Shown here piece after piece: positions 1-37,607 of a stretch of DNA of 37,607 nucleotides. The translations under genes and the position numbers were made by a program. The stretch is taken from positions 1 through 37,607 of the IMG/VR virus record IMGVR_UViG_3300034066_000754; one strand, 5' to 3'. This DNA is from a virus. Positions within the stretch are counted from its first letter, which is position 1, and each line of letters begins with the position of its first letter. A model generated the notes under the pieces. The model worked only from the letters and a program-made list of their open reading frames with translations, did not search any database and was not told the DNA's origin.

Positions 1-127
1 CGCCTGCAAGAAGTTTTTGTATTTGCGCCCAGAGGCGGCCCTGAGCGATTCCCGCAACCCGCCCGGCTGATACGTCTTTCCGCGCTGGCGCGTCGCGTAG
101 GGCGCGATGGGTGCGCGGCGGGCGGCC
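1..127. repeat. Terminal direct repeat, left copy
   Basis: These 127 bases are identical to 37481-37607. They lie inside the gp10-like gene, which becomes a single open frame when the two ends are joined. An exact 127-base end overlap matches a k-mer length commonly used by assemblers, so I read it as circular closure and not a biological terminal repeat. Confidence 0.95.
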
Positions 128-264
128 TCGTCGCGGATCATCTGCGCCGATTCGAGAAGCGCCTGCCTAATCGGTTCGCCGGTCGCCGTCGCCTGCAGCT
201 TGCGAAGCTGCTGCGTCAGGTCGTCAATCCCGGAAACGGTGATCGCCCGAACTTGTCGCGCCAT
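1..264 (-). CDS. HK97 gp10-like tail completion protein (N-terminal part, cut by window edge)
   Basis: This is the first 88 codons of a 179-residue protein that continues, after circular joining, at 37480-37205. It starts MARQVRAITVSGIDDL and contains the basic stretch around AARRAPIAPYATRQRGKTY typical of HK97 gp10-like proteins, which join the tail to the neck. The ATG at 264 overlaps the TAA of the head-closure gene by one base (TAATG), implying coupled translation. Position between head closure and a DUF3168-type tail terminator is the usual one for this family. The split is only an effect of where the circle was opened. Confidence 0.85.
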   Translation of the reverse strand, partial: MARQVRAITVSGIDDLTQQLRKLQATATGEPIRQALLESAQMIRDEAARRAPIAPYATRQRGKTYQPGGLRESLRAASGRKYKNFLQA

Positions 265-602
265 TAGATCAGCACCTCAGTCGCCTGCATCGTGAGCATT
301 TCGTCGCGTTCGTCAGGGTTCAGGATGCTCTTGATGTCGAAGTACCGGGTCCGGCCAGTCTTGAGGTCGTCGTAAGCGATACGCATATCCGGGGCGAGTC
401 CAGGCAGGTAGCGTAGGCGTATCGTGTGGGTCAGGTCCGCGATGACTTGCCGCGCCGCGAAGAACTCGCGCCCGTTTCCAGTCTCGACGGAGGCCCATAC
501 CTCGGCGAACGTGCCCCAGGTCTCCGTCCGGTCCCCGTCGCCCGACACGTCGATGGCCTTCTGCTCGATGCGGATCTGGTGCCGCATCGCTCCGGCCCTC
601 AC
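264..602 (-). CDS. Head closure / head-tail adaptor protein
   Basis: The product is about 112 residues and resembles the SPP1 gp16-like head closure family: an N-terminal MRAGAMRHQIRIEQ strand, the central GREFFAARQ segment, a THTIRLRYLPG strand and a C-terminal RTRYFDIKSILNPDER strand. These proteins plug the connector after DNA packaging. I chose the GTG at 602 because it overlaps the TGA of the connector gene (GTGA) and gives the family-like start; another GTG at 617 is possible. The gene sits in the standard order connector, closure, gp10, terminator. Confidence 0.85.
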   Translation of the reverse strand: MRAGAMRHQIRIEQKAIDVSGDGDRTETWGTFAEVWASVETGNGREFFAARQVIADLTHTIRLRYLPGLAPDMRIAYDDLKTGRTRYFDIKSILNPDERDEMLTMQATEVLI

Positions 603-1180
603 AGCCACACCCGCCACGGCGCAATGAGTGCGGAGACGGCGAAGGGCAGTTCGGCCTCATCGACTGCGGCCGTCGTGCCCACGATGACCGCTTCGCGGTT
701 CTCGTAGAAGTGCGAGGCCAGCATTCGGATAGCTTGCTTCAGTGGCAGCGGGACAGATGCCGCGTTATTCCAGCCGCAAACGAACTGAACTTCGATGGGG
801 TCGGTGGTTTCAAGCGTGTCCGTGGGCCAGGTCTTGTTGTATTTGAGCCGCAGAAGTCCAGGAGTGCGAAGCGACACGGCGTACTCGGTCGTCGGTAGCG
901 TGGTCTGGGTTCCCGCCGTGTTGGTGTACTTGAGGTGAGTGACCGAAACGAGCGGAGAGTAGGGGAGTGCGATCTCCCCAGAGGCCGGGAAGCCGTCCAA
1001 GAACAGCTTCCAGGTCTGCTGGAGAAATCGACGGTTACAGATCGTTTCCAAGTGTGACGCCGCCGCGTGGATGTATGGCTGTAGCTGGTCGAGAGGCTGG
1101 CCCTTAGCGCGTGCGTGCGCCTCGAACTCAGCTTCATACAGCGGCCATTCAGTTGGCGGCGTTACGAGTTGGAGGTTCAT
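599..1180 (-). CDS. Head-tail connector (gp6-like adaptor)
   Basis: The 193-residue product matches phage gp6-like connectors: a helical N-terminal half containing an IHAAASHLETICNRRFLQQT segment, a strand-rich middle (LPYSPLVSVTHLKY), and a C-terminal helix (PLKQAIRMLASHFYENRE) that packs on the portal ring. The family forms the ring just below the portal. The ATG at 1180 follows the upstream stop by three bases. Position after the capsid gene and before the closure gene supports the call. Confidence 0.85.
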   Translation of the reverse strand: MNLQLVTPPTEWPLYEAEFEAHARAKGQPLDQLQPYIHAAASHLETICNRRFLQQTWKLFLDGFPASGEIALPYSPLVSVTHLKYTNTAGTQTTLPTTEYAVSLRTPGLLRLKYNKTWPTDTLETTDPIEVQFVCGWNNAASVPLPLKQAIRMLASHFYENREAVIVGTTAAVDEAELPFAVSALIAPWRVWL

Positions 1181-1183
1181 GGT

Positions 1184-1660
1184 TCAGGCGATTTCAGTTG
1201 CGGTCGTCGAGCCACCGAAGCGCGGGCCAGCCAGGGCGATAGCGATGCCGCCGAGAACCGGCGAGTCCACCACTTCCACGGCCTTGAGGCGCACGAACTG
1301 GTAACCAGTCGCCGCCAACTGTTCCGTCGCCACCTGGATCACGTAAATCTGACTCGAACCGGCCGTGGTCGCAAAACCAGCCGCCGCGCGGGCCGTCATC
1401 GCGCCCTGAATGTCGGTCGAAGTGATCGACTTCGAGAAGAACGGAACCGCCGTAGCGTTGGTGCCGCTAACGTCGTCGCAGGCCTCAACCGTGATCGTCG
1501 AGGTGCCGGTGGTACCGACACCCTTGTACACGATGAAGATGGCCGATTGGTGATTCGCCATGTCCACAATGTCCGAAGTGACCGTACCCGAAAAGGCATC
1601 GGCCACCGGGTCAAGGCCCTTGATGAAGTGCAGATTGTTCAGAAGTTCGTAGGGAATCAT
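1184..1660 (-). CDS. Small virion protein of unknown function, possible capsid decoration protein
   Basis: The product is 158 residues, rich in Thr, Ala, Gly and Val, and apparently all beta. It contains an IFIVYKGVGTTGTSTITVEA stretch and ends in a Gly/Thr-rich tail. It is preceded by a good ribosome site (GGAGG, 7 bases before ATG) and lies directly after the major capsid gene. In HK97-like phages this slot often holds decoration or head-fibre proteins, which is the only basis for the suggested role. No motif gives a function by itself. Confidence 0.55.
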   Translation of the reverse strand: MIPYELLNNLHFIKGLDPVADAFSGTVTSDIVDMANHQSAIFIVYKGVGTTGTSTITVEACDDVSGTNATAVPFFSKSITSTDIQGAMTARAAAGFATTAGSSQIYVIQVATEQLAATGYQFVRLKAVEVVDSPVLGGIAIALAGPRFGGSTTATEIA

Positions 1661-1672
1661 CTCGTGTCCTCC

Positions 1673-2980
1673 TTAGGCGCGAGCGTCAACCGTGACAAAC
1701 GGCGACAGGGTGCTGGAGCCCTTGAAGGGCGTAATGGGTTGCTTGATGGCAGACTGCCCATTCACGTCGATGGACCACTTGAATGTCATTTCGTCGTAAA
1801 TGAAACGGAAGTGCATAGACTGCGCCGCCCGCACGCCGCCCTTGGTGATGGTGACGTACTTGGACAGGTTCGCCAGAACCACGTCGCCCTTGTCGCCGAG
1901 GGTTTCGGCCTGCTCCACCGGGATCACCGGGAAGCCGAGGAACGTGCCGTACTGAATCGCACCGGCGACGCTGCCGTTCGGCAGGAACACCGGCTGCTGG
2001 CCGATGGTCATCAAAGGGAACTGGCCGATGACATCGGGGTTGCAAAGCCACACGATCCGATCGCCCGGTTCGCGGTAGAGGCGGGACAGCATCGACGTCG
2101 CGTTTTCGATCACGAACGTGTCAGCCGCCTGGCCGCTCTTCTTCGCCACGCTGACCATCAGGGCGCCGCCGAAGTTCTGAACGCTGAAGCCGAGGGGTTT
2201 GCCGACGCCGTCGCCGCGCCAGATGGCATCGTCCAACTTGAAGGCGATTTCGGAAGCGAAAGCGTTCTCGAAGACAGCAGCCATCGCCGGGGCGTTCCGC
2301 AGAAGTCGCTCGGTCGCATACGCCAAGCACTTCAGCGATTCAAGCCGGATTTCGTGGCGTGAGAGCTTCGGCTTCGTCGCGGTCGGGGCGTCGGCCTCGC
2401 CGGTCCAGTAAGCCTGCACGCCGCCGAAACGGGAACCGTTCGCGCGGCTGGTCTCGTCGATGTACGGCAGTTCGAGTGAGTCACTGCCTTCGCCAATCGG
2501 GATCTGATTCGTCAGCGGGAAGATCCGCGCCGTCTCGCGAGCGCGATTCAGAAGCGCCGTCGAAAAGTCGGTGCCGACAGCGAAGCCGCCGTCAGCCGGA
2601 ACGGCCGAGGATGCGCCGGTCGGGCTCAGTTGCTCATACAGCCGCTTGTCAACGTTGCCGCCGAGACCCTGGAATGCGTCGCGCGGGGACATCGCGCAGG
2701 CGATGGCGAAAAGATTCTCGCCGAGGCTGGCAAATGGCCGCTTGGCTTCGTTGTCGCTCGTCACCCGGCCGGGTTCGCGCGAAGCGTTGGCTTTCGCCCG
2801 GTTTTCGAGGTTTTCGACAGCCGCAAGCTGTTCCTTGACGGTCTCCAGTTCGGCCTCTTTGGCATCGACAGCCGCGAGGTGCGCAACCGGATCGGCAGCG
2901 CCAGCGGAAGCCGACAAAAGCGCACTGTACTCAGTTTCCAGCGCGGAAATGCTCGACAGAAGTTCTCGTTTGTTCTTCAT
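1673..2980 (-). CDS. Major capsid protein, HK97 fold, with N-terminal scaffolding domain
   Basis: The product is 435 residues. Residues 1-80 are a charged Leu/Glu/Ala-rich coiled-coil delta domain that acts as internal scaffold in HK97-type phages and is cut off by the protease encoded next door. The rest carries family features: a GGFAVGTDFSTALLNRARET region that begins the mature shell domain, ELPYIDETSR, the long spine helix around ECLAYATERLL-like residues (LKCLAYATERLLRNAP), DDAIWRGDGVGKPLGF in the P-domain, and a C-terminal FRFIYDEMTFKW strand. A ribosome site AAGGAG precedes ATG. It is the most certain structural gene here. Confidence 0.96.
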   Translation of the reverse strand: MKNKRELLSSISALETEYSALLSASAGAADPVAHLAAVDAKEAELETVKEQLAAVENLENRAKANASREPGRVTSDNEAKRPFASLGENLFAIACAMSPRDAFQGLGGNVDKRLYEQLSPTGASSAVPADGGFAVGTDFSTALLNRARETARIFPLTNQIPIGEGSDSLELPYIDETSRANGSRFGGVQAYWTGEADAPTATKPKLSRHEIRLESLKCLAYATERLLRNAPAMAAVFENAFASEIAFKLDDAIWRGDGVGKPLGFSVQNFGGALMVSVAKKSGQAADTFVIENATSMLSRLYREPGDRIVWLCNPDVIGQFPLMTIGQQPVFLPNGSVAGAIQYGTFLGFPVIPVEQAETLGDKGDVVLANLSKYVTITKGGVRAAQSMHFRFIYDEMTFKWSIDVNGQSAIKQPITPFKGSSTLSPFVTVDARA

Positions 2981-2989
2981 GTCTACTCC

Positions 2990-3607
2990 TTAAATTCGCC
3001 CCAACACACGCCAACGCCGCTCGCGCAACGCCAACTGATGCAGGGCTTTGTTTTTCTCCGCGCTGTACGCGGTAGAAGCTTCGGCGGCCAGTCGCTGACT
3101 AGCCATCAAAAATTGGGCGTTCGGGTCAGCCCCCAGCGGGACAACGCTGATTTCGTAGGGCTTCCACTTCGTCGCCATGTAGTGCTTGCGATCCTTCGGC
3201 GAATCCTTCGACAGTTCGATGTCGAGGATCTGCACGCCCATGGACACGTTGCGGAGCGTGCCCTCCTGGATGCGCTGCCAGATCGGCTCGACGTCTTCGG
3301 CTTCGGAGATCCGCAGCGTTGCCTCGTAGCCGCGCCCGGTGCGCTCGGCCGACTCCACCGAACCGATAACATTCTTGGCTTCGTAGGACTGGTGACCGTC
3401 GAGAACCGGCGCGCCAATCACGCTCGACAAGTCAGCTCCGCCGAGGTCGAAAGACAAGTCGTACTCTTCGCCCGTGAACCAGTTGAAGCGGTCAACCTTC
3501 GCGCCGGAGTAGAACAGAACGCGCCGCAGTCGAGGCGCGGTTTCGTCCGCGTCCATCGGGGCGAGCACCGCCGTAGGGCACTGTAATAGTTGCTCGATTG
3601 TCTTCAT
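2990..3607 (-). CDS. Prohead maturation protease (HK97 gp4-like serine protease)
   Basis: The product is 205 residues with the herpesvirus-assemblin-like protease layout: His72 in LDGHQSYE, Ser122 in LRNVSMGV, and the conserved YEISVVPLGADPNAQ segment after residue 150. The enzyme cleaves the capsid delta domain inside the prohead and then itself. The ATG overlaps the portal stop by ATGA, and the capsid gene follows nine bases later, giving the usual portal-protease-capsid order. The residue assigned as third catalytic position is not certain from reading alone. Confidence 0.93.
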   Translation of the reverse strand: MKTIEQLLQCPTAVLAPMDADETAPRLRRVLFYSGAKVDRFNWFTGEEYDLSFDLGGADLSSVIGAPVLDGHQSYEAKNVIGSVESAERTGRGYEATLRISEAEDVEPIWQRIQEGTLRNVSMGVQILDIELSKDSPKDRKHYMATKWKPYEISVVPLGADPNAQFLMASQRLAAEASTAYSAEKNKALHQLALRERRWRVLGRI

Positions 3608-4806
3608 TGCTGCACGCCTCCTGCGAACTGCCCCGCTTGCTCAACCGGCACCATCGCGCCTTGAATCAGGTACTTCTCGCCGCCGTCGTAAGGGTTCAGG
3701 TTTTCCTTGGCGCGAATCTCGTTCGCGTTCAGCACGCCAATATTTCGCAGCGTGCTGTAGAACGTGCCGCGGCTCGCTGCATCGCCGCGCAACAGCGCGT
3801 CCATGTTGAACTCGGCGTAGTACAGCGCCGCTTCGCGCGGGCCGAAGAGCTGCATCTTGATCCGCTTCTCGATGCGCGTCAGCCAAGGCCGGATCGTGTG
3901 GGTCGCAAAGTCAATTCCCTGATGCTCGATGTTGTTATTGGTCGAGCGTGTCAGGTCCTGGATCATGTGCGGCGGGACGCGATAGATAGAGCAGATATCA
4001 GACTTCTGGTACTGTCTGAGCTCCAGGAACTGCATGTCCCTGTGATTGATCGAAACCGTCTTGATCTCCCCGCCCTGCTCAAGCACGCCGATCTTGCCCG
4101 CGTTCTTCACGCCGCCGAACTCCTGGAGAAACCACGTTTGAAGGTTTTTCCTCGCCTCATTCGACAGCGCCTGCGGAACCGTCAGATAGGCCGGGGGCGT
4201 GGCGTTATTGCGGAAGAAGTTCGCCCCATACGATTCAGCGTCAAGCGTCATCCCGATGCTCTGCGCCATGTAGGTGACGGGCGAAAACCCAGTCAGGTAG
4301 TCTTCGCCGTCGTAGCCTAGGCCGGGGATGTGAAAGATATCCGAGGCCGTGTACTGATCTTGGCCGTAGGTGTACACCAGAATGCCGGTTTGCTTGTCGC
4401 GCTTTACCGACATCTTCGAAGGGTCCATCGGCACAAGCCGCGTCACGTCGCCGCGCATGTTCGTGTAAATGCGCGCGTAGAAGTTGCCCTGCAGGCAGAG
4501 GCACTTCGCGGCGAGCTCCCAGAACTCAAACGCGCTCATGTCGTCGTTCGGCGAGTCGTGGAGCAGATAGTATAGAGCGTGGTTGCGGTCGATCTCCCGG
4601 CCGTCCCGCGTGCGCCGGTAGACGCCACACGGCAAGCTTCCAATGGTCTCGGCAATCACACGGACGCAGGCCCAGACAGCCGACAGGCGCATCGCCGAAT
4701 CAGCAGACACACCGAAGGTGTACCCGCTCACCGGCTTGTACCAGAAGTCGTTATCAGGAGGGGGTGTTGCCCCCAGCTTGACCATCATTCGTCCGAAAAG
4801 ATTCAT
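3604..4806 (-). CDS. Portal protein, HK97 family
   Basis: The product is about 400 residues and contains the HK97/SPP1 portal signature: SAVWACVRVIAETIGSLP near residue 45, a HALYYLLHDSPND segment, WELAAKCLCLQGNFYARI, and GFSPVTYMAQSIG. The portal forms the twelve-fold DNA entry ring and docks the terminase. I chose ATG at 4806; a GTG at 4812 overlapping the terminase TGA is an alternative. Neither has a strong ribosome site, so translation is probably coupled to the terminase gene. Confidence 0.94.
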   Translation of the reverse strand: MNLFGRMMVKLGATPPPDNDFWYKPVSGYTFGVSADSAMRLSAVWACVRVIAETIGSLPCGVYRRTRDGREIDRNHALYYLLHDSPNDDMSAFEFWELAAKCLCLQGNFYARIYTNMRGDVTRLVPMDPSKMSVKRDKQTGILVYTYGQDQYTASDIFHIPGLGYDGEDYLTGFSPVTYMAQSIGMTLDAESYGANFFRNNATPPAYLTVPQALSNEARKNLQTWFLQEFGGVKNAGKIGVLEQGGEIKTVSINHRDMQFLELRQYQKSDICSIYRVPPHMIQDLTRSTNNNIEHQGIDFATHTIRPWLTRIEKRIKMQLFGPREAALYYAEFNMDALLRGDAASRGTFYSTLRNIGVLNANEIRAKENLNPYDGGEKYLIQGAMVPVEQAGQFAGGVQQ

Positions 4807-4808
4807 GC

Positions 4809-6389
4809 TCACCAAGAAACTGAAACCGGCATCCGGTCTTCGTACACTGAGCGGTCCGAGTCGGGACCCATGACCATGATTCCCGTCGCCATAACTGCTG
4901 CAATTACAAGGTCGTTTCGAGTGCTGTCGCGATTGACCTCAGCGTGAACTGGCTTAATATTTCCGGCTGGATCAAAAGCCACCTCGGTGCAGTCAATACA
5001 CCAGCGGAATATCTGACTGCCGCTGTGGACCAAGCGCCTTCCGTAAACCAGCGCCTCGAATCGCTTCGCGGCTGGCGACATCGAAATAAAACCTTGGCCG
5101 AACTCGATAACTTTTAGGCCCGCTCGCTGAAGCGCTTGCGCTGTATCATTGGCACCGTAGCGATCAAAGGCAATCGCCTCGATTCGGTACTTCTCGTAAA
5201 GCTCTAGAATGTGGGCGACTATAAAAGCCCCATCAACCACATTGCCCGACGTGAGAATTACATCCCCATCGTTCGCCCATATGTCATAGCGAACGCCGTC
5301 ATGCCTTGATTTTTGGTGAACAACACCATCGGGCAGATAAGCCCACGCTCTGTAATAGACCTTGCCCTGGTACGGCCAGCACAGGCAAAAAGCGTTAAGG
5401 TCCCTTGTCGATGCAAGGTCTAGCCCGCCGTAACACGGAACGCCTGTCAAATCGGGAATGTCTCCCGCGCACTCATCCCATTCGTGTAGAGAGATCCATT
5501 GCGAGCGAACAGATGTCCACTGGTTCAAGTACAGCCGTCTGAATTTGTTTTGCAGTTCGGGGCGAGCTAATGCCTGCTGGAACTCTTCTTCGTAATCGTC
5601 TAACGACTGAAGAATCCCAAGCGTGGGCAATGCCTGCGGCCATAGCGATTTATCTGTCCAGTCCGCATCTGGCGCGACTTCGTAAATCAGCGGAAAATAC
5701 GATTCGTCTATTACTTGCCCAGACAATACCCGTTTTGCATACTTGTACTCTTCATAGCAAATGCTTTGTTGGTTCTGCCCAGCGGTTGTGATGGCAACCC
5801 ACAACGGATTCCGGCGCGACTTGCTGCCGGTCGTCAGGGCGTCGTATAGCTCCCTCTCTGCCGTTCCCCAAACGTGGAGCTCGTCGAAGACGACCAGCGA
5901 GGGGTTGTAACCGTGCTTACCAGCGCCGTCGCTGCTCAGTGCGCGGATCGTGCTGCCGGTTTCCTTGTGCCGGATCAGCTTTCGTGATTCGGTAATCTGT
6001 ACCAGCGGTTCTAGATCCGGGTGAATCCGGATCATCGAAGCCACCGCATCGAAGCAGATGCTGGCCTGGTCGCGGTCCTTCGCCGCCATGTAGATTTCTT
6101 GGTTTGGCTCCGGGCTCAGGAAGAACTCGGCTATGACCAGCGCCGCTACCGTCTGAGTCTTTGCCTGCTTGCGGCCCATCGAGCAGTACGACTTGCGGTA
6201 TACGCGCCGGCCGTCTGACCGCTTCCAGCCGAGGAGGTTGGCAATCAGCTTACGCGAGTGCGGCAGGAGCACGAACGGCTCTGGCTCGCCGCTCTTGGTT
6301 GACTTCGTCAGCGTCAACGTGCCGATCAGCGTCTCTGCCAGCGATACCGCGTCCTGGTCGAACCAGATACTACGCTCGCTGTTTCGCAA
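4809..6389 (-). CDS. terL: Terminase large subunit (packaging ATPase and nuclease)
   Basis: The product is 526 residues. The ATPase half shows a deviant Walker A around residues 69-79 (CSMGRKQAKTQ), Walker B LVVFDE at 165-170, and the ITTAGQ coupling motif at 200-205. The nuclease half has acidic residues D324 (GGLDLASTRD), D409 (AIAFDRYG) and D493 (RNDLVIAA), fitting an RNase H fold. The apparent start is TTG at 6389, inside the end of the small subunit gene; no ATG is available in a sensible place. The gene is visibly more AT-rich than the capsid genes, which suggests a separate ancestry. Confidence 0.95.
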   Translation of the reverse strand: MRNSERSIWFDQDAVSLAETLIGTLTLTKSTKSGEPEPFVLLPHSRKLIANLLGWKRSDGRRVYRKSYCSMGRKQAKTQTVAALVIAEFFLSPEPNQEIYMAAKDRDQASICFDAVASMIRIHPDLEPLVQITESRKLIRHKETGSTIRALSSDGAGKHGYNPSLVVFDELHVWGTAERELYDALTTGSKSRRNPLWVAITTAGQNQQSICYEEYKYAKRVLSGQVIDESYFPLIYEVAPDADWTDKSLWPQALPTLGILQSLDDYEEEFQQALARPELQNKFRRLYLNQWTSVRSQWISLHEWDECAGDIPDLTGVPCYGGLDLASTRDLNAFCLCWPYQGKVYYRAWAYLPDGVVHQKSRHDGVRYDIWANDGDVILTSGNVVDGAFIVAHILELYEKYRIEAIAFDRYGANDTAQALQRAGLKVIEFGQGFISMSPAAKRFEALVYGRRLVHSGSQIFRWCIDCTEVAFDPAGNIKPVHAEVNRDSTRNDLVIAAVMATGIMVMGPDSDRSVYEDRMPVSVSW

Positions 6390-6753
6390 GCTCTAACACC
6401 GTTGCGGCCGCGCTCTTGGCCTTTTGTTTCTTCACGTCTCGAACCCCAGCCCGAGCCCGATTACGCGGACCCATGTTCAACTGCGCCCGAAGCTCATCTA
6501 TCTCCCGCTGAATGGCCAGCCACTCACGGTTATCTGTCACCGCGTCGCGCCGAATCATCGCGTTCGCGAGGTCCGCGTACTGCTCGGAGTCAACCTGAAG
6601 GATCGAAACATTCGAGCGCCGGTTCTGATCGACGAGGCGCGCGAACAGCTTTTTGGCCTTCGGCGTCAATCCGGGCGGAGGCGTGATTTCCTCCTGGATC
6701 AACTGCACCTCTTTGGCCGGGTCGATGCGCGGCTGGAATCCTCTGGCTCCCAT
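6370..6753 (-). CDS. terS: Terminase small subunit, P27 family
   Basis: The product is 127 residues with the P27-type pattern: PPGLTPKAKKLFARLVDQ near the N-terminus, a helical core (YADLANAMIRRDAV), and a C-terminal basic tail starting GPRNRARAGVRDVKKQ. Small terminases recognise the packaging site and regulate the large subunit. It lies directly upstream of terL and overlaps it by 20 bases. The ribosome site is weak. The 93-base gap before it probably holds the cos site. Confidence 0.9.
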   Translation of the reverse strand: MGARGFQPRIDPAKEVQLIQEEITPPPGLTPKAKKLFARLVDQNRRSNVSILQVDSEQYADLANAMIRRDAVTDNREWLAIQREIDELRAQLNMGPRNRARAGVRDVKKQKAKSAAATVLELAKQRA

Positions 6754-6846
6754 ATTTCTACTTCTGTAGTACCTTTTCGGAAAGTTTCGACTTTATCGCA
6801 CGCGATGGCGAACTTGGTGCTGCGTAAGAACTTGTAAGGATTAGGG
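6754..6846. other. Candidate cos / packaging-site region between HNH and terS
   Basis: This is the only real gap in the packaging module. It contains an imperfect palindrome, outer arms GTTTCG at 6784-6789 and CGAAC at 6809-6813, inner arms ATCGC at 6795-6799 and GCGAT at 6802-6806. In HK97 the HNH gene and terS flank cos in this same order, so a cleavage site here is plausible. There is no read-end evidence in a sequence alone. Confidence 0.35.
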
Positions 6847-7170
6847 TTACCCCTCCCTTCTGATCCTCACCTCTGCCGCCGTCTTCCGTGCATGGCATCG
6901 CAGGCACAGCGCTTGCAGGTTCGACCGGTCAAGCCTCGTCCCACCATCAGCCAGCGCGACGATGTGGTCTACCATCTGCGAGGCGTTTATCTGGCAGTGT
7001 CGGCAGATTGGCTCTTCTGCGCGAACCATGCGGGACAGCCGTTCCCATGTGGCATCGTATCCACGCCGGGTAGAGTCTGGTCTTAGGTCAGGTGCTCGCT
7101 GTTGCTCGGGGCATCTACCCTGGTGCGCTGCTCTGCAGCGTGGGCACCAGACGGGCGGGGCGGTGGGCAT
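6847..7170 (-). CDS. HNH endonuclease, terminase-associated
   Basis: The product is 107 residues. An N-terminal pair of cysteines (WCPRC) precedes the HNH core: zinc cysteines C56, C59, C89 and C92, catalytic VDHIVALADGG with D68-H69, Asn84 in RSNLQ and His93 in CLRCHARKT. Small HNH enzymes next to terS/terL assist cos cleavage in HK97-like phages. The ATG follows directly after the stop of the upstream nuclease-like gene (TGAATG). Confidence 0.92.
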   Translation of the reverse strand: MPTAPPVWCPRCRAAHQGRCPEQQRAPDLRPDSTRRGYDATWERLSRMVRAEEPICRHCQINASQMVDHIVALADGGTRLDRSNLQALCLRCHARKTAAEVRIRREG

Positions 7171-7554
7171 TCACTCAACCAGCTTTAATCGAGCGTCTAC
7201 TAAGGCCGTCACGGGGACAAGCACGCCTTTGTAGTTGTTGTTATCGCCGCCGCTTTTGACCTCGCCCATCTTGAAATACTGCCTCGCTACTCTCTTTAGC
7301 TTGGCGGTGGGTACGATTAACCATTCATCGTCGTTGTACTCAAAGGCGTAGTAACCGGCTTTCGTAACGGCAATACCACTAGGCCTGCCCTTTTGCTCGA
7401 ATTCAATGAAGAGATTGCCAGTGCTTCTGCACTTGCCATCCGATTTGACTTCGACGAGCTTTTCCCCACGGAGAATCGCCGAGATTGCATCCTCTCGTGA
7501 TTGGCCGTGTTTAAGGTCGAGGTCAAAGCCTTCTCTGGCTTTGCCTATGGACAA
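7171..7554 (-). CDS. PD-(D/E)XK-like small nuclease
   Basis: The product is 127 residues. KLVEVKSDGKCRSTGNLFIE carries the E-V-K core of PD-(D/E)XK folds, and the following strands, ending GRPSGIAVTKAGYYAF, match a family of small phage resolvase/nuclease-like proteins. A likely upstream acid is in FDLDLKHG. The start is a TTG six bases after the preceding stop, with a poor ribosome site, so it is probably coupled to the methyltransferase gene. Substrate is unknown; debranching or resolution before packaging is a reasonable guess. Confidence 0.6.
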   Translation of the reverse strand: MSIGKAREGFDLDLKHGQSREDAISAILRGEKLVEVKSDGKCRSTGNLFIEFEQKGRPSGIAVTKAGYYAFEYNDDEWLIVPTAKLKRVARQYFKMGEVKSGGDNNNYKGVLVPVTALVDARLKLVE

Positions 7555-7560
7555 TGGTTT

Positions 7561-8520
7561 CTATTTCTGCCAGCGAACCCAGATGTCGCCTAACGGAGAA
7601 AATGCCTCATAGAACTTGTCGATATCACCGCCGAGGTAGACCACGGCGGAAGGAAACGGAGCGGCGTTCTCGTGACCGCTGAACCTCAAGCGGCCATCAA
7701 TAAAGCAGATGGCGTAGTCACGGAACTTCCGAAACCAATCCGTGTCAACTCTCGCCGGGACGAGCGCAATAGCTTCACTGACGTTCCCAGACATGTACTC
7801 AGCCACCAACTTCTCAACCCAGACTTCAATACCACGACCGTAAGGCGGGTTCATGTAAACGCGCCCATTCCAGTCAGCGCTTAGGCCATTATCGGCCTGC
7901 TTGAAGTGGTTCACCGCGTTTACGTTGGGCTCGCCAATGCTATTACAGCAAGGGTCAAGGTCAATAACGCCAAGCGTCTTTTCGACAAGCGCCAAAACCT
8001 CAGGAGGCGTATACCACTCCGGCGAATCGCTAGAGAAGTGAACCGCCATTTTGCTTTGCTCAACCGGTTTAGGCTCGGGGGTTATAACTGGCGTTGTTGG
8101 TTGTTTCGCTTCCTGGACGGCTTGCCTTACCTCGCGAACGGTGGCCGTGCTGAAGTCGATGGCAGCGGCTACCTCTACCTGTTTGGACGGCGAGAGGGAG
8201 GTTAGCTGTACCGCTTGCGTTAATGACGGAGGCGTTTGTGTATTTGAATACACATTCTGAGTAACGCCAGAAGCCTGGATGTACTTGTATGCATTCTCGC
8301 GACTCCATCCCCAGCGGTCGCGGCAGTACTCCTCGAACGTCGAGTAACCGGACTGCCGGTAAAGCCGGTCGGATGAAATCTCCGCTAGTTCTCGTCCGAT
8401 AGTGACGTATGCCAGCCCAACAGAGTCGATGCTGGATTGAATGACCGACTCTTTCAATTCAAGTGTCGATTGAGCGGCAGTGTAATTCGCTTCCAGTGTC
8501 ATCGCTTCCATTTCACTCAC
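7561..8520 (-). CDS. Phage N6-adenine DNA methyltransferase (Dam-like) with helical N-terminal domain
   Basis: The product is 319 residues. Residues 1-140 are helical and contain LAEISSDRLYRQSGYSTFEE and RDRWGWSRENAYKYI, resembling phage DNA-binding or ParB-linked regions. Residues 160-319 are the phage Dam-type methyltransferase: HFSSDSPEWYTPPEVL, VIDLDPCCNS, the catalytic NPPYG at 224-228, and EAIALVPARVDTDWFRKF. It should methylate adenine in DNA, protecting the phage from restriction or marking replicated DNA. I chose GTG at 8520, overlapping the previous TGA; ATG at 8511 is an alternative. The gene is more AT-rich than its neighbours. Confidence 0.85.
   Translation of the reverse strand: MSEMEAMTLEANYTAAQSTLELKESVIQSSIDSVGLAYVTIGRELAEISSDRLYRQSGYSTFEEYCRDRWGWSRENAYKYIQASGVTQNVYSNTQTPPSLTQAVQLTSLSPSKQVEVAAAIDFSTATVREVRQAVQEAKQPTTPVITPEPKPVEQSKMAVHFSSDSPEWYTPPEVLALVEKTLGVIDLDPCCNSIGEPNVNAVNHFKQADNGLSADWNGRVYMNPPYGRGIEVWVEKLVAEYMSGNVSEAIALVPARVDTDWFRKFRDYAICFIDGRLRFSGHENAAPFPSAVVYLGGDIDKFYEAFSPLGDIWVRWQK
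8237..8254. repeat. Perfect 18-bp inverted repeat inside the Dam-like gene
   Basis: TGTGTATT and AATACACA are perfect 8-base arms around a TG centre. It lies in the linker between the two domains of the methyltransferase. A protein-binding site or RNA stem is possible; no function is shown. Confidence 0.4.
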
Positions 8521-8855
8521 TGCCGATACCCCGCACAAACGTCCATCCGGTGCTCGTAGTACGAGCCAATCGGCGCCTTCACCCGTCGCACCGTGTGGTT
8601 GTCCTGAGCATCCAATCGGCCACGCTCAGCCTTCAGAATCGTGCGGACTTGCTGGATGGGCTTGATGAGCTTCCAGGCCTTGAGCTTGCCGTTTGCCATC
8701 CGCACCGGCTGCAGCGCCTTGTACGCCAGCATCGTCAGAATCTGACGTTCCGTCGCCCGCAAAAAAATAGGGCCGTCTTTCCGCCGAACCTCGAATACAG
8801 GTTCAGCAAGAAAGACGGCATGCAAGTCGGAGATGGAGAGAACCGAAGAAGACAA
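8517..8855 (-). CDS. Unknown protein with TTG start and hairpin in its first codons
   Basis: The product is about 112 residues. No ATG exists near the 5' end; a TTG at 8855 is favoured by GGAGG six bases upstream. The C-terminal part is basic and helical (KLKAWKLIKPIQQVRTILK). The first 30 codons contain a long terminator-like hairpin, so the real start may instead be downstream, for example ATG at 8732. No family recognised. It ends with TGA overlapping the Dam-like GTG. Confidence 0.5.
   Translation of the reverse strand: MSSSVLSISDLHAVFLAEPVFEVRRKDGPIFLRATERQILTMLAYKALQPVRMANGKLKAWKLIKPIQQVRTILKAERGRLDAQDNHTVRRVKAPIGSYYEHRMDVCAGYRQ
8761..8819 (-). terminator. Terminator-like hairpin within the start of the 8855 gene
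   Basis: On the minus strand, arms GCCGTCTTTC and GAAAGACGGC (10 perfect pairs) enclose a second stem, GAACCT/AGGTTC, with a 7-base loop. Four bases after the outer stem comes a run of seven T (8767-8761). This is the form of an intrinsic terminator, but it lies in coding sequence if the TTG start is right, so it could act as an attenuator sensitive to translation. Confidence 0.6.
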
Positions 8856-9043
8856 GAAAGCCCTCCGGAGGAGATCGGCATGAAGCCGGTCAGGCTGGAC
8901 TCTTTTGCGCTGTCCCAGGCAAGCGCCGGTAAGGATACCGGAATCAAGTCGGTCGCCAAACTAACTCGATTCCCAGTTTGAAGCCAAACCAAAACCGGCG
9001 CAAGATGTTTCCGGGGGCACTCCTAAGGAAAACCACAAGTAAG
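8856..9043 (-). promoter_or_regulatory. Non-coding leader with small inverted repeat
   Basis: No convincing gene lies here on either strand. It contains CCGGTA-TCCT-TACCGG (minus strand, near 8935-8920) and a perfect CCTCCGGAGG palindrome that creates a ribosome site on both strands. On the plus strand that site precedes a 33-codon reading frame (ATG at 8881), which I regard as chance. I could not find a convincing promoter, although this is a sensible place for one. Confidence 0.35.
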
Positions 9044-9306
9044 TTATCGAGGCTCGCATCCCGGAGGGTAGAGCGTCTCATTGCGAACGCATACCGCGCA
9101 CTTTGGCGCCCGGTTGAACCGATAGCCCGTTGCGGCCGTGAAGTTGTCGAGCGGGAGCCACTTGCCGCAGCCCTTGCATTTTTTGCGCCTCATGTCGAAG
9201 CGGTCCCGGACCCACTTTTCGAGCTTCGCCGCAGAGCAGTAGCCATTCCGAACGCGGATGGACTCAAGCGCTTCGAGGATCTCGACGCCGATTCTTTCGT
9301 CCTGCG

Positions 9307-9310
<4 letters not shown>
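9044..9310 (-). CDS. Small zinc-ribbon protein
   Basis: The product is 88 residues. The C-terminal half has two cysteine pairs, KKCKGCGKWLPLDNF and KCAVCVRNE, the usual treble-clef or zinc-ribbon pattern of many phage DNA-related proteins. The N-terminal half is helical. The GTG at 9310 overlaps the initiator gene stop (GTGA) and has GGAGG six bases before it, which decides the start over the ATG at 9334. The exact function is unknown; its coupling to the initiator gene suggests a replication role. Confidence 0.7.
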
Positions 9311-10342
<1,032 letters not shown>

Positions 10343-10359
<17 letters not shown>

Positions 10360-10522
10360 CGTCATCCTCCCCGAGCACCTTCCGCGCCCAAATTTCGTTT
10401 ACGCTTCCCTTCGGGTATGCCGTTGGGTTCTTGATGATGACCAGCGCCGCCACGCGGTTCTCGCGCTTGTAGTGCTCGGTCATGGCGGGGATGTTGGGCT
10501 TTTCAGGCCTGCGGGGCTTCAA
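10343..10522 (-). CDS. Small unknown protein, TTG start
   Basis: The product is 59 residues from TTG at 10522, which overlaps the methyltransferase stop (TTGA) and has AGGAGG seven bases upstream; the ATG at 10483 has no ribosome site. It contains ENRVAALVIIKNPTAYPKGS and ends in an acidic-then-basic tail (GEDDDAPRP). It overlaps the initiator gene start. No family recognised. Confidence 0.6.
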
Positions 10523-11118
10523 AACAGCACCTCCTGCGCCAGCCGCTTCGCAGCCACCTCGCAGTACTTCTCTTCGCGTTCGATGCCGATGCACCGAATC
10601 CCGGCCTGCTTGCAGGCGACTAGGGTGGTGCCGGAGCCCATAAAGGGGTCAAGGACCATGCCTAACTCGCCAGGACATTTAGCGAGCGACCATGACATAA
10701 CCGCAATTGGCTTCATCGTTGGATGGAGCTTTTGCTCGCCTGCCCAATGGTGGGATAAGTGCCTGACCTGTCTCCCGTAGTCAGTCCAAGCCAACTCACA
10801 CTCGGAGAAGGAAACCCCATCTATTACCTTGTGCCAAACAAGCCAATGATTCGACGGAGGCAAAACATCGGTAAAGTAGTTGCCGCCCCATATGCAATGG
10901 CGCTCACCAATTGATAATAGACACTGGATGTCTGGGCGCTCTTTGTCCCAGTCACCACGATGAAACTTTTTCTTTCCGTTACCGAGTGTCATATTGCAGG
11001 CGTCAATCCCGTACGGCGGGTCCGTCAAAACCAGATCCACCTTCGACAGAGTCGGCAGAATCTCCCGGCAGTCCCCGTGATAAATCGTGATCCCGGCGTG
11101 CTCGTAGTAGGGCTTCAT
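10519..11118 (-). CDS. DNA methyltransferase, beta-class (N4-cytosine or N6-adenine)
   Basis: The product is 199 residues, short for the family, with little room for a target-recognition domain. It has DPPY at 33-36, HPTMKP at 132-137, and the S-adenosylmethionine site DPFMGSGTT at 157-165; motif IV precedes motif I, the beta-class order. It should methylate DNA at an amino group. ATG overlaps the RusA stop by ATGA. It is the second methyltransferase of the genome and belongs to a different subtype from the Dam-like one. Confidence 0.92.
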   Translation of the reverse strand: MKPYYEHAGITIYHGDCREILPTLSKVDLVLTDPPYGIDACNMTLGNGKKKFHRGDWDKERPDIQCLLSIGERHCIWGGNYFTDVLPPSNHWLVWHKVIDGVSFSECELAWTDYGRQVRHLSHHWAGEQKLHPTMKPIAVMSWSLAKCPGELGMVLDPFMGSGTTLVACKQAGIRCIGIEREEKYCEVAAKRLAQEVLF

Positions 11119-11534
11119 GCCGCCACCGCCCGCAGATGAATCACACAGCCCGGAACGTCCAGTGCGTCAATCCCTTCGCCGGGAAACACCTTCGACGCCG
11201 TAAGGCTGACAATTCGAGCATCATCCTCATACACTCCTGCCGTGGTCAGCGCGTCGCAAGTCGAGCGAACGAGCTTGTCGATGTCTGGCTTCCGGTCGGG
11301 AAGCGTGCGGCGTGTCTTCGGTGCGCTCTTGGGTTTTGGCAGCGTGAAGACCATCTCGGCCCACAATGGCCCGACGATCTTCCCACCAACCTCCCGCGCC
11401 GCCCAAACCACAGCCTCCCGCCACGGCTTGACCTTCTTCGACGATTCCACCATCCGTCCGCCGCCAACGTGGCGTTTCGATCCCTGGGGTCCAGGTGTGC
11501 CGATCACCGTAATGGTGATACTCTCAGAATCCAT
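11115..11534 (-). CDS. rusA: RusA-like Holliday junction resolvase
   Basis: The product is 139 residues. It carries GTPGPQGSKRH near the N-terminus and the catalytic acids D84 and D86 in RKPDIDKLVR and D105 in VYEDDARI, with the same spacing (2 and 19) as the three aspartates of E. coli RusA. It cuts four-way junctions as a dimer and would resolve recombination intermediates made by the RecT/YqaJ system before packaging. A GGAGG lies four bases before ATG. Confidence 0.93.
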   Translation of the reverse strand: MDSESITITVIGTPGPQGSKRHVGGGRMVESSKKVKPWREAVVWAAREVGGKIVGPLWAEMVFTLPKPKSAPKTRRTLPDRKPDIDKLVRSTCDALTTAGVYEDDARIVSLTASKVFPGEGIDALDVPGCVIHLRAVAA

Positions 11535-11601
11535 ATGGCCTCCATGTGCCAGAACCTCCCCGACGCGTCGGTCGCCAAACTTTCAGCGGCGGGGAGGGCG
11601 A

Positions 11602-11967
11602 TTAAAAACGGTTGAGACGCGCCTGGATGTAGGCGGCCCGGTCTAGTTGCTGTTGGAAGCGCTCGGGCTCGAAGTGCCGCACCGGGCGCACCGGCTTAGT
11701 TGGCCGTATGTCGCGGACGGGCTCGGCTTCGGGCGGCTTTTGGTAGCGGATGTTCAGCGGGCGCGGCGGCTTGGGCGGCTTCGCCTTTGGCGTGCGTTGC
11801 AAGAAAAATGTGCTATTTTTTCTTGCAGGATCGAGGCGTCGCGCTGCGTTGATGCGGTCCTTCCGCTTGGCCCAGATGTTGCTGACGTATTCGACGGCGT
11901 GGGCTTCGCAGAGGGTGTAGCGTTCGATGCGGGGACCTCCGCAGATACGGCAGGTCGTCGCCTTCAT
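11602..11967 (-). CDS. Small basic protein with N-terminal zinc-binding cysteines
   Basis: The product is 121 residues. It starts MKATTCRICGGPRIERYTLC, giving a CxxC pair and a further Cys/His, then a Lys/Pro-rich linker (AKPPKPPRPLN) and a basic C-terminus. ATG overlaps the upstream stop by ATGA. The charge suggests nucleic-acid binding. The 67 bases after it hold nothing I recognise except the RusA ribosome site. Confidence 0.65.
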   Translation of the reverse strand: MKATTCRICGGPRIERYTLCEAHAVEYVSNIWAKRKDRINAARRLDPARKNSTFFLQRTPKAKPPKPPRPLNIRYQKPPEAEPVRDIRPTKPVRPVRHFEPERFQQQLDRAAYIQARLNRF

Positions 11968-12155
11968 TCAGCCGGTTCCACCCGCCGCACGATAAACGAC
12001 TGCGCCTGCACGTCGGGCCGGGCGGGACGGCGGAGGACTTCGATGTTGTCAACGAACGTGATGATGTCCGCCTGCGTGTCGATGGCCCGCCCGACGTAGC
12101 GAGATACGAGGTCCCACGGGATCGTGGGGTCGTGCTGGATGATGAGGCGGGTCAT
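11964..12155 (-). CDS. Small unknown protein
   Basis: The product is 63 residues from ATG at 12155, overlapping the preceding TGA by ATGA. It reads as an alpha/beta protein (WDLVSRYVGRAIDTQADI) without motifs. Its coupling to both neighbours is the main support. Confidence 0.6.
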   Translation of the reverse strand: MTRLIIQHDPTIPWDLVSRYVGRAIDTQADIITFVDNIEVLRRPARPDVQAQSFIVRRVEPAE

Positions 12156-12346
12156 CGACGCCTCCGGATGACGCGCAAATCCTCTGGGAAGGCGCGCTCG
12201 ATATCCTTCCAGTGGAGCCCGCTGCAAAAGAACACCTGATTCCATGCCAAGTAAGAGCTTGCCTTGTGGTGCTTAAATCCGACGACAGTTCCCTGGAGCC
12301 ACGGATGCCGCTTGCTCTGCACGATATCCCCCTTCCTGATGTTCAT
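12152..12346 (-). CDS. Small unknown protein with KOW/SH3-like look
   Basis: The product is 64 residues: NIRKGDIVQSKRHPWLQGTV at the start, with a basic C-terminus (RVIRRRR). The G-D-I-V ... G-T-V-V-G-F pattern resembles small SH3-like barrels. The 12346 ATG overlaps the upstream stop. Function unknown. Confidence 0.6.
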   Translation of the reverse strand: MNIRKGDIVQSKRHPWLQGTVVGFKHHKASSYLAWNQVFFCSGLHWKDIERAFPEDLRVIRRRR

Positions 12347-12687
12347 CCCGTCACCGCCTGATACAGCGCGTGGGCGAGGGCGGCGGCGGGCTGCTCGTCA
12401 TAGCAATGCTTGGTCCGCCAATTCGGATTCCGCCCGTTATGAGCGGTGCCACGCATGACCGTATCTCCATACTCCGGGGAATTGATCGACCAGCTACGGG
12501 CGTTCTCGTCTTGCTTTCTCCACGCCTCCGCCGCCCGGACGGTATGCGGCAGGAACTCGCGATACTTGGGCAGGGGTTGCCATTCCACGCGATCGCCCTC
12601 GACCCAATACCCGTCGCGGTCAACGACGACGCGCAGGCCCTCGCACTTTTCCGCAATGATGCGGTCGTGTTCTCGCGACCAGGTCAT
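12343..12687 (-). CDS. Phage ABA-sandwich-domain-like protein
   Basis: The product is 114 residues. The start MTWSREHDRIIAEKCEGLRV, the central FLPHTVRAAEAWRKQ and the end PAAALAHALYQAVTG fit the layout of the phage ABA sandwich domain found in many siphophage early regions. The role of that family is not known. ATG overlaps the previous stop by ATGA. Confidence 0.6.
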   Translation of the reverse strand: MTWSREHDRIIAEKCEGLRVVVDRDGYWVEGDRVEWQPLPKYREFLPHTVRAAEAWRKQDENARSWSINSPEYGDTVMRGTAHNGRNPNWRTKHCYDEQPAAALAHALYQAVTG

Positions 12688-12884
12688 GCCGTCACCTCGT
12701 CATAAAGCCGTACCGCCGCCGTCGACGATTGCGTCTCGTGTTTGGTGCCCCGGCCATTGACAACAAACCACGTCGAAACGCCGCCGTATTGGTCGATGCG
12801 GATCTCGGCGGTCAGTCGCGCAAATCGCGACGAATCGCTGGCAAGGATTACCTGATATGTGCCCTCAAGGCTCGTGATCTTCAT
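12684..12884 (-). CDS. Small unknown protein
   Basis: The product is 66 residues, beta-rich (MKITSLEGTYQVILASD, then YGGVSTWFVVNGRG). Start overlaps the previous gene by ATGA. No motif recognised. Confidence 0.6.
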   Translation of the reverse strand: MKITSLEGTYQVILASDSSRFARLTAEIRIDQYGGVSTWFVVNGRGTKHETQSSTAAVRLYDEVTA

Positions 12885-13138
12885 ACTTCCTGTCTCCTCA
12901 ATCTCTCAATCGCTTCAATCAACATCTCCGCCTCCAGGTCGGCGGTGCGAAGATCGCCGCGCAGTACGCGGAGCCCTGCAAGGTCCATCCGGCCATCCCA
13001 GCGCCGCACCACCTCTAACGTGTCCTCTAGGTGCTCGCGGCACCGTTCCACCCGCGCCCGCAGCGCCTCGACGGTCATCTCCGGGGCGCGGTCTGCGGCG
13101 GTGCGCCGGGAGCGGGGATGGGGTTTGGTGGGGGTCAT
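12881..13138 (-). CDS. Small coiled-coil protein
   Basis: The product is 85 residues, with a basic N-terminus (TPTKPHPRSRRTAADR) and a heptad-like helical body (VEALRARVERCREHLED and LEAEMLIEAIERLRR). ATG at 13138 overlaps the preceding TGA. Probably oligomeric; function unknown. Confidence 0.6.
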   Translation of the reverse strand: MTPTKPHPRSRRTAADRAPEMTVEALRARVERCREHLEDTLEVVRRWDGRMDLAGLRVLRGDLRTADLEAEMLIEAIERLRRQEV

Positions 13139-13809
13139 TGGGGGCCTCGCATGGCGTCGATGGCGGCACGGATGGCCTGCTGCGGGTTCTCGTCGTCCTC
13201 GTAGAAGTCGGAGGCGCGGTCCCATACTCCGTCATTGAACCAATCTTCTCCGTTCAGTGACTGATCGATGATGCGCGTCAGCCGCTCCGAGTCCCCCTTT
13301 TCCGCCGCAAGTTCGGCTTCGAGTTGGGCGACGCGCTGATTTAGCCGCTTCACGTCGTTCTCGTACATCTCGGTCATCTGGCCCACGGCTCTGGTGCTCA
13401 TTTCGCACCCCGTGCCGCGTCGATGGCGGCGTTGCGGGTCTTGCCGTGGTGGTAGCGCCTGCGCCACCGGCTTTACCGCAGCCTTGCGCCCCGGCTTCTT
13501 TCGCCGCTCGACGCCGAATCGGAACTGATGCGGCATGGTCCCTCGCTGGGCGCGCCGCTTGTTCCGCTCCCTTGCTCGGTAGCAGTCGGAGCAGAGGGCG
13601 AATTCACAATTGATATCGCGCGGCTTCCCGCACGCCGGGGTACGGCACACGGTGGCCTTGCCGCGCTTCGGGACACCGGCCTCGCGGCGGGCCTGGTCGG
13701 CCTTGGCCGTGGCGTAGGCGTTGTAGCAGGGGCGGCAGAGGGCCAAGTCACATTTTGGGTCGCGCGGGGCTTGGCAGACGCGGCAGTGGGTGAGGGGCTT
13801 ACGGGGCAT
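13135..13809 (-). CDS. Duplicated zinc-finger protein with C-terminal coiled coil
   Basis: The product is 224 residues. Two similar Cys-rich modules lie in tandem: THCRVCQAPRDPKCDLALC... and TVCRTPACGKPRDINCEFALC..., each followed by xxCY. A basic linker (RKKPGRKAAVKP) leads to a second half starting MSTRAVGQMTEMYEND with an obvious coiled coil (VKRLNQRVAQLEAELAAEKG) and an acidic end. The halves look like two genes fused in frame; the internal ATG has no ribosome site. GGAGG lies seven bases before the 13809 ATG. The zinc modules suggest DNA or RNA contact. Confidence 0.65.
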   Translation of the reverse strand: MPRKPLTHCRVCQAPRDPKCDLALCRPCYNAYATAKADQARREAGVPKRGKATVCRTPACGKPRDINCEFALCSDCYRARERNKRRAQRGTMPHQFRFGVERRKKPGRKAAVKPVAQALPPRQDPQRRHRRGTGCEMSTRAVGQMTEMYENDVKRLNQRVAQLEAELAAEKGDSERLTRIIDQSLNGEDWFNDGVWDRASDFYEDDENPQQAIRAAIDAMRGPQ

Positions 13810-14086
13810 CGGTCATCCTCCCCCACGTCGCCCAATCCACCACGAGAACCGGCTGCCCCGGGACCCGCAGCCACGGGCCTTTACTGGTCACGGCCTCGAC
13901 GGTCACATGGACGTTGCTCCGCGTGACATCGCCGATGGTCGGGTGCCAGGTGATCCGGTGGACGGATCGCAGTTCGGGGCGGGTGAGTTTCTCGATCTCC
14001 ATTCGTTCCTCCTCTCTGTACTCTTCGATCTGCCATCTCGGCGTGCGCTCGATGGCGGGGTCGTCGTAGTGGATGCGCCTCAGCAT
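13799..14086 (-). CDS. Small unknown protein
   Basis: The product is 95 residues from ATG at 14086, overlapping the upstream gene by seven bases. It has an acidic helix (QIEEYREEERMEIEKL) followed by beta-rich sequence (VHVTVEAVTSKGPWLRVPG). No family recognised. Confidence 0.55.
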   Translation of the reverse strand: MLRRIHYDDPAIERTPRWQIEEYREEERMEIEKLTRPELRSVHRITWHPTIGDVTRSNVHVTVEAVTSKGPWLRVPGQPVLVVDWATWGRMTDAP

Positions 14087-14238
14087 CTGGCCCGCTCCCA
14101 CACGGCAGCGATGGACACGGCCTGCTCCCACGTAAGCGCACCCATGGACCGATACCATTCACCCTTCCGCCAAATGCCGTAGCGCCAGTAGCCATGGACT
14201 GACGGGTAGCCCCGGACGATGTATCGGTGCTTATTCAT
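14080..14238 (-). CDS. Very small unknown protein
   Basis: The product is 52 residues starting MNKHRYIVRGYPSVHGYWR; GGAGG lies six bases before the ATG at 14238. It is rich in Tyr and Trp. The start is clear, the function is not. Confidence 0.55.
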   Translation of the reverse strand: MNKHRYIVRGYPSVHGYWRYGIWRKGEWYRSMGALTWEQAVSIAAVWERARC

Positions 14239-14434
14239 CCGTTCCCTCCGGCCCCCACCCTGGAGCCACATGCGCCTTTGCTGCGCGTAGAGGCTCCATC
14301 GGGTAGTACTTGCGCTTGTGGTCCCTAGCGCCCTCTTGGGTCAGAAACAGGAGAGGTATAGGCCGAAAACTTTCAGCCAAAAAGTCACCTGTGATCCTGT
14401 GCTTCAGTACCCAGAACTTATTTGGATTAGTCAT
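14231..14434 (-). CDS. Small unknown protein
   Basis: The product is 67 residues from ATG at 14434 (MTNPNKFWVLKHRITGDFL), with a GGAGG upstream inside the end of the preceding gene. The C-termini of this protein and the upstream protein both read PEGTD, a repeat of the junction sequence that carries the ribosome site for the next gene. Confidence 0.55.
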   Translation of the reverse strand: MTNPNKFWVLKHRITGDFLAESFRPIPLLFLTQEGARDHKRKYYPMEPLRAAKAHVAPGWGPEGTDE

Positions 14435-14888
14435 TGTCCGTCCCCTCCGGCGCGGGCGGCATTGGCAGGGCGTGGGTGGGCTCATCGAAGAGTTGCTCGC
14501 GCATCGTGCCACTCTTGCCCCAGTACTCGCCCAACCATCGACACTTCATCCACTGCTGCGATCCGGGGCACCACACCAACCACCAATTCCCATCCCGATG
14601 CTTCTCCCCGATGGGCTCCGGCACCGTCAGCCGTACCTCGGCTATCAGGGCGGGGAGGGCGTTGTGGGCGAGGGCGATGAGACGAGAGTCGGCAGCGCTG
14701 ATAAACCCGGTGAGCCGAAACCCTCTATTTGTGCCGTCGTAGTATCCTTGGCCTGCTTCGATGGCCCAGTATCTTTCGTCTGGTTCGTCGTCAATGCCAG
14801 CGTTGGGGACCAGCGTTATCTCTCCCGGCGTCGCGGCCTTCAGTGCCGCCTCCAGGGCGTCGAGGGTGGCGGGGGTTAGGCCGGGCAT
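14427..14888 (-). CDS. Ead/Ea22-like early protein
   Basis: The product is 153 residues. The DSRLIALAHNALPALIAEV helix is the hallmark of Ead/Ea22-like proteins found in early regions of lambdoid and other siphophages; the rest includes PGSQQWMKCRWLGEYWG. The ATG at 14888 follows a GGAGG by six bases. The biochemical role of the family is unknown. Confidence 0.6.
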   Translation of the reverse strand: MPGLTPATLDALEAALKAATPGEITLVPNAGIDDEPDERYWAIEAGQGYYDGTNRGFRLTGFISAADSRLIALAHNALPALIAEVRLTVPEPIGEKHRDGNWWLVWCPGSQQWMKCRWLGEYWGKSGTMREQLFDEPTHALPMPPAPEGTDND

Positions 14889-15151
14889 GGGATATCCTCC
14901 AGCTGCAGGACGACGTATCCAGGCTCGATGCCGAACTGGCCGCCTGTCAATATCCAACGGATGCGGCGCGTGAGGATATACATTGGCTCCCCGTTGTAAG
15001 TCGCAACGTGTCCGTCGATCATCTTTAGAAGCTTTACTATGTCGCCCCTTTGGAATCCTCGGTCATCTCGTCGCACCTCGAAAGTCTTATCGCCTCGGGC
15101 GACAGCGTCCCAGTATTGCGGCAGTGTCTTCAATTCGTGTATCTGTTCCAT
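14876..15151 (-). CDS. DUF3850 / ASCH-like domain protein
   Basis: The product is 91 residues. HELKTLPQYWDAVARGDKTF, EVRRDDRGFQRGDIV and ILTGGQFGIEPGYVVL are the conserved segments of DUF3850, an ASCH-superfamily fold (PUA-like beta barrel) thought to bind RNA or modified nucleosides. It fills almost the whole protein. The gene is followed closely by the Ea22-like one. The role in phage is unproven. Confidence 0.85.
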   Translation of the reverse strand: MEQIHELKTLPQYWDAVARGDKTFEVRRDDRGFQRGDIVKLLKMIDGHVATYNGEPMYILTRRIRWILTGGQFGIEPGYVVLQLEDIPCPA

Positions 15152-15481
15152 CTACTTCCCCTCCTGCCCATCCACCCACTGAATCGCGGCGGCTTTCGCG
15201 GCGTCGAGGGTGGGACAAAACTTGTACGTGCAATACCGCGAAGCGGCGTAAATCTCTGCCCACCAATGAAGGATTGGCCCAACTTCCCGAATGATTACAA
15301 GGTGGTTCTTGTAGATTGCGGTTGTCATCTTAGGCCCGGCATCTGTTTCACGCCATTCGGCATCCCGCCCCCGCCACATCGCGGCGGATTTGCGGAGGAG
15401 GGCGGCGTCGGATTCGTGGTCGCGGTAACCAGCATCAAAGGCCAGTTCTTCTAATCGGTCTGCTTTTTCTTGGTTGGTCAT
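15152..15481 (-). CDS. Unknown early protein
   Basis: The product is 109 residues: an acidic N-terminus (MTNQEKADRLEELAFDAGYR) of Ea22-like style, then a middle containing HLVIIREVGPILHWWAEIY. ATG overlaps the TGA of the 40-residue membrane protein. No domain firmly recognised. Confidence 0.6.
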   Translation of the reverse strand: MTNQEKADRLEELAFDAGYRDHESDAALLRKSAAMWRGRDAEWRETDAGPKMTTAIYKNHLVIIREVGPILHWWAEIYAASRYCTYKFCPTLDAAKAAAIQWVDGQEGK

Positions 15482-15600
15482 AGGTCAAACCTCATAAAAA
15501 ACAAGACAAACAAAAGGCCAAGACCGGCGAGAGCCACCAATCCCACGACGCCCAATATGTACGCCGTCTCGACTAACCATGTCGGTATGTGTATCGTCAT
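15478..15600 (-). CDS. 40-residue single-pass membrane protein
   Basis: The start ATG at 15600 overlaps the upstream stop (ATGA) and the stop overlaps the next ATG, so the frame is locked on both sides. The sequence begins MTIHIPTWLVETAY; a hydrophobic helix covers residues 13-36 and a short basic tail follows (MRFDL). Function unknown; it could be a small early membrane effector. Confidence 0.65.
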   Translation of the reverse strand: MTIHIPTWLVETAYILGVVGLVALAGLGLLFVLFFMRFDL

Positions 15601-15866
15601 TTCCCCTCCAGCCGCGCCAGGGCGGCTTTGTATGCGGTCGCAACCGCGTGTTGATCCCCTGACAAGATCCGGTAAAACGAATTGCCGTCCATCGTCGGAG
15701 TGCCGTTGCCGATCTTCCAGGCTTCCGCTTCCAGCGCCGCCTTCGCCACCTCGACGGCTTCCAGCGCCTCGGCCCCGGCGAGCAGGGCGGCGCGAGTGCG
15801 TTGGCCCATGCTCGGCATCTGTTCCGCCATCTCCCGCAGCCGCGCGGCGTGCTGATTATTCGGCAT
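15597..15866 (-). CDS. Small unknown protein, Ala-rich helical
   Basis: The product is 89 residues from ATG at 15866 (MPNNQHAARLREMAEQMPSM). It is helical and Ala-rich (AEALEAVEVAKAALEAEAW), similar in style to many phage early proteins. It overlaps the upstream gene by 11 bases. Confidence 0.55.
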   Translation of the reverse strand: MPNNQHAARLREMAEQMPSMGQRTRAALLAGAEALEAVEVAKAALEAEAWKIGNGTPTMDGNSFYRILSGDQHAVATAYKAALARLEGK

Positions 15867-16026
15867 CCCCCGCCCCCTGCCCCGCCCGAAGCGCGGCGGC
15901 ACGTTCTTCCTTGCAGGGCGGTTCCGGTCGGATGAAAAACAAAGGAGGAGCCCACACAGCAACCAAGAACCCTATGGTCAATAAGGCTGACCTAACATTA
16001 ATCGTGGACTTCGGTTCGTTACTCAT
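15856..16026 (-). CDS. 56-residue membrane protein
   Basis: Begins MSNEPKSTINVRSALLTIGF, with a hydrophobic stretch at about residues 13-33 and then a charged tail with one Cys. An AAGGA precedes the ATG at 16026. Probably anchored in the inner membrane; role unknown. Confidence 0.55.
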   Translation of the reverse strand: MSNEPKSTINVRSALLTIGFLVAVWAPPLFFIRPEPPCKEERAAALRAGQGAGDAE

Positions 16027-16732
16027 CCATTCCTTCCTTTGGCAGCAGCGCAGCGGCCCCAACCTGCTCAATGACCTTCATCTGTAAGCTCTCGTCTCCG
16101 TCTCGCTTGGCTTCGAGAACTCGGATAACCGTGTCGATGCCGTGATGAAACGCCTCGTATTTCTCGCCGGTATGCCCGCCGCCGTAATCGTGGCAGCCGT
16201 AGGCCAGCGTGATCGCGCTCCGCCACGCCCCTTCCGCCGCCTCGCGCTTCACTTGGGCGAGCCAGGCGAGGGCGGGTTGGGCGGAGATCGAGAAGTAGTT
16301 GTCGCGAATCCGGGAAACAAATTCGATCAAGGCCGATGCCTGATAGGTGTCTCCGTTGTCGATGACCCATTCCAGTTGCTGCTCGATCCGCTTCAGCGCC
16401 TCCACGGCCCGAGCTTCCCCGGCGCGGGCGGCGTCGAGGTCGCGGAGAAATCGATCCTCCCAGTCCATGAACTCGGTAAGCTGCTTGTCTTTGACATACA
16501 CGGCTTCCTGCCAGCCTTCCGCCTCGGCCTTTGCCGCGTCGCGTTCTTTGACTACCTCATCGAAGTGGGTCAGCGTGGCGGCTAGATCAAACCGGAGCTT
16601 TTCGCGCTCGGCCTCCAGTTCGGCGATGCGGGCGCGGAGGGCCTGCTCTAGTTCTTCGACCTCGGGAATGTCTAGGGCTTTGCATTGCAAGCATTCCGGC
16701 CCGTTGTTGTGAATACACTTGGGTTCGTTCAT
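16019..16732 (-). CDS. Coiled-coil protein with N-terminal Cys cluster
   Basis: The product is 237 residues from ATG at 16732, overlapping the upstream stop by ATGA. A Cys-rich start (KCIHNNGPECLQC) precedes a long coiled coil (about residues 25-115, EELEQALRARIAELEAERE). The C-terminal part contains HDYGGGHTGEKYEAFHHG, which is His-rich, and a helix. No family recognised. Confidence 0.65.
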   Translation of the reverse strand: MNEPKCIHNNGPECLQCKALDIPEVEELEQALRARIAELEAEREKLRFDLAATLTHFDEVVKERDAAKAEAEGWQEAVYVKDKQLTEFMDWEDRFLRDLDAARAGEARAVEALKRIEQQLEWVIDNGDTYQASALIEFVSRIRDNYFSISAQPALAWLAQVKREAAEGAWRSAITLAYGCHDYGGGHTGEKYEAFHHGIDTVIRVLEAKRDGDESLQMKVIEQVGAAALLPKEGMDE

Positions 16733-17190
16733 CGTCCACCTCGCGCCGCTCGAAGGGCGGAGAGAAGGTCGGCGGCCTCGTGCTGCCCGACGCTCCAGTA
16801 GTTGTCCTCGTCGCCGTCTTCGGAGTAGCAGTAGTAAATCGTGCTCTCCTGCTCGGCGGCCCAATCCAGCAACTCCGCCTTCTCCCGCCACTCTTTCACC
16901 CGCTCGGCGGCGGCCGGCAGGGGGAGGCTGAGGGCGGCGTTGGCCTGCTTAAAGTCGGCGACTGACGGCCAGCCATGAGGCATCCAATGATGCGCCCCGT
17001 CCGCCTCGTCGATACCGGGAGCAAAAGGCAACATACTAACTCGGTATGCGCGTGCAAAAACCTCCAGCGCCCCCCGCAACTCGACCACGAGCGCGGCGAG
17101 GGCGTCGCGCTCGGCTTCGCAAGCCAGCCAGCCCCGCCGCAGCGAATCAATCTCCGTCATCAGCGATATCTTGTCGTGGTCAATACTCAC
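16729..17190 (-). CDS. Unknown early protein
   Basis: The product is 153 residues from GTG at 17190, which overlaps the preceding TGA and has GGAGG upstream. It contains a coiled-coil N-terminus and an acidic aromatic segment near the end (YYCYSEDGDEDNYW). No motif known. Confidence 0.55.
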   Translation of the reverse strand: MSIDHDKISLMTEIDSLRRGWLACEAERDALAALVVELRGALEVFARAYRVSMLPFAPGIDEADGAHHWMPHGWPSVADFKQANAALSLPLPAAAERVKEWREKAELLDWAAEQESTIYYCYSEDGDEDNYWSVGQHEAADLLSALRAARGGR

Positions 17191-17435
17191 CGCCCCACCT
17201 CCGCCTCTTTCCACGCCGCCACGACCTCACCCCGCGCCGCCGCAGCCGCAGCATCGACGCCGGTACGGAACCGGGCGTAGCCTTCAGCGAGGGCGAACAG
17301 CGCACGGGAGACGGCGCCAACCGCCACGCTGAGCCACAGGATGCAGTGATACAGCCCATCGCGTCCGGTGGTGCGGTGGCGGAGGAACGGCAGCATCGCC
17401 GCAAAGCACGCGAGGAGGGCTAGGGCGGGGATCAT
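17187..17435 (-). CDS. Small membrane protein, two hydrophobic segments
   Basis: The product is 82 residues. Residues 1-18 (MIPALALLACFAAMLPFL) and about 30-48 (ILWLSVAVGAVSRALFALA) are hydrophobic; the end is Ala-rich and helical. ATG overlaps the upstream stop by ATGA. Function unknown. Confidence 0.55.
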   Translation of the reverse strand: MIPALALLACFAAMLPFLRHRTTGRDGLYHCILWLSVAVGAVSRALFALAEGYARFRTGVDAAAAAARGEVVAAWKEAEVGR

Positions 17436-17827
17436 GCGGCCTCCGTGGCGGCAGCGAAGGAAGGCAGCTTCTCTTGCAGCCGTTTCAAGAGATCGTCATG
17501 GTCCAGTTTGCGCTCCCGCGACATCGCGGCAAACACCTCCCGCTCGGTGATAATGCCCATCTGGATACAGCGCAACGTGGTCAATGTCTTGAGCGCGCTA
17601 CAGTCGTGCGCGTCCTTGTAGAGTCGCCACACATTGCTGCCATAGATCCGGTGCGTGTCCAGCGAAAACAACGGCGCAAAGTTCCTAGACCACGATTCCG
17701 GATCAACGCTAGGGCTCAATTTGCACAGCTCAAGGATGGCCGTGATTGCGCCGGGGTTGCCCTCGGCAACCTTAATCGCGGCGCTCATAAACGTGTCTTG
17801 TAGGGTAATTCTCGATCCGACTTCCAT
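17432..17827 (-). CDS. Unknown early protein
   Basis: The product is 131 residues from ATG at 17827, with GGAGGAG just upstream. It is helical with little low complexity (SAAIKVAEGNPGAITAILEL). A longer frame from GTG 17944 would add a Thr/Pro-rich extension that I think is not coding. The first gene after the recombination module; it follows a 113-base leader with a strong hairpin. Confidence 0.6.
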   Translation of the reverse strand: MEVGSRITLQDTFMSAAIKVAEGNPGAITAILELCKLSPSVDPESWSRNFAPLFSLDTHRIYGSNVWRLYKDAHDCSALKTLTTLRCIQMGIITEREVFAAMSRERKLDHDDLLKRLQEKLPSFAAATEAA

Positions 17828-17848
17828 CTTTCTCTCCTCCTTCCTCCA

Positions 17849-17869
17849 CCCCGTCCGCATCGGACGGGG
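17849..17869 (-). promoter_or_regulatory. Strong hairpin in leader of the 17827 gene
   Basis: CCCCGTCCG and CGGACGGGG form nine perfect pairs around a three-base loop, ending just before the ribosome site. No U-run follows on the minus strand, so it is not a standard terminator. It could stall ribosomes or protect a processed 5' end. Confidence 0.5.
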
Positions 17870-17940
17870 GTTGTGTGTCTGGTTGCCAGAGCCACTGGGG
17901 GCTGGCGTAGTTGTGGCGGTCGCTGGTGGGGAGGTCGTCG

Positions 17941-18342
17941 TCACCAAGCGTGGGGCGGAATGTTGTCATCAGCCACCGCATCGAACGGACTCGCCGCTCC
18001 CTCGATCACCACGCCACCGGTCTTCGGCAGATACAGATCCTCCAGCCGCACGCCCTTATCGTTCGCCTTGGCCTTGCAGCGAACATCGACGCCTTCGAGT
18101 TTGGCGTTGATCTTCCGCAGCCAATCCGGCCCGGTAAGGTCGGACGGCTGACAGCCAAGATCGACGAGCCGTTCCTTGGTGTACGGCAGAGCGTTGGGGC
18201 TCAGGAACTTCATTACGCTGTCCTGCCGCCCATCTGACATCTCCAGTGCAAACTCCAGAGCCTGCGTCTCGCGCTCGCCGAGTTTCTTGTGACGGATGCC
18301 GATGATCTTGCCGTCGTAATACTGGCCGTCTTCGTACTTCAC
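17941..18342 (-). CDS. Probable ssDNA-binding / recombination accessory protein
   Basis: The product is 133 residues starting MKYEDGQYYDGKIIGIRHKK. A beta-rich N-terminal half and an acidic, aromatic C-terminal tail (PFDAVADDNIPPHAW) look like single-strand-binding partners often encoded next to recT. GTG at 18342 overlaps the RecT stop (GTGA). OB fold and function are inferred from context and tail. Confidence 0.5.
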   Translation of the reverse strand: MKYEDGQYYDGKIIGIRHKKLGERETQALEFALEMSDGRQDSVMKFLSPNALPYTKERLVDLGCQPSDLTGPDWLRKINAKLEGVDVRCKAKANDKGVRLEDLYLPKTGGVVIEGAASPFDAVADDNIPPHAW

Positions 18343-19082
18343 GCCGTCACCTTTTCAGCCACCGGAGCCTGCGTCACAGCCGCCAACTTGTCGCGCAGCG
18401 CCGCCGCCGCAGTCGCCTCGCCCATGCGGGACTCCGTAGCCGCGACAACCTCATCAATCGGGAGTTCGCCGGGGGCCAGAACCGAAACGTACTCGGTCGC
18501 CTCGGGGACGTAGAACTTCTGAAGGCGGCCGAGGGCACGCCAGTAGTACATGGATTCGGGGTCCTGTTTGTACGTCTCTTTCTTGTCGTAGCCGGTGCGC
18601 TTGGCGTCCTCTTCGGTGAACGACGCGCGGGCAGGCTTCGCGCCATCCATGACCTTCTCGCCGTTTTTGTTCAGTTCAAGGATGCAGCCCTTCGTGTCGC
18701 GCTGGATGAACGTCCAGGTGTAGCCGTGCCGCCGCATCAGCAGCTCCAGGACCGTGCCCATCATCGCCGGGATGCCGTTGATGAAATAGATCCCCCGCGC
18801 CGCTTGAAACGCGCTGAGGCCCAATTCACGGCCAAAGCGGATACGCATCGCAATATCGGCCGCGTCGAGTTTCTTGCCACTGCCCGACGTGCCACGGGCG
18901 TACATGAGGCCTTGGGCAAAGTCGGTCTTCATCTGAAGAGCTTCGCCGTGTTCGGCGCTGCCTCGATCGGATGCCGAAATGATCTGGTCCAAGATGGACG
19001 ACATCAGCTCAGGCTGCGGCTGCGCTGCCACTGCCTGCGCCTGTTGAATCTGCTCCACGAGGGGAGCGGTCTGTGTTGCCAT
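18339..19082 (-). CDS. recT: RecT-family single-strand annealing protein
   Basis: The product is 247 residues. The core FGRELGLSAFQAARGIYFIN followed by GIPAMMGTVLELLMRR is the RecT signature; the region ESMYYWRALGRLQKFYVPEA also fits. RecT anneals single strands exposed by its partner exonuclease, here encoded just upstream, giving a two-gene recombination system used in phage replication and repair. A strong ribosome site (AAGGAG) precedes ATG. Confidence 0.93.
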   Translation of the reverse strand: MATQTAPLVEQIQQAQAVAAQPQPELMSSILDQIISASDRGSAEHGEALQMKTDFAQGLMYARGTSGSGKKLDAADIAMRIRFGRELGLSAFQAARGIYFINGIPAMMGTVLELLMRRHGYTWTFIQRDTKGCILELNKNGEKVMDGAKPARASFTEEDAKRTGYDKKETYKQDPESMYYWRALGRLQKFYVPEATEYVSVLAPGELPIDEVVAATESRMGEATAAAALRDKLAAVTQAPVAEKVTA

Positions 19083-19100
19083 GGTTATTCTCCTTCCCTG

Positions 19101-20021
19101 TTACGCCGGGAACACGCGAAATGGACGGGACACGGACGGCTTGACGACCGCCTCGTACACATCCGGGAACTTGGTCTTGAGCGCCTTGGAATCGACGCGC
19201 ATTGATGTCTGCGGCTTGTACAGAACACGGAACCCCGGAGCGGTCGCGCCGGCACGATCCTGCAGGAGCCGCGTCGCCTCCTCTTTCACCGACTCCATCG
19301 CCTCCTCTGCTTCGTCGCGAACGTCGCGGAGCTGCAAGTACTCCTGCGCCAAGTCGGCCAGCGCCGGGATCTCGGCGTCAGTGTCGTCAGCGTCCACCGC
19401 TTCAAGCAGCGCAACGCCTTGGCACGAGTGCCGCCACTCGCAGGACTGGCAGCGCTTATCTGACACCGGCAAGCGGTCGGGCTCGCCTTCGCCCTGGGCC
19501 ATTGCCCAGAACTGCGCCACCATCTCGCGAACAAGGTCGAACGCTTGCGCGTCGAAAGTGACCTCGAAGTGATCGAACCGCCAGTTACTCGGTTCGAGAA
19601 TCGCGAACGCGCCCCAGCGGTAACCGGCGTGGCCCATATACCACTGGATCTGAAGTTGGTACGAGAGCGGTAAGCCTTCCTTCTGGAACTTGCGGAAGCT
19701 CCGCTCATTGGCCGACTTCGTTTCGAGGATGCCGGGGCCGCGCGGGTCGTTCAGGATGATGCGGTCGGGTTGGCCGATCTCGTATTCCCTCTGCCCTTGG
19801 ATAGTCTTGCGGCGGCGCACATCGTTGCCGGTCTTCTCGCAGTACTCCTGCACGATGAGAGGTTCCAGCTTTGTGCCGCGAATTAGATGTCCTTTGAACT
19901 CGATGGCGTAGTCGGGCTCGATGCCTCGCTTCTGATACCAGAGCTTCCGAGCGCATCCGTATGGCGGGGCGTTGACTACGCTACCGATGTCACTCCCGCC
20001 GATGTGTTTCGTTCTGTCCAT
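19101..20021 (-). CDS. YqaJ-type recombinase exonuclease with Cas4-like Fe-S cysteines
   Basis: The product is 306 residues from ATG at 20021 (GAGGA upstream). Nuclease motifs: D86 in EIGQPDRII, E100 and K102 in GILETKSAN, and YQLQIQWYMG near 121-130. Cysteines C23 (YGCARKLWY), C191, C194 and C200 (CQSCEWRHSC) are placed like those of the [4Fe-4S] cluster of Cas4 and AddB nucleases. It should resect double-strand ends for RecT. There is an open in-frame stretch upstream of the ATG with only a TTG at 20039, which I do not include. Confidence 0.92.
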   Translation of the reverse strand: MDRTKHIGGSDIGSVVNAPPYGCARKLWYQKRGIEPDYAIEFKGHLIRGTKLEPLIVQEYCEKTGNDVRRRKTIQGQREYEIGQPDRIILNDPRGPGILETKSANERSFRKFQKEGLPLSYQLQIQWYMGHAGYRWGAFAILEPSNWRFDHFEVTFDAQAFDLVREMVAQFWAMAQGEGEPDRLPVSDKRCQSCEWRHSCQGVALLEAVDADDTDAEIPALADLAQEYLQLRDVRDEAEEAMESVKEEATRLLQDRAGATAPGFRVLYKPQTSMRVDSKALKTKFPDVYEAVVKPSVSRPFRVFPA

Positions 20022-20199
20022 GTTTCCTCGTTGAGACAATACGGGGCCGCTGCGCTGCGAGAGCGCCGCTTCGTTGGTTTGGCCCCGATGGACCGGCCTA
20101 GGGTTCCACGCTTTCCACAGCGCACGAATCCGGTTAGCGACTTAACGGCGAGCGCCTCGTTTTTCGTAAGTTAGGCCGATCTATCCGGACCAAGCCGGA
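20022..20199 (-). other. 178-base gap before exonuclease gene
   Basis: No gene with a credible start. It has a small stem, ATCCGG-ACCAAG-CCGGAT (near 20183-20200), right after the upstream stop, without a U-run. A frame in phase with the exonuclease is open for about 40 codons after a stop but has no ATG or GTG. Probably a leader, perhaps with a decayed N-terminus. Confidence 0.4.
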
Positions 20200-20319
20200 T
20201 TAGTTCCAGAATTGAAAGATATTGACGCCGATGGACAGCGCCAGCAGGTACGCTTGCACGTCGTTCCAGCGGTCTGCGCGCTTCACGCGGGCTTCAAGAT
20301 GTTCAATAGTGTTGGTCAT
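20200..20319 (-). CDS. 39-residue small protein
   Basis: ATG at 20319 follows AGGAG by four bases. The sequence MTNTIEHLEARVKRADRWND is an amphipathic helix followed by a hydrophobic C-terminal segment (YLLALSIGVNIFQFWN). It may sit on or in the membrane. No family recognised. Confidence 0.6.
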   Translation of the reverse strand: MTNTIEHLEARVKRADRWNDVQAYLLALSIGVNIFQFWN

Positions 20320-20335
20320 AGTTCTCCTCGGGATT

Positions 20336-20382
20336 CCCCACCCTCCGGCTAGCCGAAGCCAGCCGGGCCGGGTCGGGTGGGG
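20336..20382 (-). promoter_or_regulatory. Two-step GC-rich hairpin in leader of the 39-residue gene
   Basis: Outer arms CCCCACCC (20336-20343) and GGGTGGGG (20375-20382) enclose an inner stem CCGGCT/AGCCGG. It lies just before the ribosome site of the gene at 20319. No U-run follows on either strand. The 114 bases upstream, to 20496, hold no gene. Confidence 0.5.
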
Positions 20383-20496
20383 GCTGTTACCTAAACACGT
20401 TCGAGCTAAATCCGCCTACTCCTTCTGTGATTTATGCCCTGTTACGCTGGGCGCGTGGCGTGAAGCCAAGCCGGGGCAAGCGGCCCCCGCTTCGGT

Positions 20497-20661
20497 TCAC
20501 GGCTTGTGAAACGCCGCGCGAAGTATGGCGTAGGCGAGTAACTGGAGTATTGCGACATCTAAACGAAACCACTGCTTGTGCTTGCACGCCTGATATCCGC
20601 TCTGGCCAAACAGAAAGCCTACTGTTGTCACTACCAGCAAATACACCACTTCACTTTGCAC
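20497..20661 (-). CDS. 54-residue protein with two hydrophobic segments
   Basis: GTG at 20661 has GGAGG six bases upstream. Residues 1-18 are hydrophobic (VVYLLVVTTVGFLFG), then a Cys/basic link, then a second hydrophobic helix (VAILQLLAYAILRAA). Likely membrane protein; function unknown. Overlaps the previous gene by 11 bases. Confidence 0.55.
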   Translation of the reverse strand: MQSEVVYLLVVTTVGFLFGQSGYQACKHKQWFRLDVAILQLLAYAILRAAFHKP

Positions 20662-20797
20662 GCTTCCCCTCCTTCTGCAACGCCAACCGCAGCTTCTCCT
20701 GCTCGTTCCGTTCCTCGACCACCACCGCGCCGATGCGAATGTAGTGCTCGATCATGGCCTTGGCCGTGGCTTGGGAGTCGATGGCGCGGCGGGTCAC
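20651..20797 (-). CDS. 48-residue charged helical protein
   Basis: GTG at 20797 overlaps the preceding TGA (GTGA). The sequence is helical with an EERNEQEKLRLALQKEGKR tail. It looks like a small coiled coil. Function unknown. Confidence 0.5.
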   Translation of the reverse strand: MTRRAIDSQATAKAMIEHYIRIGAVVVEERNEQEKLRLALQKEGKRAK

Positions 20798-20982
20798 TGG
20801 CGCACCTGCCAGGCGAGTTGCAGGCCCACCGCAGCGTTGAACACCAGCACTGCCGCAACCCCGCCGAACGCCATCCGCTCGAACAGGTACAGGTGCGGGG
20901 TCGCTAGAGCGTGATAGCCGCAGGAGACGCCACCGGCAAGCATGGCGAGGGCCATGAGGGCGACTACGATGGCCGCCTTCAC
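20794..20982 (-). CDS. 62-residue membrane protein
   Basis: GTG at 20982 has GGAGG five bases upstream and overlaps the previous TGA. Two hydrophobic segments (KAAIVVALMALAMLAGGVS and FGGVAAVLVFNAAVGLQLA). Function unknown. The alternative frame from 21150 would be an antique overlap and is rejected. Confidence 0.55.
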   Translation of the reverse strand: MKAAIVVALMALAMLAGGVSCGYHALATPHLYLFERMAFGGVAAVLVFNAAVGLQLAWQVRQ

Positions 20983-20997
20983 CGGGGCCTCCCGATG
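20979..20997. repeat. Gene-junction direct repeat, copy 1
   Basis: Nineteen bases (TCACCGGGGCCTCCCGATG) are identical to 21176-21194. The repeat encodes the shared ending IGRPR-stop of two adjacent proteins and the ribosome site plus GTGA start of the next gene. Confidence 0.8.
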
Positions 20998-21179
20998 CCC
21001 TGCATGTGGTAATTGATCGTCAAAATAGCTTCCCGCACGCGCCGGTCTATCTGGGCTTCGCTGGCCGTTAGCCCGCAAAAGATGCAGGTGTCGCCCATGA
21101 AGCAATACTCGTGCCTGCCTGGGATTCCCAAGTCTTCTTTCTTCTTGCAATCGTCTTCGCTAACCCGTGGTTCGATCAC
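20979..21179 (-). CDS. 66-residue Cys-containing protein
   Basis: GTG at 21179 overlaps the upstream TGA with GGAGG five bases before. MGDTCIFCGLTASEAQID gives a CxxC pair and DDCKKKED, EYC provide more Cys; a small zinc site is possible. Ends IGRPR, the same as the upstream 38-residue protein. Function unknown. Confidence 0.55.
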   Translation of the reverse strand: MIEPRVSEDDCKKKEDLGIPGRHEYCFMGDTCIFCGLTASEAQIDRRVREAILTINYHMQGIGRPR

Positions 21180-21194
21180 CGGGGCCTCCCGATG
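21176..21194. repeat. Gene-junction direct repeat, copy 2
   Basis: Identical to 20979-20997. It makes the end of the 38-residue protein and the start signal of the next gene. Could be the trace of a duplication that spread a start signal. Confidence 0.8.
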
Positions 21195-21292
21195 TCGCAA
21201 ATGATCAGATACCCGAAGCCGATCACCAGCGCCATCGTAAACGCAAACTGGATCACCTCGCCGGGTGGGATATTGAGGAGAGCGGAGGTCAC
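21176..21292 (-). CDS. 38-residue single-pass membrane protein
   Basis: GTG at 21292 overlaps the stop of the regulator gene (GTGA) and has GGAGG seven bases upstream. Residues about 13-33 (VIQFAFTMALVIGFGYLII) are one membrane helix; the tail is CDIGRPR. Function unknown. Confidence 0.55.
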   Translation of the reverse strand: MTSALLNIPPGEVIQFAFTMALVIGFGYLIICDIGRPR

Positions 21293-21462
21293 GCCGCTAC
21301 CTCCGCCGCCTGCAACTGAGCGAGCCGCATTCGAATGTACTGCGCCTGGGTGAGCTTCAGTGCAGCAGCCTCGGCCTCTACCCACGGCACCTGATCGGGC
21401 TCCAATGACACGCAAATACGTTTTGTACCGTTTTGCGCCGTTTCGTTACGTTCTGCGTTCAT
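21289..21462 (-). CDS. Ribbon-helix-helix (Arc/CopG-like) regulator
   Basis: The product is 57 residues. A short strand, GTKRICVSLEPDQ, is followed by two helices (PWVEAEAAALKLT and QAQYIRMRLAQLQ), the layout of a dimeric ribbon-helix-helix DNA-binding protein. It is the only clear DNA-binding regulator candidate in the genome. It lies first after an internal terminator and an AT-rich segment with inverted repeats, fitting autoregulation. Its targets, possibly also the palindrome at 22357-22376, are not known. Confidence 0.7.
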   Translation of the reverse strand: MNAERNETAQNGTKRICVSLEPDQVPWVEAEAAALKLTQAQYIRMRLAQLQAAEVAA

Positions 21463-21548
21463 ATGACAACATTACGTCAGGTGACCGCCGGTTGTCTACA
21501 AAAATTACGAAACAAATTTTGACCGGCGAAAATTTTCCCCTGAAACGC
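21463..21548 (-). promoter_or_regulatory. AT-rich leader with inverted repeats upstream of the RHH gene
   Basis: Arms GACAAC (21465-21470) and GTTGTC (21491-21496) flank GTCA-GG-TGAC (21476-21485), a nested two-fold arrangement suitable for an RHH operator. The segment 21497-21540 is very AT-rich compared with the genome. A weak promoter (TTCGCC, 17 bases, TAATTT) can be drawn on the minus strand but I am not confident of it. Confidence 0.45.
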
Positions 21549-21573
21549 AAAAGACCCCGCGCTAGGCGGGGTC
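21549..21573 (-). terminator. Intrinsic terminator after the early block
   Basis: GACCCCGC and GCGGGGTC pair perfectly (8) around GCTAG, followed on the minus strand by TTTT. The loop contains the stop codon of the upstream gene. It would end transcription from the 22379 promoter before the RHH gene unless bypassed. Confidence 0.7.
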
Positions 21574-21777
21574 ATGCGGGCACGGGCGGCGGCGAAGGCG
21601 GGCCGATACCACAGCGCCGCACCGCGGGCACGGTGCCAGCTTGGGCGGCTTGCCTGGTGGCCGCTTGCGGCGGGCCAGTTCGGCTTCGAGGGCTTCGCGG
21701 GGGATGCGGGAGAGGTCGGGGAGTTTAGGGATAGGCCTCTGTGGGCAATCGCACGCCCCGCTGCGCAAGCATCTCAA
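21562..21777 (-). CDS. Small zinc-ribbon-like protein, uncertain start
   Basis: A frame encoding up to 71 residues with no ATG; TTG at 21777 or 21768 are the only early starts. The body PDLSRIPREALEAELARRKR followed by a Pro/Lys stretch and LAPCPRCGAVV plus PCPH gives a zinc-ribbon-like end. Coding style is convincing but the start is not. Stop lies inside a terminator hairpin loop. Confidence 0.45.
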   Translation of the reverse strand: MRCLRSGACDCPQRPIPKLPDLSRIPREALEAELARRKRPPGKPPKLAPCPRCGAVVSARLRRRPCPHDPA

Positions 21778-21970
21778 CCAACAATTCCGCGCTCATCCCG
21801 CCGCCGCAGTTAATCGCGGCAAGGCAATCGGCCGATGTGCCACGCGGTTCATCGGTGGCGTGGGTGTAGCCGTCCGTTCCTTCCCAGAAGGTCATGTCCT
21901 GTTCGTGGGTGCATTCGTCGCTCATGATTGCAGCGATGCGCTTGATGTCTTCGGTAGTCTTGAGTATCAT
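21725..21970 (-). CDS. Small acidic early protein
   Basis: The product is 81 residues. GGAG lies four bases before ATG at 21970. It starts MILKTTEDIKRIAAIMSDEC, has HATDEPRGTSADCLAAINCG, and two Cys near the centre. No motif is known. It overlaps the next small frame by about 50 bases. Confidence 0.6.
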   Translation of the reverse strand: MILKTTEDIKRIAAIMSDECTHEQDMTFWEGTDGYTHATDEPRGTSADCLAAINCGGGMSAELLVEMLAQRGVRLPTEAYP

Positions 21971-22027
21971 GGTTCTCCGGCCTCCCAGCCGGTGGATTAA
22001 AACATTTTGTTGATTGCTGTTGGACTA

Positions 22028-22053
22028 GGCCGGGCGGCTAGCCCGGCCTTTTT
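22028..22053 (+). terminator. Plus-strand-oriented intrinsic terminator
   Basis: GGCCGGGC and GCCCGGCC pair perfectly around GGCTA and are followed on the plus strand by TTTTT. On the minus strand no U-run follows. It would stop transcription in the opposite direction to all genes here, just before the early promoter region. Confidence 0.6.
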
Positions 22054-22056
22054 CAT

Positions 22057-22326
22057 TTACGCCGCTTCGAGCAGCTTTACCGCCAATGCCGTCCAGCGCA
22101 CAAGCGCTTCGCCGGTGGCCTGATCGTCGCGGCGCCCCTTCAGTATGTCGATGATGGTTCCGGCGGCCAAGGCCTGCGCCTTTGCGGTCGCGGCATCAAT
22201 GCGGGCGATCAGCGCCGTGGCTTTCGGATTGTCGGCGGGGATCATCGCCTTCCATGTCGCTACGCCTTCGGCATACTGCGCCATCAGGTCGGCTGCATAT
22301 TCGATTTGCTTAACAGTGCCAGTCAT
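22057..22326 (-). CDS. First early protein, unknown
   Basis: The product is 89 residues from ATG at 22326 (MTGTVKQIEYAADLMAQYAE), with GGAG nine bases upstream. It is the first gene after the promoter at 22379, whose start would lie about 18 bases before the ATG. Helical with Ala-rich segments (IDAATAKAQALAAGTII). It could be a host-takeover or regulatory protein by position; no family recognised. Confidence 0.65.
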   Translation of the reverse strand: MTGTVKQIEYAADLMAQYAEGVATWKAMIPADNPKATALIARIDAATAKAQALAAGTIIDILKGRRDDQATGEALVRWTALAVKLLEAA

Positions 22327-22350
22327 TTGCTTGATCTCCTCTACACCTCC

Positions 22351-22379
22351 AGAATACACATACTCCACAGTATGTGCAA
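22351..22379 (-). promoter_or_regulatory. Early promoter (sigma-70-like)
   Basis: Minus strand -35 TTGCAC (22379-22374), a spacer of exactly 17 bases, -10 TATTCT (22356-22351). Predicted start is near 22344, shortly before the ribosome site of the first early gene. It lies directly after the terminators that end the late region. Confidence 0.75.
22357..22376. promoter_or_regulatory. Operator-like palindrome inside the early promoter
   Basis: CACATACT and AGTATGTG are perfect 8-base arms separated by CCAC. The site fills the promoter spacer, covering the last three bases of the -35 and ending at the -10. A bound dimer would block RNA polymerase. The protein is unknown; a host factor or the RHH protein are options. 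Confidence 0.7.
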
Positions 22380-22401
22380 GGGAAAAACGCACGCCCCAAA
22401 T

Positions 22402-22432
22402 AAAAAAAGCCCCTGCCGGTTAGGGCAGGGGC
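22402..22432 (-). terminator. Late terminator 2
   Basis: GCCCCTGCC and GGCAGGGGC (nine pairs) with a six-base loop, followed on the minus strand by seven T. Near-copy of the terminator at 22467. Second stop after the late operon. Plus strand also has an ATTTT after the stem. Confidence 0.85.
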
Positions 22433-22466
22433 ATTTTGCTGACGTCGGGAATATGGTCTACAAACG

Positions 22467-22497
22467 AAAAAAGCCCCCGCCGGTTAGGGCAGGGGCT
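22467..22497 (-). terminator. Late terminator 1
   Basis: Stem of ten with one mismatch, same loop GGTTAG, six T on the minus strand. It differs from the terminator at 22402 mainly by one base in the arm. It follows the last late gene (stop at 22522) by 25 bases. Confidence 0.85.
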
Positions 22498-22521
22498 CGA
22501 GTATCTACGGCAGTGCGGGCT

Positions 22522-23124
22522 TTACCACGTCTGAATTTGTACGCGCTTCCACGCGCCGCTGGCAGTGCAGAAATACAGATAATCCACATCCCCGGCGATG
22601 GTTCCTGCCGTACACGCTGCCGCCGCTGAGGCTGGAGTCGTCGGGCCAACGACCAGAGACCAAGGCACCCAAGCTGCGCCGTTCCATCGGAGCAGTTGCC
22701 CCAGAGATGCGCCCTGCTGCCGGATCTGCGACGGCAGAAACAGCACGGTTGGCGTCGGCACGGTCGTGGAGCGGATCGCGCGGATGGTGGTCGCGCCGGT
22801 CGGGACCACCCAGGTTTCTGACCAGCCCGCGCCACTCGTGGGCGAATAGCGGGCCGTGTACGACGTCCCGGTGGGCGTGATGGCGTCGTTGGGGTAGAGC
22901 GTGATACTGAACGCGCCGTTCGCCACGGTCACAGTCTGCGACCAGCCGGAGAGCGTTTCCGAGCCAGCGTACAGCGGCTGACTCGTCGCCGGGTTGTTCA
23001 ATGTCACGACGACCGCACCGCTCCAGTTGCCGCCCATGGGCGTTTTGATAGTGTCGGTGATAGTCACGGTCGTCTGCGCGTGCAGCATCGCCCCGGCAAA
23101 GGCCAGGTAGAGAAGGTATTTCAT
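22522..23124 (-). CDS. Exported protein of the late region, signal peptide
   Basis: The product is 200 residues. It starts MKYLLYLAFAGAMLHA, followed by QTTVTITDTIKTPMG, a typical Sec signal with cleavage near residues 16-17. The body is beta-rich, Thr/Ser-rich (VTVANGAFSITLYPND), and the C-terminal part contains LGQLLRWNGAAWVPW, similar to short modules at the end of fibre proteins. It may be an exported fibre-like or surface protein. Last late gene before the terminators. Confidence 0.65.
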   Translation of the reverse strand: MKYLLYLAFAGAMLHAQTTVTITDTIKTPMGGNWSGAVVVTLNNPATSQPLYAGSETLSGWSQTVTVANGAFSITLYPNDAITPTGTSYTARYSPTSGAGWSETWVVPTGATTIRAIRSTTVPTPTVLFLPSQIRQQGASLGQLLRWNGAAWVPWSLVVGPTTPASAAAACTAGTIAGDVDYLYFCTASGAWKRVQIQTW

Positions 23125-23135
23125 GGGTGGGGCTC

Positions 23136-23525
23136 CTATTTGTTCGTTTCCGCGTTGACCTTAGCCAATGCGTCGGTGAGGAATTTCGGCAAGCGCCAGC
23201 CAGCGCGGCCGACGTTCTCGGCGATGCTGATAAGTTCAGTGGCACAGAACCAAGTCGCCATCATGCTTGCGAGGTCGAAGCCGATGGGATGGGCTGCAAC
23301 AAAGGCATGAATCGCGGCGATCAACAGCAGCGCCACGGCCTTTTTGACGAATCCTCGGCGCGATACGTCCGACGACACCGCGCCGGAGGACCACGCCACG
23401 AGAAAGCCCGTAGCAAAGTCGATGGCTTGCAGGATCAGGAGTGCTTGCAGTGCCACGCTCATTGACAGAAACACCCCCATTAATGCGCCCGGTAGGGCCA
23501 GGATCATCTTTTTCGCTGCGGTCAT
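23136..23525 (-). CDS. Holin (phage holin 4 family-like)
   Basis: The product is 129 residues with membrane segments near 8-28, 29-48, 65-83 and 85-105. The features AIDFATGFLVAW and AENVGRAGWRLPKFL match the toxin-secretion/phage-lysis holin family. It should permeabilise the inner membrane at lysis. ATG overlaps the upstream stop by ATGA. Confidence 0.8.
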   Translation of the reverse strand: MTAAKKMILALPGALMGVFLSMSVALQALLILQAIDFATGFLVAWSSGAVSSDVSRRGFVKKAVALLLIAAIHAFVAAHPIGFDLASMMATWFCATELISIAENVGRAGWRLPKFLTDALAKVNAETNK

Positions 23526-23848
23526 TCCGGCTTCCCTCCCACGGCTTTCGTAATCAGCACCTGGAACTCAGCGAGCTTCTGCATCGCGTCGGCCAAGGCT
23601 TCCTCGTCGATGATTTCCTTCCCCGTCAGCCGCTCTACTTCGCGGGCCATCAGCGGGGCGGACCATTCGAGCGTGCGCATGGCGTTCTGCAGCTTCTCCG
23701 GGCCACTGCCGCCCGCCTGCTCCGCGGCGGTCACCGCGCTGTAGACCGTCTGCGCCAGCGCATTGAGCGGCGGCGGCGTGAACATCAGCGCGATGGGCGC
23801 GGCGGTCTTTACCCCGCGCCCCAGTTTTTTCAGCCAGCCCCAAGCCAT
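23522..23848 (-). CDS. Unknown protein, lysis region
   Basis: The product is 108 residues: WGWLKKLGRGVKTAAPIALM at the N-terminus, then helical, acidic. ATG overlaps the upstream stop by one base (TAATG) and its stop overlaps the holin ATG. It may assist the holin or the lytic enzyme; no motif seen. Confidence 0.55.
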   Translation of the reverse strand: MAWGWLKKLGRGVKTAAPIALMFTPPPLNALAQTVYSAVTAAEQAGGSGPEKLQNAMRTLEWSAPLMAREVERLTGKEIIDEEALADAMQKLAEFQVLITKAVGGKPE

Positions 23849-24240
23849 TACGGCCGCTCCAGGTCGTTGTACACGCGCCGGTAGCCATCCTCGCCATTCA
23901 CGGCAATCTGGTAGGCGGCGTCGTGGACCTCGATCATGCGCTCGAACGTGCCCATGTCGTAGCGGAGGTGCAGGTGGATTGGCTTGTCAGGCGGGAAGCC
24001 TTCGCGGACCATCTCTTCGGCGTCGAAGTACGTCTCGCCGAGCCCGCCACCGTTAGCGATCAGCAACGGCGTCGGCAGGCCCATGCCGTTGCGATACCGC
24101 ATGGACTTCGCGGAAAGCTCCTCGGCGAGCAACCGGCCCTCCTGCACGGTGGCCGTGTCGGTGTCTAGCTTCCCGGCGAAGGTCGCCTGATATTTCTTCA
24201 GAATGTCGGGCTTGCCGACTTTTACGATGCGATCAAACAT
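23848..24240 (-). CDS. Unknown protein, lysis region
   Basis: The product is 130 residues from ATG at 24240, with GGAG upstream. It contains IQ-like helical N-terminus (KKYQATFAGKLDTDTATVQ) and HLHLRYDMGTFERMIEVHDA near the end. No family recognised. Confidence 0.55.
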   Translation of the reverse strand: MFDRIVKVGKPDILKKYQATFAGKLDTDTATVQEGRLLAEELSAKSMRYRNGMGLPTPLLIANGGGLGETYFDAEEMVREGFPPDKPIHLHLRYDMGTFERMIEVHDAAYQIAVNGEDGYRRVYNDLERP

Positions 24241-24697
24241 TTTCAGTCTCCAATGTTTCAATGGTTTCGGGTTCGCCAAACGTAGCCGCCAAGAGCCATA
24301 TCTGCCGCATGTCGTCATCGGCCACACGCAAGCATCCGAACGTGGGCCGCAGGTATGCCCAAGCCGCAGAGCGTCCCGGTGCCCCGCCGTGCAGCCAGAT
24401 GCCGGAGCGTTTCGACGCCCGCAGCGCGTCCCCGCTGATCGGGTTCATGGTTATGACCGCATGTACACCGTAGGTTGACGCCGGAGCCACTGGGCCGCGC
24501 TTCCCGCACTGCCACAGCCCCGTAGGCGTGTCGCCGAACGGCAACAGAGGGTTCCTGGTCGGGTTGCCTTCCTGACGCGCCCTTGCGTTGTCGGAGCGGC
24601 CCAGGACCGGGCAGCGGTGGATTACCGCGCCATCGTCGAGGGCCACGAGTTCGCCGGGGATGTCGCGATTCTTGGGGAGGGTTGCGCGGAGGATCAC
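24233..24697 (-). CDS. L,D-transpeptidase (YkuD-like) domain protein
   Basis: The product is 154 residues. PTGLWQCG, YGVHAVITMNP and especially IWLHGG with His103 and TFGCLRV with Cys122 give the YkuD catalytic pattern H...[ST]xGCxR. YkuD enzymes act on peptidoglycan stem peptides through the Cys. No signal peptide is seen, so release probably relies on the holin nearby. As the only peptidoglycan enzyme I can identify here, it is the best candidate for the lytic enzyme or for a cell-wall modifier. Confidence 0.75.
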   Translation of the reverse strand: MILRATLPKNRDIPGELVALDDGAVIHRCPVLGRSDNARARQEGNPTRNPLLPFGDTPTGLWQCGKRGPVAPASTYGVHAVITMNPISGDALRASKRSGIWLHGGAPGRSAAWAYLRPTFGCLRVADDDMRQIWLLAATFGEPETIETLETENV

Positions 24698-24930
24698 GGC
24701 TTCACCCGATAGTGCGGGACGCGCCGCACCCCGGCAGGCGTCTGGACTTTGAACTCGCGCATCTCAACGCGGCCCGCCGGAATGCCGGAGGAAAGCAGTG
24801 TTGACGTATGCGGGCGGCTCAGGCTCCAGGCTTCGGCCCACTGTTGGCAGGTTCGCCAGCCGTCCGGGACAGTTTCGACGCTGCCCGAGATTTCGCGCCG
24901 GAGTAGGGCGAGGGCTTCTAGAGCATCCAT
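24694..24930 (-). CDS. Small protein with helix-turn-helix look
   Basis: The product is 78 residues: GWRTCQQWAEAWSLSRPHTS resembles the first part of a winged helix, followed by a beta wing (RVEMREFKVQTPAGVRRV). GGAGG lies seven bases before the ATG. Within the lysis/late region, a regulatory role is possible but unproven. Confidence 0.5.
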   Translation of the reverse strand: MDALEALALLRREISGSVETVPDGWRTCQQWAEAWSLSRPHTSTLLSSGIPAGRVEMREFKVQTPAGVRRVPHYRVKP

Positions 24931-25646
24931 CGGACATCCTCCTTTTCGCCGTGCTTGCAGTCCCAGGATTCGAGGTATAAGTGCGAGTGCGTGTCACTGA
25001 AGTAGCCCCAGACCATGCCGTGCTTCCAGCGAAGCGTATTCCGCCGATCTGCCGCATAACCGAACTTGTCTGGGTCACCCATCATTCCGACGCACCACGC
25101 TTGATCCGCTTCAGTATTCCGAGCGATAGCAGTTCCTGGGACGTGGAGATGAGCAATTACACAGCGCCCATAGGCCTCGGCGTGATCCCGGATGGCCTGC
25201 TCGTTGTACATCCAGCCGTGGCCCCAAAGCGTCCCGCCGAACTCGTGCCAGCCGCCGCGCTGCCGGTAGGGCTTGACGATTGTTCCATTCTCCCGATCTA
25301 CTTCGGCCAAGTCGTTGAACAGCGCCGATGCTGCAAAGCGGATGATCTTGTTTGGGTGATTCGATAGCTTCGTCACCCGGTTGTCGTGGTTCCCGAAGCA
25401 ACGATGGGTAGGTTGGTACATCTCCAACCAACGCTTGGACGCCGCGAAGTCTTCGACCAGATCCTGGTCCAAGTCTCCGGCCCCGGCCCCAGTCCGGAAC
25501 GCGGCCCAATCGTTGATGTCGCCGAGATCAAGCGAGACGTCGGGTTCGAACTGCCGCTTGAACTCTACGACGGCAGCAGCAGCAACCGGGCATATCAATG
25601 GGCCGTGAGTACAACCCACGGCCATGATCTTGCGCCAGGAGGACAT
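24918..25646 (-). CDS. Metallophosphoesterase
   Basis: The product is 242 residues with the calcineurin-like motifs in order: GCTHG (11-15, lacking the usual D), LGDIND (41-46), FGNHDNR (84-90), GHGW (142-145), and HLH (166-168). It should hydrolyse phosphoesters with two metal ions. Substrate is unknown; related phage proteins are found in nucleic-acid and host-takeover contexts, but this one sits among late exported proteins. Small variation in motif I (C at the D position) may alter activity. Confidence 0.9.
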   Translation of the reverse strand: MSSWRKIMAVGCTHGPLICPVAAAAVVEFKRQFEPDVSLDLGDINDWAAFRTGAGAGDLDQDLVEDFAASKRWLEMYQPTHRCFGNHDNRVTKLSNHPNKIIRFAASALFNDLAEVDRENGTIVKPYRQRGGWHEFGGTLWGHGWMYNEQAIRDHAEAYGRCVIAHLHVPGTAIARNTEADQAWCVGMMGDPDKFGYAADRRNTLRWKHGMVWGYFSDTHSHLYLESWDCKHGEKEDVRWML

Positions 25647-25649
25647 CGG

Positions 25650-26075
25650 CTACGGGACCGCCACCTTCGCCGACTCCCGCAATTCCGTCACCTCAACCGC
25701 CACGATCTCGACCTCGCCCAACACCCAGCCCGCGCCGGATTCATACGTTTCGTGGGCGTCGGTGTATTTCACCAGCGTGTCCAGGTGGCCGTCCTTGCGG
25801 AAGGTCATGGCGATGCGATAGGCGCGGATGGTCGGGTCGGAAGACCGCACCCATACCTGCTGGCCCTTCTCGTTGGGGAACATTGTTGCGCCGGTCGTCT
25901 TCCGCAGCATCGGGTAGTCGATGCACTGCACCCGAACGTAGCCGGTGGCCGTTTTCGTTTCGCGACCGCAGAGGTCGGAGGGTTGCGCGGAGGCCACCGC
26001 AGCCCATGCGAAGCACGCGGCCAGAGCGATGACCGCAAACGTGAACAGGTCAATGAGGAACGTCCGAATACTCAT
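25650..26075 (-). CDS. Exported or membrane-anchored protein
   Basis: The product is 141 residues from ATG at 26075, overlapping the previous TAA by one base. Residues 1-29 end in AVASA before QPSDLC, a Sec signal or anchor. The body has two Cys (LCGRET and RVQCIDYP) that could form a disulphide in the periplasm, and a beta-rich C-terminus. No family recognised. Confidence 0.6.
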   Translation of the reverse strand: MSIRTFLIDLFTFAVIALAACFAWAAVASAQPSDLCGRETKTATGYVRVQCIDYPMLRKTTGATMFPNEKGQQVWVRSSDPTIRAYRIAMTFRKDGHLDTLVKYTDAHETYESGAGWVLGEVEIVAVEVTELRESAKVAVP

Positions 26076-26338
26076 TACTTCTTCACCTCCGCCTTCGCCT
26101 CGGCCTTCTTCACCGACGCCGTGGCCTGGTCGAACTGGCACGCGGCAAGGTCGATCCCAGCGCGCTTGCAAGCGGACTCGAAGACCTTCTGCGCGTCGGC
26201 CTGGATGTCTTTCTTCTGGCTCTCGAGCAGCGCCAGCTTGAGTTGCGCGTTTTCGAGGGCGAGCTTTTCCTCGTTGGTGAGCGGAGTCTGCCCGAGGGCA
26301 AGCGCCGCAATGGTCAGTGTCAGTGTGATGGTACGCAT
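26075..26338 (-). CDS. Exported coiled-coil protein
   Basis: The product is 87 residues: signal MRTITLTLTIAALALG then QTPLTNEEKLALENA, a long helical coil, Cys in ESACKRAGIDLAACQFD, and a Lys/Ala-rich end. The size and anatomy resemble small periplasmic proteins, perhaps spanin-like, but no lipobox is present. Confidence 0.6.
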   Translation of the reverse strand: MRTITLTLTIAALALGQTPLTNEEKLALENAQLKLALLESQKKDIQADAQKVFESACKRAGIDLAACQFDQATASVKKAEAKAEVKK

Positions 26339-26342
26339 AAAA

Positions 26343-26735
26343 TCATTGCGCCTTTGCCGCATCGAACAGGGCCTTCCGCGCCGTTTCGATAGCAGTTTCG
26401 CGGGCTTTGAGATCGTCGATCAGCGGCTTGAGTTGGGAGGATGGATACAGCAACGCGAGCTCCTTCGCCTTCTCGATTACGAGGGCGCGGACGTACAGCG
26501 CGGGGTTCGCGAACTTCGCGCGGCAGTTGATCTTGTTGCCGTCGGCGTCCAGGTCGCATGCCTGTTCTGCCGCGATGGACTGCTGCAGAATCTGCAAGCC
26601 GGCTGCGGCTGGTGGGCCAGTGATGACAGATTCATGCTTCGTCCCGTCTGGCATTGTGACTACGATGCGAAGCGCGGACTTATCTTGGGCAAGCGCGAAC
26701 GCCGCGAAAATTAAGAGTAGTAGGGTGGTACGCAT
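26343..26735 (-). CDS. Exported protein with signal peptide
   Basis: The product is 130 residues. MRTTLLLLIFAAFALA precedes QDKSALRIVVTMPDG, a typical signal and cleavage. It has two Cys (EQACDLDADGNKINC) and a helical C-terminal half. Its signal sequence resembles that of the 26338 protein. Function unknown. Confidence 0.6.
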   Translation of the reverse strand: MRTTLLLLIFAAFALAQDKSALRIVVTMPDGTKHESVITGPPAAAGLQILQQSIAAEQACDLDADGNKINCRAKFANPALYVRALVIEKAKELALLYPSSQLKPLIDDLKARETAIETARKALFDAAKAQ

Positions 26736-26741
26736 AAATCT

Positions 26742-27272
26742 TTACCGGGCAGGTTCCCAGATGTAGGTCACCGTGAACGACGGTTCGCAGTGGATCGGCA
26801 CTTCCAGCGTGTTAAGCCACGCAGCCATTTTCACGACCAGGACGTGATCGGCTTCGAGGAGTCCACCAGCTGAAACATCATCGTTAAACGCAGCGCGGGC
26901 TGGCTTGCCGCTCGTTGCTACCTGGACATAGAGCATCGTGTTGTCTGCTGCCCAATCGGCGCGAACGGAGCCATCAGGCGCGGTCGTGGTCAGCCCAAAT
27001 AATGCGCCCGCGTAACCCATGCGGTAGTCTGCCGCCTGAAGGCGTTTCGGCCATATCAGGAAGTCGCCTTGAGCCTTCAGGATTCGTACCCGATGGCCTA
27101 CTGGCGGCTTGAACGTGATCCGGTGCAGGGTGTACCCCGCACGGCCCCAAGTGTCCTGTCGAGTGTCGAGGTCGCCGAGGATGTCCGATGAAAAGTTTGT
27201 CGCCAACATACACGGCGCTTGGCGCGTGCAGGAAAAAGCAGGAAGAGAAAACAGGAGTAAGAGTAGTATCAT
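26742..27272 (-). CDS. Exported protein, possible lipoprotein
   Basis: The product is 176 residues: MILLLLLFSLPAFSC gives a short signal ending at a Cys, close to but not a perfect lipobox, then a beta-rich body (YTLHRITFKPPVGHRVRIL). ATG overlaps the fibre stop (TGATG). It may be a periplasmic or outer-membrane fibre partner, or an o-spanin-like protein. No family recognised. Confidence 0.6.
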   Translation of the reverse strand: MILLLLLFSLPAFSCTRQAPCMLATNFSSDILGDLDTRQDTWGRAGYTLHRITFKPPVGHRVRILKAQGDFLIWPKRLQAADYRMGYAGALFGLTTTAPDGSVRADWAADNTMLYVQVATSGKPARAAFNDDVSAGGLLEADHVLVVKMAAWLNTLEVPIHCEPSFTVTYIWEPAR

Positions 27273-30200
27273 CACATAGCCACCTTGCGAGTTGCCCCGC
27301 CGTTGCAAACTTGAAGTTCGTTCGTATCGGTCCTAAAGCCGATCCACCCATTAGTCACGCCAGAACAGGAAGCGTCACCGCCAGAGAAGGTGCGGATGTA
27401 GAAGTTGCCCGACCCGACGAAAATGGTTGAATTCGTGCCTGATGCCGTCGATATGCCGCCGTTGGCCGTGATTGCGCCGCTAAACGTACCGGTGCCAAGG
27501 TTGGTCAGATTCCGGCTGCTGTCCATCCACTGAGTACCGTTCATAAATGCCGAGGTGGACAGGTACAGCGTTCGCCATGGCGTACCGGAGTAGCCAAGAT
27601 CTCCGTTACTACTGCCGACGTCCAGCGGGTACAGAGTGCCACGAATGCCCCACTGCGTATTACTCGCACTGACAACAACGATACTCATTTCGGTCTGGCC
27701 ACCAGACCCAGAATCGAGGAAATAGGTCGAAGCCCCGTTAAGCCGATGACGCCAGAAACTAGTGACCGTTGTCCCGTTTGCGATTTCTAGATTCGCAGTG
27801 TTGACGAACTGCCCGTAGATATTCCTGAACCGCGTCGAAGACCCGATGTCATAAGCGTCCGTAGTTGTAGCGGCAATCGATGCCGTGAAAGTCTTCGTGC
27901 CGGTTATCGTCTGGTTGGTGTTGGTCGTAACGCAAGTAGCGCAAGCGCCCAGCGGCTCCCATGTCCCATCCCCGCTGCCGTTCGAGGTCAGAACTCGCCC
28001 CGCCGCCGCGCCAGCGGTCAGCCGGAGCCCCGTACTGAGGTACAGCGTTCGCCATGGCGTACCGGAGTAGCCAAGATCTCCGTTACTGCCGCCGACGTTC
28101 AGCGGGTACAGGGTCCCTCTAAACCCAGCCCCGGAGTTGGTAGAACTCAGGGTCTCTAGCCTTACCTCAAGCTGTGACGCCGAGCCGCTCGATATCTCAT
28201 AAGCGGAGGCGGAGTTGAGATTATGCCGCCAGAATGACGCCACGGTGATTCCGTTGGCGACTTCGATATTTGCGGCATTCACCGCCTGCCCGTAGATATT
28301 CCTGAAGCGGGAAGAAGATCCGATATCATGCGTATCAGTCGCGCTCGCCGCCAACGAACCGCCGAACGTCGTAATACCGGACACCGTAGCCGTCCCCGCC
28401 ACAGCCAACCCCGCCGCATTCACGACCACGGAAGCCGTCCGCGTCGCCGCGCCGTTGGCGGTGGTTTCCAAGCGCAGTTCCGTGCCCTGCGCTGATCCCG
28501 GCGTCCAGTTCTGCGTGGCGAATGCCGTGATGTTCGCGCCGTTGTAATTAGTCCCGCCTGTCCTTAACCCGAAGGCATAAAACGCAAGCCGGTCGCCCGA
28601 TGCCGGAGCGGTCTCAATAGCCGCCTGGATGCCCGCGCCGCCCGATGGCGAAGGCGTGCCGGAGTTGTGGATGCGGAGGCCGTTCACGTCCACAGCACGG
28701 CTGAACAGCGTTGCTGTGGTCAGGTCCGTCGAGCCGACTGCGAGGGCCCCCGCAAAGGTCGAGGTGTTACCGAACGTCGCCGCGCCGGTAGCGCGAAACG
28801 TGCCGGATACGTCGAGCTTCGCGGACGGAGATGTACACCCGACGCAAACCGAGCCACCAGAATTCACCAGAGCGATGTCCCGCCAAGCCACACCCTGCGA
28901 AAGTGCATTGATGGAAAAGTACGGCGTCGCGGCTGAAGCAACGAACGCCAGAAATGCACCTTGGCCGGGGGCTCCGGTGTCTCCGTTTCCGATGTGGAGC
29001 GTCGTATCGGCGGTATTCGTCCCGCTGTAAACCTTCGCAGTGGCTCCGATCACTTCGAGCGCGTGCGCTGGAGTCGACGTATTGATGCCCAGGGAGCCTG
29101 CCACGGTCGCGCCTGATGCGCGGGCAACTACCGATGCTGTCCGCGTCGCCGCGCCGTTGGCGGTGGTTTCCAAGCGCAGTTCGGTGCCTTGCGCCGAACC
29201 AAGCGTCCAGGTTTGGGTCGTGAAGGCAGTCACCGACGCGCCGTTGTAGCGGGTGCCGGAGACGAAGCTGCCGAAGCTGTAGAACGCGAGCCGATCCCCG
29301 CTGGAAGGCGTCGATTCCATCGCCGCCTGAATCCCAGCGCCAGCCGTGCTCGATGACGTTCCACTGTTGTGGATGGCGAGGACGTTGACGTCGGAAGTTC
29401 GCGCCAGCAGACGAGCGATTGATGTCGTCGTGTCGCCAATTGCGACGTTTCCGGTGTTGTAGTAGAGGTCGCTCCCGCTCACCACCCACGGCGACGTAGC
29501 AGGCGTGGCCCAGTCGCCGCTGCCATCGGTGCCGGTGGCGGTCCAGACTTGGCCTACGGTCGAGGAAGTCCCGAGTTTCACGGTGCCCGCGAAATCCACG
29601 TCATAGCCCCAGATCTTCCCCATGCGAACCGACGAGGAGCCGATCGGCGTCCCGCCGTCCGTGCCGCCCGCAAATGCAGTCGTCGCCGTGATGGTTCCGG
29701 CCGTCGCGGAGCCCGCGCTCAATGCGTTCGTGATGGTGGCAGCATCGCCCCAGATGGACAACCAACGCGCGGAGGTATTGCCAAGCGTCGGCATTGCCGA
29801 GTCGTTCACCGCGTCGCCGTCTGCCGTGGCGCGCTGAGCGGGCCGGAGTTCGCCGAACACGCGAACATAGTTCGCCGCGCTGGATGCCTCTTGCCGTACC
29901 GCTTGCAATGCACGAGAGCCGCCATTGTCGCGGAGAGTCCACGCGCTCGTTACGGTCGTCGCGTTTGCCCGTTGGTCCCAGAATGCCGTGCCGCCGAGGA
30001 TGTCCGAGATCTCCAGCTTGCGGACCTTCGTGTAGGCGGCCGCCACGCCACCGGGGGCCGCGTTGATGTTTTCGACGTTGAGAGTCTGGAAATAGTTCGT
30101 CGCGTCCCCGATATCCGCCGTCGAAGGCGACGTCGTGAGCATGTGCGAGGAGATCGTAGCCGTCCCCGCAACAGCAAGCGTACTCCCCAACGTCACCGCC

Positions 30201-30742
30201 CCAGTCGCTCGAAACGTCCCGCCCACGTTGAACAGGAACGATGTATCGATTGCGCCCACGCCCACGACACCTTCACGCGGCTGTAGAAGCAACTGATTAT
30301 TGACGCCCCCGTAGGCGTACGTCGTTGGGTCCGTCTGCCCGTCAAGCATCGTCTGGATGCCCATCTGGTTATCGGCAATTCGATACATCACGAGCCGATC
30401 AGCGCCGGCGACACCGAAGTACTTGTACCCTTCGACCTCCTGGTTGGTCGTCGTTAGGACCGCGCCCACACCAGGGCAGGCCGCGAAAGACAACACTCCC
30501 GCCGTGGTGCCTGTAAGGCAGTGGCCGTTCGATGCGGGCGCGGCGCTGGGCAGGGTGAGGGTGTAGGAGGCGGTGGCCGTAGTGGGCGCTTGGATCGTCA
30601 CCAGCTTGCCGTCTGCCCGCCGAGTCAAAAATTGCAGTTGCCCGGTGCTGACGTCGTTGGATGACGGATAGATGGCTATGTCACTAACGCGGAACTGCGC
30701 CAGCGCTGGGAGCGAGAATGCAAGTAGGGCAAGGAGTCTCAT
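27272..30742 (-). CDS. Long tail fibre with N-terminal signal-like segment
   Basis: The product is 1156 residues from ATG at 30742, overlapping the hub stop (TAATG). Residues 1-15, MRLLALLAFSLPALA followed by QFRVSD, read as a Sec signal peptide, which is strange for a virion protein. The rest is Gly/Thr/Ser/Ala-rich beta repeats with phage fibre style (GTFRATGAVTLGSTLAVAG; IGSSTRFRNIYGQ; DLGYSGTPWRTLYLS). Cysteines are few but include CVGC and ACATC. The C-terminus (GWIGFRTDTNELQVCNGG) resembles the ends of bacterial tail-fibre-domain surface proteins. It probably binds the host; the signal raises a surface-exposed alternative. Confidence 0.8.
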   Translation of the reverse strand: MRLLALLAFSLPALAQFRVSDIAIYPSSNDVSTGQLQFLTRRADGKLVTIQAPTTATASYTLTLPSAAPASNGHCLTGTTAGVLSFAACPGVGAVLTTTNQEVEGYKYFGVAGADRLVMYRIADNQMGIQTMLDGQTDPTTYAYGGVNNQLLLQPREGVVGVGAIDTSFLFNVGGTFRATGAVTLGSTLAVAGTATISSHMLTTSPSTADIGDATNYFQTLNVENINAAPGGVAAAYTKVRKLEISDILGGTAFWDQRANATTVTSAWTLRDNGGSRALQAVRQEASSAANYVRVFGELRPAQRATADGDAVNDSAMPTLGNTSARWLSIWGDAATITNALSAGSATAGTITATTAFAGGTDGGTPIGSSSVRMGKIWGYDVDFAGTVKLGTSSTVGQVWTATGTDGSGDWATPATSPWVVSGSDLYYNTGNVAIGDTTTSIARLLARTSDVNVLAIHNSGTSSSTAGAGIQAAMESTPSSGDRLAFYSFGSFVSGTRYNGASVTAFTTQTWTLGSAQGTELRLETTANGAATRTASVVARASGATVAGSLGINTSTPAHALEVIGATAKVYSGTNTADTTLHIGNGDTGAPGQGAFLAFVASAATPYFSINALSQGVAWRDIALVNSGGSVCVGCTSPSAKLDVSGTFRATGAATFGNTSTFAGALAVGSTDLTTATLFSRAVDVNGLRIHNSGTPSPSGGAGIQAAIETAPASGDRLAFYAFGLRTGGTNYNGANITAFATQNWTPGSAQGTELRLETTANGAATRTASVVVNAAGLAVAGTATVSGITTFGGSLAASATDTHDIGSSSRFRNIYGQAVNAANIEVANGITVASFWRHNLNSASAYEISSGSASQLEVRLETLSSTNSGAGFRGTLYPLNVGGSNGDLGYSGTPWRTLYLSTGLRLTAGAAAGRVLTSNGSGDGTWEPLGACATCVTTNTNQTITGTKTFTASIAATTTDAYDIGSSTRFRNIYGQFVNTANLEIANGTTVTSFWRHRLNGASTYFLDSGSGGQTEMSIVVVSASNTQWGIRGTLYPLDVGSSNGDLGYSGTPWRTLYLSTSAFMNGTQWMDSSRNLTNLGTGTFSGAITANGGISTASGTNSTIFVGSGNFYIRTFSGGDASCSGVTNGWIGFRTDTNELQVCNGGATRKVAM
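27561..27610. repeat. Internal duplication in fibre gene, copy 1
   Basis: Fifty bases from AGGTACAGCGTTCGCCATGG on are identical to 28038-28087, and similarity continues on both sides. They encode the repeated LGYSGTPWRTLYLS module. Similar duplications exist around 28437-28482 and 29137-29182. Confidence 0.85.
28038..28087. repeat. Internal duplication in fibre gene, copy 2
   Basis: Identical to 27561-27610, 477 bases further on. It points to recent duplication or gene conversion inside the fibre. Confidence 0.85.
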
Positions 30743-32682
30743 TAGATCAGTCCGAAGGCTGGAGTATTGCAGCGGACGTGCTTTCCGTCGCGCATTGTCA
30801 TGAACTGAAAGACGTTGAGCAGATTCGGGGTCGAGTCGATCCCGACAGCTCCAACGCCGCGAAAATTGCCGCCCCAAACAAGCACTCTCCCGTCTGTACC
30901 ATCGTTCTCGATGATCACGGTGAACATCGTTCCGGGCGTCGATGGGTCGGTGCCAAAAACGGCATCGCTGATCGTGGTGGTGGCGCGGTCGAGTAGGATT
31001 TCCTGAGTGAGCCCGTTCGACAGGTCAAGCGTGATCGTCGTAGCCCCGCCAACGTAATAGATGCCGCCTGAAGTGCTGTAAGGAGCCGCAGGCGTCAGAA
31101 CTCCGCCCGAGATAACGCCGCTCGACGTTCCGCCGCCGATCATGGCTTTCCAGTACTCCTGGATGCCAATGATGGATGTTCCACTGATAGCCCGCACGCG
31201 CGCCTTGAGATACTGGCCAGCGACGTCCGTCAGGTAGACCTCATTTACCAGATACGTGGCCGAACTCACCCCGCGCGGGGTATTCGCTACGGTCTGGAGT
31301 TGCCCCGGTTTGACCGTAGCGCAAAGCGGCTCAATAATCTGGTCGGTCTCATACTCGACCTCGACAACCGGGTTCTTCCGCGCCGCGATCACGGCCTCAG
31401 CCGCTAAGAATGCTTGGACTTGCCCGATCTCCCGCTCTGTGTAACGCTCATATCGTCCGCTGCCGCCGTCTTCCTGCGTGATCGTTGCCGCGATATCAGT
31501 GGCGTCCTCGGCAGTCACCACGTCGGCCCCGAGTTTCTGGTAGATGACCTGAAGCGTGTTATCGGTCGTAAGGACGTCGTTTGCGCTGTTCTGCCGGATC
31601 TTCGTTGATCCGTATTCCCAGTACCAGTCCCGGTCGGTATCGGCGAGGAACTGCCCGATTTCGGCAACCTGTCCATCTACGCTGATGCTGACGATCTGGG
31701 CGACTTGGTTGGTCAGTGTGAACGTCCGCGCAGATCCGTCGCCCGGGAACGATTCAGTCTCGCTGACGATCTGGTTCCAAGGCACCCGGGTCAGGATCGC
31801 GTTTACCTTGTCTTCGCGGGTACGCCGGATGCGGAGTGAGCGATAATTGGCGCTGCTGGTCGAGATACTGAACGGTGCCGCTGCAAACGTGCGCGGCTTG
31901 AAGTACAGTTCCAGCTCCTCGTCCATCCACACAGCGAAGCCGCATACTTGGGCGAGTTCGTTGATCGCTTCCATAACGCTGGTGTTGGCGTCGAACGTCA
32001 CCACGTCGAGCACAGCGCCCGCGTCGACGTTCGTGGTGCCGATGCCCTCGTTCGATGCGTAGTTAGTCACTAGGTCCACCACGACATCGCCCGCGCGGGT
32101 GGTGAGCAGGACCTGGTCCAGCGTGCCGTCGTCCAGGATGTTTACCGCACTGCCGCCGCTCGTCAGGGATAGCTGGAGCGTGCTCCCGGATGCGCCGATG
32201 ACAAAGTACTCGATGGTTGCATCGAGCCCGTCGCAAAGCGTTCCCTGCGCGTGCGCCTTTACACGTACCCGGTCCCCGTTGCTACGGCCGTGCGCGGATA
32301 CCGTCGTCAGCGTGTCCGTTGCCGGATTGGCGGTGAAAAGAAACGTTCCGTTGTAGTGCGCCGGAACAGACGTGCTCGGGTTGTAGCAGCGCCGCCGATC
32401 CAAGCGCTGCTCCCAGGTGATGCCCCGGATATCATAAAACGCGCCTGCGGCTGAGCCCGCCTCAGTGATCGAAACCTCGGATACCTCATCGACCGATCCG
32501 GCCCATAGCTTCGTTGCTCCGTCGAACAGTTCGATTTCGTGGCCCTGCTCAGGTCGATACGCGCCGCTCGTTGAGATCACGCGCATATTGAACGATCCAC
32601 GCTGACCGGCCGTCGCCGCGATGTTTAGCGAGTAGTGAGCGATTTCCCGGACGGCGCCGTCGATGTAGACGTCTAGGCTCAC
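30742..32682 (-). CDS. Tail hub / tip protein (gp27-like)
   Basis: The product is 646 residues from GTG at 32682, overlapping the tape measure stop (GTGA). It starts SLDVYIDGAVREIAHYSLNI and has RPEQGHEIELFDGATKLWAG near residue 50, in the style of phage hub proteins. A DEELELYFKPRTFAAAP segment and a C-terminal domain (TPAAPYSTSGGIYYVGGA, WGGNFRG) suggest a fibre-attachment end. It lies directly after the tape measure, the usual place of tail tip proteins. Precise family is inferred. Confidence 0.7.
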   Translation of the reverse strand: MSLDVYIDGAVREIAHYSLNIAATAGQRGSFNMRVISTSGAYRPEQGHEIELFDGATKLWAGSVDEVSEVSITEAGSAAGAFYDIRGITWEQRLDRRRCYNPSTSVPAHYNGTFLFTANPATDTLTTVSAHGRSNGDRVRVKAHAQGTLCDGLDATIEYFVIGASGSTLQLSLTSGGSAVNILDDGTLDQVLLTTRAGDVVVDLVTNYASNEGIGTTNVDAGAVLDVVTFDANTSVMEAINELAQVCGFAVWMDEELELYFKPRTFAAAPFSISTSSANYRSLRIRRTREDKVNAILTRVPWNQIVSETESFPGDGSARTFTLTNQVAQIVSISVDGQVAEIGQFLADTDRDWYWEYGSTKIRQNSANDVLTTDNTLQVIYQKLGADVVTAEDATDIAATITQEDGGSGRYERYTEREIGQVQAFLAAEAVIAARKNPVVEVEYETDQIIEPLCATVKPGQLQTVANTPRGVSSATYLVNEVYLTDVAGQYLKARVRAISGTSIIGIQEYWKAMIGGGTSSGVISGGVLTPAAPYSTSGGIYYVGGATTITLDLSNGLTQEILLDRATTTISDAVFGTDPSTPGTMFTVIIENDGTDGRVLVWGGNFRGVGAVGIDSTPNLLNVFQFMTMRDGKHVRCNTPAFGLI

Positions 32683-35279
32683 TTCGGGATGACTCCAAGT
32701 TGCTTCAGTTCGCGCGTGATGGCTTCGAGCATCTGCCGCGGATCGCCGCCGTGGACATTGATGTTCACCGTTGCGCCGCCGCCACCAGCAACGCTCATCT
32801 GGCGCGTCTCCATGCGGATCAGCGAGTCCCAAATGTCCTTCAGTTTTGGCAGGTATTCGTTATGCTTTTCGAGGATGTGCAGCAGGTGAATCTGGGAAAA
32901 CCGGACTTCCTTCTCGATCAGGTCAAGCGTCTTGTTCATGCCAGCCATCTGGAAATTGCCGATTACTCCAGACACCAGCGAGCCGATGCTGGTGACCATG
33001 CCGAGGATGCCGCCCGACGCAGCAGACACGGCAGAGCCTACGCCGCCTTGAGCGCCACCACCGCCCGACGTGCCACCGCCACCGGAGCCGCCGAGGATGC
33101 CGCCAATCTTCGCGCCCACGCCGCCAAGCTTGGTCAGCAGCTTGCCGAGAAGCTTGATGCCTTCGTTGACCGCGAACTCGATGCCGGTCCGCAGTAGGCC
33201 ATCGACCGCCGCGTTGCCAACCTTCCGCATCGCTTCGCCGATACTCTCTGTTCCACGGATGATATTGACGATGGCGCGGGAGAAGTCGGTTTGGATCGTG
33301 GAGACTTGGCGCGAGATACCCGTTCGGACGTTCTTCCATGAGTCTTGCGCGCCCTTCGCCGTCTGCCGGATGATTTCAAGATTGCGTTGGGAGGAGCGGG
33401 CCGCGTCGGCAGAGTTGAGCGTAGCGCCCGCGCCTGTCGGGTCGCCGGTGACGATCATCTGACCCAGCGCCAAATTCCGCGCCGATTGCGCTGCGGTCTG
33501 GATGTCGCCAATCGCCATCATAGCCCGCTCAGCCGCGAAGTCGAAAGAGTCGGCAACATCGACCATTGCGGGGCGGATGCCGCCCACGCCGTCGATGAAT
33601 TTCAGGTACTCTTGTCCGAGTGATTCCGTAGCACGTTGCAGATCGATCGTGCTAACCTTGCCATCCTTGAAGGCTTGCTCGATGACACCGAGCGCCTGCC
33701 GCGCCCGCGCAAAGCCGCCGATGGCGTCGGAGGTATTCGAGACTCCGAGGCGCGTGAACGCTTGCGCCAGTTGGTCGACGGCTTCTTTGGCTGCAGTGAT
33801 CGCGGGCTTCAGCTTGCCATTGGCCGCGCCGTTCTTATCCGTTGCCGCCGTCGCTTCGTCCAACTTGCCGCGAACGCGCCCGAGTTGGCTTTCCAGTTCA
33901 CCGCGCCTAAGAATGGCCTCGTTCTCGTTGACGGCAGCTTTTAGGCTGGTAGACAGGTTCGACCGAATCGCCTCGTCCATCGCACGGGATTCGCCGTTCC
34001 ACTTGCGGAGCGCATCGGCCCCGGACTCGAACACCTTTGCGAACGCAAAAATAGGCGAAAGCATTCGGGCTGTTTCCGCTGCCAAGTTGTAGATATTGCG
34101 CAGGATATCGAATATCTGCTTATGGATAACGATAGAAGCGTTGAAAACGGCGCTAGCACTTTTCCACGATGCCTCGAACCCTTTTAGGCCGCCAGTTGCA
34201 AACATTAATTCTTTTGAAAACTCGCCGAACGACTTAGTCAATCTGGCAACATCCTCAGCCGTGCGAATTGCCAAAACAACGACGCCAAATGCAGCCCCCA
34301 AGGCGTTACTCGCTTGGCTAGTGATATCAAACGCAACCTTGACACGCTTGAGCGCTGAGGTTATTGCGGCTGTCTTTTCGACCAGAGTTCCAACTACTAC
34401 CAGCACCAACGGGAGCGCAGCAGACAGCGCCGTAATTCCGACCACAGCGTCCTGGGCTCCGGGATTCATTGCTGAAAATGCCTTGGCCAATTCCTTGGCC
34501 TTCTCAATCGCAGGATTTAGAAACTCATTCAGTACCCGCTGGCCATACGGCAACAACGACTTTCCAAACTCAGCCGCCGTCTCGAATGCGGATTCCTTCA
34601 GGTTTTCGAGCGAGTTCGCAAACGTCGCGCCGGCGCGTTCGCCCTTGCCGAGTTCGGCGACGATGATATCGATGAACTGCTTCGAACTAATCCCGAGCCG
34701 CTCGAACGTCTTCGCGGGGTCGCCCAACGACTCCGGCCCGAACTTCTCGCGCATGATCGCCGCGATCTGCGGGATGCGCTCGATGATAGGGTCGAGATTT
34801 TCTTTGGTGACTTTGCCCACTGCCGAAAGCTGCGACAATTGCCGGATGACTTCGCGGAAGTCCTCTTTCCCGCCGCCAACCGTCGCTAGGGCGTTCCCCA
34901 GCTCCATCATCACCTTGCGGGATTCGTCGGCGCTGCTGCCGAGGGTCTGGAGCCGGATGGAACCCTGTACCGCTTCCTGGAGGCCAAGGCCGGGGAGCTT
35001 CGAGACAACCTTCAGCCGCTCCAGTTCCTTGCCCGCCGCCGTGGTCGATTTCATCGTCGCGGCGAGGCCCTTTTCGAGCTTCTCCATGTCCGCAGCCGCA
35101 GCGAGAGCGCCAGCGCCCGCCGCGATCAGCGGGGCGCTGAAGCCGATAGAAAGAGCCTGACCAGCCTGCGACATCGACGCGCCGAAGCGCTGGATCTTGC
35201 CTAGTGAGGCGTTCAGCTTCTTGTCGAAGTCGTCGGTCGACGCGCCGATCCGAACGATGAGATTAGACAGTACACCCAT
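32679..35279 (-). CDS. Tape measure protein
   Basis: The product is 866 residues. The N-terminus SNLIVRIGASTDDFDKKLNA and then GASMSQAGQALSIGFSAPLI are typical of siphophage tape measures. Hydrophobic segments (VVGITALSAALPLVLVVVG; ALGAAFGVVVLAIRT) lie in the middle, helical repeats occur throughout, and a Gly-rich linker precedes VNINVHGGDPRQMLEAITRE at the end. It sets tail length and is ejected with DNA. ATG at 35279 overlaps the GT stop by one base. A long part (about 34030-34560) is more AT-rich than flanks. Confidence 0.93.
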   Translation of the reverse strand: MGVLSNLIVRIGASTDDFDKKLNASLGKIQRFGASMSQAGQALSIGFSAPLIAAGAGALAAAADMEKLEKGLAATMKSTTAAGKELERLKVVSKLPGLGLQEAVQGSIRLQTLGSSADESRKVMMELGNALATVGGGKEDFREVIRQLSQLSAVGKVTKENLDPIIERIPQIAAIMREKFGPESLGDPAKTFERLGISSKQFIDIIVAELGKGERAGATFANSLENLKESAFETAAEFGKSLLPYGQRVLNEFLNPAIEKAKELAKAFSAMNPGAQDAVVGITALSAALPLVLVVVGTLVEKTAAITSALKRVKVAFDITSQASNALGAAFGVVVLAIRTAEDVARLTKSFGEFSKELMFATGGLKGFEASWKSASAVFNASIVIHKQIFDILRNIYNLAAETARMLSPIFAFAKVFESGADALRKWNGESRAMDEAIRSNLSTSLKAAVNENEAILRRGELESQLGRVRGKLDEATAATDKNGAANGKLKPAITAAKEAVDQLAQAFTRLGVSNTSDAIGGFARARQALGVIEQAFKDGKVSTIDLQRATESLGQEYLKFIDGVGGIRPAMVDVADSFDFAAERAMMAIGDIQTAAQSARNLALGQMIVTGDPTGAGATLNSADAARSSQRNLEIIRQTAKGAQDSWKNVRTGISRQVSTIQTDFSRAIVNIIRGTESIGEAMRKVGNAAVDGLLRTGIEFAVNEGIKLLGKLLTKLGGVGAKIGGILGGSGGGGTSGGGGAQGGVGSAVSAASGGILGMVTSIGSLVSGVIGNFQMAGMNKTLDLIEKEVRFSQIHLLHILEKHNEYLPKLKDIWDSLIRMETRQMSVAGGGGATVNINVHGGDPRQMLEAITRELKQLGVIPK

Positions 35280-35455
35280 TAGCCTTTAGCCCTTGCCTGC
35301 TGCATTGCCTTTTCTTGTTCGTCGTTCTTGATCTTTAGGTACGCGGCCCATTCGGCGAACTCTGACGACGGCATTTCGTCGAGTAGTCGCCATACGGGCA
35401 TGTGGAGGATTTCGGCGAGCGCAAAGGCGAACCTGCGCTCGCCCTCTAGTTTTTT
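35279..35455 (-). CDS. Tail assembly chaperone GT, frameshifted C-terminal part
   Basis: After a -1 shift at the slippery site the frame adds 56 residues: LEGERRFAFALAEILHMPVW then RLLDEMPSSEFAEWAAYLKI and a charged tail, a DUF4035-type T domain. The frame has no good start of its own and its stop (TAA) overlaps the tape measure ATG. The full GT product is about 164 residues and would guide tape measure folding and tube assembly. Confidence 0.88.
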   Translation of the reverse strand, partial: KKLEGERRFAFALAEILHMPVWRLLDEMPSSEFAEWAAYLKIKNDEQEKAMQQARAKG

Positions 35456-35772
35456 TCGAGGTCCTTGGCGGTGTCCTCGGTCATGCCGGAGAGCTTCAGA
35501 ATCTCCGTAACGACACGGTCAAGAACTGCGCCGGACTTCTGCAGCAGCGCGTCCTGGTGCGCGGGCTCGAACACCTTCGCGCCGTTCTCGTCGGTCAGCG
35601 TGGCGATAACCAGCCGCACCACGGCGAGCGCGGGAGTCCTCTTGGCGTCCTCGCCGAACTTCACGCGCTCGGCCGCCGTGATCTCACGGATGCCCACCGT
35701 AACGCCCCATTCGGGGACTTCCACCGTCGCCGTCTTCAGTGGCGTGGCGAGGATCTTATCTGCAATTCCCAT
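35446..35772 (-). CDS. Tail assembly chaperone G
   Basis: The product is 108 residues, starting MGIADKILATPLKTATVEVP and ending in MTEDTAKDLEKN. It is compact and helical at the end, as in lambda G-like chaperones. GGAG is four bases before ATG. It shares its N-terminus with the frameshifted GT product. Position between the tube and tape measure genes is diagnostic. Confidence 0.88.
   Translation of the reverse strand: MGIADKILATPLKTATVEVPEWGVTVGIREITAAERVKFGEDAKRTPALAVVRLVIATLTDENGAKVFEPAHQDALLQKSGAVLDRVVTEILKLSGMTEDTAKDLEKN
35449..35455 (-). promoter_or_regulatory. Programmed -1 frameshift site (A AAA AAC)
   Basis: In the zero frame the codons are GAA AAA AAC TAG, so the heptamer A AAA AAC is in exact register, just before the G stop codon (35448-35446). 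Backward slippage gives the T frame. I did not find a strong downstream pseudoknot by eye. Confidence 0.85.
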
Positions 35773-35781
35773 GTGTCTCCT

Positions 35782-36387
35782 TTAGCTCGCCGCGTAGTCC
35801 ACCACTCCATGCGCGGAGAACTGGACATTCTGTTTGACGGTTTCGTTGACGCCGCTGGTCGTGCCTTGGCTCGACAGCATCGCGCCGAACAGGTAGCGAT
35901 CCGCGCCGCTCACGTTGAGATAACACGCCAGCACGAAATAGCGCGTGCCGTTGGTGAAAAAATACTCGTCCTCGTAGAACCGCTGAAACGAACACGTCGC
36001 CTCGCGCATAACGCAGGTGCGCTCCTTCCACGAGTCCCCGAAGGTCTGGGTTTCCTCGAGCATCGGTTGAACGTCGAGCGTCCACTCGAAGCCCTGCGCG
36101 GCCTGGGCTAACGTCAGGTACTCACCAGTGACGGTGATGGTGCCCGCGGGCGTATAGTCCTGGAAGTAAACCTTCCCTGTTCCGTAGGCTACCTGATACC
36201 GGCTGGATGGAACCGTCGAGACGCCATCTAAGACAGTCAACGCAGCGTTAGGGTTGATCGCTCTTTTCGCCGCGTCGGTGATCTGATAGACACCAGAGCC
36301 GAGCGAGGTGGTGGCCTCGCCCGTCATGCTGGTGCCGGAAACACTGGCGATGTAAATGTCGGCGTTACGCCCTGCGAGTACGGCCAT
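35782..36387 (-). CDS. Tail tube protein paralogue 2
   Basis: The product is 201 residues. It shares the LEETQTFGDSWKERTCVMRE segment with the upstream protein (LEETQAFGDVWKERSATIRE), the core motif of a family of siphophage tail tube proteins. Its N-terminal half has an extra beta-rich domain. GGAGG lies four bases before ATG. One of the two probably builds the tube, the other may cap, decorate or vary it. Confidence 0.75.
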   Translation of the reverse strand: MAVLAGRNADIYIASVSGTSMTGEATTSLGSGVYQITDAAKRAINPNAALTVLDGVSTVPSSRYQVAYGTGKVYFQDYTPAGTITVTGEYLTLAQAAQGFEWTLDVQPMLEETQTFGDSWKERTCVMREATCSFQRFYEDEYFFTNGTRYFVLACYLNVSGADRYLFGAMLSSQGTTSGVNETVKQNVQFSAHGVVDYAAS

Positions 36388-36396
36388 GGTGCCTCC

Positions 36397-36777
36397 TTAG
36401 GCGTAGGTCAGTGCGCCGGTCCCGGTCACGGTGTAGTTCACCGTAATCAGCCCGTTCTCGGCAGCGGCGATGGATGCCTGAACGAATGCCGTACCGCTGT
36501 AATAGTTGGTGCCGTCGATGTAGAACCGCGCGGCTACACTGGTGCCGCCGAGAAACGCCGTCTGCATGGCCACATGCCCGTTGGTGTCGGTGTCATCGAA
36601 TCGCCCGGATGCCGAGCCGCTCCATTCGCGAATCGTTGCGGATCGCTCTTTCCAGACGTCGCCAAAAGCCTGCGTCTCTTCCAATCCGGTCGAGACATCC
36701 AGAGTCCAGTTGTCGATTTCTGCTACTACGTTCGTGCTGAGCCGGAAAGAACCGGCATTTCCTGCCATGATTGCCAT
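36397..36777 (-). CDS. Tail tube protein paralogue 1
   Basis: The product is 126 residues from ATG at 36777, with GGAGG four bases upstream; a 322-residue reading in the same frame from 37365 runs through the upstream gene and is not real. It includes DNWTLDVSTGLEETQAFGD, then WSGSASGRFDDTDTNG and ends in VNYTVTGTGALTYA. The fold is expected to be a tube-forming beta sandwich. Confidence 0.8.
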   Translation of the reverse strand: MAIMAGNAGSFRLSTNVVAEIDNWTLDVSTGLEETQAFGDVWKERSATIREWSGSASGRFDDTDTNGHVAMQTAFLGGTSVAARFYIDGTNYYSGTAFVQASIAAAENGLITVNYTVTGTGALTYA

Positions 36778-36785
36778 AAGGCCTC

Positions 36786-37208
36786 CTAGATGTCGTGGAT
36801 AAAGTCGAACTCCAGCACGGTGGCGTAGAGCTTGGAATCGGTTTCGAGGGCGTCTTCGTACTCGTTCCGTCGCCCGTTTAAGTGCGTGCTTTTGACGCCG
36901 AGGCCGGAGACGTCGGCGATGGCCTGCTCTTGGCCGATGATGGCCGTGTAGACGAGGTCCGCCAGGTCGTCGGATGCCTTCGGGTTGCCCTGCGCCATGC
37001 AGTACAACGACACCGGGCGGCGTGTTGCGGTCGGAATCTGCCGCCCGATGGAGTGGAACGGCTGGTCGTCCATCGTCTCGATGATGATGGCCGGATACTT
37101 CGTCACTCGCCCCTGATCGGCGTGGGCATCGAAGACGCGATCGGCCACGATGGTCACCACGTCGGGCACGGTTTGCAGGTAGCGGAAGAGAGCCTGATAG
37201 ATCCTCAT
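36786..37208 (-). CDS. Tail terminator / completion protein (DUF3168-like)
   Basis: The product is 140 residues: MRIYQALFRYLQTVPDVVTI, a VFDAHADQG turn, KYPAIIIETMDDQP and a helical middle (DDLADLVYTAII). These match DUF3168 proteins that cap siphophage tails. ATG overlaps the gp10-like stop by ATGA. Confidence 0.85.
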   Translation of the reverse strand: MRIYQALFRYLQTVPDVVTIVADRVFDAHADQGRVTKYPAIIIETMDDQPFHSIGRQIPTATRRPVSLYCMAQGNPKASDDLADLVYTAIIGQEQAIADVSGLGVKSTHLNGRRNEYEDALETDSKLYATVLEFDFIHDI

Positions 37209-37607
37209 GCGGCCCTTCCGATGGCATCAAACGCGGCTTTAACGCGCTGCTCCAATAACCGCTTGATCCGCAAGCGTTGGGACTTGATCGCGTTTTGAAA
37301 GAACGGGTTTGGCCGGCTGCCGGGGTGTTGGATCTTCGTCCGCACCTGATCGCCAACCCGCGCAAGCCACTGGAACGCCCGCGCCGCTATCCGCATTTTC
37401 TTGCCAGCAATCGTGTGCGGCTTCGTCCCGAACTCGACTAGATGCGCGTGGGGTGCCGCATCTTTCAACGTGAAAGCGAACGCCTGCAAGAAGTTTTTGT
37501 ATTTGCGCCCAGAGGCGGCCCTGAGCGATTCCCGCAACCCGCCCGGCTGATACGTCTTTCCGCGCTGGCGCGTCGCGTAGGGCGCGATGGGTGCGCGGCG
37601 GGCGGCC
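37205..37607 (-). CDS. HK97 gp10-like tail completion protein (C-terminal part, cut by window edge)
   Basis: The frame continues into the right edge and joins the 88 codons at 264-1. The last 91 residues contain KYKNFLQAFAFTLKDAAPHA, HLVEFGTKPHTIAGKK and NPFFQNAIKSQR, all typical of HK97 gp10. The overlap region 37481-37607 is the terminal repeat. Stop at 37205 overlaps the tail terminator ATG. Confidence 0.88.
   Translation of the reverse strand, partial: AARRAPIAPYATRQRGKTYQPGGLRESLRAASGRKYKNFLQAFAFTLKDAAPHAHLVEFGTKPHTIAGKKMRIAARAFQWLARVGDQVRTKIQHPGSRPNPFFQNAIKSQRLRIKRLLEQRVKAAFDAIGRAA
37481..37607. repeat. Terminal direct repeat, right copy
   Basis: Identical to bases 1-127; read as circular closure. 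Removing one copy gives a 37,480-bp circle. Confidence 0.95.

Follow-up and report, generated by a model that had tools for sequence, protein, structure and literature searches.

A candidate operator palindrome heads an exchangeable gene cassette at the late/early junction of an uncultured phage genome

We analysed the whole of a 37,607-bp IMG/VR viral contig (hereafter the window). Its ends share an exact 127-bp overlap (positions 1-127 and 37481-37607), so that the window most likely represents the full circular map, some 37,480 bp long; the contig is classed as linear despite this probable completeness. The recognised genes lie on the minus strand and comprise portal, TerL, head, tail and holin genes, followed by terminators and the palindrome region that is the subject of this report. 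Beyond that region, on the same strand, are RecE, RecT, a replication initiator, methyltransferases and HNH. Neither an integrase nor a CI-like repressor was recognised among the proteins searched or among the large novel ORFs of two relatives of 42-43 kb, in agreement with the original prediction, which had found no CI-like repressor; small ORFs without matches could hide either one. The phage is probably a circularly permuted one of siphovirus type, and we infer that it is virulent. By DNA it has no relatives among cultured phages, the TerL and Rep proteins have only distant cultured-phage matches, and a host search with TerL in genome contigs gave one uninformative match at 35%. Elsewhere in the window, an internal repeat (28393-29392) lies within a 1201-aa ORF (27272-30877), where relatives align twice, about 730 bp apart.

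The late genes are followed by two intrinsic terminators on the minus strand. T1 (22471-22498, GAGCCCCTGCCCTAACCGGCGGGGGCTTTTTTCG) comes after the last late gene and is kept in the relatives L042 and L047 and in all cassette-bearing relatives. T2 (22409-22432, GCCCCTGCCCTAACCGGCAGGGGCTTTTTTT) lies at a distance of 64 bp and is almost the same sequence as T1; at this site L008 and L036 have one terminator copy, and L010 and L041 have a copy on each side of the cassette. Directly after the terminators, positions 22379-22351 of the minus strand read TTGCAC-ATACTGTGGAGTATGTG-TATTCT. The -35 like hexamer TTGCAC (22379-22374) matches three of six consensus bases and the -10 like hexamer TATTCT (22356-22351) four of six, with a spacing of 17 nt and a predicted start near 22344. 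Between them lies a perfect 20-bp palindrome, CACATACT-CCAC-AGTATGTG (22357-22376), which reads CACATACT-GTGG-AGTATGTG on the minus strand (22376-22357) and is a probable operator. Its left arm takes in the final three bases of TTGCAC, and its right arm abuts TATTCT. Palindrome and hexamers are thus exactly where the original prediction had placed them, in an operator-like arrangement just past the late-operon terminators of a one-strand genome. Two terminator copies lie upstream of this candidate promoter, and a good Shine-Dalgarno sequence and ATG (22326) lie downstream.

The original prediction called this promoter a good sigma-70-like one. "Good" overstates a total of 7 of 12 consensus bases, which is moderate rather than strong by a sigma-70 consensus that may not be the host's. 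A simple sigma-70 matrix ranked TTGCAC-17-TATTCT 18th of about 75,000 positions, and consensus promoter scans did not list it. The palindrome is more unusual for where it lies than for what it is. Specifically, an inverted repeat as good (arms of at least 8 bp, loop of at most 8) arose in 0.3% of 5,000 dinucleotide shuffles when the 78 bp separating the terminator from the start codon were shuffled, so the overlap of dyad and promoter exceeds chance by local shuffling. Counted window-wide, these repeats show no enrichment (11 observed versus 4-15 in shuffles), which makes the palindrome notable by position. The window has no second copy of it when up to three mismatches are allowed, and at the same threshold no further copies were found in the relatives.

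The likeliest function of such a palindrome would be repression by a dimeric protein bound to it. In lac-type or phage operator/promoter overlaps, a dyad lies in the spacer between -35 and -10 and the bound repressor excludes polymerase. The dyad here is likewise within the spacer of a candidate sigma-70-like promoter, but unlike those systems it is a single candidate site and is flanked by moderate hexamers. We know of no operator of a known host regulator that fits the 20-mer. A MerR-type operator is not favoured, as the spacer is 17 nt and that of the MerR type 19-20. The same 16 arm letters also occur in L012, L020, L023-L026, L031 and L034, where they are terminator stems of AT-rich phages; the remaining matches in other viruses stand in unrelated contexts and are attributed to chance. 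Conserved dyads near gene starts have been described in mycobacteriophages, as the ESAS of Cluster K and the 17-bp palindromes of Cluster O (PMC3203893, PMC4351075); those elements are present many times per genome (more than 30 in Cluster O), in contrast to the one palindrome here. The palindrome could also act in RNA, as a hairpin for stability or regulation in a longer leader that starts upstream of 22379. A stem of 8-10 bp is possible in the minus-strand RNA, but it folds no better than shuffled sequence (z -0.8) and the promoter scans listed nothing better in the stretch from T2 to the palindrome, so that we consider this explanation very improbable.

Three small ORFs lie behind the promoter on the minus strand. 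Gene 1 (22057-22326, 89 aa, Shine-Dalgarno GAGGAG) and gene 2 (21725-21970, 81 aa) belong to no family. Gene 3 (21562-21777, with a candidate start codon) is a zinc-ribbon-like ORF whose conserved part of 54 residues (21562-21726) overlaps the terminator T3. Its zinc-ribbon/Ogr matches are weak, and a search of cultured phages gave no match. T3 (21553-21573, GACCCCGCCTAGCGCGGGGTCTTTTGCG) ends the cassette; its U tract is short, so read-through into the gene beyond is possible. Judged by sequence only, the cassette has its own promoter and its own terminator. A strong hairpin, AGGCCGGGC..GCCCGGCCT (22027-22049), lies between genes 1 and 2; its T tract is on the plus strand, which has no recognised gene.

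The early block with RecE and RecT opens with a gene (21289-21462, minus strand) for a ribbon-helix-helix (RHH) protein of 57 aa. Profile and structure comparison support a strand-helix-helix core similar to that of CopG and NikA: a NikA-like Pfam family matched a relative's protein weakly (0.003), CopG matched at E=0.02, and the top Foldseek matches were RHH proteins, though at E>0.1. The ATG (21462) lacks a Shine-Dalgarno sequence. Upstream of it, the -35 like hexamer TAGACA (21493-21498; five of six consensus bases, TTGACA in L042 and L047) stands 18 nt above the -10 like hexamer TAATGT (21469-21474), which ends 6 nt before the ATG in a leaderless arrangement. Among the 492 coding-strand ATGs in the window, that of the RHH gene is the only one with TANNNT at -12 to -7. 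Every relative in which the start is covered has TA at -12/-11; the -10 variants are TAATCT, TAATGT, TAAATT and TAGATT, with TAAAAA in L049-L051, and the arrangement of -10 and ATG is kept down to about 67% RecE identity. The palindrome promoter is not the only such promoter in this genome, as had been claimed, since a better-conserved one precedes the RHH gene.

We regard 21498-21469 as a probable early promoter of the leaderless type, and the main early switch more likely lies there, about 900 bases beyond the palindrome. Leaderless SigA promoters with +1 at the first codon have been predicted in Cluster O mycobacteriophages (PMC4351075), and the arrangement here is the one predicted there. 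An inverted repeat, TGAC-N8-GTCA (21464-21479), covers the -10 and becomes TGGC-N8-GCCA in relatives. This paired change, one event and hence weak, hints at a possible autoregulatory operator. In L061-L063, GGTTAGAA-N12-TTCTAACC frames the RHH promoter (the region of 21464-21498 in the window).

The original prediction took the palindrome promoter for the master switch of the phage, at which a repressor would decide the start of the whole early programme. On the circular map, with its genes on one strand, no other promoter stands closer behind the late terminators, and small variable ORFs beside a first promoter, as found here, are compatible with an immediate-early host-takeover module. The relatives argue otherwise. 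L042 and L047, whose late genes are about 92% identical to those of the window, have neither promoter nor palindrome nor cassette: the late terminators are kept and are followed directly by TTGACA-16-TAATCT-6-ATG and an RHH gene. The cassette occupies a fixed site, present in the window and 13 contigs and absent in these two close relatives. The palindrome is also absent at the start of the early block in L049-L064 and in more distant relatives generally (RecE 64-69% identical), in most of which the tail gene runs into an RHH gene. None of the relatives compared has the palindrome without the promoter or the promoter without the palindrome. Moreover, the unit stops at T3 (21573-21553), with a further terminator in L010 and L041. 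The RHH/RecE/RecT block beyond has a promoter motif of its own wherever its start is covered, and contigs that are otherwise identical have different gene sets behind the same promoter block. A master early promoter at the palindrome is, on this evidence, quite unlikely.

The alternative gene sets come from the 13 IMG/VR contigs that carry TATTCTGGAGGTGTAGAG. Both the palindrome and TTGCAC are the same in 13 of 13, and the promoter block is free of substitutions throughout. Genes 1 and 2 are found in version A of the cassette (the window, L008 and others), and versions B (L010, L017) and C (L041, L022) have other small genes in their place; gene 3 is the only ORF common to all versions. Between the window and L010, the block has no substitutions in 63 positions and one length change, in a T tract, versus 48/606 for the tail gene and 17/200 for gene 3. 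At 8% divergence about 5 changes would be expected in the block, and by our own arithmetic the probability of none is about 0.6%. The block shows no substitutions, and hence no paired changes in the two arms that would speak for the symmetry.

The clearest comparison is that of L010 with L041. The two are identical in the tail region (0/610), the promoter block, the RHH promoter and the RHH gene, but between the block and gene 3, which itself differs at 12/200, they have different genes. Identical flanks with different cargo mean that the cassette was swapped between them. At its far end both have a second copy of the tail-gene end and terminator, about 57 bp and 95% identical, so that the unit is flanked by direct repeats. 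Such repeats are possible recombination handles in a phage with RecE and RecT. A hairpin, AGCCGC-TGAG-GCGGCT, stands just before the Shine-Dalgarno sequence in the 5' leaders of versions B and C (L010, L041) and is absent in version A. In another relative (G001, L155 15322-17683) the variable region holds PAPS reductase-like and ParB-like genes, a set different from that of the window.

The identity of the block may reflect selection or recent recombination at the seam, either of which explains it. If the latter, the symmetry could be incidental, the block being identical as the seam of cassette exchange and its promoter constitutive. This would fit the way in which the cargo changes immediately behind the block in L010 and L041, as well as the repeated terminators alongside, the RecE and RecT that the phage encodes and the lack of window-wide enrichment of 8-bp arms. 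It fits poorly with the 0.3% chance of such a repeat in the gap and its near-exact placement between the two hexamers, and we think it rather unlikely.

As for the protein that would bind, the RHH protein (21289-21462) is a candidate, which as it accumulates would shut the cassette. RHH proteins such as CopG are repressors, the 13 contigs with the palindrome are precisely those with a type-1 RHH gene, and the two cassette-less relatives carry RHH proteins 43-46% identical. However, gene 3 also occurs in those 13 contigs, and both genes are such close neighbours of the block (about 0.9 kb for the RHH gene) that linkage is enough to explain the co-occurrence. RHH alleles also shuffle against cassettes while the palindrome stays unchanged: L010 and L017 share a cassette yet differ at 34/171 positions in the RHH gene, and the window differs from L008 at 38/171. 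Similarity of the first early gene to CopG/Arc-type repressors extends to the fold, but the gene's own promoter lacks the palindrome motif and no similar site was found in the region before it. Binding of the palindrome by the RHH protein is therefore putative, and we rate it as unlikely.

We favour, with moderate confidence, the reading that the palindrome is an operator in the promoter of an accessory cassette, exchangeable and bounded by terminators, where the late genes meet the early ones. An accessory transcription unit of about 0.8 kb, with three small ORFs, would have been inserted between the late and early operons, and host RNA polymerase would read it from about 22344 to T3 at 21553. 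A dimeric repressor on the two 8-bp arms would cover the end of the -35 to the start of the -10 and so keep polymerase off the cassette promoter. The unit is exchangeable, in that relatives have the same terminator/promoter/operator block before other genes or lack the unit altogether, and the early block (RHH, RecE, RecT and replication) would be started from its own leaderless-type promoter. The sequences themselves show the palindrome and hexamers, their exact conservation, the cassette swap, the absence from two relatives and the separate RHH promoter motif, and from these we infer promoter activity, repression and timing. Points against this reading are the 7/12 promoter, the single operator, the short U tract of T3, which may let transcripts continue into the RHH gene, and an identity of the block that may come from recent recombination at the seam.

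The best reading of the cassette is that it belongs to the known moron-like kind (PMC7067206). Like morons and other accessory loci, it lies between phage operons with its own promoter and terminator, contains small non-conserved ORFs and is carried by some close relatives but not by others. Unlike morons, which are described mostly for prophages, it is in a phage in which we found no integrase or CI, and exchange of the cargo leaves its promoter/operator block unchanged. More tentatively, the block could be a portable "regulated socket", its sequence preserved to the letter as different small-gene toolkits are recombined behind it via the repeated terminators and RecE/RecT; a regulator from phage or host would then read the palindrome regardless of which genes follow. 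We consider this possible, if doubtful.

These results correct which promoter likely starts the early programme of this phage. They also provide a clear case in which an accessory cassette, probably a regulated one, has been swapped in an otherwise identical background, and the conserved block marks the place where this group of uncultured phages carries variable genes with a possible anti-host role.
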